Source: Acidobacteriota bacterium (GTDB lineage Bacteria > Acidobacteriota > Terriglobia > Bryobacterales > UBA6623). Taken from it: a DNA stretch of 64,000 nt. The notes beneath the pieces are model-generated. The model worked only from the letters and a program-made list of their open reading frames with translations, was not told where the DNA came from and did no database searches. The position numbers and the translations under genes were made by a program. This document shows, piece by piece, positions 1 to 64,000 of the stretch; within the stretch, counting starts at the first letter, position 1; every line of letters begins with the position of its first letter. The stretch covers positions 310,001 through 374,000 of the forward strand of contig WGMB01000010.1 in NCBI GenBank assembly GCA_016125275.1, read 5' to 3'.

Positions 1-532
1 GAGCCAGCAGGTTCGGCGGCAGCGTCAGCCCCAGGGCGGCTTGATGCCCGCGGTCGCTCATTTTGACCCAGGTTCGCCGCAGGATGAAGACCAGCTTGTC
101 CTCGGGGTGCTTGGCGGCGAACTCGGCGAAGTAGCTTTCGAGGAAGACCAGGCAGATCACGTCCTCCAGGGTTTGGCACTCGGGGTCGGTCTTGAGGTTC
201 TTCTTCTTCAGCAGCGACTCGACGCGTGCGATCGTTTCGTCGTCGTAGCCCACGCCTTGCAGGATCTCGGCGGTCGTGCGGGCGTGAAAGTCCGCCAGCT
301 CGGTGCGCCAGCGCTTGTAGCCGGCGCGGTCCATCGGGTAGTTTTCGCGGGGGGAGGTCCAGCGCTCGATGTGCTGGGCTCGGGCGGCCAGCCGCAGGGC
401 CTCGGAGGCTTCGGGCTCGAGCTTCGCGAGCCAAGCCGTCATCCGCTCGGAGTACGGCAGCTCCTTGCCGAACGGGTCCCGCCGATTGTAGTCGTCAATG
501 CGCTCGACAGCGCGCTGGAAGCGGTCGCTCAT
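1..532 (-). CDS. DUF4202 domain protein (3' end cut by window)
   Basis: Read on the minus strand from an ATG at 532, the frame stays open to the window edge, giving at least 177 residues. The product starts MSDRFQRAVERIDDYNRRDP and contains the block IERWTSPRENYPMDRAGYKR, which I recognise as the signature of the DUF4202 family. The protein is soluble, with no signal peptide, and is rich in charged helices. Its biochemical role is not established. The start lies 7 bp downstream of the stop of the sugar-binding protein gene, so the two are probably co-transcribed. The C-terminus is not visible. Confidence 0.8.
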   Translation of the reverse strand, partial: MSDRFQRAVERIDDYNRRDPFGKELPYSERMTAWLAKLEPEASEALRLAARAQHIERWTSPRENYPMDRAGYKRWRTELADFHARTTAEILQGVGYDDETIARVESLLKKKNLKTDPECQTLEDVICLVFLESYFAEFAAKHPEDKLVFILRRTWVKMSDRGHQAALGLTLPPNLLA

Positions 533-539
533 CCCGCTC

Positions 540-1511
540 CTATTGTCCGCCTTCCAGCCACGCCGCGATGCCGGGATGCAGCACGGCCTGCATCTCGGGC
601 GTGTCGACATTCTCCGGGGTGATCAGGTAGGCGCCGGAGTCGATCTGGCGGTCCGGCGTCCGTCCGGCCAACTGCTCGCCGACGGCTTTGGTCGCCAGGT
701 AGCCCATCTTGAAGGGGTCCTGCACGACGATCGAGTCGATCTTGCCGGCCTTCATCGCCGCCAGGAGCTCCTCGGAGGCGTCGAAACCCACCACCTTCAC
801 ATTGGCGCCCCGCTGTTGCACGGCGCGGACCGTGCCGTCCGTGGAGGATTCGTTGTCGGCAAAGAGTCCCGCCAGGTCCGGGTGCGCCGTCATCAGATTC
901 TCGGCCTCGGCCAAGGCCTTGGCGCGGTCGGCCATGTTGAAGCGCACACCGAGCACTTCGATGCCGCCGAAGGATTCCTTCATCTCATCGAGAAAGCCCT
1001 GCTCCCGCTGCATCGTCGAGGCCGAACCGGGCATGAAGCCGATGACGCCGACCTTGCCCTTGCCCTGCAGGATCTCGCCCATGCGGCGGGCGCCCATGCG
1101 GCCGGCTTGGTAGTTGTCGGTGGCGACGAAGCTGAGGATCTTGTCCGTCTTGATGCCCGAGTCGAAGATGGAAACCGGAATCCCCTGCCCGGAAGCCCGC
1201 TCGACGACGCCCACCAGCGCCTCTTCGTCGACCGGGGCCAGCACGATCCCCTGCACGCGGCGCGCGATGAGGTTCTCGACGATGGCGATCTGGCGGCTGG
1301 CGTCGATCTCGAGCTGCGGAGCGTTCCACAGGATCTCCATGCCGTACTCGGAGCCAGCCTTGCGCGCGCCGGCGTGAATCGTCTGCCAGAAGATGTGATT
1401 GGTCCCCTTGGGGACGACGCCGACCACGGGCCGGCCGTCCCCAGGCTTCCCGCAGCCCACCCACGCGGCGGAGAAGGCGGACAGGCTCAGGAACTCGCGG
1501 CGGCTCGGCAT
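540..1511 (-). CDS. Tat-exported sugar-type periplasmic binding protein
   Basis: A 323-residue protein beginning MPSRREFLSLSAF. The SRREFL stretch is a twin-arginine export motif and is followed by a short hydrophobic segment ending near a cysteine (WVGCGK). The body has the pattern of a type I periplasmic binding protein of the ribose/RbsB class: VVGVVPKGTNHIFWQTIHAG near the N-terminus, GIVLAPVDEEAL at the first-domain nucleotide-like loop, and VVGFDASEELLAAMKAGKID near residue 245. It should bind a sugar or sugar-like ligand outside the cytoplasm. No ABC permease or ATPase is adjacent, so the transport partner is unknown. I chose the ATG at 1511 because the signal begins there; the frame is open further upstream but reads as unrelated basic sequence. 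Confidence 0.85.
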   Translation of the reverse strand: MPSRREFLSLSAFSAAWVGCGKPGDGRPVVGVVPKGTNHIFWQTIHAGARKAGSEYGMEILWNAPQLEIDASRQIAIVENLIARRVQGIVLAPVDEEALVGVVERASGQGIPVSIFDSGIKTDKILSFVATDNYQAGRMGARRMGEILQGKGKVGVIGFMPGSASTMQREQGFLDEMKESFGGIEVLGVRFNMADRAKALAEAENLMTAHPDLAGLFADNESSTDGTVRAVQQRGANVKVVGFDASEELLAAMKAGKIDSIVVQDPFKMGYLATKAVGEQLAGRTPDRQIDSGAYLITPENVDTPEMQAVLHPGIAAWLEGGQ

Positions 1512-1567
1512 GCACGAAGAGTGTCGCACAACCGGACACGGCCTCCCGACGGCGCCATGATGAGTGG

Positions 1568-2365
1568 ATGGCGACTCCCATTTACACCGTCGACGCCTTC
1601 GCCGAGCGGCCTTTTCAGGGCAACCCGGCGGCCGTCTGCCTGTTGGACAAGGGGGCAGAAGCCTCCTGGATGCAGGCGCTTGCCGCTGAGATGAATCTCT
1701 CCGAGACGGCCTTTCTGGTTCCTTCGGGCGAGGCATTCGGCCTACGCTGGTTCACTCCGGCCGTCGAGGTCGACCTGTGCGGCCATGCCACCCTGGCTTC
1801 GGCGCACGTGTTGTGGGAGAGCGGCCGGCTGGCGTCGGACCGTCCGGCGCTGTTCGACACGCGCAGCGGGCGGCTGACCTGCACCCGCCGCGGCGACTGG
1901 ATCGAGATGGATTTCCCGGCCTCCCCGCCCCGCCCGGAGGCGGCTCCGGAGGAACTGCTGACGGCGCTGGGCGCCCAGGCCGTTTGGACCGGCAAGACGC
2001 GCTTCGACTACTTTCTCGAGCTGGAATCGGAACAGGCCGTCCGCGAGCTGGCTCCGGATTTCCGCGCCCTGTCGCGGCAGCCGGTTCGCGGCGTAATGGT
2101 GACAGCCCCCGGCGCAGCGCCGTATGATTTCGTCTCACGATTCTTCGCGCCCGGCTCGGGCATCGACGAGGACCCCGTGACCGGCTCGGCCCACTGTGCG
2201 CTGGCGCCCTACTGGACGGGGAAGCTCGGCAAGGCTGAAATGCTGGGATTCCAGGCCTCGGCGCGCGGCGGCGCCGTGCGGGTGCGGCCAGAGGGGGACC
2301 GCGTGGTGCTGGCCGGCCGCGCCATGACGGTGGTGCAGGGCGAGTTGCGGACGCCGCCCTCGTAA
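1568..2365 (+). CDS. PhzF family isomerase/epimerase-like protein
   Basis: A 265-residue protein beginning MATPIYTVDAFAERPFQGNP, the conserved start of the PhzF fold, in which a glutamate acts as general acid/base. The expected second half-site GSGIDEDPVTGSAHCALAPY is present near residue 195. Family members catalyse isomerisation or ring-closing steps; phenazine synthesis is only one known role, and no other phenazine gene is nearby, so the substrate is unknown. The length is typical of the family. It is followed 21 bp later by the DUF1015 gene on the same strand. Confidence 0.88.
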   Translation: MATPIYTVDAFAERPFQGNPAAVCLLDKGAEASWMQALAAEMNLSETAFLVPSGEAFGLRWFTPAVEVDLCGHATLASAHVLWESGRLASDRPALFDTRSGRLTCTRRGDWIEMDFPASPPRPEAAPEELLTALGAQAVWTGKTRFDYFLELESEQAVRELAPDFRALSRQPVRGVMVTAPGAAPYDFVSRFFAPGSGIDEDPVTGSAHCALAPYWTGKLGKAEMLGFQASARGGAVRVRPEGDRVVLAGRAMTVVQGELRTPPS

Positions 2366-2386
2366 TCCTCTATGCTGTGGGGGCCC

Positions 2387-3706
2387 ATGGCGCGCATACA
2401 CCCCTTCCAGGCCGTTCGCTACACCGCCCGAGCCGGCGATGCGTCCGCGCTGGTCACCCAGCCGTACGACAAGATTCCCGATGAGCTGCGCGAGCGCTAT
2501 CTGGCCGCCAGCCCGTACAACTTCGTCCGGCTGATCAAGGGCATGGCCGAGCCGGGCGACGACGACGGCGACAACGTCTACACCCGGGCGGCCGCCCTGC
2601 TGGAGCAGTGGTTGGCCGAGGGAATCCTTGCAGCAGACCCCTCGCCGGCGCTGTACCCGTACTTCCAGGAGTTCGCCCATCCCGATACCGGCGACCGGCT
2701 GGTTCGCAAGGCCTTCGTCTGCCTACTGGATCTAGAAGACTACGACCGGCGCGTGGTCCATCGTCATGAGCTGACGCATCGCGGGCCGAAGGTCGATCGG
2801 CTGCGGCTCACCGAGGCGACCCGCGCCTACTTTGGGCAGTTATTCTTCCTCTACGACGAGCCGGAGGCGACTGTGGACGCCTTGCTCGACCAGGCCGCCG
2901 CCGGCCCCCCGCTGATGCAGGCCGAAGAGGAAGGAGTGACCCACACGCTCTGGCGCATTGACGACCCCTTGGTGATTGAAACCGTCCAGCGGGCGATCGC
3001 CGAGCGCAAGCTGCTGATCGCCGACGGGCACCACCGCTACGAGACCGCGCTGGCCTACCGCGACGCTCACCCCGAGGAGCCCGGCGGCGCGCGCGTGATG
3101 GTGAGCCTGGTGAATCTCCGCTCGCCGGGCCTGGTGGTGCTGGCCACGCACCGCCCGCTCGAAGGGCTGGATGGCTTGCGGCTGGAGGATCTGCTCGAGC
3201 GGGCGGGCCGCCGCTTCGACGTCGAGCGCTTGGAGTCCGCCGAGGTCCTGCGGGAGCGGCTCGACGACGCGCCGCCGGAGCCTGCCGCCATCGGCATGGT
3301 CTTTCACGGCGAGCCCGGCGCTTGGCTGTTCACGGCTCGGCCCGACGATCTGGCGCCTCTGTTGGCCGACCAGAGCCCAGCCCAACGCAAGTTGGATGTG
3401 GTCGCCCTGCACCAGGCTCTGCTGGGCGACGCTCTGGGAATCACGGAAGAGGACGTGCGGGAGCTCAAGGGAATCAGCTATATCCGGGGCTTCCAACAGG
3501 CTGTGGACGCCGTGCGGACCGGCGGCAAGCAGGTGGCGTTCCTGCTGCGGCCCGTGGATGCGGCGGAAGTGGCCGAGATCGCCTTTGCGGGCGGCGTGAT
3601 GCCGCAGAAGTCGACCGACTTCTACCCCAAGCTGCTGTCGGGGTTTGCTACATACCGCTTCGGATCGACCAGATCCAAAGCGCCCAGAGCAGAAAGATCG
3701 CAGTGA
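2387..3706 (+). CDS. DUF1015 family protein
   Basis: A 439-residue protein starting MARIHPFQAVRYTARAGDAS, with YDKIPDELRERYLAASPYNF shortly after and ADGHHRYETALAYRD around residue 210. These are the conserved blocks of the DUF1015 family, often annotated as a possible SerC-associated protein. It ends KSTDFYPKLLSGFATYRF plus a short tail. The function is not established. I prefer the ATG at 2387 over one 15 bp upstream because family members begin right at the IHPFQAVRY block. The 3' end overlaps the convergent small membrane gene by 59 bp. Confidence 0.85.
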   Translation: MARIHPFQAVRYTARAGDASALVTQPYDKIPDELRERYLAASPYNFVRLIKGMAEPGDDDGDNVYTRAAALLEQWLAEGILAADPSPALYPYFQEFAHPDTGDRLVRKAFVCLLDLEDYDRRVVHRHELTHRGPKVDRLRLTEATRAYFGQLFFLYDEPEATVDALLDQAAAGPPLMQAEEEGVTHTLWRIDDPLVIETVQRAIAERKLLIADGHHRYETALAYRDAHPEEPGGARVMVSLVNLRSPGLVVLATHRPLEGLDGLRLEDLLERAGRRFDVERLESAEVLRERLDDAPPEPAAIGMVFHGEPGAWLFTARPDDLAPLLADQSPAQRKLDVVALHQALLGDALGITEEDVRELKGISYIRGFQQAVDAVRTGGKQVAFLLRPVDAAEVAEIAFAGGVMPQKSTDFYPKLLSGFATYRFGSTRSKAPRAERSQ

Positions 3707-4001
3707 AGCCGCCGAAGAGCAGCATCTTCCAGTGGCGGTCGCCCTTCGAGCCGACCCGCCCGCGCTGACGCAACAAGGCCGGCTGGAACTTGCGCATCTC
3801 GGGCGGCAGGTCCGGCACGCCGCGCAGGATCTGGTCGTAGGCTTCCTGGTTGGCGATGAGGATGGTCTGCGAGCGGGGCCCGGCGATGGTCTCGCGAACC
3901 TGTTCCCGAAGGCCGCCGGGGATCTCGTCGAGCGAGCGGTAGACCCGGTCGCTGTCGCCCGTGGCGACTCGCACCGAAGACGTCTTGACGACCCACCTCA
4001 T
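3648..4001 (-). CDS. Small single-pass membrane protein coupled to LysR
   Basis: A 117-residue protein that I cannot assign to a named family. Residues 1-90 are soluble, including VYRSLDEIPGGLREQVRETI. The C-terminus is one hydrophobic helix (MLLFGGFTAIFLLWALWIWS) ending in RSGM, so it looks tail-anchored. Its ATG overlaps the stop of the upstream LysR gene (ATGA), which implies translational coupling. Its 3' end overlaps the convergent DUF1015 gene by 59 bp. The clean coupling and sensible composition suggest it is real. The role is unknown. Confidence 0.7.
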   Translation of the reverse strand: MRWVVKTSSVRVATGDSDRVYRSLDEIPGGLREQVRETIAGPRSQTILIANQEAYDQILRGVPDLPPEMRKFQPALLRQRGRVGSKGDRHWKMLLFGGFTAIFLLWALWIWSIRSGM

Positions 4002-4975
4002 GACACCTTCTCCTTCCGCGCCAACGCCCGAGCTCCCACGGTGGTCGCCGGGTCGGCCTGACGCGCAAACGCGGCCACGACTTCGATGAAGCCCAAGGCG
4101 GCCCGCGACAGAGCCTTGTCCTTACGATATACCAGCCCAATCGTGCGGATCATCGGCAAAGGGTCCAGCCGAAGCGCGACCAAACGACCGTGGCGGATCT
4201 CATCCTGGGCGTGCGTCACCGCCATGAAGCCCACGCCGAGCCCGGCCATGATGAACTGCTTGAGCATCTCGCTCGAGTCCAGCTCCATCGAGATCGTCAG
4301 CTCGTCCTCATAGTCTTCGAGGTACTCGTTGATGCGGGTCCGCGTGCGCCCCAGCTTGGGCAGCAGCAGCGGGTGCTTGGCGATCTGCTCGGCGTTGACC
4401 GAGGCGCGCCCGGCCAGAGGATGCCCGGCCGGCGCCAGCAGGCGGATCTCGTCCGAGTGCACCTGCACAACCTCGACGCGCTTCTCTTGGACCGGAAGCT
4501 GGGTGATGCCGAAGTCCACCGAGTTATCCAGTACCGATTGAACCGCCTTGGAGGCGTGCGAGCGGACGACTTGGAGCTGTACGGCGGGAAAGCGCTGCTT
4601 GTAGTCGGCGAACACCTGCGGCAAGACGTTCACGCAGGTGGCCTCGTTGGCGGCGATCGTCAGCTCGCCGCGCGGTACGCGCTCGAGCTCGCGAATCTCG
4701 TCGAAGCCTTGCTTCTTGATCTCCAGGATCTGACGGGCGTAGTCGGCGAAGATCTTGCCGGCGATCGTGAGGGAGATACGGCTGCCGAAGCGCTCGAAAA
4801 GCTGAGCCCCTAGCTCTTGCTCCATCTGGCGGATCTGCGCCGAGATGGCCGGTTGCGTCCGGAAACACGTCTGCGCCGCCTTGGAAAAGCTCTTTAGGCG
4901 CACGATCTCCAAGAACGTATGGAGCTGATCGAAATCCACAGCCTTATCGACGAAGACAAGCTTTTTGCGGGCCAA
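3998..4975 (-). CDS. LysR family transcriptional regulator
   Basis: A 325-residue LysR-type regulator. The N-terminal winged helix-turn-helix is visible as FDQLHTFLEIVRLKSFSKAA followed by TQPAISAQIRQMEQELGAQL (about residues 14-60). The C-terminal two-lobed effector-binding domain runs from about residue 95 and includes VDFGITQLPV. It lies divergent from argC with a 125 bp gap and is translationally coupled to a small membrane protein downstream. Divergent LysR genes often control the neighbouring operon, so control of argCB is possible but unproven. The ligand cannot be read from the sequence. The minus strand has a TATAGT hexamer upstream without a convincing -35 box. Confidence 0.9.
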   Translation of the reverse strand: MARKKLVFVDKAVDFDQLHTFLEIVRLKSFSKAAQTCFRTQPAISAQIRQMEQELGAQLFERFGSRISLTIAGKIFADYARQILEIKKQGFDEIRELERVPRGELTIAANEATCVNVLPQVFADYKQRFPAVQLQVVRSHASKAVQSVLDNSVDFGITQLPVQEKRVEVVQVHSDEIRLLAPAGHPLAGRASVNAEQIAKHPLLLPKLGRTRTRINEYLEDYEDELTISMELDSSEMLKQFIMAGLGVGFMAVTHAQDEIRHGRLVALRLDPLPMIRTIGLVYRKDKALSRAALGFIEVVAAFARQADPATTVGARALARKEKVS

Positions 4976-5100
4976 GCGCCGCCCAACTCGGCGCCGAGAC
5001 CCCGACAGACTTCGATACTATACCACCGCTCTCGCCCGAATCGCGAAAGCCGGACGGGGTGCAAATTGCTATCATCTAAGGTTTCCCCCGGTGAAATACG

Positions 5101-6141
5101 ATGGCTACGACGAAAACGGTCCGGGCCGGCGTGCTCGGATTCAGCGGCTACAGCGGCGCTGAGCTGGTCCGCTTGCTGCGGCGTCACCCCCAATCGATCC
5201 CCGTGCTCCTCGAGCACCGAGCTACCAGCGAAGACGAGCGGGCCCCCTGGGAAGATGGCCTGGAGCGCGTCTCCTTCACGAGCGCAGGCTTGGCGGCCGC
5301 GCCGGTCGACGTCGTGTTTACGGCCACTTCGGCCGAGGTCGCCCTGGAGGCTGTGCCGTTGGCCCTCGAAGCGGGCGCCAAGGCCGTCGACATCAGCGGC
5401 GCCCACCGCTTGCGGACGGCTGAGACCCAGAAGCGCTGGTACGGCTTTGACCACCCGCGGCCGGACCTGCTGGCCGAGGCGTCCTACGGGTTGCCCGAGT
5501 TCTATCGAGAGCAGATCCGCGGCGCTCGGCTGGTGGCGAACCCGGGCTGCTACCCCACGGCCGCGAACCTGTCGATCGAGCCCCTGGCCGCCGCCGAGGT
5601 GCTGGACCGCTCGTTCGGCATCGTCTGCGACGCCAAGTCGGGCGTCAGCGGAGCCGGCCGCAAGCCGTCTGCCAAGACGCATTTCAGCCAAGTGACCGAG
5701 AACTTCTCGGCCTACGGCGCGCTGTTCCATCGCCACACGCCGGAGGTGATGCAGAACTCCGGCCTCAGCGAGGGCGAGCTGTTCTTCACGGCGCAGTTGC
5801 TGCCTCTGCACCGCGGCATTCTGGAGACGATCTATCTGCGCACGGTCAACCCGATGACGACCGATGACGTGGTTGCCGTGCTGGAGGCGCGCTATGCCGA
5901 CGAGCCTTTCGTGCGCGTATTGCCGGGCGGCGAGCTGCCCGACCTGCACAGCGTGCAGTACACGAACCTGTGCAAGATCGGCGTGCGGGCCGACGCGGCG
6001 ACGCGGCGCGTGATGCTCGTTTCGGTCATTGACAACCTGATCAAGGGCGCCGCCGGCCAAGCCTTGCAGAACATGAACCTGCTGTTCGGCCTCGACGAAA
6101 CGATGGGCTTGTTGAACGCCGCCGATGGAGAACGGCCGTGA
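5101..6141 (+). CDS. argC: N-acetyl-gamma-glutamyl-phosphate reductase
   Basis: A 346-residue enzyme of arginine biosynthesis that reduces N-acetylglutamyl phosphate to the semialdehyde with NADPH. The Rossmann start AGVLGFSGYSGAELVRLLRR is at residues 10-29. The active-site cysteine is in VANPGCYPTAANL (about residue 152), and HRHTPEV follows at about 217. The stop overlaps the GTG start of argB (GTGA), so the two are coupled. It is divergent from the LysR gene. Other arginine genes are not in the window. Confidence 0.95.
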   Translation: MATTKTVRAGVLGFSGYSGAELVRLLRRHPQSIPVLLEHRATSEDERAPWEDGLERVSFTSAGLAAAPVDVVFTATSAEVALEAVPLALEAGAKAVDISGAHRLRTAETQKRWYGFDHPRPDLLAEASYGLPEFYREQIRGARLVANPGCYPTAANLSIEPLAAAEVLDRSFGIVCDAKSGVSGAGRKPSAKTHFSQVTENFSAYGALFHRHTPEVMQNSGLSEGELFFTAQLLPLHRGILETIYLRTVNPMTTDDVVAVLEARYADEPFVRVLPGGELPDLHSVQYTNLCKIGVRADAATRRVMLVSVIDNLIKGAAGQALQNMNLLFGLDETMGLLNAADGERP

Positions 6142-6911
6142 AGCTGCTGGTGAAGTTGGGCGGAACTCTGCTCGAAGCCGAGGCGACGCGCAAGGGGCTG
6201 GCGCTCCAGGCCGCGGCGTTGGTGAAGGCCGGGCATCAGGTCGTGATCGTGCACGGCGGCGGCAAGCGGCTGAGCCGCTACTTGCAGGAGCAGGGCGTGG
6301 CCAGCGAATTTCGCAATGGGCTGCGCGTGACTCCTCCAGATATTCTCGACGCCGTGCTGCGCATTTACGCCGGCTCGGTCAACCATCACTTGGTTTCCGA
6401 GCTGCAAGCGGCGGGCGCGTTAGCGGTTGGATTATCGGGAATTGATGCCGGTTTGACCGAGGCCGTTCAACTCGACCCGGCGCTGGGAGCGGTGGGCAAA
6501 GTCGAGCGCGTCAACGCGGGCTTGCTCGACCGCCTGACTGAGACCGGCTATTTGCCGACCGTGGCCTGCATTGCGGGAGGTGCCGACGGTGCGATCTACA
6601 ACGTCAACGCTGATGAGATGGCTTCGGCCATCGGAGCGGGTTTTCGCGCCGACCGGCTGATCTTTTTGACGGATGTGGGCGGCGTGCTCGACGGTGACGG
6701 AAAGCGCGTGGAACGGATGACCGTGGCCGACGCCGATGCGTTGATCGCCTCCGGCGTGGCCCATGGCGGCATGGAGGCCAAGCTACGGGCGGCTTCTCGG
6801 GCCGTGCAAGGCGGCGCCGGCGAGGTTCGTATCGCCGCCGGGTCTGATGCGGACATCCTTCCTCGCATATTGGACGGCGAACCGTTGGGCACGTCCTTTG
6901 TTGCGGGCTGA
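6138..6911 (+). CDS. argB: Acetylglutamate kinase
   Basis: A 257-residue amino-acid kinase that phosphorylates N-acetylglutamate with ATP in arginine synthesis. It has VKLGGTLLE at the N-terminus, the glycine-rich VIVHGGGKRLSRYL (about residues 35-48), NVNADEMASAIG (about 155-166) and LIFLTDVGGVLDGDGK (about 172-187). The start is a GTG overlapping the argC stop. At 257 residues it is a short form that lacks the N-terminal helix linked to arginine feedback in longer, hexameric enzymes, so it may be arginine-insensitive. That last point is inference from length. Confidence 0.93.
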   Translation: MKLLVKLGGTLLEAEATRKGLALQAAALVKAGHQVVIVHGGGKRLSRYLQEQGVASEFRNGLRVTPPDILDAVLRIYAGSVNHHLVSELQAAGALAVGLSGIDAGLTEAVQLDPALGAVGKVERVNAGLLDRLTETGYLPTVACIAGGADGAIYNVNADEMASAIGAGFRADRLIFLTDVGGVLDGDGKRVERMTVADADALIASGVAHGGMEAKLRAASRAVQGGAGEVRIAAGSDADILPRILDGEPLGTSFVAG

Positions 6912-7065
6912 ATACTGCGCCTTTCTTCGCTTTAATAAGAATGGCCGTAAATAAACCATAAAGCCTTCGGCAAACTACTGATCTTCTAAAACGCGCTTCG
7001 TATACTTCTTTTCGAAACGGAGCGGTCGTCGTTTTCGGCCGTGCGTTGTCGGGGGGAACCGAACG

Positions 7066-8037
7066 TTGCGAACTCAAGTAGTCGAGGTCAATGACGCGGT
7101 CGGTAAGCTTTTGGGCGCGCCGATCTTCCATCCATCCGGAAAGAAGCTTCTTGCGAAAGGGCACCAAGTCTGCGAGGACGATATTCGTCTGCTCAGCTCG
7201 GAGGGACACCTTCGGGTCAGCGTGGCGGTCCTCGAAGAAGGCGAGGTGCCCGAGGAAGAGGCGGCGCTCCAAATTGCGCAGGAATCCGCCCGGGGTTCTC
7301 TCGAAATTCGGATGGCGGCCGGCGGGCGCGTCAATCTTCACACCACCGAGCCGAGCTGCATTCTCGTCAAAGACGAAGAATTGCGCCGACTCAACCGCTC
7401 GTCGACGGTGACAGCGGCTACGCTGCCGAGCCTCAGCTACGCCGTGGCGGGCCAGCGTATCGGAGCCGTCAAGACCGTACCGTTCGGCGTGCCGATGCGG
7501 CGCTTCCAGGAAGCGCTGTCCATCGCGCAGAAGGCTGCTCCGTTGATCGAGGCTCGTCCGATCCGGAACCCGACCGTCGCCACCTTGTACTGCGATCCGC
7601 TACGCGGCGAGAGGGCCCGGAACCTCTTCGAGGGCATCATGCGGACGCGTCTGGACCGCTTTGGAACCAGCGCCTCGTTCGTGCTGTCGTCGATCGAGGA
7701 AGAAGAGATGCTGGCTCGCAATCTGCAGCACCTGCTGCGGGCCAAGCCGACTCTGGTACTGGTGGCCTCCACCACGTCCCCGGCTGGTCCTGAGGACGCA
7801 GTGGGTCGCGCCATGCGGCGCGTCGGTTGCCGTATCGAGAACTTCCTGGCTCCGGTCGAGCCCGGCAACCTGCTGTTGCTGGCCTACGCCGACGGGATTC
7901 CGGTGGTGGCCGCGCCGGGCTGCTTCCGGTCGCCGCGTCCCAACGTGGTGGACCTGATTCTGCCCCCGTTGTTGGCGCGCTACCCGCTGACCGCGCACGA
8001 GATCTCGGGCTTGGGCCACGGAGGTCTTCTCCAATAG
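7066..8037 (+). CDS. Molybdopterin-binding-domain protein (MoCF/CinA-like)
   Basis: A 323-residue protein. The N-terminal 110 residues resemble the partner region of MoeA/CinA-type proteins (VNDAVGKLLGAPIFHPSGKK). The C-terminal half carries a MoCF-biosynthesis-like Rossmann domain with TLVLVASTTSPAGPEDAVGR and ends with a proline-rich VDLILPPLLARYPLTAHEIS. It probably binds molybdopterin or a similar pterin. No moa, moe or mob gene is adjacent, so its pathway role is uncertain. Translation appears to begin at TTG 7066 after a G-rich stretch; this start is tentative. A TATACT hexamer at 7001-7006 could be a -10 box. Confidence 0.7.
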   Translation: MRTQVVEVNDAVGKLLGAPIFHPSGKKLLAKGHQVCEDDIRLLSSEGHLRVSVAVLEEGEVPEEEAALQIAQESARGSLEIRMAAGGRVNLHTTEPSCILVKDEELRRLNRSSTVTAATLPSLSYAVAGQRIGAVKTVPFGVPMRRFQEALSIAQKAAPLIEARPIRNPTVATLYCDPLRGERARNLFEGIMRTRLDRFGTSASFVLSSIEEEEMLARNLQHLLRAKPTLVLVASTTSPAGPEDAVGRAMRRVGCRIENFLAPVEPGNLLLLAYADGIPVVAAPGCFRSPRPNVVDLILPPLLARYPLTAHEISGLGHGGLLQ

Positions 8038-8043
8038 GTGTGC

Positions 8044-8532
8044 TTACAGTGTCGCTGGGGCGTTCGCTCCGGCGCCGGCGTCGGGAATTTCTCTCTCCCC
8101 TTCCTCATTCCCGACGCCGTCTTTCTTTTCCGCCTCGGCTTCCGCCGTGGACGACGTGTCCCAAAACAAGGCGATCCTCTCCCGCTTGAAGGTCGAAAAC
8201 CCGGAGCGCTCGAAGAACTGCGGCGAACTGGTGACGGCCATCACCTGCGTCACGCCACGTTCGGCGGCCCGGAGCTGGCAGGCCTCGACGAGCCTCCGGC
8301 CGACGCCCGCGTGCCGGTGATCGGGATCGACGGCCAGACTACGGATCTCCGCCAAGCGCCGGGAGTAGATCTGCAAGGCGGCGCAGCCGATGATGCGGCC
8401 GTCGAGATCGGCGACGAAAAATGACGGCGTCCGCGGCAGATCGGTCTGCATCAGCAGTTGGGGATACTTTGCGATCAGCCGCCGGATGGCGCGCATCTCG
8501 CCGCGCTCGGCCGGTCGAATCACGGGCGCCAT
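8044..8532 (-). CDS. GNAT family N-acetyltransferase
   Basis: A 162-residue acyltransferase using acetyl-CoA. The GNAT fold is clear: IRPAERGEMRAIRRLIAKYP at the start and the CoA loop LAVDPDHRHAGVGRRLVEAC (about residues 69-88), then AVTSSPQFFERSGF. The last part resembles short N-acetylglutamate synthases of the ArgA/GNAT type, and argC-argB lie 1 kb away, so an arginine-pathway role is plausible but only inferred. The last 35 residues are low-complexity and acidic then alanine-rich, which is unusual for the family. It converges with the molybdopterin-domain gene with a 6 bp gap. Confidence 0.8.
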   Translation of the reverse strand: MAPVIRPAERGEMRAIRRLIAKYPQLLMQTDLPRTPSFFVADLDGRIIGCAALQIYSRRLAEIRSLAVDPDHRHAGVGRRLVEACQLRAAERGVTQVMAVTSSPQFFERSGFSTFKRERIALFWDTSSTAEAEAEKKDGVGNEEGEREIPDAGAGANAPATL

Positions 8533-8572
8533 GCGCCCATTGTGCCATGAGGCCGGGGCCGAGATTCGCGCG

Positions 8573-10630
8573 TTACTTGCCGCCGAAGCGAATGCTCAGG
8601 CCCGCCACGACCGTGCGGCCGTAGCCCGGGGTGCCGTGGATTCGCTCGGTCGGCGCCTGCCCGGGCAGTTGCGACTCGAAGTAGTTCTGCATCTCCCAGT
8701 AGCTGCGGCCCAGCAGGTTGTCGACCGCCAAGTTGAAGTCCACGTTGGCGGCCAGCCGGCGCGTCAATGCGAAGTCGAACACCGTGTGGCCCGCGGCTCG
8801 GATCGTGGGGTCCGCGTCGTCGAGCCGGTAGCGGTTGATGGCGCGCACTCGCAGCGAGCCGCTCCAGCCGCGCCACCCGCTCAACGTCAGCGCTGCGTTG
8901 GAGACGAAGTGCGGCGCGGTGGAGACATAGAGGCGCGGTTCGGTGTTGCGGTAATACGCGTTGAGCACCTTGGTGATGCCGCCGTTGACGGACAGGTGGT
9001 GCGTGATCGCGAACGAAGCCTTCGTCTCGTAGCCGTACGACGTGCTCGGATCGGAGAGCTCGATGGTGCCGTCGTCGGGAATGTAGACCAACTGGTTCGA
9101 GCTCTTGATCAAGAAGTAGTCCGCCAGCATGGAGAAGCGCTGGCCGATGTTGTGCTGAACGCCCCATTGCAGAAAGTCGGTGGTGTTGATGTGCGGGCTC
9201 TCGGGCCGCCGGACCACGCCGCGGGCGTCGAGCGAGGAGATGCCTCGGCCGTAGTTGAAGAAGCCGCGCAGTGGCAGCGAGCCGAACGGCCGCACCGCCA
9301 CCGAAGCCTTCGGTTGCGGCTTGGCGGCGGTCTCGACGCCGCTGTACTGGGGCTCCAGCCGGTCGGTGATGGCATAGCGGAACACGTCCCAGCGCAGCCC
9401 GCCGGTCAGCTCCACGCGACCGTTCCAGACGTCGATCTGCTCCTGGATGTAGCCGCCGCCGTTGGTTACCGCCGCGTGGGCGGAGGTGGTGAGCGAGATC
9501 GGGTCGCGCAGCACGCTCTGGCGGAGCTCGACCAGATTCTGGCTGCTCAGCACCGATCCGCCGACGGTGAGGATGCCGGAGTGGCCCTTGAAGAAGTGCG
9601 GTCGCAGGTACTGTGCGTTGCCGCCCTGGCTCAGGCGCGAATCGTGCTGCTGGATTCCGTCGCCCCGCACCGGGTCGTTTAGGTAGAAGGTGAAGTTGGA
9701 ATAGAGGTCGAACAGGGAGCGCTCCACGAAGCCGTCGAGCTTGAGCACCGCGCCGGCCTCCAGGTCACGGCGAAAGTAGCCACCGATGCGCCCTTGCCGG
9801 ATGTTGCCGCCATCGCCCTGCCCGATCGCGCCATAGCGGTCGAGGCGTCCGGCGGCCACCTCATCCAGCGGGACCTGCCCGGAGGACTGAAAGTCGTTCG
9901 TGCCCCCGTTCCACTTGAAGCCAAAGCGCTGCTTCTTGCCCAGCAGCCACGCATAGTTGCCCGAGACGTTGTGACGGTTGTAATTGAGCGGGCGCAGGAA
10001 GGGCCCGTCCGAATGGGAGCCCTCATAGGCGAAAAGGGCGTCGCGACGGTCGACGTTGGGGCTCCAGGACAGGAACCCGCGGGCCGTCTCGAAGCTGCCG
10101 CCCTGCAGCCGAGCCGTCCAGACGTCGGGCATGCTCTCCTTGAGCCGGATCTGGACCACGCCCAGCCCGGAGAAGTCGCCATGCTCGGCCGAAAAAGGCC
10201 CGTTGATCAGCGTTACTTCGTCGACCAGCTCCGGGCTCAGGCTCTTGAGCGAGCCGAGATAGCCTTGGCCGTGGCCTTGTGTCGCGTGGTTCTGAGCCAC
10301 GTTGTCCACCGTCACCCGCAAGCCGCCGTTGACGCCGCCGTGGTCGAGGTTGAAGCCGAATCGGCGGATCTCGAGGGATTTGCCGCCGCCTTCGTGCTGC
10401 CCGGCATTGATACCCCCGTCGAGCAGGTGAAACAGTTGGTCGTCCCGGGTGAACAGCGTTTTGTTGAAGACTTCCGCATTCCGCAGATCGATGCGGGGCC
10501 CCAGCGGCGTCGCCGAAATCGTTATGCTCTCGTGCAGCGGTTCGAGCAGATCCGCGGGGGTGTGTTGGTCCCCCGCGGTCTGTGCTGCGGCAACCGGCGC
10601 CAGGGTCAGGATCAATAGCAGGGAGCGCAT
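8573..10630 (-). CDS. TonB-dependent outer-membrane receptor
   Basis: A 685-residue outer-membrane protein with a signal peptide (MRSLLLILTLAPVAAAQ). A plug domain follows from about residue 40 (LVDEVTLINGPFSAEHGDFS, GVVQIRLKES). The rest is a long run of alternating beta segments ending VVAGLSIRFGGK, a typical barrel end. It should import a ligand using TonB energy. The substrate is unknown, but the upstream DUF4331, TPR and sigma/anti-sigma genes suggest one regulated module. No carboxypeptidase-like N-terminal extension is present, unlike many acidobacterial TonB-dependent proteins. An ATG 12 bp further upstream is also possible; the chosen one starts the signal peptide. Confidence 0.9.
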   Translation of the reverse strand: MRSLLLILTLAPVAAAQTAGDQHTPADLLEPLHESITISATPLGPRIDLRNAEVFNKTLFTRDDQLFHLLDGGINAGQHEGGGKSLEIRRFGFNLDHGGVNGGLRVTVDNVAQNHATQGHGQGYLGSLKSLSPELVDEVTLINGPFSAEHGDFSGLGVVQIRLKESMPDVWTARLQGGSFETARGFLSWSPNVDRRDALFAYEGSHSDGPFLRPLNYNRHNVSGNYAWLLGKKQRFGFKWNGGTNDFQSSGQVPLDEVAAGRLDRYGAIGQGDGGNIRQGRIGGYFRRDLEAGAVLKLDGFVERSLFDLYSNFTFYLNDPVRGDGIQQHDSRLSQGGNAQYLRPHFFKGHSGILTVGGSVLSSQNLVELRQSVLRDPISLTTSAHAAVTNGGGYIQEQIDVWNGRVELTGGLRWDVFRYAITDRLEPQYSGVETAAKPQPKASVAVRPFGSLPLRGFFNYGRGISSLDARGVVRRPESPHINTTDFLQWGVQHNIGQRFSMLADYFLIKSSNQLVYIPDDGTIELSDPSTSYGYETKASFAITHHLSVNGGITKVLNAYYRNTEPRLYVSTAPHFVSNAALTLSGWRGWSGSLRVRAINRYRLDDADPTIRAAGHTVFDFALTRRLAANVDFNLAVDNLLGRSYWEMQNYFESQLPGQAPTERIHGTPGYGRTVVAGLSIRFGGK

Positions 10631-10647
10631 GAAGTGGCCCATAGTAA

Positions 10648-10666
10648 CACGTAGTACGAATACGTG
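10648..10666. promoter_or_regulatory. Inverted repeat upstream of TonB receptor
   Basis: In the 47 bp gap between the TPR gene and the receptor gene there is CACGTA, 7 bases, TACGTG. A second, wider pair (ACGTAG and CTACGT) overlaps it. The position just upstream of the receptor start fits an operator or an RNA hairpin near the ribosome binding site. No regulator is assigned. Confidence 0.35.
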
Positions 10667-10677
10667 CTACGTATGCA

Positions 10678-11922
10678 TCAACCTTTTTTGTGGTGCAGGG
10701 CCCGGCGCGTCTCGGCCGCGACCGGGCTGGTCGGGTTGGCCTCGAGGGACTCGCGGAAGAGTCTCTCGGCAGCCGGCTCATTGCCGACGGCTCGAGCAAT
10801 GATCCCGGCGCGATAGAGCATTTTGGAATCGCGGACTCCCACCGCAATGGCGGTCTCCATCTGCTTCCACGCCTCCGCGGAACGACCGGAGGCATGCAAC
10901 GCCCAGGCGTGTGTGGCGCGGGTGAAGATATCCTGCCGGCGGGTCATCTCCGCCGCGGTCACCTGCAAGGCCTGCTCGGGCTTCTCAGCGAAATCGACAT
11001 AGTAGTCGGCCAAGTCCCGGTTGCAGTTATCGCCGTTGTTCATCTCGGCGCGAGCGGCCTTCTCGAACTTGGCGTAGGCGACCTCGGCCTCACGCTTCCG
11101 GCCGGCGCGGTCGAGGGCCCGCGCCACGTCCAGGAGATTCTCCGGGTGTGGGGCCATTTCGTAGCGCTTCTCGAAGGCGCTGACTGCCTCCTCCACCCGA
11201 TCCTGTGCCAAGCGAAGCTTGCCAAGCTCGGCCAGTGCGTAGTGATAGTCGGGGAAGAGCTCCATGGCGAGCTTCAGGTGCGCTTCAGCTTTGTCGAGGT
11301 TGCCGCGCGAGAGCTCCAGATGCGCCAAGTGCGTCTGGATCCAAGCCCGGTCTTCCTTCTCGCCCGGCGAGGTGCGCTCGTAGGCCTTCTGCATGAAGTC
11401 CGTGGCGCCGTCGATCCAGCCGTGCAGCTCCCGCAGGTAGGCGGCGCGCGTGAGGGCCGGAACGTTGCCGGGACGCAGGTCGAGCATCCACTGCACGTTC
11501 TCGATGGCCTCTTCGTAGCGGCCCAGCTCGGTTTCGGCGTCGGCCAGGAACCCGTAGACGAGCACGTCATCCGGGTAGAGCTTGTTGAGATGTTTGCCGC
11601 GCTCGAGCGCTTCGGCGAAACGATGTTGGCCCAGCAGGGTCCAGACGCGGAGGCGAAGGGCGCCGTAGTTGTCCGGCTCGGCGGCGAGCGAGCGATCCAG
11701 GGCTTCGTGGGCTTTGTCGTAGTAGCTCACATCGGAGGTCTCGCGGGCCCGGCGGGCGTAGCCCAGGGCTAGGTCATTGAGCCTTTGCGGGTGATCGGGG
11801 TTGGTTTGGAGCGCCCGCTGAGCCGTCGCGATCACGGCTTCGGCGGGGCTCATCTGGGCCGCGCACGGGGCTGCGGCGAGCAGAGCGACGAGGGGGAGGG
11901 CGGACAGGAAGGGTCGGATCAT
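10678..11922 (-). CDS. Secreted tetratricopeptide-repeat protein
   Basis: A 414-residue protein with a signal peptide (MIRPFLSALPLVALLAAAPC) followed by a chain of about ten TPR-like helical pairs. Examples are ALRLRVWTLLGQHRFAEALE, VYGFLADAETELGRYEEAIE and ALAELGKLRLAQDRVEEAVS. TPR arrays bind partner proteins; no enzymatic motif is seen. It sits between DUF4331 and the TonB receptor on the same strand, with gaps of 69 and 47 bp. DUF4331 and TPR genes are often neighbours in other bacteria, so a shared envelope function is likely. The partner is unknown. Confidence 0.85.
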   Translation of the reverse strand: MIRPFLSALPLVALLAAAPCAAQMSPAEAVIATAQRALQTNPDHPQRLNDLALGYARRARETSDVSYYDKAHEALDRSLAAEPDNYGALRLRVWTLLGQHRFAEALERGKHLNKLYPDDVLVYGFLADAETELGRYEEAIENVQWMLDLRPGNVPALTRAAYLRELHGWIDGATDFMQKAYERTSPGEKEDRAWIQTHLAHLELSRGNLDKAEAHLKLAMELFPDYHYALAELGKLRLAQDRVEEAVSAFEKRYEMAPHPENLLDVARALDRAGRKREAEVAYAKFEKAARAEMNNGDNCNRDLADYYVDFAEKPEQALQVTAAEMTRRQDIFTRATHAWALHASGRSAEAWKQMETAIAVGVRDSKMLYRAGIIARAVGNEPAAERLFRESLEANPTSPVAAETRRALHHKKG

Positions 11923-11991
11923 GGTTCTCTCCAGGCTGGGGCAAGGGTTGTGGGGCCGCCGACGGGGCGGGCGGCGACCCCAAAGGCTTTG

Positions 11992-13542
11992 CTACTCGAC
12001 GGGGCCGCCGCCTTCTTCACCCGGATCCAGGTGCCGGCGGTTGCGGCCATCCGGCGCGTCGGCCAGGTAAGGGAAGGCCGTGCGGTAGGCGGCGTCATTC
12101 ACGTTCACGCCGTCGCCGAGGCTGTTGTTGGGAAAGCGGTTGAGGCTCTCGCCCGCGGCGTCCGTGGTCAGCACGCCGCCCACGCCAACTCGCAAGACGA
12201 TGTCGACGACGTCGTCAAACAGCCGCCGTCCGTTGGGGTAGCCCGCCGCGTCGCCGGCGATCAGCCCTAGGCGGCTGGCGCTTTCGGGCGGCGTCGCCGG
12301 GACGCCGGTGTTCAGCCGCAACAAGTCAGCGACCGGGCCCGCGGGAGTTCCCTCGGCGGCGATCGGAGCGGCGTAGGTCACCAACGGCAGCAGGTCCGCG
12401 CGGGGGCCTGCGGGAACCGTCAGCGCGCCGCCGTAGAGCGCTTCGACGATCTTCACGATCGGCGGATCGAGGAAGAAGTCGGCAAAGGCCGAATCGCCGC
12501 TCGGATGCGACATCGAGAAGCGGTCCTTGGAGCCGATGCCGATGATCAGCTCATTGATCAGCGGATTGCCCATGCGTTGCACCTGGCGGAAGGGGCCCTT
12601 GGAGACGCCCCAGGGGAACACTCGATCCCGGGCGCGAGAGGTGGTTGCCCAAACGCCGATCGTGGCCGCCGGCGACGTGGCTCGCTCGACGCGACCGGTG
12701 GAGGTCAGCATCTCGATCGGGATCTCCAACGCGATCGCGTTGACCGCGTAGCCGGAGACGGTATCGCTGGCGGCGTTGGCGTGGGCGCTGTCCTCTTCCT
12801 CCGTCAGCACGCCGGGTACGCCGCTGGCGAGGGTGCGAAAGTTGGCTGTGTCAAAGGCCGCTCCCAAGTCGATCCAGAAGGGATCGTCCACCGTGCCGGC
12901 AAAGACCTTCAAGCCTTCGGGCGTCTGGTAGGTGGCTTGTTCGAACAGGGCAGCGTAGTCCATGGTCCGCGGACCGGCGTTGCCCGGAACGGCGTAGAAG
13001 GGGCCGCCGTCGGCGTTCATCAGGTCCATGGCCTGTCCTTGTCCCGGGCCGCGCAGCATCGTGACAGTGTAGTTCTGGATCTGGTTGAGGCCGGGGTTAT
13101 CGAAGCTACGGATCTGCGGCGGGACGACCAGAGTGTTGGTACCAGGCGCGAAGGCGCCCTCGTCCCCGATGCCGGCGACGGCGGTATAGACGCCGGGCAG
13201 TCGGTAGTCGGTTCGGAAACGGAACTGGAAGGTGATGTCTTCCTTGGCGTCGTGGTCGTTGTCGATCTTGATCTCGTACATGATCTCGGGATCGAACGGG
13301 AACAGCGTCGGGCCGTTGGCGGGCTCCAGCAGGGGATCGACGCAAAGGATCAGGGTGACGTGGGACGGCTGCTGCTGCGCCGTGGAGTCGGAATAGCTCA
13401 CGAAGGCGTAGACATCGGTGATGTCCGCCTTGTGGTCGAGGGCCGTGATGGGCGCCTCGCGATGGTTTGCGGCGTCTGCCGACGCCGCCAGCGACAGCGC
13501 CAGGGCGCTGATCGCCGCGAGATTCCAGGTCTTTCTACTCAT
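11992..13542 (-). CDS. DUF4331 family secreted protein
   Basis: A 516-residue protein with a signal peptide (MSRKTWNLAAISALALSLAA), then the family-defining ANHREAPITALDHKADITDV with VYAFVSY. It also has an extended beta-rich region and near the C-terminus DVVDIVLRVGVGGVL. This matches DUF4331, a family of exported proteins of unknown function common in Acidobacteriota and Bacteroidota. The start follows AAGGAG at 4-5 bp spacing, and that ribosome binding site lies within a perfect hairpin (separate entry). It lies in the module headed by an anti-sigma factor. Confidence 0.88.
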   Translation of the reverse strand: MSRKTWNLAAISALALSLAASADAANHREAPITALDHKADITDVYAFVSYSDSTAQQQPSHVTLILCVDPLLEPANGPTLFPFDPEIMYEIKIDNDHDAKEDITFQFRFRTDYRLPGVYTAVAGIGDEGAFAPGTNTLVVPPQIRSFDNPGLNQIQNYTVTMLRGPGQGQAMDLMNADGGPFYAVPGNAGPRTMDYAALFEQATYQTPEGLKVFAGTVDDPFWIDLGAAFDTANFRTLASGVPGVLTEEEDSAHANAASDTVSGYAVNAIALEIPIEMLTSTGRVERATSPAATIGVWATTSRARDRVFPWGVSKGPFRQVQRMGNPLINELIIGIGSKDRFSMSHPSGDSAFADFFLDPPIVKIVEALYGGALTVPAGPRADLLPLVTYAAPIAAEGTPAGPVADLLRLNTGVPATPPESASRLGLIAGDAAGYPNGRRLFDDVVDIVLRVGVGGVLTTDAAGESLNRFPNNSLGDGVNVNDAAYRTAFPYLADAPDGRNRRHLDPGEEGGGPVE

Positions 13543-13577
13543 GGGTCTCCTTGTGCGGAGACCCGACCGGTCGGGTC
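13543..13577 (-). promoter_or_regulatory. Two overlapping hairpins over the DUF4331 RBS
   Basis: Directly upstream of the DUF4331 ATG the minus-strand RNA reads GGGTCTCC, six bases, GGAGACCC, ATG. This is an 8 bp perfect hairpin whose 3' arm and loop contain the AAGGAG ribosome binding site. Immediately 5' is the perfect palindrome GACCCGACCGGTCGGGTC (13560-13577). The right arm of the palindrome and the left arm of the RBS hairpin share GGGTC, so the two folds exclude each other. One fold buries the RBS and the other frees it. This suggests translational control by an RNA switch, a thermosensor or a bound protein. The palindrome could instead be a DNA operator. Confidence 0.5.
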
Positions 13578-13663
13578 ATCCTTCGTTTATCGCGAAGGGC
13601 CTTCTGGAGAGTTCTACGGAGGTTCCCGGAGAGTCGGATTGTGTACGGCCGGAAAAAGTCGGC

Positions 13664-14467
13664 CTATTGCAGCGAACCCATCCAAATCGGATCGGAGGTG
13701 GGCTGCTGCGCTCCCGCCGCATCCTCTTCTGTGATGGCGAGGGCCTGCGATTCAGCCGAGGCGATGGTCGGATTGGCGAAGATCAGGGCGCGATCGTCCT
13801 CATCCGGCCGAAAGACCTCGATGCTCACCGGCGCGCCCTGCTTTGGGATGGCCCAGAGCTGGAAGGCGCGACCGCGCGCCGGGGCGCGGAGGCCTTCGGC
13901 CGTCAGCGCAAGCCCGGACTGATCGTTCCAGAAGGCGCGAATCCGAGCGCGGTCGGGGGCCTCGAGCTGAATCGTACGGGTCTCCTGCGCCGAGAGGATG
14001 TCAAACAACTTGCGATAGCGGTCGTTACTCTGCTCCAGGCTGGCCTGCCGCTCCTCGATCACGGCCAAGGCTTGGCGCAGCTCGTCGCTCTGCCGCTGGT
14101 TGAAGAAGACGAACGCGACCATCGCCGCCGCCACGGCCCAGCCCAGGGCGGCCCAGCGCGGAACCCGCGCCGCCGGTTGCGGGATGGGAAGCTTCGCCTG
14201 GGGGGCCGGCTCTTCGATCTGCTCGAACAGCCGCTGCTTCAGCGCCGGCTCCGGGACGACGGGCTCGGTCGCCAGCGCCACCGCGCCGAGCGACTCGCGC
14301 GCTTCCGCCATCGCCTCGGCCGCTGCCGGATCTCCCTCGGCCAACTTCTGCTCAAGCTCCGCGCGGCCACCGGGGTCCAGCAAGCCGAGCTCGTAGTCGA
14401 TACACAGCGAGACCAGACGGCTCTCGCTGTCTGCTCCAAGTCCCTGCCGTTCCTCGCTCGCCGCCAT
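13664..14467 (-). CDS. Anti-sigma factor (RskA-like)
   Basis: A 267-residue single-pass membrane protein. Residues 1-100 form a cytoplasmic domain including LCIDYELGLLDPGGRAELEQ, similar to ZAS-like anti-sigma domains without the zinc ligands. One transmembrane helix follows (WAALGWAVAAAMVAFVFFN, about residues 105-123), then a coiled-coil-like stretch, then an RskA-type C-terminal domain with AFQLWAIPKQGAPVSIEVF. It is divergent from the ECF sigma gene and likely holds that sigma factor at the membrane until a signal arrives. The 120 bp between its stop and DUF4331 contain the hairpins listed separately. Confidence 0.85.
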   Translation of the reverse strand: MAASEERQGLGADSESRLVSLCIDYELGLLDPGGRAELEQKLAEGDPAAAEAMAEARESLGAVALATEPVVPEPALKQRLFEQIEEPAPQAKLPIPQPAARVPRWAALGWAVAAAMVAFVFFNQRQSDELRQALAVIEERQASLEQSNDRYRKLFDILSAQETRTIQLEAPDRARIRAFWNDQSGLALTAEGLRAPARGRAFQLWAIPKQGAPVSIEVFRPDEDDRALIFANPTIASAESQALAITEEDAAGAQQPTSDPIWMGSLQ

Positions 14468-14546
14468 CGCCGCCGTCCTGAGTGTAGTTTAGTCGGATCG
14501 TCGTATCAGGGTACGAGAATTGCCCGGAAATGGATTTCGCAAAAAG

Positions 14547-14574
14547 CTGACATCCAATAGCGCCATACTACAAT
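14547..14574 (+). promoter_or_regulatory. Sigma-70-like promoter for ECF sigma gene
   Basis: CTGACA at 14547-14552 and TACAAT at 14569-14574 are 16 bp apart, each matching five of six consensus bases. Transcription would begin near 14581, just upstream of the GTG at 14592. This argues against translation from the TTG at 14520, which would lie upstream of the transcript. Confidence 0.4.
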
Positions 14575-14591
14575 GCAAAGTCGCTGAGTCC

Positions 14592-15194
14592 GTGGCCATT
14601 TCGAGACCCAATCCAGGATCGGAGGAGACGTCGACGCGCTGGGCGTTGCTGGCGGCTCGGATTCGCACGGGAGACAAGGACGCCCTGAGCGAGCTTTATG
14701 ACGCCAGCTCGGGCCAGGTTTTCGGGCTGGTTTCCCGCATTGTGGGCGACCGCGCCGTGGCCGAGGAGATCGCCCTCGACGTCTACCTGCAAGTTTGGCG
14801 AGGGTCTTCGGTCCACGACCCCGAACGCGGCTCGGCGACGGCTTGGCTGTTGCTGCTGGCGCGCAGCCGGGCGATCGACTATCTGCGCTCGAAGGCCGGC
14901 CACGCGAGGGGCCGCGAGCAGGCTCTGCCCGAGGAGTATCGACAGGTCGCCGACCGGTCGCCCGACCCGGAGGTCGCCGCGCAGGCCGGCAGCCGCCGCT
15001 CGATCATCGAGGGCGCGCTGGGCCGGCTGGACGCCGACAAGCGCCGGGCCATCGAGCTGGCCTTCTTCGGCGGCTTGAGCCACAGCGAGATCTCCGAGCG
15101 TCTCGGCCTGCCGATCGGCACCGTGAAGACGCGCATCCGGACCGGCATGCAGCAGTTGCGCACGGTCTTGGAGCCCCTCGGCGGCGCGCTCTGA
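14592..15194 (+). CDS. ECF-type RNA polymerase sigma factor
   Basis: A 200-residue sigma-70 family protein. Region 2 is LYDASSGQVFGLVSRIVGDR through EEIALDVYLQVWR. Region 4 is LGRLDADKRRAIELAFFGGL with the helix-turn-helix SHSEISERLGLPIGTVKTRI. This is the SigK-like ECF class that pairs with RskA-type anti-sigma factors, and such a gene lies divergently next to it. I chose GTG 14592 because it follows a plausible promoter and the family does not need the upstream extension; the frame is open back to TTG 14520. Its regulon is unknown, but the divergent DUF4331/TPR/TonB module is the obvious candidate. Confidence 0.88.
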   Translation: MAISRPNPGSEETSTRWALLAARIRTGDKDALSELYDASSGQVFGLVSRIVGDRAVAEEIALDVYLQVWRGSSVHDPERGSATAWLLLLARSRAIDYLRSKAGHARGREQALPEEYRQVADRSPDPEVAAQAGSRRSIIEGALGRLDADKRRAIELAFFGGLSHSEISERLGLPIGTVKTRIRTGMQQLRTVLEPLGGAL

Positions 15195-15243
15195 GCTCCG
15201 CTTGGTTGCGGGCTTGCTCCGCACCCGGCTACTCTAAGGATTC

Positions 15244-15315
15244 ATGGCGTTCGCGCTCCATCACGCCCACCACGGCTTCCATCATGGACGCCTGGGGCGA
15301 GGTGCGGACGTCTGA
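15244..15315 (+). CDS. hisL: His operon leader peptide
   Basis: A 23-codon reading frame, too short for most gene finders: ATG at 15244, TGA at 15313-15315, preceded by AAGGA at 15236-15240. The peptide begins MAFALHHAHHGFHHG, with six histidines within nine positions. It lies 88 bp upstream of hisI and 31 bp before a U-tailed hairpin. In classical his attenuation, ribosomes stall at these codons when charged His-tRNA is low, and the terminator is then not formed. The His density, the position and the following terminator together make this assignment strong. Confidence 0.88.
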   Translation: MAFALHHAHHGFHHGRLGRGADV

Positions 15316-15346
15316 CGATCGACGTAACGATCGAAGAACCGAACCG

Positions 15347-15382
15347 AAGCCCGCCGGCGCAGCCGAGCGGGTTTTTTCTTTT
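15347..15382 (+). terminator. His attenuator terminator hairpin
   Basis: AAGCCCGC (15347-15354) pairs with GCGGGTTT (15367-15374), with an inner GGC/GCC helix closing a GCA loop. The run TTTTTTCTTTT (15372-15382) follows directly. This is an intrinsic terminator placed between the His-rich leader and hisI, as expected for an attenuator. I could not define a convincing antiterminator pairing by eye. Confidence 0.85.
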
Positions 15383-15402
15383 GGGACCTGAGGGAGAACG
15401 GA

Positions 15403-15783
15403 ATGCTCAACGAGCTGGATTTCGACAAGACGGGGGGCATGATCCCCGCCGTCGTGCAGGACAGCGGCGACGGCCGCGTCTTGATGCTGGGCTTCATGAA
15501 CCGCGAAGCCTTCGAAAAGACGGTGGAGACCGGCAAGGTCACCTTCTGGAGCCGTTCGCGGAACGAGCTTTGGACCAAGGGCGGCTCTTCGGGGCACTAC
15601 CTCGCAGTCCAACGCATCGAGATCGACTGTGACGGCGATACGCTGCTGATCCAGGCCGAATCCTTGGGTCCGGGGGTCTGCCATAATGGTTATCGCTCCT
15701 GCTTCTATCGCCGTCTGGAGGACGGTCGCTGGGAAGTCTCCGAGGAGCGCACCTACGATCCCAAAGCGGTGTATCAGAAGTAG
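15403..15783 (+). CDS. hisI: Phosphoribosyl-AMP cyclohydrolase
   Basis: A 126-residue enzyme that opens the adenine ring of PR-AMP in histidine synthesis. VLMLGFMNREAF, TFWSRSRNELWTKG, the metal-ligand segment IDCDGDTLLIQ and GPGVCHNGYRSCFYR are all present. It is the cyclohydrolase domain only: there is no fused HisE (PR-ATP pyrophosphatase) domain, and no hisE gene is seen in this operon. A good Shine-Dalgarno site (GAGGGAGAAC) precedes the ATG. It is the first structural gene after the attenuator. Confidence 0.95.
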   Translation: MLNELDFDKTGGMIPAVVQDSGDGRVLMLGFMNREAFEKTVETGKVTFWSRSRNELWTKGGSSGHYLAVQRIEIDCDGDTLLIQAESLGPGVCHNGYRSCFYRRLEDGRWEVSEERTYDPKAVYQK

Positions 15784-15801
15784 GGGTTTGGCGTTTCTCC
15801 C

Positions 15802-17052
15802 ATGCTGAGAATCCTGCGCAGCTCGGATCGCGCCGCGATCGACGCCCTCTTCGCCCGCCGTTCGGCGCGGCTGGAGGAGGCCGAGGCGGTGGTGCGTCCG
15901 ATTCTGGCCGCCGTCCGTGAACGCGGCGACGCGGCTCTGGTGGAATACGCCCGCAAATTCGACCGCCTGGAGGGCGATTCGGTGCGGATTCCGGCCGAGG
16001 AGCTCAGCCGGCAGGCCGACGCGGTCACGCCGGCTCTGCGCTCGGCGGTGGAGACGGCGGCGGGCCAGATCCGCGCCTTTGCGGAGCGGCAAGCCCCGCG
16101 CGGCTGGATGGACGAGATCGGCCCAGGCATCCGGCTGGGACAGATCGTGCGTCCGCTCGACGCCGTCGGGGCCTACATCCCCGGCGGCCGCTATCCGCTG
16201 CCTTCGACGCTGATGATGACCGTGATTCCGGCGCAGGTCGCCGGCGTCGGGACCATCTCGGCGTGCTGCCCGGGTCCCACGCCCGAGACGCTGGCGACGG
16301 CCGGTCTGCTGGGCGTGAAGAACTTCTTCCGGATGGGCGGAGCGCAGGCCATCGCCGCTTTCTGCTACGGCACCGAGACGGTGCCGCGGGCGCAGCGCAT
16401 CGTCGGGCCCGGCAATATTTATGTGGCGGCGGCGAAGAAGCTGCTGGCCGGCGATGTGGGCATCGACTTCGTGGCTGGGCCCACGGAGATCCTGCTCATC
16501 TTCCCCGACGGCGATCCCCGCAAGCTCGCGGCGGACATGCTGGCGCAGGCCGAGCATGACGTGGACGCCGCAGCCATCCTGCTGACGATGTCCGCCGAGA
16601 CGGCCGAGCGCACGGCCGCAGAGGTCGAGCGGCAGCTCGAGACGCTGCCGACGGCCGCGGTGGCGCGCCGGGCGATCGACGATAACAGCGCCATCGTGAT
16701 CTGCGACTCGGTGGCGGAGGCCTGCGCGATCTCCAACGATTTCGCACCCGAGCATCTCTCCGTGGCCGACGACTCGTTTCTCGACCAGATCGTGCATGCC
16801 GGCAGCGTCTTCGTTGGGCCTTGGAGCCCCGAGGCGGCCGGCGACTATGCTTCGGGCCCGAACCACGTGCTGCCGACCAGCGGCGCCGCTCGGCTCCGCG
16901 GCGGCCTGTCGATCCTCGACTACGTCAAGATCATCACCGTGCAGCAGCTCGAGCCGGCCGGCTTGGAGCGCATCGCCTCGGCTGTGACCACGCTGGCGCG
17001 GGCGGAAGGCTTGGAAGCGCACGCACGCTCGGTGGAGGCTCGCTTTGACTGA
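15802..17052 (+). CDS. hisD: Histidinol dehydrogenase
   Basis: A 416-residue enzyme that oxidises histidinol to histidine in two NAD-dependent steps. It shows VGAYIPGGRYPLPSTLMM, GVKNFFRMGGAQAIAAFCYG, VDFVAGPTEI-like text (IDFVAGPTEILLIF), the zinc/active-site segment AQAEHDVDAAAILLT and EHLSVADDSF. The length is usual for the family. It follows hisI by 18 bp and its stop overlaps the hisC start. Confidence 0.96.
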   Translation: MLRILRSSDRAAIDALFARRSARLEEAEAVVRPILAAVRERGDAALVEYARKFDRLEGDSVRIPAEELSRQADAVTPALRSAVETAAGQIRAFAERQAPRGWMDEIGPGIRLGQIVRPLDAVGAYIPGGRYPLPSTLMMTVIPAQVAGVGTISACCPGPTPETLATAGLLGVKNFFRMGGAQAIAAFCYGTETVPRAQRIVGPGNIYVAAAKKLLAGDVGIDFVAGPTEILLIFPDGDPRKLAADMLAQAEHDVDAAAILLTMSAETAERTAAEVERQLETLPTAAVARRAIDDNSAIVICDSVAEACAISNDFAPEHLSVADDSFLDQIVHAGSVFVGPWSPEAAGDYASGPNHVLPTSGAARLRGGLSILDYVKIITVQQLEPAGLERIASAVTTLARAEGLEAHARSVEARFD

Positions 17053-18115
17053 AACGCCGATCGGTCTGCGTCCCAAGCCGCGCGCCGCCATCGAGCGGAT
17101 GGCGCCCTACCACCCGCCGACGAGTGGGCGGGTCGGCGCGATGCGGCTCGATTTCAACGAGAACACCGTGGGCTGCTCGCCGAAGGCGCTCGAGCGCTTG
17201 AAGCAGGCTCTTACGGGCGAGTTGCTCGCGACCTATCCGGAATATGAGGCCGTTCGCGAAAAGGCCGCGGCCTTCTTCGGCGTCGGTGCGGACCAGATGA
17301 CCTTCTGTGACGGCACCGACGAAGGCATACACATCCTGATCCAGACCTATGTGGAAGCCGGCGATGAGGTCGTGATGACGTGGCCGGCCTATCCCATGCT
17401 GCGCTTCTACGCCCAGGTGGCCGGCGCGGAGCCCGTCCTGGTCCCCTACTGCGAGCCGGACTTGGCGTTTCCGCTCGACGAGCTGCTGGCCGCGATCGGC
17501 CCCAAAACGCGCGCGGTGCTGGTCGCCAACCCCAACAACCCCACCGGCGGCGCGATCGGGCTGGCGGACATCGAACGCATCCTCGAAAAAGCAGCCGGCG
17601 CGGCCGTGCTGATCGACGAGGCCTACTTCGAGTTCTACGGCGTCACCGCGCTGGACCTCCTGCCACGCTACCCGAACCTGTTCGTGAGCCGCACGTTCTC
17701 CAAGACCTACGGCTTGGCCGGCTTGCGCGTCGGCTGCCTGTTCTCGCAGGCCGAGAACATGGCTTTGGTGCGCAAGGGCCAGTCGCCCTATAGCGTAAAC
17801 GTGCTGGCCGCCGCCTGTGTGACCGCGGCCATCGAAGACCAGGAGTACGTCCGCGGGTACGTTCGCGAAGTGCTGGAAGCCCGCGAAGAGCTGCTGGCGG
17901 CGCTGCGCCGGCTCGACATCCCGTATTGGCCCACCGAGGCGAACTTCGTCCTGGTGCACCTGGGCGACAAGGCTTCGCGGGTGGTGGAAGGGTTGGCGGC
18001 GCGGGGTATTCGCGTGCGCGACCGCGGTAAGGAACGAGTCGGCGCCGTGCGGTTCACTGTCGGGACGCGCGAGCAGACGGCGCAGTTGATCGCCGCCGTC
18101 GAGGAGCTGTTGTAG
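17045..18115 (+). CDS. hisC: Histidinol-phosphate aminotransferase
   Basis: A 356-residue PLP enzyme that transaminates imidazole-acetol phosphate. FNENTVGCSPKALERLKQAL, VLVANPNNPTGGAIG and the PLP-lysine segment SRTFSKTYGLAGLRVG (about residues 217-232) are visible. Translation starts at TTG 17045, overlapping the end of hisD; the next gene, hisB, begins at the base after its stop. Length and motifs are standard. Confidence 0.95.
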   Translation: MTETPIGLRPKPRAAIERMAPYHPPTSGRVGAMRLDFNENTVGCSPKALERLKQALTGELLATYPEYEAVREKAAAFFGVGADQMTFCDGTDEGIHILIQTYVEAGDEVVMTWPAYPMLRFYAQVAGAEPVLVPYCEPDLAFPLDELLAAIGPKTRAVLVANPNNPTGGAIGLADIERILEKAAGAAVLIDEAYFEFYGVTALDLLPRYPNLFVSRTFSKTYGLAGLRVGCLFSQAENMALVRKGQSPYSVNVLAAACVTAAIEDQEYVRGYVREVLEAREELLAALRRLDIPYWPTEANFVLVHLGDKASRVVEGLAARGIRVRDRGKERVGAVRFTVGTREQTAQLIAAVEELL

Positions 18116-18718
18116 ATGGCCAGGACCGCCACGATCGAGCGCATCACCAAGGAGACGCAGATTCGCGCGCGCCTTGAGATCGACGGCAAGGGCGAGTACC
18201 AGGTCTCGACCGGAATCCGCTTCTTCGACCACATGCTGGAGCTGTTCACCAAGCATGGGGGCTTCGACCTGGATCTGCAGGCAACCGGCGACCTGGACGT
18301 GGACCAGCACCACACCGTCGAGGATGTGGGCATCGTGCTCGGGCAATGCTTCGCCAAGGCCTTGGGCGACCGCAAGGGCATCAACCGGGCGGGCTACTTC
18401 CTGATGCCGATGGATGAGACCCTGGCCGCCGTGGCGATCGACCTGAGCGGACGGCCCGCCCTGATCTACAGCGCCCCGACGCGCTTTCGCCTGGTGGGCG
18501 ACCTGCAGACCGAGCTGCTGCACGATTTCTTCGACGGGTTCGCGACGCATTGCGGCTGCAACCTGCACGCCAAGGTGCTCTACGGCCGCTCGAATCACCA
18601 CAAGATCGAGGGGATCTTCAAGTGCTTCGCGCGGGCCCTGCGGTTTGCGTGTTCGACCGATGAGCGCCTGAAGGATTCGTTGCCCTCGACCAAGGGATTG
18701 CTCGAGAAAACGACGTGA
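18116..18718 (+). CDS. hisB: Imidazoleglycerol-phosphate dehydratase
   Basis: A 200-residue manganese enzyme that dehydrates imidazole glycerol phosphate. Conserved blocks are [36 protein letters not shown] and the mirrored repeat with [18 protein letters not shown]. It is the single-domain form; the histidinol-phosphatase domain found in enterobacterial HisB is absent, and no separate phosphatase is in this operon. It starts immediately after the hisC stop, and its stop overlaps the hisH start. Confidence 0.96.
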
Positions 18719-19320
18719 TTGCAATCTTCGACTACGGGGCCGGCAACTTGCGCTCGGTCGAGAACACGCTCGACGCCATCGGCGCGAGTTATCAGATCGT
18801 GCGTGACGCCGAGAGCCTGGAGCAGGCCGAGAAGATCATCCTTCCCGGCGTAGGGCACTTCGGGCAACTGTTGCGCTCGCTCGACCGATTGGGCGTTCGC
18901 GAAACGCTCAAGGAGCGGATGGCGGCCGGCGTGCCGTTCCTGGGCATCTGCCTGGGGTTGCAGGCGCTGTTCGAGGGCAGCGACGAGGCGCCGGAGCTGG
19001 CCGGTTTGGGAGTCTTTCCCGGGCGCGTGCGCCGCTTCCCTGCCGAGTTGCGCGCGCCGCAGATGGGTTGGAATTCCTTGCAGCCGCAGGGCGCTTCAAA
19101 GCTGATGGCCGGCGTCGGCGAAGCTCCCTACGTCTACTTCGCCAACAGCTACTATGTCCCGGCCGAGACCGGCGGCGGGCGCTCGGCGGCGCTTTGCGAT
19201 TACGGCGGCGTCTCCTTTACGGCGGCCCTGGAAGCCTCGAACGTCTTCGGCGTCCAGTTCCACCCGGAAAAATCGAGCGCCGTGGGCCAGCAGATCGTCA
19301 GGAACTTTCTCGCATGCTGA
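18715..19320 (+). CDS. hisH: Imidazole glycerol phosphate synthase, glutaminase subunit
   Basis: A 201-residue class I glutamine amidotransferase that feeds ammonia to HisF. It begins [20 protein letters not shown]. The nucleophile cysteine is in [15 protein letters not shown] (about residue 80), and the His-Glu pair is in [17 protein letters not shown] near the C-terminus. It starts with GTG overlapping the hisB stop, and its own end overlaps the hisF start by 7 bp, which fits equal production of the two subunits. Confidence 0.96.
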
Positions 19321-20093
19321 CCAAACGCATCATCCCCTGCCTCGACGTGAAGGCCGGACGAGTGGTCAAGGGCGTCAACTTCGTGGGTCTGCGGGACGCC
19401 GGCGACCCGGTGGAACTGAGCGACCGCTACAACCAAGACGGCGCCGATGAGCTGGTCTTTCTCGACATCACGGCCTCGAGCGACCGCCGCGACATCATGA
19501 TCGACGTAGTCGAGCGCACCGCACGAAAGGTCTTCATCCCGTTGACAGTCGGCGGCGGCATTCGCAGCGTGGCCGACGCCCGCCGGATTCTGGTGGTGGG
19601 GGCCGACAAGGTTTCGGTTAACACGGCCGCCGTGCACCGCCCGGAGCTCATCACCGAGCTGTCGGAAGAGTTCGGCGCGCAGGCGACCGTGCTGGCGATC
19701 GACGCCCGGCGGTCGGGAGCGGGCCGTTGGAACGTCTTTATCTACGGCGGCCGCGAGGACACCGGCATGGACGCGGTGGAATGGGCTCGGCGCGCCGAGG
19801 AGCTTGGCTGCGGAGAGATTCTGCTGACCTCCATGGACGCCGACGGCACCCAAGCCGGCTTCGATTGCGAGCTGACCCGGGCGATCTCGCGGGCGACCAA
19901 GATTCCCGTGATCGCCAGTGGCGGCGGCGGCCGGCCGGAAGACTTTCTGCGCGTGCTCACCGAGGGTGAAGCCGACGCTGCGCTGGCGGCCTCGGTGTTC
20001 CACTATGGGACTTACACGGTCGACGACTTGAAGGAGATCCTCGACAAGGAAGGCGTGCCGGTCCGGCCGCAAGCCCGCGTAGCCGTCGACTAG
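19314..20093 (+). CDS. hisF: Imidazole glycerol phosphate synthase, cyclase subunit
   Basis: A 259-residue TIM barrel that closes the imidazole ring and releases AICAR. The start [20 protein letters not shown] carries the catalytic aspartate, and the second is in [26 protein letters not shown] and [10 protein letters not shown] are the phosphate-binding loops. The ATG lies within the end of hisH. It is followed 21 bp later by a Nudix gene, not directly by another his gene. Confidence 0.96.
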
Positions 20094-20114
20094 GTCGGGC
20101 CCTGTATCGCTACC

Positions 20115-20594
20115 ATGCCGCACCTGTTCTACGACCTCGACTTCACGGTCTCCGTCTTCGTCGTCCATGCCGGCCGGGTCCTGCTGGTGCATCACCGCAA
20201 ACTGGGCCGCTGGCTGCCGGTGGGCGGCCACATCGAGATCGGCGAGGACCCCGAACAAGCGGCTTTGCGGGAGACGCTCGAGGAGAGCGGCCTGGAGATC
20301 GAGCTGCTGGGTCCGCGGCCTCCACGAGACTTTCCGGGGACGAAGATTCTCACCGCGCCCAGCTATTTGGACGTCCACGACATCCACGGGGATCATCGCC
20401 ACATCGGCATGATCTACTTCGCCCGGGCCGGCAGCGCCGAGCTGCGTCTGGCGGAGCAGGAGCACCACGCCATCCGCTGGTTTACGCCCGAGGAGTTGGC
20501 TGATCCGGAACGCGGCGTGGACGAGGCGATTCGCTTCTATGCCGGTGAAGCCTTGGCGCGCGTGGGCGGCGAGGCGGTCAAGGAGAACGGATGA
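20115..20594 (+). CDS. Nudix hydrolase embedded in the his operon
   Basis: A 159-residue Nudix protein. The Nudix box is GGHIEIGEDPEQAALRETLE with ESGL directly after (about residues 37-60). It satisfies the GX5EX7REUXEEXGU pattern except that a threonine takes the first hydrophobic position. Such enzymes cleave nucleoside diphosphates linked to another moiety. The gene lies 21 bp after hisF, and its stop overlaps the hisA start (ATGA), so it is translated as part of the operon. The operon has no hisE, so this enzyme may act on PR-ATP or a related nucleotide; that is inference. A general housecleaning role is the alternative. Confidence 0.88.
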   Translation: MPHLFYDLDFTVSVFVVHAGRVLLVHHRKLGRWLPVGGHIEIGEDPEQAALRETLEESGLEIELLGPRPPRDFPGTKILTAPSYLDVHDIHGDHRHIGMIYFARAGSAELRLAEQEHHAIRWFTPEELADPERGVDEAIRFYAGEALARVGGEAVKENG

Positions 20595-21298
20595 TCATTC
20601 CGTGCATCGATCTGCAGGACGGCAAGGTCGTCCAACTCGTGCAGGGACGCGAGAAGGCTCTCGAAGGCGACTCTCCCGAGCGGATGCTCGAAAAGTTCGC
20701 GGCGTTTGGCGTGATTCAGGTGATCGACCTGGACGCTGCCATGGGCAAGGGCTCCAACGACGCGATCGTGCGCGATCTGGCGGGCCGGGCGGTGACGCGC
20801 GTCGGCGGCGGGGTGCGCAACGTGGAGCGCGCCCGCGCGCTGATCGATGCCGGCGCTTCGCGGGTGATCGTCGGGACGGCCGCCTTTTCCGGCAACGGCG
20901 TCAATGAGCCATTGCTGGCGGAGATGGACGCAGCCATCGGACGAGAGAAGATTCTATTGGCGCTCGATTCCAAGGACGGCCGGATCACCATCAAGGGGTG
21001 GCAGGAAGCCGTGGATCGCACCGCCGAAGATGTGATCCAGAGTCTGGAACCGTATTGCGGCGGCTTCCTGTGCACCTATGTGGACAAGGAAGGCATGCTG
21101 CAAGGCACGGATCTGGATTGGTACAAGCGCTTACGCGCGGCGACCCGGCACGAGATTACGGCGGCCGGCGGGATCACCACCATCGAGGAGATCCAGGCCC
21201 TGGCGGATTTACAGATTCATTCCGCGTTGGGAATGGCGATCTATACCGGCAGATTGGACCTGGAAGAACTGGCCAAGATGAACGGGCGGCTCGACTGA
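20591..21298 (+). CDS. hisA: Phosphoribosyl-ProFAR isomerase
   Basis: A 235-residue TIM barrel that isomerises ProFAR to PRFAR. It begins MIIPCIDLQDGKVVQLVQGR with the catalytic aspartate. VGGGVRNVERARALIDAGAS and ITAAGGITTIEEIQALAD form the two phosphate sites, and LLALDSKDGRI carries the second aspartate. The ATG overlaps the stop of the Nudix gene. It is the last gene of the operon and runs into a strong terminator. Confidence 0.94.
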   Translation: MIIPCIDLQDGKVVQLVQGREKALEGDSPERMLEKFAAFGVIQVIDLDAAMGKGSNDAIVRDLAGRAVTRVGGGVRNVERARALIDAGASRVIVGTAAFSGNGVNEPLLAEMDAAIGREKILLALDSKDGRITIKGWQEAVDRTAEDVIQSLEPYCGGFLCTYVDKEGMLQGTDLDWYKRLRAATRHEITAAGGITTIEEIQALADLQIHSALGMAIYTGRLDLEELAKMNGRLD

Positions 21299-21316
21299 GC
21301 CGCCCGTTCTTGTTCC
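21280..21316 (+). terminator. Terminator of the his operon
   Basis: GAACGGGCGGCTC (21280-21292) pairs perfectly with GAGCCGCCCGTTC (21297-21309) across a four-base loop, followed by TTGTT. The left arm is inside the last codons of hisA. It also faces the 3' end of the convergent DksA-type gene and may act on both strands. Confidence 0.8.
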
Positions 21317-21359
21317 GGTCGCCGCGGCGCGTTTGCAACGCGGGACGCGGCGGGATTTT

Positions 21360-21764
21360 CTACCGGCGCCGTTCGGCCTTCTGGCGCTCTTCCTCTTCGC
21401 GCGCCGCGATCTCTTCCTGGCAGCCAATGCAAAACTTGGCCCAGGGAATCGCCGCCAGACGCTTCTGAGAAATCGGCTCCGAGCACTCCAAGCACTCGCC
21501 GTAGCTGCCCTCTTCGATGCGGCTCAGCGCCTCATTGATCTCGCGGAGCAACATCACGTCGATGTTGTTGCGATTCAAGAAGATCCACTCTTCGTGGCTC
21601 TGCACCGCGAGGTCATCCACATCAGCCATGCGCTCGCCCTTGAGCGCCTGTCCGGCCTTTGCGGTCATCAAATTCTCGCGGATCTCGGCCGCCTTGGCGG
21701 TCAACGTCTCGCGAAACTGCTCCAACTGGGCCTTGGTGAGCCCTTCGATTATCGTGTGCGCCAT
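21360..21764 (-). CDS. DksA/TraR-type zinc-finger protein
   Basis: A 134-residue protein. Residues 8-88 are two long helices, and a four-cysteine zinc finger follows with C91 and C94 (YGECLECSEPIS) and C112 and C115 (WAKFCIGCQEE). This is the DksA/TraR layout, whose members bind the RNA polymerase secondary channel and modulate transcription, often with ppGpp. The C-terminus is a charged tail. A strong AGGAGGT site precedes the ATG. A good minus-strand promoter lies about 230 bp upstream, leaving a long leader. Confidence 0.88.
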   Translation of the reverse strand: MAHTIIEGLTKAQLEQFRETLTAKAAEIRENLMTAKAGQALKGERMADVDDLAVQSHEEWIFLNRNNIDVMLLREINEALSRIEEGSYGECLECSEPISQKRLAAIPWAKFCIGCQEEIAAREEEERQKAERRR

Positions 21765-21998
21765 CGCCCACCTCCTCGGAGTTTGCCAAGGCCTCTAGGC
21801 CCTTCGGCTGACTCCCACACTGATCGACCCTTCCGGGGTCCCACTTTAAGACTTCAATGAGGGCTTGGGCCGCGCTAGGCCTTCCGCCTCTTCTTGGTTC
21901 CGAACTGATTGGATTCCGCTCGGCCCCCAGTCGTTGCAAAAACTTTCGCCAGGCTTAGTTTTGCGCCCCTGGTCTGTGTGCACCACGACTGAGTGGAG

Positions 21999-22027
21999 AG
22001 TATACGAAATCGCTTGCATCCTGACAA
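21999..22027 (-). promoter_or_regulatory. Promoter of the DksA-type gene
   Basis: On the minus strand TTGTCA (22022-22027) and TATACT (21999-22004) are separated by exactly 17 bp. Each hexamer is one mismatch from consensus. The transcript would start near 21992, giving a leader of about 228 nt before the DksA-type ATG at 21764. Within this leader, 21927-21972 can form an extended hairpin. Confidence 0.6.
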
Positions 22028-22241
22028 GACCTTTTTTGCAAGATTCTTTCGCGGAGCCCTCCAGGGGAATCGTTTCAGTCACTTCTCCACTTCTTGTCGG
22101 CGGATCGAGACGCCGCTGCGCTACCTTGTGTGCTTGTGAAGGAGTGCGTAACCGAGTCCGCCGTCCCGACGAACTATTTTTCCAGTGGGTGCGGTTTCTG
22201 CGGGATCGGTGACGCTTGGCGGCTGGCGGGGGCCATCTTCG

Positions 22242-22841
22242 GTGAGCGTTGAAAAGTGGCGCGACACTCCAGCGGCTACGGCCGAGCCGAGTCGGCTGGA
22301 GGGTCTGATGCAGAAGTACCAGCAGGCGGATCCGGTGGCGACCGCGGAGCTGGTACGGACGCTATCGCCCATGCTGCTGCGGTTTTTGGCCGGTCCCATA
22401 CAGACCCGGGCGCATGCGGAGGACATGCTGCAGGAGTGTTGGTTGCGCGTCCACAAAGCTCGTCATACCTACAGGCCGGGCTCGCCGGTCTTGCCGTGGA
22501 TCTTCGCCATCGCCCGGTACACGAGGGTGGACGCCTATCGCCGGCGCAGCTCGATCGACCGCCGGGAGCTGCCGTCGGAAGACTTGGAGACTGCCGCGCC
22601 CGGCGCAGCCGAGCCGGAACCGTCCACTGGGCTGGACCTGTGGCGGTTGGTGGGTGAGTTGCCCGACAGCCAGCAAGAAGTCGTCAAGCTGCTTAAGGTT
22701 TCCGGGATGAGCCTCGAAGAAGTCGCCCGGGCCACCGGCGGTACGGTCGGTTCCGTCAAGCAGAAGGCGCATCGCGCCTACCGCAAGTTGCGCGAGATGC
22801 TCGAGCAGAGAGGTTTTCCCGGCGGGGGAGGCGCCCGCTAG
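22242..22841 (+). CDS. Sigma-70 family RNA polymerase sigma factor
   Basis: A 199-residue ECF-like sigma factor. Region 2 covers LMQKYQQADPVATAELVRTL to HAEDMLQECWLRVHKARHTY and WIFAIARYTRVDAYRRR. Region 4 has ELPDSQQEVVKLLKVSGMSL with EEVARATGGTVGSVKQKAHR. The GTG at 22242 is chosen; a GTG at 22185 would add 19 residues of low similarity. The downstream gene 3 bp later encodes a membrane anti-sigma factor, so the pair forms one signalling unit. The roughly 250 bp between the DksA promoter and this start show nothing else I can name. Confidence 0.85.
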   Translation: MSVEKWRDTPAATAEPSRLEGLMQKYQQADPVATAELVRTLSPMLLRFLAGPIQTRAHAEDMLQECWLRVHKARHTYRPGSPVLPWIFAIARYTRVDAYRRRSSIDRRELPSEDLETAAPGAAEPEPSTGLDLWRLVGELPDSQQEVVKLLKVSGMSLEEVARATGGTVGSVKQKAHRAYRKLREMLEQRGFPGGGGAR

Positions 22842-22843
22842 CG

Positions 22844-23650
22844 ATGCACGATTGCGAATCGATCGCCCAGTTTCTCGAGCGGGCCGGCGCCGCTGAAAGA
22901 GCCGCGCCTCCGGAGCCGATCCGCGCGCATCTGGAGCAGTGCCCCCATTGCCGCGAGCTGTGGCGGTTCATGGCGGACGCCGAACCGGCGGCGCTGACTC
23001 CCCAAGCCGAGGAGCGCATTACCCAGACCTTGTTGGGCTCTTTGCAGGCCGTCCGCCCGCTGCCTTCGCGCACGATGATCGCACTGGCCTTCATGGCCGT
23101 CTTTCTGGCGGTCTCCGCCCTGACGGTGGCGCTCGTGGGCTGGAGCTCGGCCCAGGCCATGACGACGCTGCAGTTGCTCGGAATGCTGGCTGCCATTCTG
23201 GTGTCGGCCGGCCTCACCGGCTTCTGGCTGAGCGGAGAGATGGCTCCCGGGGAAAAGCGTTGGACGGGGCCGGGCGGGCTGTGTGCGGGCTCGCTGGCGG
23301 CGTTGGGGACGTTGATCCTGGTGTTGTTCCCGTGGGAAGCCCCGCCGGGATGGCTGGCGATCAGCATCAAGTGTTTTCGGGCCGGATTCGTGCTGTCGCT
23401 GCCCGCGGTTGCGCCGTTGGTCTGGCTGCTGCGGCGGGGCTTCCCGCTGTCCTGGGGAGCGGTGGGCGCCGGCGCGGGCTTGCTGGCAGGGATGGTCGGC
23501 TTTCTGATGCTCCACATGGAGTGCCGGTTCTATAGCGCGCCGCACATCGTGCTGGGACACCTGACGGCTCCGCTGGCCGCCGCCGGCGTCGGCTACGCGC
23601 TCGGCAAGGTCATCGAGGCCTATCAGCGGTCCAGGGCGGCCGAGGCTTGA
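22844..23650 (+). CDS. Membrane anti-sigma factor with zinc-finger N-terminus
   Basis: A 268-residue protein. The N-terminal 60 residues contain HDCESIAQFLERAG and IRAHLEQCPHCRELW, a zf-HC2-like zinc-binding anti-sigma motif. Six hydrophobic helices follow (for example IALAFMAVFLAVSALTVALV), resembling the DUF1109/NrsF multi-pass class. Only 2 bp separate it from the sigma gene, so it is very likely that sigma factor's inhibitor. The signal it senses is unknown. It ends just before the selenoprotein gene, which may belong to the same transcript and hints at redox or envelope stress. Confidence 0.8.
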   Translation: MHDCESIAQFLERAGAAERAAPPEPIRAHLEQCPHCRELWRFMADAEPAALTPQAEERITQTLLGSLQAVRPLPSRTMIALAFMAVFLAVSALTVALVGWSSAQAMTTLQLLGMLAAILVSAGLTGFWLSGEMAPGEKRWTGPGGLCAGSLAALGTLILVLFPWEAPPGWLAISIKCFRAGFVLSLPAVAPLVWLLRRGFPLSWGAVGAGAGLLAGMVGFLMLHMECRFYSAPHIVLGHLTAPLAAAGVGYALGKVIEAYQRSRAAEA

Positions 23651-23676
23651 AAGCGCCTCCTATACTGAGGTTTCCG

Positions 23677-24726
23677 ATGCGGCGTCTCCTCCTGCTGGGC
23701 GGGCTCTTGGTCCTGACGATGAACGCGGCGGGACAGGGTCCTGCAGTTGCTACCGGACCCGCTGTCGGCGAGAGGATCCCGAGTATCTCCGCGGTCGATC
23801 AAGACGGCCGCGAGCGCGACTTCGACAGTTTGAAGGGGCCGAACGGGCTGCTCCTGCTGTTCCACCGTTCGGCGGACTGGTGACCGTACTGCAAGGGCCA
23901 ACTGGTTCAGTTGGAGAGAAAGCGCAAGGATCTCGAGGAGCAGGGCGTCCGCCTGGCGGCGATCAGCTTCGATCCGCCGGCCGTGCTCAGGTCCTTTGCT
24001 GATCGCGCCGGCATCGGCTATCCGCTGTTGTCGGACCCGGATTCAAAGATCATCCGGGCCTTCGGCATCCTAAATACGTCCGTGCCGCAGGACCACGAGT
24101 TCTACGGCATTCCGAACCCCGGCGAGTATCTGGTCAACGCGGACGGGACGGTCCGTGCGAAGTTCTTCGAGAACAACATTCGCGAACGCTTCACCGCCGG
24201 CCGCGTGCTGGTTCGGGAGCTCCACATTGCGGGCCGGGCCGCTGAGCAGAGCGTGGAGACCGACCATCTGGAACTGACATCTTGGGCGAGCGACCAAGTC
24301 CTGCGCGGCGGCAACCGGGTCGCTCTGGGCTTGGATATCGCCCTGGGGCCGAAGATGCACGTCTACGCGCCGGGCGTCAAAGGCTACATCGCTGTCGATT
24401 GGGAGATGGAGCAGACGCCCGGGCTCGAGAGCTTTCCTGTCGAGTACCCCGATCCGGAGAGCCTGCACCTGCCGGCGATCGGCGAGACCGTTCCGGTCTA
24501 CCAGGGCTCCGTGCGCTTCCTGCGGGACGTCATGATCGGCCAGCCCGATCAGATCGAGCATCTGCTCGGCGAGGACGGTAAGCTTCTGCTGCGGGGGACG
24601 TTCCGCTATCAGGCCTGTGACGACAAGGTGTGTTATCTGCCGCAGACCGTCGAGCTGGAGTGGCGCCTGGACTTCGAACAGCACGATCGCCAACGCGCGC
24701 CTGAAGAGATTCGGCGGCCGCGATAA
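23677..24726 (+). CDS. Selenoprotein: redoxin with in-frame UGA plus DsbD-like domain
   Basis: The frame from ATG 23677 to the stop at 24724-24726 is broken only by TGA at 23881-23883. Reading that codon as selenocysteine gives a 349-residue protein with HRSADWUPYCKGQLVQLE. U69 then takes the first cysteine position of the CxxC active site of AhpC/TSA-type redoxins and C72 is kept. Before it are a signal peptide (MRRLLLLGGLLVLTMNAAG) and the redoxin start; after it are VRLAAISFDPPAVLRSFADR and NPGEYLVNADGTVRAKFF. Residues about 215-340 resemble the DsbD N-terminal domain, with FRYQACDDKVCYLPQ (C314, C319). A perfect hairpin at SECIS distance follows the UGA. Selenocysteine in acidobacterial redoxins is plausible from known selenoproteomes. 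The protein probably acts in the periplasm on peroxides or disulfides. Confidence 0.88.
23881..23914 (+). promoter_or_regulatory. UGA (Sec) codon and SECIS-like hairpin
   Basis: The TGA at 23881-23883 is followed by CCAACTG (23898-23904), loop GTT, CAGTTGG (23908-23914), a perfect 7 bp stem. The apical loop starts 22 nt after the UGA and its first base is G. Both fit the bacterial SECIS rule (loop about 16-37 nt from the UGA, guanosine in the first two loop positions). This is the signal bound by SelB. Confidence 0.85.
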
Positions 24727-24758
24727 GCGGGCTCTCCGGAAGCTAGAACAGGGCGGAG

Positions 24759-25169
24759 TTAGAGCAGCGCGGAGTCCAACTGCTGCGAGGCGGCGTAGCT
24801 CGCCGGCCGAGGTAGCCGCTCGGGCTGCTCGTCGTGCTGGTAGCGACGCAGGTAGCCGGAGAGCTTGGCGGCGTCGTTGTGGAAGAAGTCCGCCAGGAGT
24901 CGATCCAGGGCTAGCTCGCAAGCGTCCTCACGGCTCCAGGTCGGCCGGTAGACGTAGCCGCGGCCCTGCTTGCGCCGAGCGGCCACGTGCTTCCGCGTCA
25001 GGCGGTCCAGCACGGTCATGACGGTGGTGTAGGCGAGTGGGCGGGAAGGCTTCAGTCGTTCCTGCACGCCGGCCACGGTGGCCGTCTCCACCTCCCAAAG
25101 AATCTTCATCACCTCCATCTCGAGCTCGGGCAAAGGGCGGCTTCGGCGGACGGAGGGTGTGGCAGTCAT
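24759..25169 (-). CDS. BlaI/MecI/CopY family repressor
   Basis: A 136-residue protein with the Penicillinase_R winged helix: LPELEMEVMKILWEVETATV, AGVQERLKPSRPLAYTTVMT, VLDRLTRKHVAARRKQGRGY (about residues 12-70). The C-terminal part forms the dimerisation helices (ACELALDRLLADFFHNDAAK). Such repressors are usually inactivated by a BlaR1/M56 metalloprotease; here the nearest protease is an M48 gene just upstream. I prefer the ATG at 25169; the frame is open to GTG 25223 but that extension overlaps the operator-like repeat. A 16 bp near-perfect tandem repeat (24744-24775) spans the stop. Confidence 0.85.
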   Translation of the reverse strand: MTATPSVRRSRPLPELEMEVMKILWEVETATVAGVQERLKPSRPLAYTTVMTVLDRLTRKHVAARRKQGRGYVYRPTWSREDACELALDRLLADFFHNDAAKLSGYLRRYQHDEQPERLPRPASYAASQQLDSALL

Positions 25170-25209
25170 GGGGGAGCAGTCCTCTTTGCTAGAAGATCTT
25201 ACCACGGTA

Positions 25210-25235
25210 GAAACAGAAATCACCGTTTCTGTTTC
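25210..25235. promoter_or_regulatory. Perfect inverted repeat, candidate BlaI operator
   Basis: GAAACAGAAA (25210-25219) and TTTCTGTTTC (25226-25235) form a perfect 10 bp inverted repeat with a 6 bp spacer. It lies in the 83 bp gap between the M48 gene stop and the BlaI start. The ACAG/CTGT half-sites resemble the ACA/TGT core of BlaI/CopY operators, so autoregulation is likely. A hairpin terminator is less likely because no T-run follows. Confidence 0.6.
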
Positions 25236-25252
25236 GATGAAAACTTAAAGTA

Positions 25253-26050
25253 CTACCGGAAGGTCGTGAGCGAGCCGGTCTGCGCCCAGCCCCGCCGATC
25301 GGCCAGCTCGTGCACGCGCCGGATGCGCTCTTCCGAGATCGGATGCGTCGAAAGAAAGGATTCCGCCGTCTTGGCGACCGGCGAGGTCGCCCGCGGCAAG
25401 CGGTCGAAGAACGACGCCGCGCCGGCGACATGGCCGTAGCGCCGGGCGACGAGCTCCAGACCCCAGGCGTCGGCCTCCAGCTCCTGGCCACGGCTGAAGC
25501 GGAGCTCGGCGAGGCTCTCGATCCATCCCAGCGACGAGACGTCTGCGCCCACGGCTGACGACGCCGCGCTCAGCGCCAACGACATCGCCAAGCGGCGGCC
25601 CAGCGCCCGCAGATGATCCCGATGGCGGAAGTGGCCGAGCTCGTGGCCCAGCACGAAGGCGAGCTCATTCTCCGATTGCACGGCGTCGAGCAGCCCCGTG
25701 GTAACGACGATCAGGCCGCCCGGCGCTGCGAATGCGTTTAGGTCCTTCTTGTCCATGACCCGCAAGGTGAGGTCGACGCCTCGCTCGGCGTCCAGATCGT
25801 CCAGCAGAGCCGCCACCCGCCGGGCGCGGTCGTCGTCGGCCGGTGGGAACTCCTTGGAAACGAAGCCGAAGAGGCTGGACTCCCAGGCTGGCGGAACGCG
25901 CACGATGAGCTCCTCGGCGATCCATCCGGCGCTCAACAGCAGCGCCGCGCCGAGAGAGGCGACGATGGCGACCAGCAGCAACGCTTCGCGCAGGGGATTC
26001 TCGCGCGAGTAGTTGACGCTTTCGTCAGGCGCTTTCGGCGTGAACCGCAT
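25253..26050 (-). CDS. M48 family metalloprotease
   Basis: A 265-residue membrane-anchored zinc protease. One transmembrane helix lies at about residues 22-45 (EALLLVAIVASLGAALLLSA). The zinc site is HELGH at 136-140, with the third ligand in QELEADAWG (E192). FVLGHELGHFRHRDHLRALG and a C-terminal THPISEERIRRV are typical of the HtpX/LoiP/YcaL-like group. It sits between a YbjQ-type gene (its start overlaps that gene's end) and a BlaI repressor gene, so it may be part of a protease-repressor circuit. The substrate is unknown. Confidence 0.88.
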   Translation of the reverse strand: MRFTPKAPDESVNYSRENPLREALLLVAIVASLGAALLLSAGWIAEELIVRVPPAWESSLFGFVSKEFPPADDDRARRVAALLDDLDAERGVDLTLRVMDKKDLNAFAAPGGLIVVTTGLLDAVQSENELAFVLGHELGHFRHRDHLRALGRRLAMSLALSAASSAVGADVSSLGWIESLAELRFSRGQELEADAWGLELVARRYGHVAGAASFFDRLPRATSPVAKTAESFLSTHPISEERIRRVHELADRRGWAQTGSLTTFR

Positions 26051-26552
26051 TGGACTCCCGGCCGGGCGCCGGCGCGTGGCTGCGGTCGAAGCGGATTGCC
26101 GTTCCGTAAGCGAGCATCTCGACACCGGCGACGCCGCTGCGCCCGGTGGTGTCGAGCTGGGCCGTCTCCAGGCGCACGTTGATGATTGCCTCGAAGCCCA
26201 TTTGCACGGCGTTCTCCTGCATCCGCAGCACGGCCTCCCGGCGGCCGCGGTCCAACAGAGGCTCCAAGGCGCGGATGCGTCCCCCGACCAGGGACCGCAG
26301 GCCGGTCAGCAGGCGCTTGAAGTAGTCCATCGAGACAACCACGCTGCCGCAGGCCAGACCGCTCGACTGCACCCGCCAGCCTTCGGGCAGGGTCTCGAAG
26401 GTCAGCGTCGGCAGCGTTCGGTAGACGGCCTCTCGTTCGCGAATGCTCTCGAAGTGCCGCGTCTCGAGCAGGGAGCCGACGATGAAGCCGACCAGTACAA
26501 AGAAAAGCGGGATCAGCGCGATCAGGAGCTGGAGGTAGAGGATGTCGTCCAC
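26025..26552 (-). CDS. Membrane-anchored YbjQ/UPF0145-like protein
   Basis: A 175-residue protein with an N-terminal transmembrane helix (LQLLIALIPLFFVLVGFIVG, about residues 8-28). A YbjQ-type domain follows with TGLRSLVGGRIRALEPLLDR, ENAVQMGFEAIINVRLET and VEMLAYGTAIRF. The YbjQ family forms pentameric alpha/beta assemblies and is often labelled a heavy-metal-binding domain, but its role is not established. It lies 5 bp after a soluble paralogue and overlaps the M48 start by 26 bp. Confidence 0.82.
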   Translation of the reverse strand: MDDILYLQLLIALIPLFFVLVGFIVGSLLETRHFESIREREAVYRTLPTLTFETLPEGWRVQSSGLACGSVVVSMDYFKRLLTGLRSLVGGRIRALEPLLDRGRREAVLRMQENAVQMGFEAIINVRLETAQLDTTGRSGVAGVEMLAYGTAIRFDRSHAPAPGRESNAVHAESA

Positions 26553-26557
26553 GGCCG

Positions 26558-26887
26558 CTACTCCACGCGCACGGCCGTCCCGTAGGCAAACAGCTCGGCG
26601 GCGCCCTGTGCGACGGAGCTGGTCGAGAAGCGTACGTTGACGACGGCGTTTGCGCCGACCGAGCGCGCCTGGGCCACCATCCGCTCGAGCGCCTGCTCGC
26701 GGGCTTCGTTGAGCAGCTCGGTGTAGCCCTTGAGCTCGCCGCCGACGATGTTCTTGAGGCCGGCCATGATGTCCCGGCCAAGGTGCTTGGCGCGGACGGT
26801 GCTGCCGCTGACCACGCCGAAGAACTCGACGATGCGTTTGCCGGGAATGGCTTCGGTGTTGGACAGCAGGATGTCAGGTGCGAACAT
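26558..26887 (-). CDS. YbjQ/UPF0145 family protein
   Basis: A 109-residue soluble protein beginning MFAPDILLSNTEAIPGKRIV, with FFGVVSGSTVRAKHLGRDIM, GLKNIVGGELKGYTELLNEA, GANAVVNVRFSTSSV and ELFAYGTAVRVE. This is the complete YbjQ fold at its usual length of about 105 residues. It heads a four-gene minus-strand run (YbjQ, membrane YbjQ, M48 protease, BlaI). The upstream ATG at 26983 is rejected because the added 32 residues are low-complexity. Confidence 0.85.
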   Translation of the reverse strand: MFAPDILLSNTEAIPGKRIVEFFGVVSGSTVRAKHLGRDIMAGLKNIVGGELKGYTELLNEAREQALERMVAQARSVGANAVVNVRFSTSSVAQGAAELFAYGTAVRVE

Positions 26888-26983
26888 CACAGCGGCCTCC
26901 CCGCCGCCTGACCCATTATGGGTCGCCGGACGCCGGGGCGGAAGGGGGTCTTGCGCCGCCGCTGACCCCCTTCTCGGCCGCAA

Positions 26984-28405
<1,422 letters not shown>

Positions 28406-28419
28406 CTATCCTGAGACCG

Positions 28420-29307
28420 ATGCATCGGCGCGCGGTTGTGGGATGGCTCCTCACGGCGGCGCTCTCCCCTGCCCTGGCTTCGTCGGCGGGCGTGATCGAG
28501 CCCGGCTCAGGCCATTTCCGCTTCGACGCCTACGCTCCGCTGGCGGATCGACCGCTCACGATCTGGTATTGGGCCCCGGAAGGGGATTTGGCGGATGTGG
28601 AAGTCGTCTTCGTGATGCACGGCACCCTGCGCAACGCCCGCACCTACCGCGACAACTGGGTGGAGGTCGCGCGAGACCGCCGGTTGCTCGTAATCGCCCC
28701 GGAGTTCTCGTGGAAGCTCTACCCCGGGAGCCGAGACTACAACCTGGGGCGGCTGATTGACTCCTCGGGAAGGCCTCGGCCCGAAGCCGAGTGGGCGTAC
28801 TCCGTGATCGAGCCTCTATTCGATTTCGTCGTACAGTCCGTCGGGGGACGCCAGCAGACCTACGCCATGTTCGGGCACTCCGCCGGAGGCCAATTCGTCC
28901 ACCGCTTTCTGCTGTTCAAGCCGAACAACCGGGCGCGCGCGCTGGTCTGCTCGAACGCCGGCTGGTACACCCTGCCGAGCTTCCAGGAGGCGTTCCCCTA
29001 TGGGCTGGGCCATAGCCCGGCCCAGCCCGCCGGCCTACGGTGCGCCCTGTCCCGCCGTCTGGTCGTTCAGCTCGGCGACGCTGACACCGATCCGGACGAC
29101 GACAGCCTGCGCAAGACCCCTGAAGCCTTGGCGCAAGGCCCCCATCGCTTTGCGCGCGGGCAGTACTTCCTGAAACGAGCGCGAGACGCCGCCGACCGCG
29201 AAGGGGTGGAACTGGGCTGGGAGATGTCGATCGAACACGGCGTGGGGCACGACAACGCCGCCATGGCGTCGCCTGCCGCCGAGCTGCTGTTCGGCCCCGG
29301 ACGCTGA
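28420..29307 (+). CDS. Secreted alpha/beta hydrolase (LpqC-like)
   Basis: A 295-residue protein with a signal peptide (MHRRAVVGWLLTAALSPALA). The fold is alpha/beta hydrolase: VVFVMHGTLRNARTYRDNW forms the oxyanion region, the nucleophile elbow is YAMFGHSAGGQFVHRFL (serine near residue 151), and HGVGHDNAAM near the C-terminus supplies the histidine. It resembles poly(3-hydroxybutyrate) depolymerase/LpqC-type esterases, but the substrate cannot be read from sequence. It is divergent from metY with a 131 bp gap. Confidence 0.82.
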   Translation: MHRRAVVGWLLTAALSPALASSAGVIEPGSGHFRFDAYAPLADRPLTIWYWAPEGDLADVEVVFVMHGTLRNARTYRDNWVEVARDRRLLVIAPEFSWKLYPGSRDYNLGRLIDSSGRPRPEAEWAYSVIEPLFDFVVQSVGGRQQTYAMFGHSAGGQFVHRFLLFKPNNRARALVCSNAGWYTLPSFQEAFPYGLGHSPAQPAGLRCALSRRLVVQLGDADTDPDDDSLRKTPEALAQGPHRFARGQYFLKRARDAADREGVELGWEMSIEHGVGHDNAAMASPAAELLFGPGR

Positions 29308-29322
29308 GCCGGGTCAGAGCGT

Positions 29323-30168
29323 CTAGAAATCGATCGAAAGCGTGGCCGTCATCCGCGACTCCACGCCGGTCGCGCGGAAGGTCCCGGCGATCGGCGCGGC
29401 TTCGGCTGCCGTCGGGGCCGCCGCCAAGGGCACGTGCCCGCTCGCCACGGCCAATCCGTGAGTGGGGTCATAGCCCCGCCAGCCGCCGCCCACGAGATAA
29501 ACCTCTGCCCAGGCGTGCAAGTGGCGTTCCTCGGTGTCCTGGTCGCCGTTTTGGTAGCCGCTGACGAAGCGGGCCGCTAAGCCCACTCGGCGGCAGCACG
29601 CGACGAAGGCGACCGCCACGTCGCGGCAGGCCCCTTCGCAGGACATCAGGGTCTCCTCGGCCGACCGCGCTGCGCCCAGCAGACGCTCGCGGAAGCGAAT
29701 CTGCTCATACATCCGCAGGTTGAGCGCGCTGAGGAAGTCCATCGCGTAGCCGTTGGAGGCGTTCAACGCCTCCTGGGCCCAGGCCCCGACCGCGTCGTCC
29801 GCCGGGCCGGATTCCTGGCGAAATCGACCCAACCACTCCGCTTCCGGCTGGCCGTAGGCCGCCGGAAGCCGCGCGTACTCGGGCTTGAGGAACAGAAAGT
29901 CGTAGGGATTGTCCCGAAAGGTCTCGACCTCGCCCTCGGCGCGGATCTCGAGCGAGTCGTGCAGATCCGTGAACCACAGATAGACCACCGAGTTGCCCTC
30001 GGCGTCCAGGGCCGACGACCGCGCCATCGGCGTCGGATGCACGTGGATATTCCAGTGTAGAACTCGCTGCGTGGGGTCCGAGCGCGGCTCGAGCCGCACC
30101 AAGTGGGGCTCCAAGAAGACCGCCCGGCTGAACTCGTATCGCGTCGTGTGCGCGATCCGGAGTTTCAC
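29323..30168 (-). CDS. Transglutaminase-like cysteine peptidase of the Anbu cluster
   Basis: A 281-residue protein starting with GTG 30168 (LRIAHTTRYEFSRAVFLEPH). An N-terminal beta domain (bacterial transglutaminase-like N region) is followed by the transglutaminase core. The catalytic cysteine is in SCEGACRDVAVAFVACCR (near residue 180), and histidine and aspartate are in RHLHAWAEVYLVGGGWRGY and DPTHG. Its start overlaps the stop of the Anbu gene (GTGA). The set transglutaminase, Anbu, alpha-E and ATP-grasp is a recurring bacterial cluster thought to make and process a peptide-like compound. Confidence 0.88.
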   Translation of the reverse strand: MKLRIAHTTRYEFSRAVFLEPHLVRLEPRSDPTQRVLHWNIHVHPTPMARSSALDAEGNSVVYLWFTDLHDSLEIRAEGEVETFRDNPYDFLFLKPEYARLPAAYGQPEAEWLGRFRQESGPADDAVGAWAQEALNASNGYAMDFLSALNLRMYEQIRFRERLLGAARSAEETLMSCEGACRDVAVAFVACCRRVGLAARFVSGYQNGDQDTEERHLHAWAEVYLVGGGWRGYDPTHGLAVASGHVPLAAAPTAAEAAPIAGTFRATGVESRMTATLSIDF

Positions 30169-30929
30169 GCCCGGTCTTCCTGCACGGTCGTCACCGGGTC
30201 CGGCTCGTCCAACTTGGCGAAGACCCGGTCCGCCCACTTCTCGGGGATGCTCTGCACGGCCATGCGGATGCGGTCCTGCCACCAGTGCGACAGCTCCGCC
30301 AAGTCGTCCTTCTCGAAGCGGTGCTCGATGATCTTGAACGAGTTGGCCTCGTACAAGGCTACGTCGATGGGGAAGTCGACGTCGGCGGCGGAGATCCGCG
30401 TCGAGTCGAACGACAGGCAGCCGACCTTGAAGGCGTGACGCATCGAGTCGTTCACCTTGAGTGCGCGGTCCAGCACCGGCTTCCCATAGCCGGTGGAGCC
30501 GATGATCTGATAGGGCGTTCCGCGCCCTGTGTCCACCCAGTTGCCCTCCGGGTAGACCAAATAGAGCTTCGGGGTGGGATCGTTGGCCATCTGGCCGCCG
30601 ATCAGAGCGTGAATGTTGAACTGCAACCCGCTCGAATCAAGAGCCTTGCGGTCTTCCTCGGCGACACGGCGAATCTGATTGGCGAACAGGTTCACGCAAT
30701 GGAAGAGCCGGCTGAAGGGCTCCTCGCGTTCGGCCAGCGCCTCTTCGAAGTACGTCAGCGCCTTATCCCGCAACGACCGTAGACCCGACGTCATCAGGAA
30801 CATGGCTCCGCCGGGAGGATGAAAGATCGTCAGCTTCCGCGCCGTGATGCATTCCCGGCCCGAGGTGACGAGTGTGTCCGCAATGCCGACCAGGCCTTCG
30901 TCGACGGCCATCCCCAAACAAAACGTCAT
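30165..30929 (-). CDS. Anbu (bacterial proteasome-like) peptidase
   Basis: A 254-residue Ntn-hydrolase. The N-terminus MTFCLGMAVDEGLVGIADTL fits the Anbu family: T2 would be the nucleophile after Met removal, with D18 and K32 (in TARKLTIF) completing the proteasome-type triad. PYQIIGSTGYGKPVLDRALK and RISAADVDFPIDVALYEAN are further family blocks. Anbu subunits assemble into open helical rings and have weak or unknown peptidase activity. It is coupled to the transglutaminase downstream and lies 12 bp from the alpha-E gene. Confidence 0.88.
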   Translation of the reverse strand: MTFCLGMAVDEGLVGIADTLVTSGRECITARKLTIFHPPGGAMFLMTSGLRSLRDKALTYFEEALAEREEPFSRLFHCVNLFANQIRRVAEEDRKALDSSGLQFNIHALIGGQMANDPTPKLYLVYPEGNWVDTGRGTPYQIIGSTGYGKPVLDRALKVNDSMRHAFKVGCLSFDSTRISAADVDFPIDVALYEANSFKIIEHRFEKDDLAELSHWWQDRIRMAVQSIPEKWADRVFAKLDEPDPVTTVQEDRA

Positions 30930-30941
30930 GTGTATTGAGCT

Positions 30942-31910
30942 CTATCGCAGCGTCGAACCGCGGACCGGCTTCGACGTGAAGAAGGTTTCGAACACGCAAT
31001 CGCCCACGCGATTGATTTTGGCCTGAATCTGATCCAGAGATTCGTGCAGGCCTGCTTTGACGATCTCCTGCTCGTCAGTATAGTCCAGCTCCGCGACCAG
31101 TTGGCCCAGCCTGCGCTCGGCCAAATTCCGGAACGTCTTGTGCGGAGTGCCGGTAATGGCGTGCAGGGAATGCTCGGCTTCGCTGAGGCAGAACAGCGTC
31201 GAGCGTGGGAACTCCCGGTCCAGGACGAGGAAGCGCACGATGAGGTCCGGCGTCACCCGCCCATGCACCTTGCGGTACATATCCTGGGCCGAGGCGGAAC
31301 GCAGCACGGCCGTCCAGTGCAGGTCGTCGATCGGAGAACCGACGTCGCTGGCGTCCGGTAAAAGGAGGAAATACTTGATGTCGAGGATGCGGGTGGTCTT
31401 GTCGGCCCGTTCCAGCAACCGCCCGACCCGCGAGAAGTGCCAGGCCTCGCCCCGCGACATCGTCTCCGACATGACGCCTTCGAGCAGGTGGCAAGCCTTG
31501 CGAACGCCCCGGAAGAACTCATGCGGGTTCGAACCGGCGTCGCCCTTGGCGCGGGGCGCCGTGACGGTCAGGTAGAACTCGTTGAGCGCCTCCCACGTTT
31601 CGGCGGAGATGATCTCGCGGATCGAGCGGGCGTTCTCGCGCGCGTTGAGCACGCAGGAGAGGATGGAGTTGGGGTTGGCCCGGTCGAAGGTCAGAAACTC
31701 GATCACGCTCTCGTCGTCGGCCGAGGAATAGCGCTTCTCGAAGTCTTCGTAGTCGCCGGTGATCTTGACCAGCGCGCCCCACTGCCCCTCGAAGTCTTCG
31801 GGCAGGTCGAGAAGCAGGTGCAGGTTGACGTCGACGAAGCGCGCCACGTTCTCGGCGCGTTCGATGTATCGGCCCATCCAGTAGATCGAGTCGGCGACAC
31901 GGCTCAGCAT
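30942..31910 (-). CDS. Alpha-E domain protein (DUF403)
   Basis: A 322-residue almost fully helical protein that starts [20 protein letters not shown], the family signature of DUF403/alpha-E. Other blocks are [20 protein letters not shown] and [20 protein letters not shown]. In all known contexts it is partnered with the circularly permuted ATP-grasp protein, whose gene end it overlaps here by 7 bp. Its exact reaction is not established; it may help an amide-bond-forming ligase. Confidence 0.92.
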
Positions 31911-33406
31911 TCCGGCGATTGCTCCTGCGATTGGGTCTGCGTTTGGGCGGGCGGATTGCCGCGCGCTCCGTTGGGTCCGAGCACCCAGGTGTCCTTGCTT
32001 CCGCCGCCTTGTGACGAGTTCACGACCAGGGAGCCCTTGCGCAGAGCGACCCGCGTGAGACCGCCCGGCAGCACATAGATCTGCCGGCCGAAGAGCACGT
32101 AGGGCCGCAGGTCGACGTGGCGCCCTTCGAACTCCTCGCCGATCATCGTCGGCACGCGCGAAAGGTCGAGCGTGGGCTGTGCAATGTAGTTGCGCGGGTT
32201 GGCGAGAATCCGCCCTCGGAACTCCTCGCGCACCTCGGGCGTGGCGTGCGGCCCGACCATCAATCCGTAGCCGCCGGACTCATTGGCGGGTTTGACCACC
32301 AGCTTGTCGAGGTTCTCGAGCACGTGGCTGCGATCCTTCTCCCGCCAACACAAATAGGTCGGCACATTGGGAATGATCGGATCCTCGCCCAAATAGTACC
32401 GGATGATCTCCGGCACATAGGCGTAGATCACCTTGTCGTCGGCCACGCCGGTGCCGGGCGCATTCGCGAGGGTGACCCGGCCGGCCTTATAGACTTCCAT
32501 CAGCCCGGGGACGCCGAGCATCGAATCCGGACGAAACACCTTCGGGTCGAGGAAGTCGTCGTCGATGCGGCGGTAGATCACATCGACGCGCTCGAAGCCC
32601 TGAGTCGTCCGCATCCAGACATAGCCGTCGAAGACCACCAAGTCGCGGCCCTCGACCAACTCCACGCCCATCTGGCGGGCCAGGAAGGAGTGCTCGAAAT
32701 AGGCCGAGTTGTAGACTCCCGGCGTCAGCACCACGATGCCCGGATTGGCGCCTCCGCCGCGGGGCGCTACGTCCTCCAGCATCGAAAGCAGGCGGCTGCC
32801 GTAGTCATAGACCGGGCGCACGCCCAAGCCGTCGAACACTTGCGGAAACGTCTCCTTCATGACCGAGCGGTTCTCGAGCACGTAGGAGACGCCGGAAGGA
32901 CAACGCAGATTGTCCTCCAGGACGTAGATCTCGCCGCTGCCGTCGCGGACCAAATCGACGCCGGTGATGTGGCACCACACCGATCGCGGCGGGTCCAGGT
33001 CCTGGCATTGCGGGCGATAGCCCGAAGCCGACTCGATCAGCTCCCGGGGGATCACGCGGTCGGCCACGATCCGCTGGGCGTGATAGATGTCGTCGATGAA
33101 GAGGTTCAGCGCCCGAATCCGCTGGCGAAGGCCGCGCTCCACGCGGTCCCACTCATCGGCGGCGATGATGCGGGGGATGATGTCGAACGGAAAGATCCGC
33201 TCCGAGCCCTCGTCGGCCCCATAGACGTTGAATGTGATGCCCAGGCGCATCAGCGCGCGTTCGGCCATCTGGAGCTTTCGTCGGAGCTCTCCATCCGGCA
33301 GCGCGTCGATCCTCTCGAACAGCGCCCGCGCGTGTTCCCGGGGGACATTGCCCTCCGTGAACAACTCGTCGAAGAACCCTTCCGTCTGATAATTGGCAAA
33401 CTTCAT
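31904..33406 (-). CDS. Circularly permuted ATP-grasp protein (DUF404/DUF407)
   Basis: A 500-residue protein beginning [20 protein letters not shown]. It shows [40 protein letters not shown] (nucleotide and metal ligands), [20 protein letters not shown] and [20 protein letters not shown]. This is the circularly permuted type 2 ATP-grasp fold related to glutathionylspermidine synthase, so it should form an amide bond using ATP. The frame extends 39 residues upstream to 33523, but the family starts near the chosen ATG. It heads the Anbu gene set. Confidence 0.92.
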
Positions 33407-33570
33407 AGCGGCGTCCACCCGAGTTGGCTCGATCGGAACCTTGTCCGACCGCGCCCGCGCCGCTTCGCGGAGGCGAGAAACTGTCGACTTCGCGCCTTCG
33501 ACCTGGAAGGCGGCGACAGTCATTAAACCATAGCGCCATACCGGGTTGCTTTTCGAGCCGCTGCCATAGA

Positions 33571-35745
33571 ATGGGCGACATGCGCCCCACTTTGGTCTGG
33601 CTTACTCTACTTCTTGGTTTGGCTTCGGCCGGCCCGGCTCAGCAGTTATCCGCTGAGCTGAGACCTTTCGATCCGCTCGACCTGCTCGAGCTCGAAACCC
33701 TGAATGTCGCCAAGGTCTCGCCGGACAAGCAATGGCTGCTGTACGGCCGCGAAGGTCTGGACTGGAAGAACAACCGTCGCACGGTGGACCTGTGGCTGGT
33801 CCGCACCGACGGCTCGCAGCGCCGCCGGATGACCTATTCCGGCGACCGGCGGGAGAGCGCGATCTCTTGGGCGAAGGACTCCGGGGCTTTCCTGTACCTC
33901 GCAACCGACGACAAGCGGCGCATGCAGGTGTTTCGCATGCGCGTCGACGGCGGTGAGGCGCAGCAGATCACCGAAGAAGCCGAGGGCGTGCAGGACTACG
34001 CGCTGAGCCCGTCGGGCGACCGGCTGGCCTATCGCACCGGCCCCAGCGGCGCCCGCATTCTCAAGATTCTCGACCTACAACGAGAACAGGCCCAGGCGAC
34101 CACCGCCAGCGGAGACCGCCCCTATGTGTTGCTGTTCCAGTGGCATCCGCAGGGCGACCGCATCCTCTTCACCTCGGCCGAGGAGAAGGAGTCCCTGTTG
34201 TCCGAGCGCGCCAAGAAGGGTTTCAACGTCCGCCTGAACGATGAGCCGAAATCGCCGCGGAACCTGTGGATCGCCGACCTCCGCACGGGGATGCAGGAGC
34301 GGCTCACCGACTATCCCGACCTATCGGTCTATGAGATCAAGCCTTCGCCGAGCGGTCGCTGGTGGGCCTTCAAGGCCCGCACCGCGGACCGCTACGGCAC
34401 CTCGTGGGACAACGAGCTGTATCTGCTCGACCTCGAAAAGGGCGGCGTGCGGAGGCTCACCAGCAACGCTCAAGACGAGGACGCCTTCTCGTTCTCGCCG
34501 GACGAGAAGCACTTGGCGTTCGTCGGCCCGGACGAAGGCGCACAGTATGCCGCCGAGAAGATTCACCTGGCGCCCTTGCCCGACGGGCCGATTCGAGAGC
34601 TTGGCGAGAAATGGCCCTACGACGCTGCCTTCGGCTACTGGGCGAAGGGCTCCTCGAAGATCTACTTCGCCTCCACGGTCGGCGTGAACCGGCAGATCTA
34701 TTCGATGCCTCTCGACGGTGGCGAGCCCGAGGCGCTGACGTCCGGCGATCACCTGCTGTCGCTCTCCTACGACCGGGAAGCCGACGCCCTGCTGGTCCGC
34801 AAAGCTTCCCCGCGGGCGCTCGACGAGCTGTATTTTGCCGACCCGGACGCGCCGGCGGACGCGAGCCGCTGGATGACGCTGACGGATTTCTCCGCGCAGC
34901 TAGCCGACCGGGCCATGGGCGAGTTCGAGACCGTGCACTGGACCAGCACCGACGGACAGGAGGTCGAGGGTCTGCTGATCAAGCCGGTGGGATACCAGGA
35001 AGGCGTCCGCTACCCCCTGATCGTGCAGGTTCACGGCGGCCCAGCCGGCACCTCCACCAACTCCTTTCCGGGGCGCTGGTCGACGTATTCGCACGTCTAC
35101 GCCGGCCGTGGCTACGCGGTGCTTCAACCCAACTACCGCGGCTCGTCCGGCTACGGCGCCAAGTTCCGGCAGCAGATCGCGGGCAACTACTTTCAGCAGG
35201 GCTTCGACGACATCATGACCGGCGTCGACTCCCTGATCGAGCGCGGGCTGGCGGACCCCGACCGGCTGGGCCACATGGGTTGGAGCGCCGGCGGGCACTG
35301 GTCGAACTGGGCGCTCACCCATACTGACCGCTTCAAGGCGATCGCTTCCGGCGCCGGCGCGGTCAACTGGATCTCGATGTGGGCGCAGAGCGATATGCAG
35401 ATCAACCGCGAGTTCTACTTCGAAGGCAAGCCCTACGAGAATCGCGAGCACTACCTGGAGGTCTCGCCGATCGCCTACATCGAAAACGCCAAGACGCCGA
35501 CGCTGATCTTCTGCGGCACGGCTGACGAGCGAGTGCCCAATCCGCAGAGCCGCGAGCTCTATGTGAATCTGAAGAACCTGGGAGTACCCGTCGAGTACAT
35601 CGAGTTTCCGGGTCAGGGTCACGGGCTGACCAACGCCCGCTATGAGCTGGTCAAGATGGAAGCGGAGCTGGCCTGGTTTGCCAAGTGGATCGAAGGCAAG
35701 GATGGTTGGCTGGACTGGCGCAAGCTGCTGGACACCGTGAAGTGA
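33571..35745 (+). CDS. Secreted S9 family (prolyl oligopeptidase-like) peptidase
   Basis: A 724-residue serine peptidase. A signal peptide follows [20 protein letters not shown]; an ATG three codons on is equally possible. Residues about 35-450 form a beta-propeller of WD40/PD40-type repeats ([30 protein letters not shown]). The catalytic domain has the nucleophile in [14 protein letters not shown] (S572), aspartate in [13 protein letters not shown] (D652) and histidine in [12 protein letters not shown] (H684). It should trim short peptides outside the cytoplasm. It converges with the SelA-like gene (6 bp gap). Confidence 0.92.
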
Positions 35746-35751
35746 TCCACA

Positions 35752-36960
35752 TCAGCCGGCGCTCAGGACCTCGCGCAGCCGCCGGCCGACGACCTCCTCC
35801 TCGCCCGGCTGAAGCAACGACGGTACCACCGTCAGGCCGAACGCCCCGCCGTTGAGGTAGACCTTCGGCTTCCCGGCGAGCATCGCGGCGAAGACCTGCT
35901 GCTGAGTGAGCCCGCGCGCGGTCTCGTCCCAGCGCACGGTCATGCGGGGTACGTGCGGCGGCTCGATGTCTTCGGCGAGCATCTTCGCCTCTACGCCGGG
36001 CAGCCCTTGCAGGTGAGCGGCCACGCGCTCCAGCTTGGCCGTCCACTCTCGAATCAGCTCGCCTTCGTCGAGTGCAACGAAACGCTCGACCGCCGCCAGC
36101 AGGCCGACGACTTCTTCCTTGCCCACCTTCAGCGCCCGGCCGATGGTGTCCGCGCCGGCGCCCATGTAGTTCATTCGCGCGGCCGCGATCAGGTCCTTGC
36201 GGCCGCACAGCAGCCCCGAGCACTGCGGCCCCATCAGCCCCTTGCCGCCGGAAAAACACACCAGGTCAGCCCCGGCCTCCAGGAACGCCCGCAAGTTGCG
36301 CTTGGGCGGGACCTCGGCGGCTGCGTCCACCAGCACGGGGACCCCGTGTCGCTTCGCCGTCGCGATCACGTCGGTAAGCGGCACCTGGCCCGGAATGTGC
36401 GACGGCCAATGGCGCTCGGCGATGAGGTGATAGACCATCGCCGTCCGCTCGTTGAAGGCGGCCTGGAACTGTTCCGGCGTTTCGACGGCCACCACTCTTA
36501 AGCCGGTGGCCCGCACGGCGTGGTCGAACTCGTTGCGGTGGCGGGTCTGAATGATCGCCTCGGACCTCATCCCGTCGAGCTGCGGCAGCCGCTGGGCCTT
36601 GTCCGGGTCGAGCCCGGTCAGAATACCCGCCGACCCCAGCGTGATCGCCGCGCTGCAGCCGCTGGTGACCATCGCGGCCTCGGCTCCGGTGATCGCCGCC
36701 AGGCGCGCTCCGGCTTTGTCGTGCAGCTCGTTCATGTCCACGAAGTGGCCGGCGGCGGCGTCCATGGCGGCGCGGACTTCCGGCGGCATCAGCGAGCCGC
36801 CGATGGTGGTGTAGAAGCCCTTGGCGTTGATGACCGGCTCGAGCCCCAGACTGTCGTAGACCGCCGCGGACGGCCCTGCGGGCGACGCCGCTCCGAGCGG
36901 CGCCAATCCGAGCGGAGTGGCGGCTGCGGCTTGCAGCAGCCGTCGCCGTGTGGATCGCAT
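35752..36960 (-). CDS. Tat-exported SelA-like PLP enzyme
   Basis: A 402-residue protein with a twin-arginine-like leader (MRSTRRRLLQAAAATPLGLA). A PLP-dependent fold of the SelA/DgaE group follows: VINAKGFYTTIGGSLMPPEV, TSGCSAAITLGSAGIL, VPVLVDAAAEVPPKRNLRAF, and the PLP-lysine in VCFSGGKGLMGPQCSGLLCG (near residue 235). The family contains selenocysteine synthase and D-glucosaminate-6-phosphate ammonia-lyase. It lacks the SelA N-terminal tRNA-binding domain and is exported, so it is not the tRNA(Sec) enzyme. The substrate is unknown. Confidence 0.8.
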   Translation of the reverse strand: MRSTRRRLLQAAAATPLGLAPLGAASPAGPSAAVYDSLGLEPVINAKGFYTTIGGSLMPPEVRAAMDAAAGHFVDMNELHDKAGARLAAITGAEAAMVTSGCSAAITLGSAGILTGLDPDKAQRLPQLDGMRSEAIIQTRHRNEFDHAVRATGLRVVAVETPEQFQAAFNERTAMVYHLIAERHWPSHIPGQVPLTDVIATAKRHGVPVLVDAAAEVPPKRNLRAFLEAGADLVCFSGGKGLMGPQCSGLLCGRKDLIAAARMNYMGAGADTIGRALKVGKEEVVGLLAAVERFVALDEGELIREWTAKLERVAAHLQGLPGVEAKMLAEDIEPPHVPRMTVRWDETARGLTQQQVFAAMLAGKPKVYLNGGAFGLTVVPSLLQPGEEEVVGRRLREVLSAG

Positions 36961-37002
36961 GGTGACCGCCAGTGTATCAGGCGCTAGACTGGCGGCAGCG
37001 CC

Positions 37003-38745
37003 ATGTTCGTTCCTCCCAAGGGCCTCGGCGTCCTGTCCGATCCGCAGCGCCCGGAGGGCTATTTGCTGGCCCGCGTTTGGGACGGTGAGGCCAAGGGTTT
37101 TGCCTATCCGGAGCAGGCGGCGGGATTGACGCCGCGCAAAGGCGCCACGGGCGTCTGCTTCTGCGGCGGCGGCAATCGCGCCATGGTGGCCGCCTGGGGG
37201 CAGCTCCGAGCCTTGGTCGAGGCCGGTTGGCTCGACCGCGTGGACTACATTTCGTCGGTTTCAGGCGGCTCCTGGGCGGCGACCGCGTTCACGTACTACA
37301 GCGAAGGCGCGGCCAACGATGAACAGTTCCTGGGCCGGACGACTCCGCCGGAGAAGCTGCGCGCGGCAACCTTGCAACAGATCTCTCCGGTCAGCCTCGG
37401 CGCCACGGCTACCGAAAGCTTCATGAGCCGCCTCGTGGAGCAGGCGCTGTTCGTCTCGATGCGGCAGATCTCGCCGAACGAGGTGTGGCAGAGGGCTGTC
37501 GGGGCGACGTTCTTCGAGCGCTTCGGGCTCTACGATCGCGGCCAAGCCGAATACCTGAGCTACAACGACGAGACCGTGGCCGACATCCTGCGCCGCAACC
37601 CCGGCCTGCAGGGGGCCCGCTTCCACACGGTCCGGCGCAAGGCCGGCGACGCCAAGCGTCCGTATCTGATCGTGAACTCCACGCTGATGTGGCCCGACGC
37701 CGGCAACCTGGTTCCCTTCGAATACACGCCGCTGGCCAGCGGCAGCAAGCGCCGCCTGACCCTCGAAGACGGAGGCGGCCGGCGGCAGACGGTGGGCGGA
37801 GGGTTCCTGGAATCGTTCGCCTTCGGCTCGGGCGCGCCGCAGCAGTGGCCGCCGGAGGAGGGAACGGCCTGTGCGAGCTGGGCCGGCTCGGTCGGCTGCG
37901 TGTCGGTCCCGCCGCCGCGCCGCCCCTTCTCCCCGGCCTTCGCCAGCGGAACCAGCAGCGCCGCCTTCGCCGCCACCAATGCGTCGCTGCTGGGCGGCAA
38001 CGCGCTGCTCAACAACTACTTGCGGCAGGGGCCGCCGGTGGAGCGCTACTGGCCCATCGAGCCGCTCGACCGCTCCACGCCACCGTCGGCGGAAGACTAC
38101 ACCTTCGGCGACGGCGGCAGCCTGGAAAACTACGGCTTGATCCCCCTGCTGCTGCGAGGGGTGGAGCGGGCGGTGGTCTTCATCAACACCGAGCGCCGTC
38201 TGAACGTGGACTACTCGCCGGGCGAGCCGCCCTACCGGCAGCCGAGCATCACCGAGCTCGACGGCAACTTCGGGCCGCTGTTCGGGCTGCTGCCGTCGGA
38301 CCGCAATCAGCCGCCGACGCCGAACAACCAAGTTTTTCGGACCGAGGATCTCTCCCGCGTGCTGCGGGCGCTGCGCGAAGCGCAGGCCGACGGCGGCCCG
38401 ATGCTCGCGACCACCCGGCTGCAGGTGCAGGACAACGCCTGGTGGGGCCTCACCGGCGGCTGGGACGTGGACGTCTGCTGGTACTACCTCGACCGCGCGC
38501 CCGCCTGGGAGGCTCGGCTCGATCCTGAGGTGCGGCGGCTGATCGAGGCCGGCAACCGCGCCGCGCCCGACGAGAAGATCCCTTACTGGGGCTTTCCGAA
38601 CTACAAGACGATGTTCCAGGGAGGCAAGCTGGCGATCATCGCCATGAGCGCGGGCGAGGCGAACTTGCTGGCCGATCTGTGCGCCTGGGCCGCCACGCAG
38701 TCGCCGCGCTCGCGCCAGATCGCCGAAATTCTGGGGGCGGCCTGA
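37003..38745 (+). CDS. cPLA2/patatin-like lipase
   Basis: A 580-residue protein with the lipase fold shared by cytosolic phospholipase A2, fungal lysophospholipase and patatin. GVCFCGGGNRAMVAAWGQLR (about residues 50-69) forms the glycine-rich oxyanion loop. SSVSGGSWAATAF carries the nucleophile (S87), in the SGGSW form seen in eukaryotic cPLA2/PLB enzymes. FGDGGSLENYGLIPLLLRGV gives the catalytic aspartate (D370). No signal peptide is seen. It likely hydrolyses phospholipid acyl esters. The neighbours do not clarify the role. Confidence 0.8.
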   Translation: MFVPPKGLGVLSDPQRPEGYLLARVWDGEAKGFAYPEQAAGLTPRKGATGVCFCGGGNRAMVAAWGQLRALVEAGWLDRVDYISSVSGGSWAATAFTYYSEGAANDEQFLGRTTPPEKLRAATLQQISPVSLGATATESFMSRLVEQALFVSMRQISPNEVWQRAVGATFFERFGLYDRGQAEYLSYNDETVADILRRNPGLQGARFHTVRRKAGDAKRPYLIVNSTLMWPDAGNLVPFEYTPLASGSKRRLTLEDGGGRRQTVGGGFLESFAFGSGAPQQWPPEEGTACASWAGSVGCVSVPPPRRPFSPAFASGTSSAAFAATNASLLGGNALLNNYLRQGPPVERYWPIEPLDRSTPPSAEDYTFGDGGSLENYGLIPLLLRGVERAVVFINTERRLNVDYSPGEPPYRQPSITELDGNFGPLFGLLPSDRNQPPTPNNQVFRTEDLSRVLRALREAQADGGPMLATTRLQVQDNAWWGLTGGWDVDVCWYYLDRAPAWEARLDPEVRRLIEAGNRAAPDEKIPYWGFPNYKTMFQGGKLAIIAMSAGEANLLADLCAWAATQSPRSRQIAEILGAA

Positions 38746-38758
38746 GCGGGCCGCCCCC
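38733..38758. terminator. Hairpin between convergent genes
   Basis: GGGGGCGGCC (38733-38742) and GGCCGCCCCC (38749-38758) form a perfect 10 bp stem with a 6-base loop. The left arm overlaps the lipase gene end. It lies between two convergent stops and could end both transcripts. The T-run is poor on the plus strand (CTCTCGCT), so efficiency is uncertain. Confidence 0.6.
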
Positions 38759-38764
38759 CTCTCG

Positions 38765-41700
38765 CTAGCGCTGGATCGGCAGCAACACTTCCGGGCTGCC
38801 CTGCCCGAGCATGTTGATCGTCAGCGGTAACAGGCCCGTGCGCGTGTCCGTGCTGATGACGATGTTTACCTGATAGGCCGTCAGTAGGGTCGGAGCATAG
38901 ACGCTGGCCGCAACTTCCTGGATCTTGCCGTCGAGAGTGACCGTCGGCGCGTTGTCAGTGAACGACAGCGGCGAAGAGCCGCCCGGCGCGTTGGTCGCCA
39001 GCGCCGGCGTGATCGGGCCGCCGCCGGTCCAGTACACCAGGATCGTCTCGCCGGGCCGGGCCGGATTGCCGGGCTCGACCAGCGAATAGTCGGCGTGGAG
39101 AGCGGCGGCGAAGCGGCCCTCGGGCAGATTCACCTCGAAGATGCCGGGCTGCGCGGCGAAGGTCCGCACGCCTGGGAAGGTCGAGGAAACGCCGTTGTTC
39201 TCGAGCGTCACCACCACGTTGTTCGACGGCGCCCGCGTGAAGCACGGCACCTGAATATTGATCTGCTCCTGGCCGTTGACGTTGACCAGCGCCAGAATCG
39301 GCGCTTCCACGCCGTCGACCAGCACCCGCACCCCGCGCAGCCGTGTGGGGAACGGAGCGCCGCTGGCCAGCACCACGCCGTCGACGCCTTCCATCAGCCC
39401 CACGCCGAAGATCGACGCCGCGCTGCAAGGCGTCAGTCCGACCACGAAGCTCGCGGCGTTGACGAACCCGACCGAGCTGACCACCGGCAAGCGCCCGACG
39501 ACCGTCAACTCGAACAGCGCTGTGAAGTCCAGGGCCTTCGCCTGCAAGACCAGCCGGCCGAGCTGACTACCGGCCATCACACCGATTGTGGAGCGGCCCT
39601 GCGCATCGGTCAGGGTCGAGGTCGAGCCGACGAACGAGCCGGAGCCCTCCACGACCGACCAAGTGACTTCCAGACCGCCCGCTCCGGCCCCCAAGTCGTT
39701 GAGCAGGTCGACCGTCAGGTCCATCGGGGCGCGCGTTCCGGCGGAGATCTGCTGGCCGCTGCCGGAGACCGGCACCAGGCGCGTCGGCGTGACGTTGATC
39801 GTCAGGTCGAAGGCCGTGATGGCGTCGCCCGAGCGCGCGATGACCGAGACGGGACCGGGCTGCGAGCCCAGCCGCACGATGGCCGAGAACTGGCCCAGCC
39901 CGTTGGTGATGGCGAAGGCCCCTTCCAGCGAGGCCGCTCCGGCGGGAGTGACCTCCCAGGTGATGGGAGCGTTCGGCACGGCGTTGCCGCAGCGATCGGT
40001 CACTTTGCCCACGAGCGCTTGGCCCGCGCCGTCGAGCCGCTGGTTGGCGTCGCCGCTCTGGCCGTTGCCCTGGGTGCGCACCATCACGGCGGCTGATCCC
40101 GGCAGGACCCTCGTCTGGAACTCGTTCTCGGGCATGCCGGGCATGTTCACCGAGCTGGTCAGCGTCGCCCGGCCGAGTCGGCACGGCAACGTTACATCCA
40201 CCGCCACGTTGCCGTTCAGGTCCGACGGCGCCACGATCGGCTCGAAGCTGTAGCCCGGCGTATCCGCGGCCAACTCGACGCCGACGTTCGGCACCCGGCC
40301 GATTCCCGAGGCGCGGATGAGCGTCATCTTGATCGCCGCAGGCAGGGTCTCGCCGGCCGTGCCGACGATCTCATCTCGGGTGACCTCGATGGGCGGTTGC
40401 GGCAGATCGGTCTCCAGCGTCACCACGGTCAGGGTCAGCGGATCGGGGAGGTCGCGCCCGAACTCGTCGGTCACGTCTACCAGCACCGTCTTGGGGAAGG
40501 CGGGAGCCGAAGGCGCGGCGTAGCACTGGAACGTCGCCAATCCGTCCTCGTCGGTCGCCACTGCGCCGGGACAGGTCACGGCCGGGTCGCGGGGTGTGAT
40601 CGTGAGCTGGTTGTCAGAGATCGGCACGCCGGCGGTCAGCGTCCGAATCGTCGTCAGCCGCGGAAACGGCGTGCCCTGCATGGCGATCTGGAAGTCGCCG
40701 GAGAGCGCCTGCAGACCCGCCCGGCCGGGCGTCCCGGTGTTGAGCTCGAAGCGCACCGAACGGCCGCCCGGCGTGCGCGCTTCCGCCTCGAAGGGCTCGG
40801 CCGTCGCGGGGACCACCTCGGCGATGGCAACGCCTTCTTGATTGGTGAAGGCCTTGGCGGGGCGGAATATCGCCGACGTCAGGAAGGCGGTGAAGTTGAC
40901 CTCTTGGCCGACCACGCCCCGGCCCTGGTCGTCGATCGCCTGCACGGCGATACGGCGCGGCAGCGGCTCATCGGCGGCGCCGGCCTGGTGGTCGCCGCCG
41001 TAGATCCGCAGATCCGCTGTCACCAGCCCGGGCGTTCCGGTCACATCCACGCTGACGGCGGTTTCGGGCGGAAACACCTGGCCGCCGAACGCGCTGCCGT
41101 CCGAGGCGATCTTCACCAAGCCCGCCCCGCTGCCGAAGACGATGAACAGGTTCCGGCGGCTGCGGTCGAGAGCGATGTCGAGGGCGCCTTCTTGGAACGG
41201 GGTGTTGGAACGCGGATCGCGCACGAGGTCGATCACGGCGCCCTGCCGGTCCGTCTTGAAGAGCTGCTGCGAGCTTTGCGAAAGGATGAAGAAGCGGTTG
41301 CTCGTGGGAGACAGGGCCTTCTTGATCGTCACCGGCGGCGAGATCACGAAGTCGAGCGTGAAGTTGTCGATGTTGATCACCGAGATCGTCGCGTTGGTGA
41401 CCACATACATCTCATCCAGCGGCGCGTCGCGGTCGAAGTCGGCGTACTGCACGGCGCCGCCGCCCAGGCCGACCGTGCCGAGCACCTTGCGGCCGAAGGG
41501 GTCCACCTCGGTGACGCCGCCGGGGCGGATCGCGTAGATGGCGGTGGCGTTGGGCGCCGCGGCGGCCGTGGTCGGCAGGCCCGCTCCGGTCAGGTCGATC
41601 GGTCCGGCCAGCCTCTGCGGCGGAACCGTGTCGAGCCCCAGTTCCACCATCGTCAGCGAGCCTTCGACGGTGGCGAACGCCCGGTTGGAATCGGGCACGA

Positions 41701-42163
41701 TGGCCAAGCCGTTGACGGCGCCGCCCATGGTGATCAAAGTGGGCGGCGTCGCGCCGGCGGCCGCGGCGTCGAATACGAACATGAACTCGCCGCCGGGCAC
41801 CAGCAGCCAACGGCCGTTCGGAGTGAGCTTGGCGCCGTTGCGCCCCCCGTTGACGGGAACGGTGAGCGGCGCGCGGCCGAGGACGGGATACGGCGCCTGG
41901 CCGCTCAGCGTCGTCACGAAGTCCCGCCCGATCACGTAGATCTTGTGGAACTTGGTGGGGTCCGCCGGGTCGGGAACGCCGATGGCCTGGAAGGCGCCGG
42001 CGCCTACCTCGGGCCGTCCGAGCTGCGTCATCGTCGACGCGTCATAGACCGTGGCCGTGGAGCCCTGATGAAAGACGAAGGCCAGCTCGACGCCGGGGAG
42101 CGCGGCGCTCCAACCCAGCAGCAAGCTCGCTGCAAGCAAAATCGTACGCACAGAATTCCTCAT
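38765..42163 (-). CDS. Large secreted protein with beta-propeller, Ig-like repeats and TIGR03437-type C-terminus
   Basis: An 1132-residue exported protein. After the signal peptide (MRNSVRTILLAASLLLGWSA) residues about 25-370 form a YVTN/SMP-like propeller (VNGLAIVPDSNRAFATVEGS). Residues about 370-890 hold several bacterial Ig-like segments, for example VTDRCGNAVPNAPITWEVTP and DAQGRSTIGVMAGSQLGRLV. The last 230 residues start SSVGFVNAASFVVGLTPCSA and contain PGIFEVNLPEGRFAAALHAD and PGETILVYWTGGG, which matches the C-terminal domain abundant in Solibacter. It is likely a surface or extracellular protein. No catalytic site is seen. Confidence 0.85.
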   Translation of the reverse strand: MRNSVRTILLAASLLLGWSAALPGVELAFVFHQGSTATVYDASTMTQLGRPEVGAGAFQAIGVPDPADPTKFHKIYVIGRDFVTTLSGQAPYPVLGRAPLTVPVNGGRNGAKLTPNGRWLLVPGGEFMFVFDAAAAGATPPTLITMGGAVNGLAIVPDSNRAFATVEGSLTMVELGLDTVPPQRLAGPIDLTGAGLPTTAAAAPNATAIYAIRPGGVTEVDPFGRKVLGTVGLGGGAVQYADFDRDAPLDEMYVVTNATISVINIDNFTLDFVISPPVTIKKALSPTSNRFFILSQSSQQLFKTDRQGAVIDLVRDPRSNTPFQEGALDIALDRSRRNLFIVFGSGAGLVKIASDGSAFGGQVFPPETAVSVDVTGTPGLVTADLRIYGGDHQAGAADEPLPRRIAVQAIDDQGRGVVGQEVNFTAFLTSAIFRPAKAFTNQEGVAIAEVVPATAEPFEAEARTPGGRSVRFELNTGTPGRAGLQALSGDFQIAMQGTPFPRLTTIRTLTAGVPISDNQLTITPRDPAVTCPGAVATDEDGLATFQCYAAPSAPAFPKTVLVDVTDEFGRDLPDPLTLTVVTLETDLPQPPIEVTRDEIVGTAGETLPAAIKMTLIRASGIGRVPNVGVELAADTPGYSFEPIVAPSDLNGNVAVDVTLPCRLGRATLTSSVNMPGMPENEFQTRVLPGSAAVMVRTQGNGQSGDANQRLDGAGQALVGKVTDRCGNAVPNAPITWEVTPAGAASLEGAFAITNGLGQFSAIVRLGSQPGPVSVIARSGDAITAFDLTINVTPTRLVPVSGSGQQISAGTRAPMDLTVDLLNDLGAGAGGLEVTWSVVEGSGSFVGSTSTLTDAQGRSTIGVMAGSQLGRLVLQAKALDFTALFELTVVGRLPVVSSVGFVNAASFVVGLTPCSAASIFGVGLMEGVDGVVLASGAPFPTRLRGVRVLVDGVEAPILALVNVNGQEQINIQVPCFTRAPSNNVVVTLENNGVSSTFPGVRTFAAQPGIFEVNLPEGRFAAALHADYSLVEPGNPARPGETILVYWTGGGPITPALATNAPGGSSPLSFTDNAPTVTLDGKIQEVAASVYAPTLLTAYQVNIVISTDTRTGLLPLTINMLGQGSPEVLLPIQR

Positions 42164-42290
42164 GCTTCACTCCGGAAGCGGACGTGGGCGGCGGGCGCAA
42201 CCCGATTGTCCCAGGTTAGCCTAACCGGATTCCACAGAAAACAGAAGGCTTTGCGTGCGTTTTGGAGGAAAACGCCCGAGCTCGGGGGAT

Positions 42291-43355
42291 TCAGCGCGGC
42301 CCGGAAGAGACGACGACGGGCTCGTCGCCGAGACCGTAGATCCGGATGGGCCCGTTGCTGCGAGGCTTCTCCGCCGGCTCGCGGGTCGGCGGAGCGTCGG
42401 CAGGCGGCGCGGAGGCCGTCTCGGCGCCCTCACCGTCCTCAGACTCGAAGCCGCTGCGGACCATCGTCTCGAGCTGCTCGCGGGGCACGCGCAGGTCGGC
42501 GATCAGACGGCGGGATTCGCGGTGGATTTTCAGCTTGTCCAGCAGGCCGGCGGCTGGGTTGGGTTCGCCGTCCTCACCGGACTGCGAAGCGCTGAGCATC
42601 ATCAGAAGGCCCTGGGTCATCTGGTGCAGCTCCTCGGCGTGGGCGTCGGTGTCGGACTCGACCGCTAGGCCGAAGGAGACCTCGTCGCCGAGCGTCATGC
42701 CGAGCCCGACGCTCTGAATGTTCTCAGCGAGCTGTCCCAGCGGCGGTCCGCCGGCCTCGCTGGGCGGCGCTTCAAAGGGCCCTTTGGCGGCAAACCATAG
42801 GTGGTATTGGGACAAATCCTTGACCCAGCCGGCGAGGTCGGAGGAGATCGCGGGCTTCCGGCCCGTGGCGCGGCGGTGCAGCAGGGCCTTGACCCGTTCG
42901 ACGGTCCCGGCGGCGGCATAGCGGTCGTCGAGCTTCACGAACGTCGCCGGCTTGCCCTCGTGCTCGGCATGGTGCAGGGTCAGTCCGCTGTAGGTCTCCT
43001 CCCGGCAACCCCCCGAGCAGAAGGCCTGCAAAACGCGCCCGTCCGAAAAATCGCCCCGGGCGATCAGCAAGCCTTCGGCGTCGGCGTCTTTGCCTGCGTC
43101 CATCCGGCCCAGCAGTAGGAGCTCCTCCAGGCCCGCGAGCGGATTGGGTCCCAGAGCGGCGAGGACGCCTCCGAGGTCGGGGTTCTTGGTCTGCGCCTCG
43201 GCTAGAGCGTCCTGCACCAGCGGCGAAGCCGCGATGGCCGAGACCCGGATGCCGACCACGAAATTGGCGTCCGGCCCCATCAGATCCACGAGGCCCGGGT
43301 CGACGGCGAGCAGAGGAGCGGTGAACAGGAACAGGGCTGGCAGAGCGGCGCGCAT
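42291..43355 (-). CDS. Secreted protein of unknown function
   Basis: A 354-residue protein with a signal peptide (MRAALPALFLFTAPLLAVDP) and a mixed alpha/beta body: DLMGPDANFVVGIRVSAIAA, GLEELLLLGRMDAGKDADAE, RYAAAGTVERVKALLHRRAT. The last 50 residues are proline-, alanine- and glutamate-rich and end IRIYGLGDEPVVVSSGPR. I do not recognise a named family, although proteins of this layout occur in Solibacter-like genomes. It lies 127 bp upstream of the TIGR03437 protein gene on the same strand, so the two may be co-expressed. Confidence 0.75.
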   Translation of the reverse strand: MRAALPALFLFTAPLLAVDPGLVDLMGPDANFVVGIRVSAIAASPLVQDALAEAQTKNPDLGGVLAALGPNPLAGLEELLLLGRMDAGKDADAEGLLIARGDFSDGRVLQAFCSGGCREETYSGLTLHHAEHEGKPATFVKLDDRYAAAGTVERVKALLHRRATGRKPAISSDLAGWVKDLSQYHLWFAAKGPFEAPPSEAGGPPLGQLAENIQSVGLGMTLGDEVSFGLAVESDTDAHAEELHQMTQGLLMMLSASQSGEDGEPNPAAGLLDKLKIHRESRRLIADLRVPREQLETMVRSGFESEDGEGAETASAPPADAPPTREPAEKPRSNGPIRIYGLGDEPVVVSSGPR

Positions 43356-43456
43356 GGCGATTCCTCCCTTACCTTAAGGGGCAAGGCAAGACCGGGAAAT
43401 GGGCAAAAAACCCTACTCCGCCGGTCGGCCTGAAGGATACTGGGCCGAGGAGCGCG

Positions 43457-43970
43457 ATGGGCTGGGCGGTCATCGGAACCGGGCTTCTGGCTATAGCCTT
43501 CGTCGCGGAGAAAGCGGCCATCAGACGCATTGACGCCCAGCGTGACAGCGCTGCAAACGAGGCTTTCCTCCAGCGGTTCGAGCCAAGCTTGCGCAACGAT
43601 CCCATCTTGCCAGCCGCCCTAGCGTTCGTAGCCAGCGTCTCCGGTAGCGCCTTCTTGGGGCTCCTACTGGCACTACTGGCCCTTTGGGTCCGAGCGACCG
43701 AGCCCGGGCCGCTGGAGGTTACAACCCGCGGCCTAAGGTCGCGAAGGCCCATCTTCGGTCCCGGCCGAGAGGCAGGGCTTGCCTGGGGTGAGGTCAAATC
43801 GGTAGTCGCCGAGCACTTCGACGGCAATGAGGAAAGTCCCGAGCATTGGACGGTCCGCATCTTTGGTCCCCGGGGACGTGCGTGAGATCAAATACGTCTG
43901 CGAAGACCCGGAGGAGTTTCTGGACCCTATCCGAAGCCGAGACGTTCCGGTCAAGTACGAAGAAGGCTAG
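43457..43970 (+). pseudogene. Two-helix membrane protein gene with a frameshift
   Basis: From ATG 43457, after a GAGGAG ribosome site, the frame encodes two hydrophobic helices (GWAVIGTGLLAIAFVAEKAA and FVASVSGSAFLGLLLALLAL) and a beta-rich domain with GLAWGEVKSVVAEHFDGNEE. It stops at 43883-43885. In another frame the sequence continues sensibly from about 43875 with DVREIKYVCEDPEEFLDPIR to a stop at 43968-43970. The switch point lies in the run CCCCGGGG (43868-43875). So the gene either has a one-base indel, a sequencing error, or an unusual recoding event. The product resembles YcxB/PH-like membrane proteins, with low confidence. Confidence 0.6.
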
Positions 43971-43993
43971 TTCCCAGCTGAGTCAGGCCGGCC

Positions 43994-44503
43994 TCAGCAA
44001 TCCGACGCCTCGCCTCGAGACTCGTCGCGATCTGCGAGACTCCGGCTCCACGAAAGGGTCGACAGGACCAGCGTCGCCATCGCCGCCAAGTTGAGCAACG
44101 CCCCTGACGCGTGCGAGTACTCCCACTGCATGCGGAGCGCCTCCCAGTTGGCGGGAACCTGCGTCCAGTTCGAAGTGGCTCGGTTGGCAGGAAATGTGAA
44201 GACCCAGAAAATGACCTGCCCGGCGACTAAGCAACCGAACGACGCGAAAGCCCAAGCTGCCGGTCGCCTCAGCCGCTTGCGGAGCCAGATTCCGAGGGCC
44301 AGCGTAGCGATCAGCGCGGTGTTGAGTACGATCCCCAACATCGCCCAACCGCTATAGATCTGCTGGACCGTAAAATATTGGGCCCGGTCCAGCCCGACCT
44401 TGTTCGGCATCTCCAGGACGTGGGCCACCGAGGGAGCCAGGTACAAAGAGACGGCGATCAGGGCGATGAAGTAGAGAGCGCCCATGCGCTGGATTCGTGC
44501 CAT
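43994..44503 (-). CDS. Four-helix membrane protein (DUF1772-like)
   Basis: A 169-residue integral membrane protein with four predicted helices: MGALYFIALIAVSLYLAPSV, MLGIVLNTALIATLALGIWL, FASFGCLVAGQVIFWVFTFP and GALLNLAAMATLVLSTLSWS. The segment NWTQVPANWEALRMQWEYSH before the last helix is typical of the DUF1772/anthrone-oxygenase-like group. No catalytic role can be assigned. It is divergent from the CorA gene (86 bp gap). Confidence 0.72.
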   Translation of the reverse strand: MARIQRMGALYFIALIAVSLYLAPSVAHVLEMPNKVGLDRAQYFTVQQIYSGWAMLGIVLNTALIATLALGIWLRKRLRRPAAWAFASFGCLVAGQVIFWVFTFPANRATSNWTQVPANWEALRMQWEYSHASGALLNLAAMATLVLSTLSWSRSLADRDESRGEASDC

Positions 44504-44589
44504 GATCAGTTCCTCTATGAGCCCGATGCGGTGACCGGAGCCGCTGTTACAGGGTTTGCGGCGAACCGTTGGTATAGTGAGGCGACCTC

Positions 44590-45675
44590 ATGGCAGGCTG
44601 GTTCTCCACCCCCGAGCCCCCGCCCGGCGTCCGTCCCGGCACGCTGACGGTCGTCCCTGAAGCCGCTCCCACCCGGATCACGCTTCTTTCCTACCGGGCC
44701 GATGACGTACAGGAACGTCGCATCGCCGACCCGGATGAGATCGGCGAGCTCGATGAGGATCGCGTCTACTGGATCCACGTCCAGGGCCTGGGCGACCCGG
44801 CCGTCCTCGAGTCCCTGCTCGGTCGCGAGCTCGAGCTGCATCCGCTGACCGTCGAGGATATCCTGACGACGCCGCAGCGTCCCAAAGCCGAATGGATGCA
44901 GCAGCGGGCCCTGATCATCCTACGGGCGCCCTATGTGGATGCTGACGGGGACGTGGAGGTCGAGCAGGTCAGCCTCGTCGTCGGCGACCGCTACGTCCTG
45001 TCCGTGGAGGAGCAGTCCTCGGGCCGCTTTCAGCCGGTCTGGGATCGGCTCATGCAGGGCTTGGGCCCCATCCGCTCCCAGGGCGCGGATTACCTGGCCT
45101 ATGCACTGCTGGACGCCTCGATCGACGCCTTCTTTCCGGTGTTGGAGATGTTGGGAGACCGACTGGAAGAGCTCGAGGTCGAGGCCATGGAGTCGCCCAC
45201 CGAGGCGACCCTGATCCGCACCAACCGCGTACGCAACTCGTTGGTCATCCTGCGGCGCGTGATCTGGCCGCAGCGGGAAGCCCTGCAAATGCTGCTGCGC
45301 AACGACGCCGGGCTGTTCGCCGCCGAAACCGGAGCCTATCTGCGCGACGCCTACGAGCACTGCCTGCAGGTGTCGGAGATCATCGAGTCCTACCGGGATT
45401 TGGTCGGGGCGGTGAACAACACCTATCTCTCGGCCGTCAGCAACCGCACCAACGAGGTGATGCGGGTGCTGACCATCATGTCGAGCCTGTTCATCCCGTT
45501 GACGTTCATCGCCGGCATCTACGGCATGAACTTTGAGTACATTCCGGAATTGGGTTTCCGGTACGGCTACTTCGTCGTCTGGGCGGTGATGTTGATCATC
45601 ACGGCCTTCATGTTGCTGTTCTTCGTGCGGCGCGGCTGGATCGGCGGCGGCTCGAAGCGCGACGGCGCGGAATAG
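44590..45675 (+). CDS. corA: CorA-type magnesium/cobalt transporter
   Basis: A 361-residue inner-membrane channel. A cytoplasmic alpha/beta domain (residues 1-240) includes HPLTVEDILTTPQRPKAEWM. A long stalk helix leads to two transmembrane helices at the C-terminus, the first ending in the signature YGMNFEYIPEL (G312-M313-N314), which forms the selectivity filter. The protein forms pentamers that admit Mg2+ or Co2+. It has no obvious operon partner. Confidence 0.94.
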   Translation: MAGWFSTPEPPPGVRPGTLTVVPEAAPTRITLLSYRADDVQERRIADPDEIGELDEDRVYWIHVQGLGDPAVLESLLGRELELHPLTVEDILTTPQRPKAEWMQQRALIILRAPYVDADGDVEVEQVSLVVGDRYVLSVEEQSSGRFQPVWDRLMQGLGPIRSQGADYLAYALLDASIDAFFPVLEMLGDRLEELEVEAMESPTEATLIRTNRVRNSLVILRRVIWPQREALQMLLRNDAGLFAAETGAYLRDAYEHCLQVSEIIESYRDLVGAVNNTYLSAVSNRTNEVMRVLTIMSSLFIPLTFIAGIYGMNFEYIPELGFRYGYFVVWAVMLIITAFMLLFFVRRGWIGGGSKRDGAE

Positions 45676-45690
45676 GCGAGGGCTAAGGCC

Positions 45691-47328
45691 TCAGTAGGCG
45701 GCGACCGCGCCGTCTTTGCGGGGGTCGGTTCCGCCCCAGAGCACGCCCCGTTCCCAATCGATCTCGATGGCTTGGTAGCCGCCGAAGCTGCCCGGCGCCC
45801 AGCGGAGGTCGTGCCCCAGACGCGCCAACTGCTGCACGACGGTGGCACCGATGCCGGATTCCACGGCCACCCCGGTGTCTGGGTTGTGCCGAAAGCGCGC
45901 GGCCTCCCCGGCCTCCTGCACGTTGAGTCCGAACTCGATGCGATTGAGCAAGACCTGCACGTGGCCTTGCGGCTGCATGTCGCCGCCCATTACGCCGAAG
46001 CTCATCCAGGGCCGGCCGTCCCTCAGGGCCATCGCGGGGATGATCGTGTGGTAGGGACGCTTCCTCGGGGCAATCTCGTTGGGGTGGCCCGGCTGGAGGG
46101 AGAACAGGGCGCCGCGGTTCTGCAGGGCGAAGCCCGTGCCGGGAACGACGACGCCCGAGCCGAAGTTGTGGAAGATCGAGTTGATGAAGCTGACGACGTT
46201 GCGGTCCTTGTCGACCGCCGTCAGGTAGACCGTGTCGGCGGAGCCGATGTCGACGCCGGTCGTCACGGATTGGGCGGCGCGGCCGGGATCGATCCGGGCT
46301 CGCTGGCGAGCGGCGTATTCCTTGGAGATCAGGGTATCGACGGGCAGCCGCGCTTGCTCCGGGTCGGCCAGCCAAGCCGCCAAGTCGGCGTACGCCAGCT
46401 TCTTGGCCTCGATCAGCAGGTGTAGATACTCGGCGGAATTGCGGCCCATGCCGCGCAGGTCGTAGCCCTCGAGGATGTTCAGCATCTCGAGCGCCGCCAG
46501 GCCCTGTCCGTTCGGCGGGAGCTCGCAGATGCAATAGCCTTTGTAGTCCGTCGAAATCGGCTTCACCCAGTCGCTGCGCTGGAAGGCCAAGTCTTCCAGG
46601 GTCAGCGGCCAGCCGAGGCGCTCCATCTCGAGGGCGATCTTCTCAGCAATTTCGCCACGATAGAAGGCGTCCCGGCCGCCGGCGGCGACGGCTTCGAAGG
46701 TCCGCGCCAAGTCCGGGTTCCGAAACACCTCGCCGTGGCGGTATCCGCGGCCGTCCATCTTGAGAAAGGTCCGTCGAAAGGCCTCGTTGCCGGCGTGCGG
46801 CGGTCCGCCCTTCTCCCAATCCGCTCCGATGATCTCCGATACCGGAAAGCCTTCCCGCGCATATTCGATCGCCGGAGCCAGGGCTTGGGCCAAGCTCCAG
46901 CGGCCGTGAGCCTCCAACAGGGCGGCCCAAGCGTCCACCGCGCCCGGAACCGTTACCGAAAATGGCCCCGTCGTGGGGACTCTCTCCAGGTTCCTTTTCT
47001 CGAAAAAAGACCGATTGACTCCAGCCGGAGAAAAGCCGCTACCGTTGAGGCCGAACAGCTTCTGGTCGTGCGCTGACCAGCCCAGCGCGAAGACGTCTCC
47101 GCCGGGCCCGGTCATCATCGGCTCCACCACGGCCAGCATGGCGGCTGTGACCACCGCGGCGTCGAACGCGTTGCCGCCCTGCTCGAGCGCCCGCAGGCCT
47201 GCTTGAGCGGCCAGGGGTTGGCTCGTGGCGACCATCCCCTGCCGCGCCAGCACGGCGGAACGGCCCGCCGCCGCCTCACCCGCCGGCCGATCGGCCCCAA
47301 ACGTTCCCGCTGCTGCGCGCTGTGGCAT
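45691..47328 (-). CDS. Gamma-glutamyltransferase family (YwrD-like)
   Basis: A 545-residue Ntn-hydrolase precursor. ARQGMVATSQPLAAQAGLRA, EPMMTGPGGDVFALGW and ELPPNGQGLAALEMLNILEG are GGT blocks. The autoprocessing threonine is T366 in GSADTVYLTAVDKDRNVVSF, followed by FHNFGSGVVVPGTGFALQNR and FGVMGGDMQPQGHVQVLLNR. The DTVYLTAVD variant matches YwrD-like members rather than classical secreted GGT (TTHYS). No signal peptide is visible, so it may be cytoplasmic. It would act on gamma-glutamyl compounds such as glutathione-type thiols. Confidence 0.9.
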   Translation of the reverse strand: MPQRAAAGTFGADRPAGEAAAGRSAVLARQGMVATSQPLAAQAGLRALEQGGNAFDAAVVTAAMLAVVEPMMTGPGGDVFALGWSAHDQKLFGLNGSGFSPAGVNRSFFEKRNLERVPTTGPFSVTVPGAVDAWAALLEAHGRWSLAQALAPAIEYAREGFPVSEIIGADWEKGGPPHAGNEAFRRTFLKMDGRGYRHGEVFRNPDLARTFEAVAAGGRDAFYRGEIAEKIALEMERLGWPLTLEDLAFQRSDWVKPISTDYKGYCICELPPNGQGLAALEMLNILEGYDLRGMGRNSAEYLHLLIEAKKLAYADLAAWLADPEQARLPVDTLISKEYAARQRARIDPGRAAQSVTTGVDIGSADTVYLTAVDKDRNVVSFINSIFHNFGSGVVVPGTGFALQNRGALFSLQPGHPNEIAPRKRPYHTIIPAMALRDGRPWMSFGVMGGDMQPQGHVQVLLNRIEFGLNVQEAGEAARFRHNPDTGVAVESGIGATVVQQLARLGHDLRWAPGSFGGYQAIEIDWERGVLWGGTDPRKDGAVAAY

Positions 47329-47436
47329 GAGTCCCGATTCTAACGCGCCGCTCCCGGTGAAATGCCCTAGACGGGAAGTGTTCGAATTGCTACCCTCTCC
47401 ATGCGTCCATTTCGCGGACAAAGAAGGGAGGAATTC

Positions 47437-47856
47437 ATGCTCAAAGAGTTCAAGGAATTTGCCATGCGCGGCAACGTGATCGACATGGCGGTCGGCATCG
47501 TCATCGGCGCCGCTTTCGGCAAGATCGTTTCGTCGTTCGTCGCTGATATCGTCATGCCGCCGATCGGGCTCATCACCGGCGGCGTCGACTTCTCCGACCT
47601 GTTCATCAATCTCAGCGGCGGGACCGCCACCACGCTCGAAGCCGCCAAGGAGGCCGGCGACGTCACGATCAACTACGGCCTGTGGGTCAATAGTGTCGTC
47701 GACTTCGTGATTGTCGCCTTCGCGATCTTCATCGTGGTCAAGCAGATGAACCGCCTGAAGAAGGAAGTTCCTCCTCCCCCGCCTCCTCCGCCCGCGCCGC
47801 CCTCGGCCGAAGAGAAGCTGCTCACCGAGATTCGCGATCTGTTGAAGGCGCGCTAG
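47437..47856 (+). CDS. mscL: Large-conductance mechanosensitive channel
   Basis: A 139-residue channel that opens on membrane tension and prevents lysis on osmotic downshock. [20 protein letters not shown] begins the N-terminal amphipathic helix and first transmembrane helix ([20 protein letters not shown]). The second is [20 protein letters not shown], and the C-terminal bundle is [16 protein letters not shown] run of eight prolines (PPPPPPPP) links the second helix to the bundle, longer than usual. GGGAGG-type ribosome site (AAGGGAGGAATTC) sets the start. Confidence 0.96.
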
Positions 47857-48575
47857 GTCCGCCGGCCGCACAGGATGCGCGTCAGCTCGCTCAGATTGCG
47901 GGCTTCCAGGTCCGGCCGTGCGCAGTCCTCCGCAGGCTCTCGGTGCGAGTGCAGACCGCCGCGACGGCGCAGGCGCACCGAGAGCATGTGGGCTCGGCGA
48001 GCTCCCAGAAAGTCCTTGGCCGGATTGTCCGCCACGTAGACGGCCCGGCCCGCCGATTCTCCCAGCAACTCCAAGGCGAGCTGATAGGGGCGCGGACAGG
48101 GCTTCCAGGCGTCTCGCCCCAACTCGTCCGACAGCACGATCGCGCTCACCCGACGGTCGAGGCCGAGCGCCTCGACCTTGAGCCGCTGCTGGGAGAAGCG
48201 GCCGTCGGAGACGATGCCGAGCTTCCGGCGGCGGCCCAGCCGCGTCAGCAGCCGCTCAATCCCGGGTTCGAGGCGGATGGCGGGGACGTGCGCGCGGTAA
48301 CGCTCCAGGACCTCCGGCAGCCAGCGCTCCGCGTTGAGCCGGCGGGCGCGTAGCCAGCGCCCGAACGGGTCGCCGGTCGGGTTGCGGGCCGCCGTTTCGC
48401 CAAGCTCCGCCGAAGTCAGGACCGGATCCAGGCCCAGGGCTCCGGCCAGCCAGCGGCCGACCGCGCGAGCGCCGCTTCGGACATACTCCCGCTCGAGGTA
48501 GAGCGTATCGTCGAGGTCGAACACGACCGCCTCGCACTCTCGCACCCGCTCCAGCATTTCCGACGCGTTCGGCAT
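47853..48575 (-). CDS. HAD family hydrolase
   Basis: A 240-residue HAD-fold phosphatase. Motif I is [20 protein letters not shown] (nucleophile D20, acid/base D22). Motif II is [15 protein letters not shown], motif III covers [20 protein letters not shown] and motif IV is [18 protein letters not shown]. The substrate is probably a small phosphorylated metabolite. It converges with mscL, sharing 4 bp at the stops. Confidence 0.9.
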
Positions 48576-48618
48576 CCGGCCTCTGTGGTATCCATCGACC
48601 CGGCGGCGCCGAAACAGA

Positions 48619-48645
48619 AGGGGCGGCCCTGTGCAGGCCGCCCCT
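48619..48645 (-). terminator. Terminator of the oxidoreductase gene
   Basis: AGGGGCGGCC (48619-48628) and GGCCGCCCCT (48636-48645) form a perfect 10 bp stem with a 7-base loop. On the minus strand the stem is followed by TCTGTTTC. It lies 30 bp past the stop of the minus-strand oxidoreductase gene and 43 bp before the HAD start. Confidence 0.7.
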
Positions 48646-48674
48646 GAGTCATTCGTTTGTCCGAAACGCCGATT

Positions 48675-50135
48675 CTAGTTGTCGGCCTTCTCGGCGCCGG
48701 CGGCGCGCGTCATTTCGCCGTCCTTGCCCATCTGCTCGATCTCGGAGAAGTAGACCTTGCGCTGCTCGTCCATGGACAGGTTTGCCAACATGACGGCGAT
48801 CGAGTCCTGCAGGCCGACCTCGACGTCCGACCGCGGCCGGCCGCCGTCGAGCACGTCGCGCATGAAGCTCTCGAGCTCCACGTACTCCGGATCCTTCTCC
48901 TCGGAGGGCGACATGATGCCCTTGTTGTACATCCAGCGCTTGGCGAACTCGAACTCCTTTTCGATGAAGCCCACGCCGTCGCCGTTCAGGTCCCGCAGGT
49001 TCGGGACCAGCGGCACGCCCTCGCCCTGTTCGAGCGTGTCGGTGCCGACGGTGGCGCCGGCCTTCCAAGTCTCGCCGCCGCCCGTGTCGGCGCCCATCTT
49101 CTCTTTCATCGGGTCGCGGAAGCGCATGCCCTCGCCGTAGGGGATGAGGGTGATCTCGATCGCGCCGTCGGTGCCGAGGATGACCTCGCGGCAGCCGTCG
49201 CCGGGTACACGCCGCCCTTGGATGTGGCGGTTGGTGGTGATCGAGCTGTACTGCAGCTTCTCGCCGCCGGGGTACTCGAAGATCAACTGGATGTTGTCGT
49301 AGATGTCGCGGCCGTCCTTCCAGTAGTCAATGCCGCCGACGCCGGTGACGCTGGTGGGGTAGGCGCCGATGAACCAGTCGGCCACATCCACCTGGTGCGA
49401 CATGAGCTCGGCGCAGAGGCCGCCGGAATACCTGCGATACAGCCGCCAGTTGATCTGGTCTTCCATCTCCGGCGTCGCTTGGCGCCGCCAGCTCGTGTTG
49501 CGATGCCATTGCGCCTGGATGTGCGTGACCTTGCCGATCGCGCCGTCGTCGATGAGCTTTTTCGCAGCCTGGTAGAACTGGCTGTAGCGCCGCTGCAGGC
49601 CGACCTGGATGACCAGATTCGGGTTGGCCTCATGCACCGCGCGCAGGCCGTGAACCTCGGCCGGCGTAAAGACCAGGGACTTCTCGCAGAAGACGTGCTT
49701 GCCGGCTTCCAGCGCCGCCTTGGTGACCTCGTAGTGCACGAACAGCGGCACCGTCACGAACACCGCGTCGACGTTCGGATCCTCCAGCAGCTTACGGTAG
49801 TCGGTGTACCCGGTCGGCTTGCCGCCGAACAGCTCGATCGCCTGCTGTAGGTTGGGCTCGTAGATGTCGCAGATGGCGACGCATTCGCCGATGTCGATGT
49901 GTTGAGCGTGGCGCTGCAGCAAGCGAAAGCCGCGGCTGCCGGGTCCGACCCAGCCGTAGCGCAACTTCGTCTCAGCGCCCTTGGCCTTGCGCACGAACGG
50001 CCCATGGCTCGACAGAGCAGCGGCCGCCGCGGTCGCGGCGCCGGCGGCTTTGACGAAGGTGCGCCGGCCGACGGCGGAATCGCCATTCGCGGGCTGTGTG
50101 TTCTCAGGAGTCGGAAGAGTCGGTTTGTCTGCCAT
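48675..50135 (-). CDS. Tat-exported Gfo/Idh/MocA family oxidoreductase
   Basis: A 486-residue protein with a twin-arginine signal (VGRRTFVKAAGAATAAAAAL). The NAD(P)-binding Rossmann domain includes RYGWVGPGSRGFRLLQRHAQ and the EKSLVFTPAEV block (CEKP equivalent: CEKSL). The C-terminal domain has GGLCAELMSHQVDVADWFIG with the substrate-binding histidine. Exported members in Acidobacteriota and Planctomycetota usually act on sugars or inositols. The specific substrate is unknown. It is divergent from the lipoprotein gene (116 bp gap). Confidence 0.9.
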   Translation of the reverse strand: MADKPTLPTPENTQPANGDSAVGRRTFVKAAGAATAAAAALSSHGPFVRKAKGAETKLRYGWVGPGSRGFRLLQRHAQHIDIGECVAICDIYEPNLQQAIELFGGKPTGYTDYRKLLEDPNVDAVFVTVPLFVHYEVTKAALEAGKHVFCEKSLVFTPAEVHGLRAVHEANPNLVIQVGLQRRYSQFYQAAKKLIDDGAIGKVTHIQAQWHRNTSWRRQATPEMEDQINWRLYRRYSGGLCAELMSHQVDVADWFIGAYPTSVTGVGGIDYWKDGRDIYDNIQLIFEYPGGEKLQYSSITTNRHIQGRRVPGDGCREVILGTDGAIEITLIPYGEGMRFRDPMKEKMGADTGGGETWKAGATVGTDTLEQGEGVPLVPNLRDLNGDGVGFIEKEFEFAKRWMYNKGIMSPSEEKDPEYVELESFMRDVLDGGRPRSDVEVGLQDSIAVMLANLSMDEQRKVYFSEIEQMGKDGEMTRAAGAEKADN

Positions 50136-50251
50136 GAAAGCCTCGTTGCAATGGACGAATCCAACGGTATTCTAGGCGAGCCGCCCCCTGAACGCAAACG
50201 TACGATCGCCGACGAAGCCGCCCGGCGGGGCCCCCCGCCGTCGCTGCAATA

Positions 50252-51214
50252 ATGCAGACAGTGATGATGTCGCGCGCCCTGGTCTGCTGTGCCGTCGCGC
50301 TCTTGCTGGAGGGCTGCTGGCTGGCCCCCAAGCAGGGCGTGACTCCGCTGTTCGAGTCCCCTTCCTTCGGTGATGATTTCTGGGCGCGCTGGGGGGATGG
50401 CAAGGCGGAGCTGGCCTCCTATGAGTTGACCCACCCCCGCTATGGGTCGCCTCGGCGCGGGACGGCCCTGACGATCTTTGTCACCGAGCGGTTCGACCCC
50501 ATGCAACGCGTCAAGTCCGACTCCGGCGAAGGCGTGTCGGTGATGAAGCTCAATCTCGTGGAAGACTTCGCCACGGGGATCTACGACTACAACCTCATGA
50601 CGAGCGCCTTCGTGACATTGGAGCCGGCTCTCGGCCGTCCGGCGGGCTCGCCCTATAAGATCGCCTTCTCCGGTCAGGAGTGGTGCGGACAGACCTGGGA
50701 GCAATGGCTGTTCGACCGGGCCGTCATCCGGCGGACCGCACACAGCTATTTTGACGGCGAGGCGGACGAATCCGAAGAGATCGCGATTCACCCCAAGGGC
50801 GTCGCTGAGGACGCGCTCTGGCACTGGGCGCGCGGCTTTTCCGGCCCGGCGCTGGAGCCCGGCGGCACGATCGACCTCCGGATGCTGCCTTCGATGCAGC
50901 GGTTGCGGGAGATCCATGAAGGCCCGGGCTGGGTGGCCGCCACGCTGTCTCGTTCGGGGACTCCTTCCACCGTGGAGGTCCCCGCGGGGACTTTTGAGGT
51001 GGAGACCTACAGTGTCTCCACGCCCGGCTTCACCCGCACGTTCTTCGTCGAGCGGGCCGAGCCCCGCCGCATCATCCGGTGGGAGACGTCGGAAGGGGAG
51101 TCAGCCGACTTGATCGCCGACGACAGACTCGAGTACTGGAAAATGAACGGCCCCGAGTTCGATGCGGCCGTGGAGAAGCTGGGCCTCAGCCCGCGTCCGC
51201 CCAGAACGATGTAA
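50252..51214 (+). CDS. Lipoprotein of unknown function
   Basis: A 320-residue protein with a lipoprotein signal whose lipobox is LLEGC (CVALLLEGCWLAPKQG region, cysteine near residue 24). The mature part is beta-rich with DDFWARWGDGKAELASYELT, AFSGQEWCGQTWEQWLFDRA and VEVPAGTFEVETYSVSTPGF and ends IIRWETSEGESADLIADDRL plus a tail. The pattern resembles DUF3108-like or outer-membrane-associated proteins, but I cannot name the family. The true start may be one of two ATGs at 50264-50269. A 148 bp gap without recognisable features follows. Confidence 0.7.
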   Translation: MQTVMMSRALVCCAVALLLEGCWLAPKQGVTPLFESPSFGDDFWARWGDGKAELASYELTHPRYGSPRRGTALTIFVTERFDPMQRVKSDSGEGVSVMKLNLVEDFATGIYDYNLMTSAFVTLEPALGRPAGSPYKIAFSGQEWCGQTWEQWLFDRAVIRRTAHSYFDGEADESEEIAIHPKGVAEDALWHWARGFSGPALEPGGTIDLRMLPSMQRLREIHEGPGWVAATLSRSGTPSTVEVPAGTFEVETYSVSTPGFTRTFFVERAEPRRIIRWETSEGESADLIADDRLEYWKMNGPEFDAAVEKLGLSPRPPRTM

Positions 51215-51362
51215 GTCGCCGCTCGGGCGATTCCTCTTGCCGCCGCGCCGCCGGCTCTTTCCACTCCGCTTCTTCGGTGAGCCGACTCCTGCTGAAGGAT
51301 CGTCTTGCAGGTTGGTCCGTGAACAAGCGCGGGACGAATATAGAATGTCATGAGGCAAAATC

Positions 51363-52262
51363 ATGGCGAAAACAACCTGCAAGGGAGTCACTTTCACCGG
51401 CCAATTGACGGTGACAGTGGGCGTATCAGGCGTGGCGGGCGGTGTTCAAAACCTGGTATCTGCGGCTCCCGGCGGCAATCAGCCGGGAAATGCCCTCTGT
51501 TATAAGCGGTCCCGCGATGCCGGCGGCGGATGGCCCAAGCATGAAACGCTGTGGCTGATCTCGCCCGAAATGCAGTTCTCCGCCACCATCACCGCCGTAG
51601 CCCCAAACCCCACTGACATCGCGAACTGGGAGGTAGGCATCCTCCAAACCATCACGCGTTGCGAACGGACTGCGCTCTACAGCAATCACATCGCCCGGCG
51701 AGTCCGCCTGGACACCTCCTTCGGCGGCTTGAAGGACGGCTCGAACGGAGAGCTTTACTACGTGGGCTCGTCCGACTTTCAGGCCGCGGCCACGCCCAAT
51801 ACCTACACCGCTCAGGTCTACGAGTCGGACTCGCCGAACTTCGAAGCACCGCTCACCTACTCCGGCAATGCTGCGACTCCCTTCGCCGGCTGGCCGCAGC
51901 AACTCGCCGCCACCGAGGGCCGAGATGAGTTCGTGACCTTCCTGGCCGCGGTCGATTCCTCCACCCACAGCATCGTCACGCTGGGCCGATGCGTCTGGGT
52001 CGTCGACTGGAGGGGATCGTTCGATCGGAAGACCAAGACGTGGACCCCGCGCGATGTGGCCGACATCCTCGACTACAACCTCGTCAACCTCGGGTCCGCC
52101 TACGAAGACCTGACCAACCAAGACTACGGCAAGGTCCCGATGAGCCTGTTCCTGTCGGAAGCCGAAGAGGCCTTCCAGATCTACGACGGCGCCGCTTGGC
52201 AGGGCTGTTCGCCGCGCGGAATGATCGACGGCCGCCACCTCACGCTGACGCGCTGGGTCTAG
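51363..52262 (+). CDS. Orphan protein, no recognised family
   Basis: A 299-residue soluble protein with no signal peptide (MAKTTCKGVTFTGQLTVTVG). Motif-like stretches are ANWEVGILQTITRCERTALY, GGLKDGSNGELYYVGSSDF and ILDYNLVNLGSAYEDLTNQD. The WEVG-LQT-R-Y pattern vaguely recalls proteins found near contractile-injection (eCIS) loci, but none of those genes is present here, so this is only a lead. TGAGG precedes the ATG by 9 bp. It sits 59 bp upstream of leuB, with which it is probably unrelated. Confidence 0.65.
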   Translation: MAKTTCKGVTFTGQLTVTVGVSGVAGGVQNLVSAAPGGNQPGNALCYKRSRDAGGGWPKHETLWLISPEMQFSATITAVAPNPTDIANWEVGILQTITRCERTALYSNHIARRVRLDTSFGGLKDGSNGELYYVGSSDFQAAATPNTYTAQVYESDSPNFEAPLTYSGNAATPFAGWPQQLAATEGRDEFVTFLAAVDSSTHSIVTLGRCVWVVDWRGSFDRKTKTWTPRDVADILDYNLVNLGSAYEDLTNQDYGKVPMSLFLSEAEEAFQIYDGAAWQGCSPRGMIDGRHLTLTRWV

Positions 52263-52321
52263 CCGGCCCGCCCGACGCCGAGCCCTCCTCGGCCCAGGAA
52301 AAGTACAATAGGCATTTCGCC

Positions 52322-53407
52322 ATGAAGCTCAACATCCTCGTCCTGCCGGGAGACGGCATCGGCCCCGAAGTCACGCGGGAGGCCGTTCGCGTCCTCGAAC
52401 ACGTCGCCAAGAAGTGGAACCACGAGTTGGTCCTGTCCGAAGGACTGCTCGGCGGCATCGCCATCCACCAGACCGGCGGCCCCTTCCCCGATGACACCCG
52501 CGAGAAGGCCCTCGCCGCCGATGCGACTTTGCTCGGCGCGGTCGGATTGCCGGAGTTCGACGAGCTGCCGCCGTCGCAGCGCCCGGAGAAGGGCTTGCTC
52601 GGCATCCGCAAGGCGCTCGACGTGTTCGCCAACCTGCGGCCCGTCATCGCCTTCGATTCCCTGATCGATTCGTCGCCGTTGAAGAACGACATCGTACGCG
52701 GCGCGGACCTGCTGATCGTCCGGGAGCTCACCGGCGGCCTCTACTTCGGGCAACCGCGGGGCATCGACGTGCAGGACGGCGAGGAGACGGCCGTCAACTC
52801 GATGGTCTACCGCGCCTCGGAAGTGGAGCGTGTGCTGCGGATGGCCTTCAAGCTGGCTCAGGGCCGCCGCAAGAAGGTGACCTCGGTCGACAAGGCCAAC
52901 GTCCTGGAAAACTCCCAGATGTGGCGCCGCATCGCGGCCCGCGTCGGGAAGGACTACCCCGATGTCGAGCTCGAGCACATCTTGGTGGACAACTGCGCCA
53001 TGCAGCTCATCCTGAGGCCCACCAGCTTCGACGTCGTCGTGACTGAGAACCTCTTCGGCGACATCTTGAGCGACGAAGCCTCCGTGCTGGCCGGCTCGAT
53101 CGGCATGCTGCCGTCGGCCTCGATCGGCGATCCGCTGCCCTCGGGCGCTTGGCGCGGGCTATACGAGCCCGTGCACGGCTCCGCCCCGGACATCGCCGGC
53201 CAGAACAAAGCCAACCCGCTGGCCGCCATCGGGTCCGCCGCGGCCATGCTCAACTACAGCTTCGGCCTCCACGCCGAAGCCGCCGCCATCGAAGCCGCCA
53301 TGCAGGCCGTACTGGCGTCCGGCAATGTGACGGCGGACCTCAAGCCGAAGGGCGCGCCGGCCACCACCGAACAGGTCGGCCAGGCGGTCTGCGCCGCAAT
53401 CGGCTAG
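52322..53407 (+). CDS. leuB: 3-Isopropylmalate dehydrogenase
   Basis: A 361-residue enzyme that oxidatively decarboxylates 3-isopropylmalate in leucine synthesis, using NAD and a divalent metal. It begins MKLNILVLPGDGIGPEVTRE. LLIVRELTGGLYFGQPRG, VTSVDKANVLENSQMWRR (catalytic lysine) and VVTENLFGDILSDEASVLAG (metal aspartates) are present, and YEPVHGSAPDIAGQNKANP follows. No leuA, leuC or leuD is in the window. The GNAT gene starts 6 bp after its stop. Confidence 0.96.
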   Translation: MKLNILVLPGDGIGPEVTREAVRVLEHVAKKWNHELVLSEGLLGGIAIHQTGGPFPDDTREKALAADATLLGAVGLPEFDELPPSQRPEKGLLGIRKALDVFANLRPVIAFDSLIDSSPLKNDIVRGADLLIVRELTGGLYFGQPRGIDVQDGEETAVNSMVYRASEVERVLRMAFKLAQGRRKKVTSVDKANVLENSQMWRRIAARVGKDYPDVELEHILVDNCAMQLILRPTSFDVVVTENLFGDILSDEASVLAGSIGMLPSASIGDPLPSGAWRGLYEPVHGSAPDIAGQNKANPLAAIGSAAAMLNYSFGLHAEAAAIEAAMQAVLASGNVTADLKPKGAPATTEQVGQAVCAAIG

Positions 53408-53412
53408 CGCTC

Positions 53413-53877
53413 ATGGACTTCGCGATTCGCCTCGCCGCGCCGGACGACGCCCCCACCCTGGCGGCGTTCAACGCGGCGATGGCGCGTGAAACCGAGCATC
53501 TCGAGCTCGACGCCGAGCGACTGCTGCGCGGCGTCCGGGCCGTTCTCGACGATCCCGCCAAGGGCTTCTACCTGGTGGCCGAAGAAGGCGGGACGGTGAT
53601 CGGCCAGTTGATGATCACCTACGAGTGGAGCGACTGGCGCAACGGTGTCTTCTGGTGGGTGCAGAGCGTCTATGTGCGGCCCGAGAGCCGCGGGCGGGGC
53701 GTCTACACAACGCTCTACCGAGAGGCCGTGCGGCGCGCTCAGGCCGCCGGCGACGTCTGCGGCCTGCGGCTCTACGTCGAGAAGGAAAACAGCCGGGCCC
53801 AGGCGGCCTACCGAAAGCTTGGGATGGACGAGACGGTCTATCTGATGTACGAGACCGACTTCGTGCTCCAGCGCTAG
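53413..53877 (+). CDS. GNAT family N-acetyltransferase
   Basis: A 154-residue acetyltransferase with IRLAAPDDAPTLAAFNAAMA at the start, VQSVYVRPESRGRGVYTTLY as the CoA-binding loop (about residues 85-104) and LRLYVEKENSRAQAAYRKLG following. This is a complete GNAT fold. It starts 6 bp after leuB, so it shares the transcript, but the substrate is unknown. Its stop lies within a GCTAGC palindrome shared with the convergent gene. Confidence 0.88.
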   Translation: MDFAIRLAAPDDAPTLAAFNAAMARETEHLELDAERLLRGVRAVLDDPAKGFYLVAEEGGTVIGQLMITYEWSDWRNGVFWWVQSVYVRPESRGRGVYTTLYREAVRRAQAAGDVCGLRLYVEKENSRAQAAYRKLGMDETVYLMYETDFVLQR

Positions 53878-55499
53878 CGCTCCGGGGCCAGCTCGAGCTC
53901 GATCCGGGTCGCTTGGCCTGCCCGTACATCCACCTCCTTGATGGAAGAGGCCCACTCGGTCAGCGCCACCGGATCGGTCAAGGTCCAGGGCGCATTCGCC
54001 GGGCGAGCGACGAGGCGATAGCGGCCCGGCTGGAGGCCGTGAGCTTTCGCCTGCCCAGTCGCGAGATCCAGAGGGGGCAGGCCTACGAGCTCGTTGCGTG
54101 CGTTGCGCACCTCCAGGACGCCGCCCTCGGGCAGCAACCCGGTCGCGGCCGATGCCGCCTCCCTCCAGGCCTCCGGGATGTCCACGTGGGCTTCGATCGC
54201 GCCGCCATCGAACCGCACCGTGACCGCAAGATCCGTCTGCAGACCGCCGACAGGAATCACCAAGCGGCCATCTTGGTTTGGTTGACCGTCGAAGCGAGTT
54301 TCCGCGAGATAGCCGCCGGTGGGAACGCCGCGAACAGAGGCGCGATAGCGGCCTGGTGCGACGTCGATCTCGAACCCCACGTCAGCGCTCGTCAGCGGTA
54401 TCATGGCGCGCGCATTGGGCCGGAAGCCCATCCCGCTCGGCTCCGCCGTATCGAGATTCAAGGTGAGCTGAGCCGGCTCTGATTGCTGCAAGAGATCGTC
54501 CGGCGGATCGACGAGCAACAGCCGTCCCGCGCGGGTCCGGGCCGTGTGGACCTGGATCATCAATCCGGTCGGCTGCCCCCGCGGGATGGAGACTTCGGCC
54601 TGTCCAACCGCCAACTCCGACCGCTGTTGGCCGGGTCGAGACGCCAAGATCCTGTACTCGCCCGGCGCCGCGCCCAGCAGGCTGAACTGGCCGTTCGGCG
54701 CTCCGACCTCCGTGAAGGCGTGTTCGCCGGCGGGCGTCCTCTCGAAGAATTGCAGCTCGGTTCGATCGGCCGGGGAGCCGTCCTCCAGAACCACGCGGAT
54801 GTCGAGCCGCGTTGGCGCGGGCGGCGGCAAGCGAAGGTCGATCTCCTCCCGGATGTCGCCCCATCCGAGCCGGACCGGTGTTGCTTCCCCGATGGCTGAC
54901 GTCTCGGGATAACAGGCCCCGCCCGACCGCAAAGTCACTTGCTCACGGAGGTTGGCCGCCGCCAGCCCGCAGACCAGGTAGTCGCCGGGACGCAGGTACC
55001 AGATTCGGAAGACTCCGCGGTCGTCGCTCCGCCGCATCCCGGCCCCTGCCGCCCGTCCGTCGAGCGCCGGGCCCATCGTTCGTCGCTGCAGCCTCACGGA
55101 TGCCCCCGGCAAAGGGCGCCCTTCGTGGTCCAAGGTGCGACCGGTGATGACCGCGAAGCGATTGAGATGCAGATCCACCCCGGCAAGGTCCGTTCCTTGT
55201 GACGTCCTCAGGCTCCTCCTGGTGCGGTCGTAGCCGTTCTTCGCTACGGAGAGCGCCACTTCTCCCGCTGGTACGCCTTGGAGGACGAATCGCCCGTCAA
55301 AGGCCGTGACTGCGGTAGGGGCGTTACCCGCGCCCGGCGTGGACGGAGGCTGAACCGAGACCAAGACGGTTGCACCGGGGAGCGGCCGCCCCGTCCGGGC
55401 GTCGAGCACGCGGCCCGATACTTTGGAGCCCTTCTCCGCAGGCGGCTCTTGCGCCGTGGCTGCCGAGACACAGAACGCCAATGCGAGCAGGAGTCTCAT
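53874..55499 (-). CDS. Secreted carboxypeptidase-regulatory-like protein
   Basis: A 541-residue protein with a signal peptide (MRLLLALAFCVSAATAQEPP). Several Cna_B/CarboxypepD_reg beta-sandwich domains follow: VSGRVLDARTGRPLPGATVL, VITGRTLDHEGRPLPGASVR, and later repeats such as GAPNGQFSLLGAAPGEYRIL. These domains usually serve as surface scaffolds or adhesion modules. No enzymatic domain is seen. Its ATG overlaps the stop of the upstream paralogue (ATGA), so the two are translated together. Confidence 0.85.
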   Translation of the reverse strand: MRLLLALAFCVSAATAQEPPAEKGSKVSGRVLDARTGRPLPGATVLVSVQPPSTPGAGNAPTAVTAFDGRFVLQGVPAGEVALSVAKNGYDRTRRSLRTSQGTDLAGVDLHLNRFAVITGRTLDHEGRPLPGASVRLQRRTMGPALDGRAAGAGMRRSDDRGVFRIWYLRPGDYLVCGLAAANLREQVTLRSGGACYPETSAIGEATPVRLGWGDIREEIDLRLPPPAPTRLDIRVVLEDGSPADRTELQFFERTPAGEHAFTEVGAPNGQFSLLGAAPGEYRILASRPGQQRSELAVGQAEVSIPRGQPTGLMIQVHTARTRAGRLLLVDPPDDLLQQSEPAQLTLNLDTAEPSGMGFRPNARAMIPLTSADVGFEIDVAPGRYRASVRGVPTGGYLAETRFDGQPNQDGRLVIPVGGLQTDLAVTVRFDGGAIEAHVDIPEAWREAASAATGLLPEGGVLEVRNARNELVGLPPLDLATGQAKAHGLQPGRYRLVARPANAPWTLTDPVALTEWASSIKEVDVRAGQATRIELELAPER

Positions 55500-56971
55500 G
55501 GAGCCGCCTTGAGGTCGAGCTCCATGTCGAAGCCGGCCTCGATCGTGATCTCGAGGACGCGTTCGGCGACCGCGTTCCAAGTCGACTCGTCAAATGGCAT
55601 GACGTTTGGGGTTGGCCAAGCGACGATCTCGTAGGCGCCCGGCACGACTTTGGGGAAGACGAAGCGGCCACGGTCGTCGGTCCGACTGATTTGGACTTGC
55701 CGTTCGACCCCCCGCAGGCCGACGCTCCCATGCGCCGCGGGACGGGCGGAGCCCGACTCGTCGACGACCCGGACCTGGCCGCGAAGCGACGCAAACTCAT
55801 CGGACACGGCGAGCTCCAGCGTCGTCATCGCCCCGGGGCCTACCTCGATTCGCGGCGGATCGACCAAATAGAGCGTTTCCGACCGCAGCTCGGCGCGGTA
55901 GCGGCCGGGCAGCATCGCCTTGTGTTCGAAGCGTCCGGTGGCGGGGTCGACGTAGGCGTCATCCGGTCGGCCTATCGGCTCGTCCGGCACAAACGAGAGG
56001 GAGAGCCGGCCCGGGTCGAGCTTGCCGAAATCAATCGTCCCTTGTACGCCCGTGGGAGGCTGAGGCCGCAGGACGAGATCGCGCTGATCCTCGGCCACGT
56101 GCAGGGATGCGAGCAGGCGGAGATCGGATCCCGAGCCGCTCCGGAGCGTGCGGAGCAGATAGTCGCCGGTGGGCAGGCCGGCTACGTTGAACCGCCCGTC
56201 GTCGCTGATCATGGCGCCTGTCCCCCACAGGATCCGACCGCCCGAGTCCGGCATCGTCTCGACCGTCAGATACCAGCGGCCTGCGCTTTCGGGCAGACCC
56301 TCCACGCGGCCCGCGATCGTCCAGGAGCTCCCCTCGCTCTGAGGGCTCAGTCGCAACTCGGGAGGGTCCTGGCCGGCCACGATGGCGATCCGCCGAGACT
56401 CAAACTGGGGCGCCGTTTGGCCTGGGACGCCCGAGACGACGCGCTGGCGGACGCGAAGCTCGTACTCGCCCGGCGCCAGCCCGACGATACGGAAGTAGCC
56501 GCGGTCGTCGCTCACCGCTCCACCGACCATCGGTCGAGCGTTGGGCTCCACGGGAAACAATTGAAGAAACTGGTCCTGGAGCGGCTCCCCGAACGCGTCC
56601 GTCATCCAGCCCTCGAGCACCCTGCCGCGCTCCAGCTCGATGTCCGCCGTAGCGCAACCGTCCTCCGGGATCGCCTTGACCGCCGACTGGGAGGCCACAC
56701 CGTCCACGGCTATCAATACATAACCTGCCAGATCGGCCTGCACGTGGACTTGCTCGGCGTCGAGGTCGTCGAAGCGGTAGCGACCGTCATCGCCGGTCCA
56801 GGTTTGGCGCGGACGAGGTTCGGAGGTCTGTTGCGTCACGAGGACGCGGGCGTCGCGCAAGGGGAACGTCCCTACTTCCGTATGTTCGGAGACAAGGCCT
56901 AGCAGGCAGCCTGCCCGTCCGCCGGTGACGGCCAGAAAGATCAGGAAAGCAGCTCGACCCCAAGGGCGCAT
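55496..56971 (-). CDS. Secreted carboxypeptidase-regulatory-like protein
   Basis: A 491-residue protein with a signal peptide (MRPWGRAAFLIFLAVTGGRA; a cysteine follows, so lipidation is possible). At least four beta-sandwich repeats follow, for example RQTWTGDDGRYRFDDLDAEQ, VSDDRGYFRIVGLAPGEYEL, ISDDGRFNVAGLPTGDYLLR and RTDDRGRFVFPKVVPGAYEI. It is similar in design to the downstream gene, with which it overlaps by 4 bp. The pair may be a surface complex. It is divergent from the beta-lactamase/NamZ fusion gene. Confidence 0.84.
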   Translation of the reverse strand: MRPWGRAAFLIFLAVTGGRAGCLLGLVSEHTEVGTFPLRDARVLVTQQTSEPRPRQTWTGDDGRYRFDDLDAEQVHVQADLAGYVLIAVDGVASQSAVKAIPEDGCATADIELERGRVLEGWMTDAFGEPLQDQFLQLFPVEPNARPMVGGAVSDDRGYFRIVGLAPGEYELRVRQRVVSGVPGQTAPQFESRRIAIVAGQDPPELRLSPQSEGSSWTIAGRVEGLPESAGRWYLTVETMPDSGGRILWGTGAMISDDGRFNVAGLPTGDYLLRTLRSGSGSDLRLLASLHVAEDQRDLVLRPQPPTGVQGTIDFGKLDPGRLSLSFVPDEPIGRPDDAYVDPATGRFEHKAMLPGRYRAELRSETLYLVDPPRIEVGPGAMTTLELAVSDEFASLRGQVRVVDESGSARPAAHGSVGLRGVERQVQISRTDDRGRFVFPKVVPGAYEIVAWPTPNVMPFDESTWNAVAERVLEITIEAGFDMELDLKAAP

Positions 56972-57042
56972 CGGGCCCGTCTAGAATCTCACGGGTTCCG
57001 CTGCAAGAGTCGGAAATTTTCGGGCGTTGCTAGACTCGACTC

Positions 57043-59325
57043 GTGTGGATTCCGGCGCTGCTACTCTTCCTGGCCTCCCTGCTCCCAGCGGCTCCCTGGC
57101 AAGGTGCGGCGACCCTGGACGCCGTTCTCGAGAAAGCCGTCACGGACGGGACCATCCCCGGCGGCGTGCTACTGGTCGGCCAGGGCGACCGGATCCTCTA
57201 CCATCACGCCTACGGCTTCCAGAGTCTCGTCCCCAAAAAGGTCCTGGCGCGCGTCGACACCATCTATGACTGCGCCTCGCTGACCAAGGTCGTCGCCACC
57301 GCGCCGTCGGTGATGATGCTGGTCGAGCAGGGCAAGGTGCGACTGGACGATCGTGTGACCGTCTACTTGCCGAAGTTCCGCAAGGGAGACTCGCCGATCA
57401 CGGTGCGCCACCTGTTGACCCACTACTCGGGGCTGCGACCGGACCTGGACCTCGAACCGGTCTGGTCGGGCTACGAGACCGGCATCGAGAAGGCCTACCA
57501 GGAGGTCCCGATCGCCGAGCCGGGGGAACGGTTCATCTACAGCGACATCAACTACATTCTGCTCGCTGAGATCGTCCGCCAGGTCACCGGCCAGCGCATC
57601 GACGCCTTTGCCCGCCAGAACCTGTTCGAGCCGCTCGGTATGACCGACGCGCAGTTCGACCCGCCGGCGGCGTTGCGCGACCGGATCGCGCCTACCGAGA
57701 AAATGCCCGACGGGACCGTGCTGCATGGCGTGGTGCACGATCCGACCACGCGCTACATGGGCGGCGTCGCTGGCCACGCCGGACTCTTCGCCACCGCGGC
57801 CGACCTCAGCCGGTACGTGCGCATGATCCTCGCCGGCGGCGTGCTCGACGGCAAGCGGACTCTGAGCCCATTGGGCTTGGCGGCGATGACCCGGCCGCAA
57901 TCTCCCGAAGGCAAACCCGAGCGCGGCCTGGGCTGGGACATCAATTCTCCCTACGCCTCGCCGCGAGGCGACCTGTTTCCGGTCGGCTCCTTTGGCCACA
58001 CGGGTTTTACGGGCACGTCGATTTGGGTCGATCCGGGAACGAAGGCGTACGTGATCCTGATGACCAACCGGGTCCACCCCGTGGCCGGGCGAGGGTCCGT
58101 CGTTAGCCTCCGCAGCCGCGTCGCGTCGGCCATCGCCGCGGCGCTTGCGCCGCCGCAGGCCCAGGGCGGTTCACAGGTCGAGACCGCGAAACCCAGCGAG
58201 CGCGTGTTGACCGGCTTGGACGTCCTGGTCGCTGAAGGGTTCTCGCGATTGGCAGGCAAGAAGGTCGGGTTGATCACCAATCACACCGGCGTAGACCGTC
58301 TGGGGCGTACGAATGTGGAGCTGTTTCTCCGAGCCCCGAACGTCCGTCTGGCGGCGATTTTTGCACCGGAGCACGGCTTTGCGGGCAAACTCGACCAGGA
58401 GCGCGTGGCCGATACCTCCGTGGAAGGGGTGCAAGTGCACAGCCTATATCAGGGCGACCGGCGTCGTCCTACGCCGGAAATGATGGCCGGGCTCGACGCA
58501 CTGGTCTTCGATATCCAGGACATGGGCGTTCGCTTCTATACCTACGCCACGACGCTAGCCTACTGCCTGGAAGAGGCCGCCAAGGTCGGCTTGCCGGTCT
58601 ACGTGCTCGATCGGCCCAACCCACTGACCGGAGTCCGGGTGGGCGGGCCCGTGCTGCGGTCCGAGCTGGCGTCGTTCATCGGCTATCTGCCGGGAATGCC
58701 GGTGCAACACGGTTTGACAATTGGAGAGCTGGCGCTGCTGTTCAACCAGGAAAAGAGTCTCGGCGCCGACGTGCGCGTCGTCGAAATGGAGGGTTGGCGG
58801 CGGGAGATGTGGTTCGACGAAACCGGTTTGCCCTGGGTAAACCCTTCCCCGAATATCCGGTCGCTCACGCAAGCCATCCTGTACCCGGGCGTTGCGCTGC
58901 TGGAAGGGTTGAAGAACTACTCGGTGGGACGAGGAACCGATGCCCCGTTCCAGTTCGTCGGCGCGGATTGGATGAAAGCGTCCGAGATGGCTACCGCCCT
59001 GGCAGCCGAGCCGGGCATCCGACCCTACGTCGTAACCAGGACTCCGACGGAGTCGCACTTCGCGGGCCGCACGATTCCAGGCCTGTGGCTGGAACCGAGC
59101 GACCGCGAAAGCTTTGATTCTTTGAGGTTTGGGCTGGAGCTGGCCACAACCCTGGCGCGGCTCCAGCCCGATAAGGTCGATTGGGACCAGACGGCTCGTC
59201 TGGTCGGGGAGCGGCAGACTCTGCAAGAGTGGCGCAACGGCCATTCGTCCCAGCAGATCTGGGCGCGCTGGAAGGCGGAGGGGGAACCATTCGACAGGCG
59301 TCGAATGACCGTCCTTCTTTACTAG
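57043..59325 (+). CDS. Beta-lactamase-type serine hydrolase fused to DUF1343 (NamZ-like)
   Basis: A 760-residue protein. The start is GTG with a signal peptide (MWIPALLLFLASLLPAAP). Residues about 25-365 are a class C beta-lactamase/PBP-like domain with the SxxK motif in CASLTKVVATAP, the YxN motif in YSDINYILLAEI and HTGFTGTSIW as the third box. Residues about 385-760 are DUF1343: GLDVLVAEGFSRLAGKKVGL, FAPEHGFAGKLDQE, LVFDIQDMGVRFYTYATTLA, VLDRPNPLTGVRVGGPVL. DUF1343 in Bacillus (YbbC/NamZ) is an exo-beta-N-acetylmuramidase. The fusion points to cell-wall turnover: a peptidase or esterase plus a muramidase. Confidence 0.88.
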   Translation: MWIPALLLFLASLLPAAPWQGAATLDAVLEKAVTDGTIPGGVLLVGQGDRILYHHAYGFQSLVPKKVLARVDTIYDCASLTKVVATAPSVMMLVEQGKVRLDDRVTVYLPKFRKGDSPITVRHLLTHYSGLRPDLDLEPVWSGYETGIEKAYQEVPIAEPGERFIYSDINYILLAEIVRQVTGQRIDAFARQNLFEPLGMTDAQFDPPAALRDRIAPTEKMPDGTVLHGVVHDPTTRYMGGVAGHAGLFATAADLSRYVRMILAGGVLDGKRTLSPLGLAAMTRPQSPEGKPERGLGWDINSPYASPRGDLFPVGSFGHTGFTGTSIWVDPGTKAYVILMTNRVHPVAGRGSVVSLRSRVASAIAAALAPPQAQGGSQVETAKPSERVLTGLDVLVAEGFSRLAGKKVGLITNHTGVDRLGRTNVELFLRAPNVRLAAIFAPEHGFAGKLDQERVADTSVEGVQVHSLYQGDRRRPTPEMMAGLDALVFDIQDMGVRFYTYATTLAYCLEEAAKVGLPVYVLDRPNPLTGVRVGGPVLRSELASFIGYLPGMPVQHGLTIGELALLFNQEKSLGADVRVVEMEGWRREMWFDETGLPWVNPSPNIRSLTQAILYPGVALLEGLKNYSVGRGTDAPFQFVGADWMKASEMATALAAEPGIRPYVVTRTPTESHFAGRTIPGLWLEPSDRESFDSLRFGLELATTLARLQPDKVDWDQTARLVGERQTLQEWRNGHSSQQIWARWKAEGEPFDRRRMTVLLY

Positions 59326-59403
59326 TAGTCTGCGTACCCCAAAATCGAGAGCCGTCGTTCGGCCAACTCGGTCGAAATCCTTCCGAGCGGCCGGGACGCC
59401 CAG

Positions 59404-59428
59404 CGACGCCCTTGTTCAAAGGGCGTCG
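59404..59428. other. Perfect hairpin between convergent genes
   Basis: CGACGCCCTT (59404-59413) pairs with AAGGGCGTCG (59419-59428) over a 5-base loop. It lies between the stop of the NamZ-fusion gene and the stop of the convergent small gene. No T-run follows on either strand, so it may be a weak terminator or an mRNA-stabilising stem. Confidence 0.5.
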
Positions 59429-59451
59429 TGCGATGGTAGCGGCCGACGATC

Positions 59452-59643
59452 CTAGTCGTCGCCCTGGTCCTTGCCCTTCGTCGTGCCGCGAACCCGCTTG
59501 CGCTCCTGGGCGTCCTTCATCCAGGCCGGCGGCCGACCGCGCCGCTTGCCGCGGCCGCGAGCCAAGCGCTCCAGCGAGATAATCGCGTCTTCAATCTGCT
59601 CCCGCTCTTGGCGGAGCTCCAACAGGATCTTATTTACGTCCAC
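59452..59643 (-). CDS. Small basic protein (63 residues), twin-operator controlled
   Basis: From GTG 59643, preceded by GGAGG at 9 bp, the frame encodes VDVNKILLELRQEREQIEDA, a short coiled-coil helix, then RGKRRGRPPAW and a charged tail. The RGRPPAW stretch resembles an AT-hook or RNA-binding tail. Short proteins with the LxELRQER-RGRPPAWM pattern seem common in Acidobacteriota. The function is unknown; DNA or RNA binding is inferred from charge. The longer frame upstream (to 59817) is rejected because the ribosome site fits the GTG. Its promoter is bracketed by two identical palindromes. Confidence 0.75.
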   Translation of the reverse strand: MDVNKILLELRQEREQIEDAIISLERLARGRGKRRGRPPAWMKDAQERKRVRGTTKGKDQGDD

Positions 59644-59738
59644 TGACCAAACCCTCCGATTGACATGGTTACCGCATCGATAAGGCGCGGTTTGAGTACT
59701 GACGGTAGGGCCGCAAGGGATGCGCCGATCTAGTCTGT

Positions 59739-59754
59739 GTTCTGAAATCGGAAC
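59739..59754. promoter_or_regulatory. Operator copy 1 (downstream)
   Basis: GTTCTGAAATCGGAAC, an imperfect palindrome of the form GTTCNGANNTCNGAAC. It lies downstream of the -10 box of the minus-strand promoter for the 63-residue protein, and an identical 16-mer lies 86 bp away at 59825-59840. Confidence 0.6.
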
Positions 59755-59787
59755 GTCTCCGCTGCGAGTCCTCCGTCTTCCCAGCCT

Positions 59788-59817
59788 GTTATAACAACGG
59801 GATTTGTGGCGCGTCAA
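59788..59817 (-). promoter_or_regulatory. Promoter of the small basic protein gene
   Basis: On the minus strand TTGACG (59812-59817) and TTATAA (59789-59794) are 17 bp apart; TATAAC in the next register gives 18 bp. The two operator copies sit on either side of this promoter, at 59739-59754 and 59825-59840, an arrangement typical of repression by DNA looping. Confidence 0.6.
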
Positions 59818-59824
59818 TAGTTCT

Positions 59825-59840
59825 GTTCTGAAATCGGAAC
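59825..59840. promoter_or_regulatory. Operator copy 2 (upstream)
   Basis: The same 16-mer GTTCTGAAATCGGAAC as at 59739. Here the symmetry extends to TCTGTTC and GAACAGA, so this copy is the better site. It lies 7 bp upstream of the -35 box on the minus strand. Confidence 0.6.
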
Positions 59841-59958
59841 AGAATTTTACTTTTTCTTACAGAGACTGCGGCGATGCAACCGCCTGGGGGCCCCAGCTTT
59901 CGATGTCGGCAATCCAGGATCGGTCGGAGACCGCCTTTTGCTTCATCGGCGCCGGAGT

Positions 59959-59988
59959 GCGTCGGGATTTAGATCCCGACGCTTTTCC
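59959..59988 (+). terminator. Plus-strand intrinsic terminator; possible small RNA end
   Basis: GCGTCGGGAT (59959-59968), loop TTAG, ATCCCGACGC (59973-59982), then TTTTCC. It reads as a plus-strand terminator, yet no plus-strand gene ends nearby. The upstream 120 bp (59841-59958) contain the hairpins CTGGGGGCCCCAG and CGGTCGGAGACCG and a CGATG/CATCG long-range pair. This may be the 3' end of an unannotated small RNA, or a stem ending the minus-strand transporter transcript. Confidence 0.55.
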
Positions 59989-60007
59989 ATTATGCATAAA
60001 TCGCTGC

Positions 60008-61390
60008 TCAAGAGAAAGAATTTCTTCTCTTCCGCCAAAAGTAGAACGGCGCGCCCAGCAAAATCAGGGCCAAGCCGAGCAGCGACTCGCGAGGAGAGGT
60101 GACCAGCGTCATGCCGACCAGAGCGGCGGCGACGACCACGAAGGCTGCCGGGACGGCGGGATAGCCGAGCGCGCGGTACGGCCGCTCGAGATCCGGCCGC
60201 TTCCTTCGCAGGACAAAAACGCTCGCAGCGGAGAGGCCGTAAAGAATCCAACTCGCGAAAATGACGTAGGTATATAGCTGGTCATAGCGGCCCGACAGGA
60301 CCAGCAACGCGGCCCACGTCGAGAGGGCGGCGATCGCCACATGCGGCGTACGGAATTGAGGATGCACCGCGGCCATCGATTCCAGGAAGAAGCCGTCCCG
60401 GGCCATGGCGTATGGCACGCGCGCGCCGGAGAGAATCGAGCCGTTCAGGGCCGCGAAAATCGAGATCATGGCCGCCAGCGACACCGCGTCGGCTCCGCGT
60501 TCGCCCAGAAACCGCCGGGCGGCGTCGCTGGCGACGCGCTCGCTGGCCGCGACCGAATCCGCGTCCAGCGAGTAGAAGTACGCCACATTGACGGCCAGGT
60601 ACACAGCGATCACCGTCAGCACGCCGCCAATCAGCGCCCGCGGAATATTGCGATGGGGATCGCGCACCTCGCCCGACGCCATGGTGACGTTATTCCAGCC
60701 GTCATAGGCCCACAAGGCGGCGACGAGCGCGGCGAAGAAGCCGGACACTCCGCCGACGTGAGCCGTCTGCGAGCTCCAGTTTTCAGCGGAGCCGCCGCCG
60801 AACGCAGCGGTCAGCAGGACGATTCCGAGGATCAAGCCGATCTTGAGGATCGTAATGGCGCTCTGGACGCGTCCCCCGGCCTTGACGCCGAAGAAGTTCA
60901 CGCCGCCGAGCCCGAGAATGAGGCCCATGGCCAGGATCTGGCCGTAGGAGATCGGCAGCGGACCGCCGCCGTCGCCCAGCGGAATCGGCAGCGTGAACCA
61001 GACTCGCTCGAGCCGCGGCCAAAAATTGGCCAGGTAGTAAAAGAACGCCGTCGCCAAAGCGGCGATGCTGCCGCTCTTGGCGACCCAGAAATGGGTCCAC
61101 CCGTACAGGAAGCTCCACATCGGCCCGTAGGCCTCGCGGAGGTAGATGTACTCGCCGCCGGCCTCCGGCATGGCCGCGCCGAGCTCGGCGTAGGTGAGTG
61201 CGCCGGCCAGCGACAGCAAGCCGCCGGCGACGAAGACCACCAGGACCATGCCGAACGAGCCGACCTCCCGCACCATCGCCGAGGGCACCAGAAAGATGCC
61301 GCTGCCGATGATCGTTCCGACCACGATCGAAGCCGCCTCGATTGCGGTCAGGTTCCGCAGCAGCTCGGGATGCTTGGGTTTCGGTGTCAT
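60008..61390 (-). CDS. APC family amino-acid permease
   Basis: A 460-residue membrane protein with about twelve helices. It starts LRNLTAIEAASIVVGTIIGS with GIFLVPSAM after, the APC family signature, then YAELGAAMPEAGGEYIYLRE on the first intracellular loop. It should import an amino acid in symport with protons or by exchange; the substrate is unknown. It starts 3 bp after the stop of the sodium symporter, so the two transporters form an operon. Confidence 0.88.
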   Translation of the reverse strand: MTPKPKHPELLRNLTAIEAASIVVGTIIGSGIFLVPSAMVREVGSFGMVLVVFVAGGLLSLAGALTYAELGAAMPEAGGEYIYLREAYGPMWSFLYGWTHFWVAKSGSIAALATAFFYYLANFWPRLERVWFTLPIPLGDGGGPLPISYGQILAMGLILGLGGVNFFGVKAGGRVQSAITILKIGLILGIVLLTAAFGGGSAENWSSQTAHVGGVSGFFAALVAALWAYDGWNNVTMASGEVRDPHRNIPRALIGGVLTVIAVYLAVNVAYFYSLDADSVAASERVASDAARRFLGERGADAVSLAAMISIFAALNGSILSGARVPYAMARDGFFLESMAAVHPQFRTPHVAIAALSTWAALLVLSGRYDQLYTYVIFASWILYGLSAASVFVLRRKRPDLERPYRALGYPAVPAAFVVVAAALVGMTLVTSPRESLLGLALILLGAPFYFWRKRRNSFS

Positions 61391-61393
61391 CGG

Positions 61394-62845
61394 CTACGCC
61401 TCGCGCGCGGGGGCCGGAGGAAAGATGTACGATGCCAACAAGCCGCCGACGAAGGTGGTCACGGCGCCGGTGACCACGTACCAGGTCCAAGCCACCTCGG
61501 TGGCCCGGCTCAGGTAGACCACGGCGGAAAGTCCCAGCGCCATCCCGGTCATGGCGGCGGCCTCGCTGACCCGGCGCGTCAGGACGCCGAGGCAGAACAC
61601 CCCCAACAACGCGCCCAACGGGATGGAAGCGATCGACAAACCGGCTTCCAGCACCGAGCCCCATTGCCGGGCGGCCACAGCGATTGCCATCAGCACGACG
61701 CCCCAGCCCAAGGTCACCCAGCGAGACAGCTTCAGCCGGTCCTCTTCCTGGGGGATGCGGGCGCCGAACGCCGGCAACAGCAAATCCATCATCGTGGCCG
61801 ACGCCAGTGAGTTGAGCGCCGCGGAAATGTTCGACATCGCGGCGGCCAGGATCGAGGCGATGACGATACCGGCGGCCACCGGAGGCAACTCGCGCCAGAT
61901 GAACTCCGGGTAGAGCCGGTCGAGCGGCTGCGGCGCCGGCAGGCCGGAGGCGTCGTACCAGACGTAGAGCAACACGCCGATCGTCAAGAACAGCGTGAAC
62001 TGGAAGAAGACGACCACCCAGCTCGACAGCAGCGCCACGCGGCTGGCTTGCTGGGTCTTGGCGCTCAGCAGCCGCTGCACGACCAACTGGTCGGTTCCGT
62101 GCGTGGCCGTGGCCAGGAAGCAGCCCCCCAGCAGCCCGGCCCAGAACGTGTAGGTCTGCTGGAAGTAAGGCTCGCCCTCGGCGCCCCAATGCAGAATGCG
62201 CCACTTGTCCGCCGAGGCGGCCACGGTCTCCCAGCCGGCCGGCAGCTCGTGCAGAATCAGCCAGAAGCTCAGCAGGGCGCCGGAGACGTACAGAGCCATC
62301 TGCGCCACGTCGGTCCAGATGACGGCCGTCATGCCGCCATGGAAGGTATAGAACAACGTGAGGACGGTGATGAGCAGGATCGAGGGCAGATCGCCGGTTT
62401 CGAGCACGACGCCGACCACCAAAGAGATCGCAAACACGCGCACGCCCTCGGCCAGCGATCGCGTCACCAGAAACGTCGTCGCGGTGAGCCGCCGTAGGCG
62501 GTCGCCGAAGCGGCGCTCGATGAGCTTGTAGGCCGTGAACATCTCGCCCTTCCAGTAGGCCGGAATGAACAGCGCTGAGATCACCAGGCGGGCCAGCAAG
62601 TAGCCGAACACGAGCTGCAGGAAGCCCAGATCCGACCCGAAGGCCAAGGCCGGCGTGCCGATGATGGTGAGAGTGCTGGTTTCGGCCGATACGATCGACA
62701 GCGAGATCGCCCACCAAGGCGCTTCCCGGCCCCCCAGGAAGTAGTCGCGTAGGGTCTTTTGCCGCCCTCCGAAGCGCGCGCCAAAAACGGTGACGGTGAT
62801 AAGATAGGCGACGATCAGCCCCAGGTCGAGGATACGATCGGGCAT
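61394..62845 (-). CDS. Sodium/solute symporter (SSS family)
   Basis: A 483-residue membrane protein with about thirteen helices. After MPDRILDLGLIVAYLITVTV come FLGGREAPWWAISLSIVSAE and TSTLTIIGTPALAFG, the sodium-site region of the SSS family, and AAAMSNISAALNSLASATMM with the second sodium-site serine cluster. It likely couples Na+ to uptake of a sugar or organic acid. It is first in a two-gene operon with the APC permease. The ATG at 62845 is chosen because the frame upstream is not membrane-like. Confidence 0.9.
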   Translation of the reverse strand: MPDRILDLGLIVAYLITVTVFGARFGGRQKTLRDYFLGGREAPWWAISLSIVSAETSTLTIIGTPALAFGSDLGFLQLVFGYLLARLVISALFIPAYWKGEMFTAYKLIERRFGDRLRRLTATTFLVTRSLAEGVRVFAISLVVGVVLETGDLPSILLITVLTLFYTFHGGMTAVIWTDVAQMALYVSGALLSFWLILHELPAGWETVAASADKWRILHWGAEGEPYFQQTYTFWAGLLGGCFLATATHGTDQLVVQRLLSAKTQQASRVALLSSWVVVFFQFTLFLTIGVLLYVWYDASGLPAPQPLDRLYPEFIWRELPPVAAGIVIASILAAAMSNISAALNSLASATMMDLLLPAFGARIPQEEDRLKLSRWVTLGWGVVLMAIAVAARQWGSVLEAGLSIASIPLGALLGVFCLGVLTRRVSEAAAMTGMALGLSAVVYLSRATEVAWTWYVVTGAVTTFVGGLLASYIFPPAPAREA

Positions 62846-63003
62846 CGCTAGAGGAACCTTGGCACGAAAGTTCCGGATTGTAACACCATCGGGTTCGCGT
62901 CCGTCACACACTGCGGCCGGCCCGACGGCCAAGAGTTAGGGAACATCGCTCGAGTGGGTCGAGAGGCTTCGACGATCGAGCGATTAGAAGACGGCAGACG
63001 GTC

Positions 63004-63032
63004 TTGCGTAGACCGCGGAGGTCGATTATACT
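63004..63032 (+). promoter_or_regulatory. Promoter of the TPR protein gene
   Basis: TTGCGT (63004-63009) and TATACT (63027-63032) are 17 bp apart on the plus strand. Transcription would start near 63039, leaving a leader of about 114 nt before the ATG at 63153. The rest of the 307 bp intergenic region (62846-63152) shows no other clear feature. Confidence 0.5.
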
Positions 63033-63152
63033 CCGCGATTAGTTCAACTCGAGCTACGCAATCTGAGCCCCGTTGACTCACGTCAGGGCCGTCCGCCGTA
63101 GGACGATCGCAAGGGTTGCGAGTTGCGCTCCCCGCTGTTGGAGAATTCGACA

Positions 63153-64000
63153 ATGCTGAGAAAGTTCACACAACTGAGTGTCGCTGCGTGCCTGCTCCTG
63201 CTGGCCACGTCGGCGGCGATTCCTTCCCCGCAGGAAGGCTCTGAGAAGCGACCCAAGGACCAGGCCGAGTACGAGCTGGCGAACAAGTCCTTCACGGCCG
63301 CCCAATCGGGGGATTGGAAGACTGCGCTCGAGGGACTCGACGAGTGGAAGCAGAAGTACCCCGACAGCGCCTACAAAGAGGACTGGCCGAGGATCTATCT
63401 GCGGGCCTACCAGAACACGGGCCAGAAGGAGAAGGCGATCGCCATTGCGAAGGACATCCTCAAGGCGAGCCCCAACGACTTCGAATCGAACTTCCTGATC
63501 GCTTCGCTGGTGCCGACGATGGGCGGCACCGACGCCGCGCTGATGGCTGACGGCGTCAAGGCCGCCAACGCCGTGCTGGCGAACCGGCCCGCGCAGGCCA
63601 ACGAGGAGCAGTGGAAGCAGATCCAGATCACCGCTCTGCAGACTCTCGGTTGGACGGCGATGCAGAAGAAGGACCACCAGGAAGCCGAGAAGGAATTCAT
63701 GAAGGTCCTGCAGCTCAACCCGAATCTGGCGCAGGTGAGCTACTGGCTCGGCAACGAGGTTCTGGCGCAGGGCAACCCGAACAAGAACGAGCTGGCGCTG
63801 TTCTCGTTCGCTCGTGCGGCCTCCTACGAGGGCGAGGGCGCCCTCAACGCGCAAGGCCGGCAGCAGGTCGACGAGTACCTGAAGAAGGTCTACACCAAGT
63901 ACCACGGCTCGGAAGAAGGCCTGGACGGCATCAAGGCCACGGCGAAGACGCAGGCGCTGCCCCCGGCCGGCCTGAAGATCAAGTCCAAGGACGTGATCGA
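63153..64000 (+). CDS. Secreted TPR protein (3' end cut by window)
   Basis: At least 282 residues. A signal peptide (MLRKFTQLSVAACLLLLATS) is followed by TPR-like helical pairs: AEYELANKSFTAAQSGDWKT, WPRIYLRAYQNTGQKEKAIA, ALQTLGWTAMQKKDHQEAEK and LNPNLAQVSYWLGNEVLAQG. TPR arrays mediate protein contacts. GGAG 9 bp before the ATG supports the start. The end lies beyond the window, so the C-terminal domain is unknown. Confidence 0.82.
   Translation, partial: MLRKFTQLSVAACLLLLATSAAIPSPQEGSEKRPKDQAEYELANKSFTAAQSGDWKTALEGLDEWKQKYPDSAYKEDWPRIYLRAYQNTGQKEKAIAIAKDILKASPNDFESNFLIASLVPTMGGTDAALMADGVKAANAVLANRPAQANEEQWKQIQITALQTLGWTAMQKKDHQEAEKEFMKVLQLNPNLAQVSYWLGNEVLAQGNPNKNELALFSFARAASYEGEGALNAQGRQQVDEYLKKVYTKYHGSEEGLDGIKATAKTQALPPAGLKIKSKDVI

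Follow-up and report, generated by a model that had tools for sequence, protein, structure and literature searches.

Does the histidine operon of an acidobacterium carry a ribosome-controlled switch in front of its first gene? In a stretch of 64,000 nucleotides from the genome of an Acidobacteriota bacterium, the whole of which we call the window, the his operon begins with hisI and is preceded by a short reading frame rich in His codons and by a hairpin with a T-rich tail. A preliminary description read this arrangement as a his attenuator of the classical design. Our analysis makes it very probable that transcription of the his operon is attenuated here by a ribosome-mediated mechanism and adds a promoter position that bears on how the leader is translated. 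The features on which the argument draws are as follows, with the basis for each in parentheses.

15206-15211, plus strand: possible -35 element TTGCGG, weak, 18 bp before the -10 box (sequence only)
15230-15235, plus strand: -10 box TACTCT, with its end 8 nt upstream of the leader ATG (TATACT/TANNNT likewise placed in relatives)
15244-15315, plus strand: leader ORF MAFALHHAHHGFHHGRLGRGADV, with six His codons (sequence; His-rich leaders likewise placed in relatives)
15246-15257, plus strand: strand 1, predicted to pair with 15301-15312 in the ribosome-free leader, forming the protector hairpin (folding)
15259-15285, plus strand: putative regulatory His codons 6-7, 9-10, and 13-14 (leader sequence)
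15289-15298, plus strand: strand 2, predicted 5′ strand of the antiterminator within the leader ORF (CGCC, GGGGC; folding, and covariation of the equivalent pairing)
15316-15333, plus strand: small hairpin CGATCG-N6-CGATCG, directly 3′ of the leader stop codon (folding, window only)
15346-15382, plus strand: intrinsic terminator, consisting of a hairpin at 15346-15375 and a T run at 15372-15382 (folding and scoring)
15349-15359, plus strand: strand 3, the 5′ arm of the terminator and predicted 3′ strand of the antiterminator (folding)
15403-15783, plus strand: hisI, phosphoribosyl-AMP cyclohydrolase (PRA-CH), first gene of the operon (PF01502, E 7e-33)
15802-21298, plus strand: remaining his operon, with hisD, hisC, hisB, hisH, hisF, a NUDIX ORF, and hisA (ORFs)

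The leader, terminator, and his operon of the window

The leader ORF runs from an ATG at 15244-15246 to a TGA at 15313-15315 and has 23 sense codons, with His at positions 6, 7, 9, 10, 13, and 14, confirming the short leader with six histidines in three His-His pairs that had been noticed first. No other short ORF in the 64-kb window, whichever strand is read, has at least five His in ten codons, and 20 dinucleotide-shuffled versions of the entire window contained none. Nor does any other short ORF of the window combine a -10-like hexamer just 5′ with a strong terminator just 3′. The terminator hairpin, GAAGCCCGCCGGC-GCA-GCCGAGCGGGTTTT (15346-15375), scored -20.4 kcal/mol and runs into the tail TTTTTTCTTTT at 15372-15382, and hisI follows at 15403, 87 nt from the leader stop, again as first described. 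The 145-nt attenuator stretch folded with z = -4.65. The names of the closest relatives by hisI (Bryobacterales, Bryobacteraceae, or Acidobacteria) confirm the acidobacterial lineage that had been presumed from the letters of the window.

The gene order of the his operon is the same in the closest relative (G002), and Pfam identified hisF and the NUDIX ORF of the window operon. This NUDIX hydrolase ORF (20115-20594) lies between hisF and hisA and has counterparts in G002 (72%) and in G007 (58%, with hisI on the same contig); most relatives are without one. No recognisable hisE (PRA-PH) was found in the genome of the window (G000) or in its his operon (15403-21298). The sole hisE match in that genome is weak (G000:C20:170851-171003, in a 270-aa frame of MazG size; PF01503, 24.7 bits; TIGR03188, 22.7 bits, below the cut-off of 42.7), and the 20 Bryobacterales relatives searched for hisE gave a similarly weak match or none. 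In other Bryobacterales, a HAD-like hydrolase gene, assigned by its DMDGVLVD motif, lies between hisC and hisB (L174, 4293-4979; L173, 6807-7475) and perhaps encodes a histidinol-phosphate phosphatase; the his operon of the window has no such gene. On the 5′ side of the operon, 13664-15194 holds an ECF sigma factor gene and a divergent RskA-type anti-sigma gene. Other regulators were sought as well. The genome has no PF01371 match of the TrpR/HisR repressor family, and a His T-box was rejected as a candidate, as the window has no Rfam T-box match and no Rfam family of any kind at gathering score.

Conservation across Acidobacteriota

First, leaders of this kind are widespread in front of hisI. 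Among the loci collected through hisI, 53 (near-duplicates counted), nearly all from Bryobacterales or other Terriglobia, have a His-rich ORF that ends 5′ of this gene, the criterion being three or more His within eight codons of a short ORF. For 50 of the 53, scoring also gave a terminator hairpin followed by a T tail. MQVCAVALHHHHHHSKPHRAAG and MAIGSVARHHHHHPGASFLRRALF are typical leader peptides among the relatives, and the cultured Acidobacteriaceae bacterium KBS 96 (L061) is one carrier of the leader. The sample was then widened by 40 regions, none longer than 16 kb, which came from further families within the phylum and from different genera of the class; their operon order was assigned from tblastn positions. 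Here, all 22 hisI-first operons sampled outside the order had a leader immediately before hisI, and a terminator was scored for most of them. Among operons in which hisI comes last there were three leaders, located before whichever gene comes first, which was hisG (L152), hisD (L160), or hisZ (L161), as named by reading the protein sequences. Away from those places, the leader and terminator criteria gave two matches in ~590 kb. In most of Bryobacterales, and also in further families of the phylum, the his operon has a predicted His-rich leader and terminator in front of it. The expectation that relatives would keep His codons upstream of hisI was borne out.

Second, the His codons themselves are maintained. 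Between close relatives, 11 changes in His codons were synonymous and 3 nonsynonymous, compared to 7 and 30, respectively, in other codons; these counts are indicative because the leader pairs, few in number, partly overlap. As the His codons change mostly synonymously and the other codons drift, selection appears to hold the His codons of the leader and little else of the peptide.

Third, the exceptions look like losses. The whole attenuator is missing from all sampled genomes of one genus in the family of the window (g5; L009, L013, L016, L018, L022, L028, and others); sister genera of g5 retain it before hisI. Genome G003 (L033/L172) keeps the promoter, an HAHH motif, and the terminator but has ACG at the expected ATG and no intact His leader, which may therefore be decaying or may use a nonstandard start, and L060 retains a promoter-like sequence and the terminator but lacks a His leader. 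We scanned the hisG region in the genome of the window (L166) and found no His leader there. A search of 297 genomes of the phylum with a strict TATANT...CAYCAYCAY pattern was uninformative, missing the leader of the window and giving chance matches elsewhere.

Leader start and alternative structures

The position of the promoter relative to the leader was absent from the preliminary description, whose attenuator reading otherwise stands. Of 69 leaders, 57 have a TANNNT-type hexamer, mostly TATACT, with its end 8-10 nt upstream of the ATG, and a high-scoring -10 hexamer (score at least 8) was present in 57% of leaders versus 3.4% of shuffled upstream sequence. No Shine-Dalgarno signal was detected at the leaders, where the anti-SD energy was -1.97, compared to -1.96 for shuffled sequence and -4.14 at hisI starts. 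A -10 box at this distance, together with the lack of a Shine-Dalgarno signal, makes translation of the leader from a leaderless mRNA probable; judged by promoter position alone, the transcript and the leader reading frame appear to begin at the same base. A TANNNT ~12 bp before the start codon is a published criterion for leaderless genes, which make up 9.7-19.4% of the genes in the three acidobacterial genomes examined (PMC3160421), and the leaders share with these TA-led genes both the hexamer and the lack of a Shine-Dalgarno sequence, although that survey concerned annotated genes rather than attenuator leader ORFs.

A variant of this one step, in which the leader has an ordinary Shine-Dalgarno start at AAGGA (15236-15240), the promoter lies further upstream, and the remaining attenuator is unchanged, strikes us as unlikely. 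The AAGGA sits 3 nt before the ATG, and the window has an anti-SD energy of -3.9 kcal/mol, but a usual Shine-Dalgarno interaction needs wider spacing, and relatives have a -10 hexamer at the same place, with a Shine-Dalgarno signal no better than that of shuffled sequence. Because TACTCT ends 8 nt before the ATG, AAGGA is more likely to be promoter spacer than ribosome-binding site. We return to the leaderless start and judge it probable, at somewhat lower confidence than the attenuator itself, that across Acidobacteriota the leader of the his attenuator is translated leaderless and that attenuation on leaderless initiation is the general rule of the phylum.

How could translation of the leader be sensed by the terminator? 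The 3′ part of the leader is complementary to the 5′ arm and loop of the terminator. Leaders paired more strongly with their own terminator arm than with swapped arms (z = -5.9 for 68 loci; z = -5.6 for 32 diverse loci), more weakly so in the Bryobacterales-centred set alone (z -3.3), and none of 20,000 permutations was as strong, although permutation does not fully remove effects of shared ancestry. When the ribosome was represented by a mask, pairing of the arm to the leader was 0.80 with the ribosome stalled at His, 0.24 with the ribosome at the stop codon, and 0.59 in a control in which the 3′ part of the leader was shuffled and the ribosome was stalled at a His codon (p = 4e-12). For the related loci as a set, folding predicts an antiterminator whose formation is incompatible with the terminator and varies with where the ribosome sits.

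For the window alone, the corresponding values were 0.60 stalled, 0.06 at stop, and 0.60 with the shuffled leader. Because the stalled and shuffled values are equal, the antiterminator of the window is not above chance, and its duplex energy likewise equals the shuffled mean, with no excess. In the minimum-energy fold of the window, the antiterminator is predicted with the A site at codons 6, 7, 9, or 10, through pairing of 15289-15292 with 15356-15359 and of 15294-15298 with 15349-15354, and is lost with the ribosome at the stop codon; this structure is possible, at a strength no better than chance for so GC-rich a sequence. An alternative antiterminator, which the preliminary description had called for, exists and covaries across the phylum, but its strength in the window could arise by chance. 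Neither unconserved His codons nor an absence of antiterminator pairing was seen, and the classical his attenuation design proposed at first is supported. When the full terminator is present, it wins at equilibrium even with a stalled ribosome (P 0.97 in the window), and the switch must therefore be kinetic, occurring during transcription. Known attenuators likewise switch during transcription.

We propose the following mechanism. Transcription probably starts 0-3 nt before the leader ATG, and a ribosome would load on the leaderless mRNA and trail the polymerase. When charged tRNA-His is scarce, this ribosome would wait at His codons 6-10, where it would release strand 2 (15289-15298) from the protector hairpin; free strand 2 would then pair with the 5′ arm of the terminator (15349-15359), and polymerase would read into hisI. 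When histidine is plentiful, a ribosome at the stop codon would cover strand 2, the terminator (15346-15382) would form, and transcription would stop. In the absence of translation, the leader would fold on itself, and the terminator would form in this case too.

Might the leader act mainly on translation instead, with its ribosome controlling access to the hisI start or reinitiation there? The leader stop is only 87 nt from hisI, and T runs are weak or interrupted in L011, L034, L067, and L153, but most loci have a strong hairpin followed immediately by a T run, and the pairing that we detected engages the terminator arm rather than the hisI start region. We regard this explanation as improbable in general; translational control is conceivable at the few loci whose T runs are poor. 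Least credible of all is that the hairpin terminates the upstream ECF sigma-factor gene, which lies on the same strand and ends at 15194, and that the His-rich ORF is accidental, because the same leader and terminator precede his operons whose neighbourhoods lack sigma and anti-sigma genes, the His codons are kept through synonymous change, and the interval from the sigma gene to the leader contains a -10 box.

Relation to known attenuators

As a transcription attenuator, the acidobacterial element resembles hisL of E. coli and Salmonella (RF00514, His_leader) in having a His-rich leader peptide with protector, antiterminator, and terminator hairpins, and in preceding the first gene of the his operon. 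That gene is hisG in the enterobacterial operons and hisI here, however, and the acidobacterial leader ORF is probably leaderless and contains strand 2 in its 3′ end. RF00514 gave no gathering-score match in the window or in 13 related loci, and Rfam searches at E<=10 gave only chance matches within 15150-15450, none of them to RF00514.

The statement that this design is known mainly from Proteobacteria was fair but incomplete. His attenuators have been described for gammaproteobacteria and some Firmicutes (PMC9413887, PMC2965389), the latter including the Bacillus cereus group, Peptostreptococcaceae, and Erysipelotrichales (PMC9413887) and the hisZ/hisS leaders of bacilli (PMC2965389). Compared without sequence alignment, the Firmicutes elements likewise consist of a leader with His codons followed by alternative terminator and antiterminator hairpins, but they belong to another phylum and precede operons of another order. 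An attenuator leader ORF that starts at the first base of its transcript has a counterpart in Sinorhizobium meliloti, where rnTrpL starts with the trpL ATG and the 5′ end is experimentally known (PMC7298713); that case concerns tryptophan in alphaproteobacteria, whereas ours concerns histidine and a whole phylum and is inferred from promoter position only. Cysteine-rich small ORFs of mycobacteria have also been proposed as attenuators (PMC4633059). We found no published description of a his attenuator in Acidobacteria, in a search with the subscription literature mostly outside it, and comparative attenuation studies by other groups may include one.

A leader without a 5′ UTR has no place for early ribosome loading. 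If attenuation on leaderless initiation is indeed the rule in Acidobacteriota, the first ribosome must load on the 5′ end of the mRNA as soon as that end is free of polymerase, and these leaders would form a natural set tying leaderless initiation to transcription-translation coupling. With this attenuator, which is invisible to Rfam and has a clear predicted function in many families of an abundant, poorly studied soil phylum, the known range of ribosome-coupled his control would gain a phylum.

Follow-up and report, generated by a model that had tools for sequence, protein, structure and literature searches.

A redoxin joined to a DsbD-alpha domain and encoded across an in-frame UGA in Acidobacteriota: a probable selenoprotein and candidate envelope thiol-disulfide reductase

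A recent review (2026) catalogues, among bacterial selenoproteins, a UxxC Prx-like thiol:disulfide oxidoreductase represented by WP_010940744.1 and a "Redoxin family protein", both assigned to PF00578/PF08534 (PMC13188914, Table 1). The protein described here is encoded in a window of 64,000 nucleotides from an Acidobacteriota bacterium (GCA_016125275.1, contig WGMB01000010.1, positions 310,001 to 374,000 of the forward strand), and it shares both the Pfam domain and the UxxC motif with these entries. The catalogued proteins are entered under one redoxin domain, whereas the window protein adds a DsbD-alpha domain with a Cx4C cysteine pair, a fusion that is absent from the review's catalogue (PMC13188914). 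From the comparisons presented below, we consider the gene to be almost certainly a genuine selenoprotein gene whose UGA is decoded as selenocysteine (Sec). The fuller reading, in which this selenoprotein would act as an envelope thiol-disulfide reductase equipped with its own electron-feeding DsbD-alpha module, we hold with a probability of roughly 0.6.

The reading frame (Table 1) contains a single UGA and is otherwise open. As the first-pass annotation had claimed, this codon falls at the first active-site position of the redoxin (RSADWUPYC, centre WUPYC), and the protein similarity it had reported on both sides of the UGA is borne out by AhpC-TSA and DsbD_N matches that each exceed the Pfam curated cut-off (93.5 bits against a cut-off of 26 for AhpC-TSA). 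The window protein thereby combines a UxxC motif with a PF00578 match above cut-off. Ordinary gene calling would cut the frame at the internal UGA, which is to say at its active site. The N-terminus resembles a signal peptide and is modelled with low confidence (pLDDT 59-66); judged from the sequence, the 349-residue protein is probably exported.

Table 1. Features of the selenoprotein gene and its upstream neighbours (window coordinates)
Feature	Coordinates	Strand	Detail and evidence
ECF sigma factor gene	22185..22841	+	Sigma70_r2/r4_2; context, not generally conserved
NrsF-type anti-sigma factor gene	22844..23650	+	PF06532; 26 nt before selenoprotein ATG
Shine-Dalgarno-like GAGG	23667..23670	+	6 nt 5' of ATG; direct sequence read
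Probable selenoprotein ORF	23677..24726	+	349 aa; ATG 23677, UGA codon 69, TAA 24724-24726
Signal-peptide-like N-terminus MRRLLLLGGLLVLTMNAAG	23677..23733	+	hydrophobic; translation
AhpC/TSA-type redoxin domain, residues 30-161	23764..24159	+	PF00578 E 1.2e-26; Foldseek
In-frame UGA, predicted selenocysteine residue 69	23881..23883	+	codon read and homologues
Cys72 of UxxC motif	23890..23892	+	invariant in 179/179
SECIS stem-loop CCAACTG GTT CAGTTGG	23898..23914	+	family-wide conservation, covariation
DsbD-alpha (DsbD_N) domain, residues 212-325	24310..24651	+	PF11412 E 1.3e-9; Foldseek
C314-x4-C319 pair in YQACDDKVCY	24616..24633	+	homologue alignment

Among 179 distinct proteins of two-domain length, for which the codon was read in the DNA of the fetched loci, position 69 is UGA in 149 and Cys in 30 (24 TGC, 6 TGT), a ratio that is not an unbiased frequency because the fetched loci favoured top matches of a UGA query. 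For the UGA count we relied on the genome searches, since a contig scan by peptide pattern, in which one pattern has Cys at residue 69, is biased to Cys forms. Among 257 genomes of the order, the full-length protein turned up in numerous genera, typically with a single internal TGA, and sampling spread across the phylum placed it in further families as well; the UGA forms extend over 18 or more family-level groups of Acidobacteriota. Beyond the UGA the window gene is under purifying selection relative to its nearest relative, L029 (dN 0.28 versus dS 1.11), and in a tree built with FastTree the supported branches carry no fewer than 13 switches between Sec and Cys. Several related sequences were met along the way. 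Diverged paralogues of the two-domain selenoprotein, about 30% identical, are found at L124, L125 (RSAVWUPYC) and further loci of the phylum, and some genomes carry at least two UGA copies. A separate group of single-domain UGA redoxins (YRGYWUPxCNSE(L/F)R; L121, L204, L205, L206 and L207) is also about 30% identical to the query, and a contig titled as a Bifidobacterium breve MAG (L079) holds a Cys homologue of acidobacterial type, the MAG being likely misbinned or mislabelled. Recoding of UAG, a candidate raised by an internal TAG listed in three relatives (G136, G191 and G243), was rejected on reading the DNA: the TAG in G136, G134 and G191 is an ordinary stop at the C-terminal end, and residue 69 is TGC or TGA.

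According to the published bSECIS rule, the stem has 4-16 bp, the loop has 3-9 nt with a G in its first two positions and lies 16-37 nt after the UGA, and the MFE is -7.5 or lower (PMC13188914). The window hairpin agrees with this rule in full: it has a 7-bp stem and a GTT loop with G first, 21 nt separate the UGA from the loop, which thus starts at the 22nd nt, and the 44-nt fold reaches -9.5 kcal/mol. This much of the earlier SECIS claim stands; the weight it had placed on the single copy does not, because dinucleotide shuffles of the window hairpin fold equally well (z = 0.06) and a perfect 7-bp stem arises in 15.6% of synonymous recodings drawn from local codon usage. Rfam gave no match on the window at the gathering threshold. 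As the single copy is not beyond chance, the reality of the hairpin rests on its conservation across the family, and here the data are of a different order. All 149 UGA forms have a G in the first two loop positions, and 99% have 45-nt folds at or below -7.5. The G-in-loop agreement is partly a by-product of a conserved Val codon, which forms the loop in 147/149 UGA forms versus 12/30 Cys forms. A 5-bp core of the stem is intact in 142 of the 149 UGA forms versus 3 of the 30 Cys forms, with 35% expected from codon usage, and when the comparison is confined to forms with the pattern QLx[EQ]L, the core is intact in 68/72 UGA versus 2/9 Cys forms (Fisher 3e-6).

The stem also shows the marks of compensation. 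In UGA forms the third base of the Gln codon pairs with the first base of the Leu codon, as CAA/TTG or CAG/CTG, an association with a Fisher value of 7e-17 that is uncorrected for relatedness. Compensated double changes are seen in three of the six stem pairs and slid controls fail to reproduce them; double-sided compensated cells number 23 versus 8.5 in shuffles, and none of 500 shuffles was as high. Relatedness is corrected for in the independent Sec/Cys contrasts on the tree: the hairpin tracks the codon in 11-12 of 13, and the reverse occurs in none (sign test, p about 0.001). On the strength of these sequence comparisons, we take the hairpin to be a true SECIS element across the family. 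The same data bear on the possibility of a broken gene, with the UGA arising by nonsense mutation or from an error in sequencing. Viewed by itself, the window would allow this, as the frame is open apart from a single internal stop, but a nonsense mutation is excluded because the same UGA is common to 149 distinct homologues, the sequence downstream is under purifying selection and the hairpin covaries. We regard a broken gene as so improbable that it can practically be neglected. The homologue comparison called for by the first-pass annotation therefore came out in its favour: the UGA is no lone nonsense mutation, and the hairpin is broken in most Cys forms.

The genome from which the window derives (7.55 Mb, 97.6% complete), whose nearest relatives among named ones are uncultured Bryobacterales of the Acidobacteriota, encodes the whole set of Sec genes that the same annotation had asked for, with SelA at 495 bits, SelB at 315 bits, SelD at 309 bits and, for selC, a tRNA-Sec of 72 bits with the anticodon UCA (TCA in DNA). 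Across the order, a strong tRNA-Sec is found in 91 of 100 genomes with a UGA form versus 109 of 157 others (p 5e-5). The remaining 9 of the 100 lack a convincing tRNA-Sec, and a looser search of eight of these nine also returned none. These genomes are mostly fragmented, but G090, G158 and G010 are 99%, 92% and 91% complete, respectively; assembly gaps are the likely cause of the absence. Three genomes with Cys forms only (G183, G190 and G193) are without tRNA-Sec, while other Cys-form genomes retain it. The window itself contains, at 12949-13045, a 97-nt ARAGORN tRNA-Pro(cgg) of odd length, which is probably a false positive; Rfam detects no tRNA anywhere in the 64,000 nucleotides. Elsewhere in the genome there is a second UGA gene (L262:1423-1938, in the region of G000:C14:105215-105526), which encodes an AhpC/TSA protein with the motif PKAFTGGU, that is, a PxxxTxxU peroxiredoxin-type selenoprotein candidate, and whose downstream fold has a z of -1.67.

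Read-through of UGA at a low level is known in general, and it is conceivable that the codon is read as another residue (e.g. Trp) without selenium, or that the locus yields two separate products, the second from an ORF with a TTG start at 23911. We judge both very improbable. The codons of the homologues are only UGA or TGC/TGT and never Trp, the hairpin tracks the UGA, the Sec machinery is complete, and a downstream ORF would begin inside the helix that follows the active site.

AlphaFold models the whole protein as two domains with high confidence (pLDDT 94.4, pTM 0.88), and Foldseek matches the whole model, via its first domain, to Prx/AhpE/Bcp and ResA folds. The second domain modelled alone has a pLDDT of 94.1, and 10 of its 10 PDB matches at E <= 0.001 are DsbD-alpha or the N-terminal domain of ScsB, the DsbD-alpha complexes 1z5y, 1jzd and 1vrs included. 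Its two cysteines (codons 24616-24618 for C314 and 24631-24633 for C319) are invariant in the C-terminal alignment (n=56), and Cx4C is found in 176/179 two-domain homologues. Pfam, Foldseek and the conserved pair thus uphold the DsbD-like C-terminal domain that had been proposed for this protein.

With these components, it is reasonable to postulate the following course of events. SelB, carrying Sec-tRNA(UCA), would insert Sec at the UGA under the direction of the stem-loop, and the full 349-residue protein would be exported with its N-terminal Prx/ResA-type domain, bearing the WUPYC centre, and its C-terminal DsbD-alpha domain, bearing Cx4C. A membrane DsbD would reduce C314/C319, for which the genome has one complete DsbD (alpha, TM and gamma; L268); the C314/C319 pair may then reduce a U69-C72 selenenylsulfide in cis, and U69 in turn would reduce external disulfides or related oxidised thiols. 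The direction of electron flow, the export and the substrate in this scheme are those that we infer to be most likely. To the more specific proposal of a self-contained envelope seleno-thiol relay, in which the in-chain DsbD-alpha domain would reduce the Sec redoxin in cis and which would be widespread in Acidobacteriota, we give even odds.

The DsbD-alpha domain reduces CcmG-type domains in trans, and electrons pass from it to domains of the CcmG and DsbC types. The first-pass annotation had proposed that the selenocysteine may pass electrons to the internal cysteine pair; in this reading they would leave the Sec centre for C314/C319, which would then serve other partners. The conservation of the two centres within a single chain speaks for this direction, but DsbD-alpha is the donor in the known systems, including the complexes 1z5y and 1jzd returned by the fold search. 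By analogy with DsbD-alpha and CcmG/DsbC the opposite flow is more likely, and we find the earlier direction improbable.

The main rival to a thiol-disulfide reductase is the same selenoprotein acting chiefly as a Sec peroxidase, with U69 reducing peroxides, C72 resolving and the DsbD-alpha domain regenerating the centre. The fold of the N-terminal domain does rank closest to peroxiredoxins and AhpE/Bcp, and PF00578 is its top family; a WUPYC centre with a vicinal Cys, however, is a thioredoxin/glutaredoxin-type, thiol-disulfide oxidoreductase arrangement. Moreover, the peroxiredoxin signature PxxxT/SxxC(U) was not found in the window protein, which has F62 at -7 and lacks the T/S because an invariant A66 occupies position -3 of U69. 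The gene neighbourhood can be read in both ways. The window copy sits behind an ECF sigma/NrsF pair, which would be in keeping with a peroxidase, but the Caulobacter SigF/NrsF system, acting via conserved NrsF cysteines, responds to chromate and cadmium and not to the tested peroxides (PMC3511200). To carry a chromate or cadmium role over to the window locus by analogy would be a guess. The order sigma-nrsF-redoxin recurs at one locus with the Cys form from the same family (L036), and nrsF alone occurs at L141; in a clustering of neighbouring ORFs, the sigma/nrsF linkage is absent from most loci and there is no other conserved partner. No conserved operon partner, then, hints at a substrate. 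On balance we consider a predominantly peroxidatic role unlikely and favour the thiol-disulfide reductase.

Acidobacteriota are an important soil phylum about which little is known, and in their genomes ordinary gene calling would cut a widespread selenoprotein of this kind at its active site. The repeated exchange of Sec and Cys, accompanied by gain or loss of the hairpin, amounts to a natural experiment on Sec retention; if at least 13 exchanges did take place along with the SECIS element, a comparison of matched Sec and Cys orthologues can reveal what the enzyme gains from Sec. Furthermore, many UxxC redoxins are uncharacterised, and for this one the fused DsbD-alpha domain offers a concrete electron path that can be tested.

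In the open literature searched, no paper on a redoxin/DsbD-alpha fusion with selenocysteine in Acidobacteria was found, and a prior mention, or a single family member already deposited, is possible. NCBIfam gave 17 matches for the window protein, all scoring far below the respective curated cut-off, and the other 58 family members scanned (59 in total) match the same general families. The SelL-related redox protein NF040769 and the ResA-like WAxxUGC protein NF041054 share the redoxin fold and are weak matches (51.5 versus a cut-off of 120, and 26.3 versus 300, respectively). An older metagenomic fusion, Prx-like 3/Unknown_3, likewise joins a selenoprotein redoxin to a further domain that contains Cys, but it has three conserved Cys including a CxxC, whereas in the window protein only C314/C319, a Cx4C, are conserved. 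TsoB (rhodanese/DsbD fusion-like, NF045694) is also a selenoprotein involving DsbD-like sequence; unlike the window protein, its DsbD-like part is the membrane region and its motif is UxxxxU. NF045694 has no match in the window protein and matches the genome's own DsbD over residues 194-454. The C-terminal domain described here shares its fold and its Cys pair with the alpha domain of DsbD and the N-terminal domain of ScsB, the pair motif being YQGCADAGFCYPP in E. coli DsbD versus YQACDDKVCYLP in the window protein. DsbD differs in its Cx5C spacing and in having DsbD_TM and a gamma thioredoxin domain, neither of which (PF02683 for the former) is matched by Pfam in the window protein. The protein had initially been put forward as a new selenoprotein. 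UxxC redoxin selenoproteins of PF00578/PF08534 are already known; what is new is the joining of these two domains and the wide occurrence of this architecture across the phylum.
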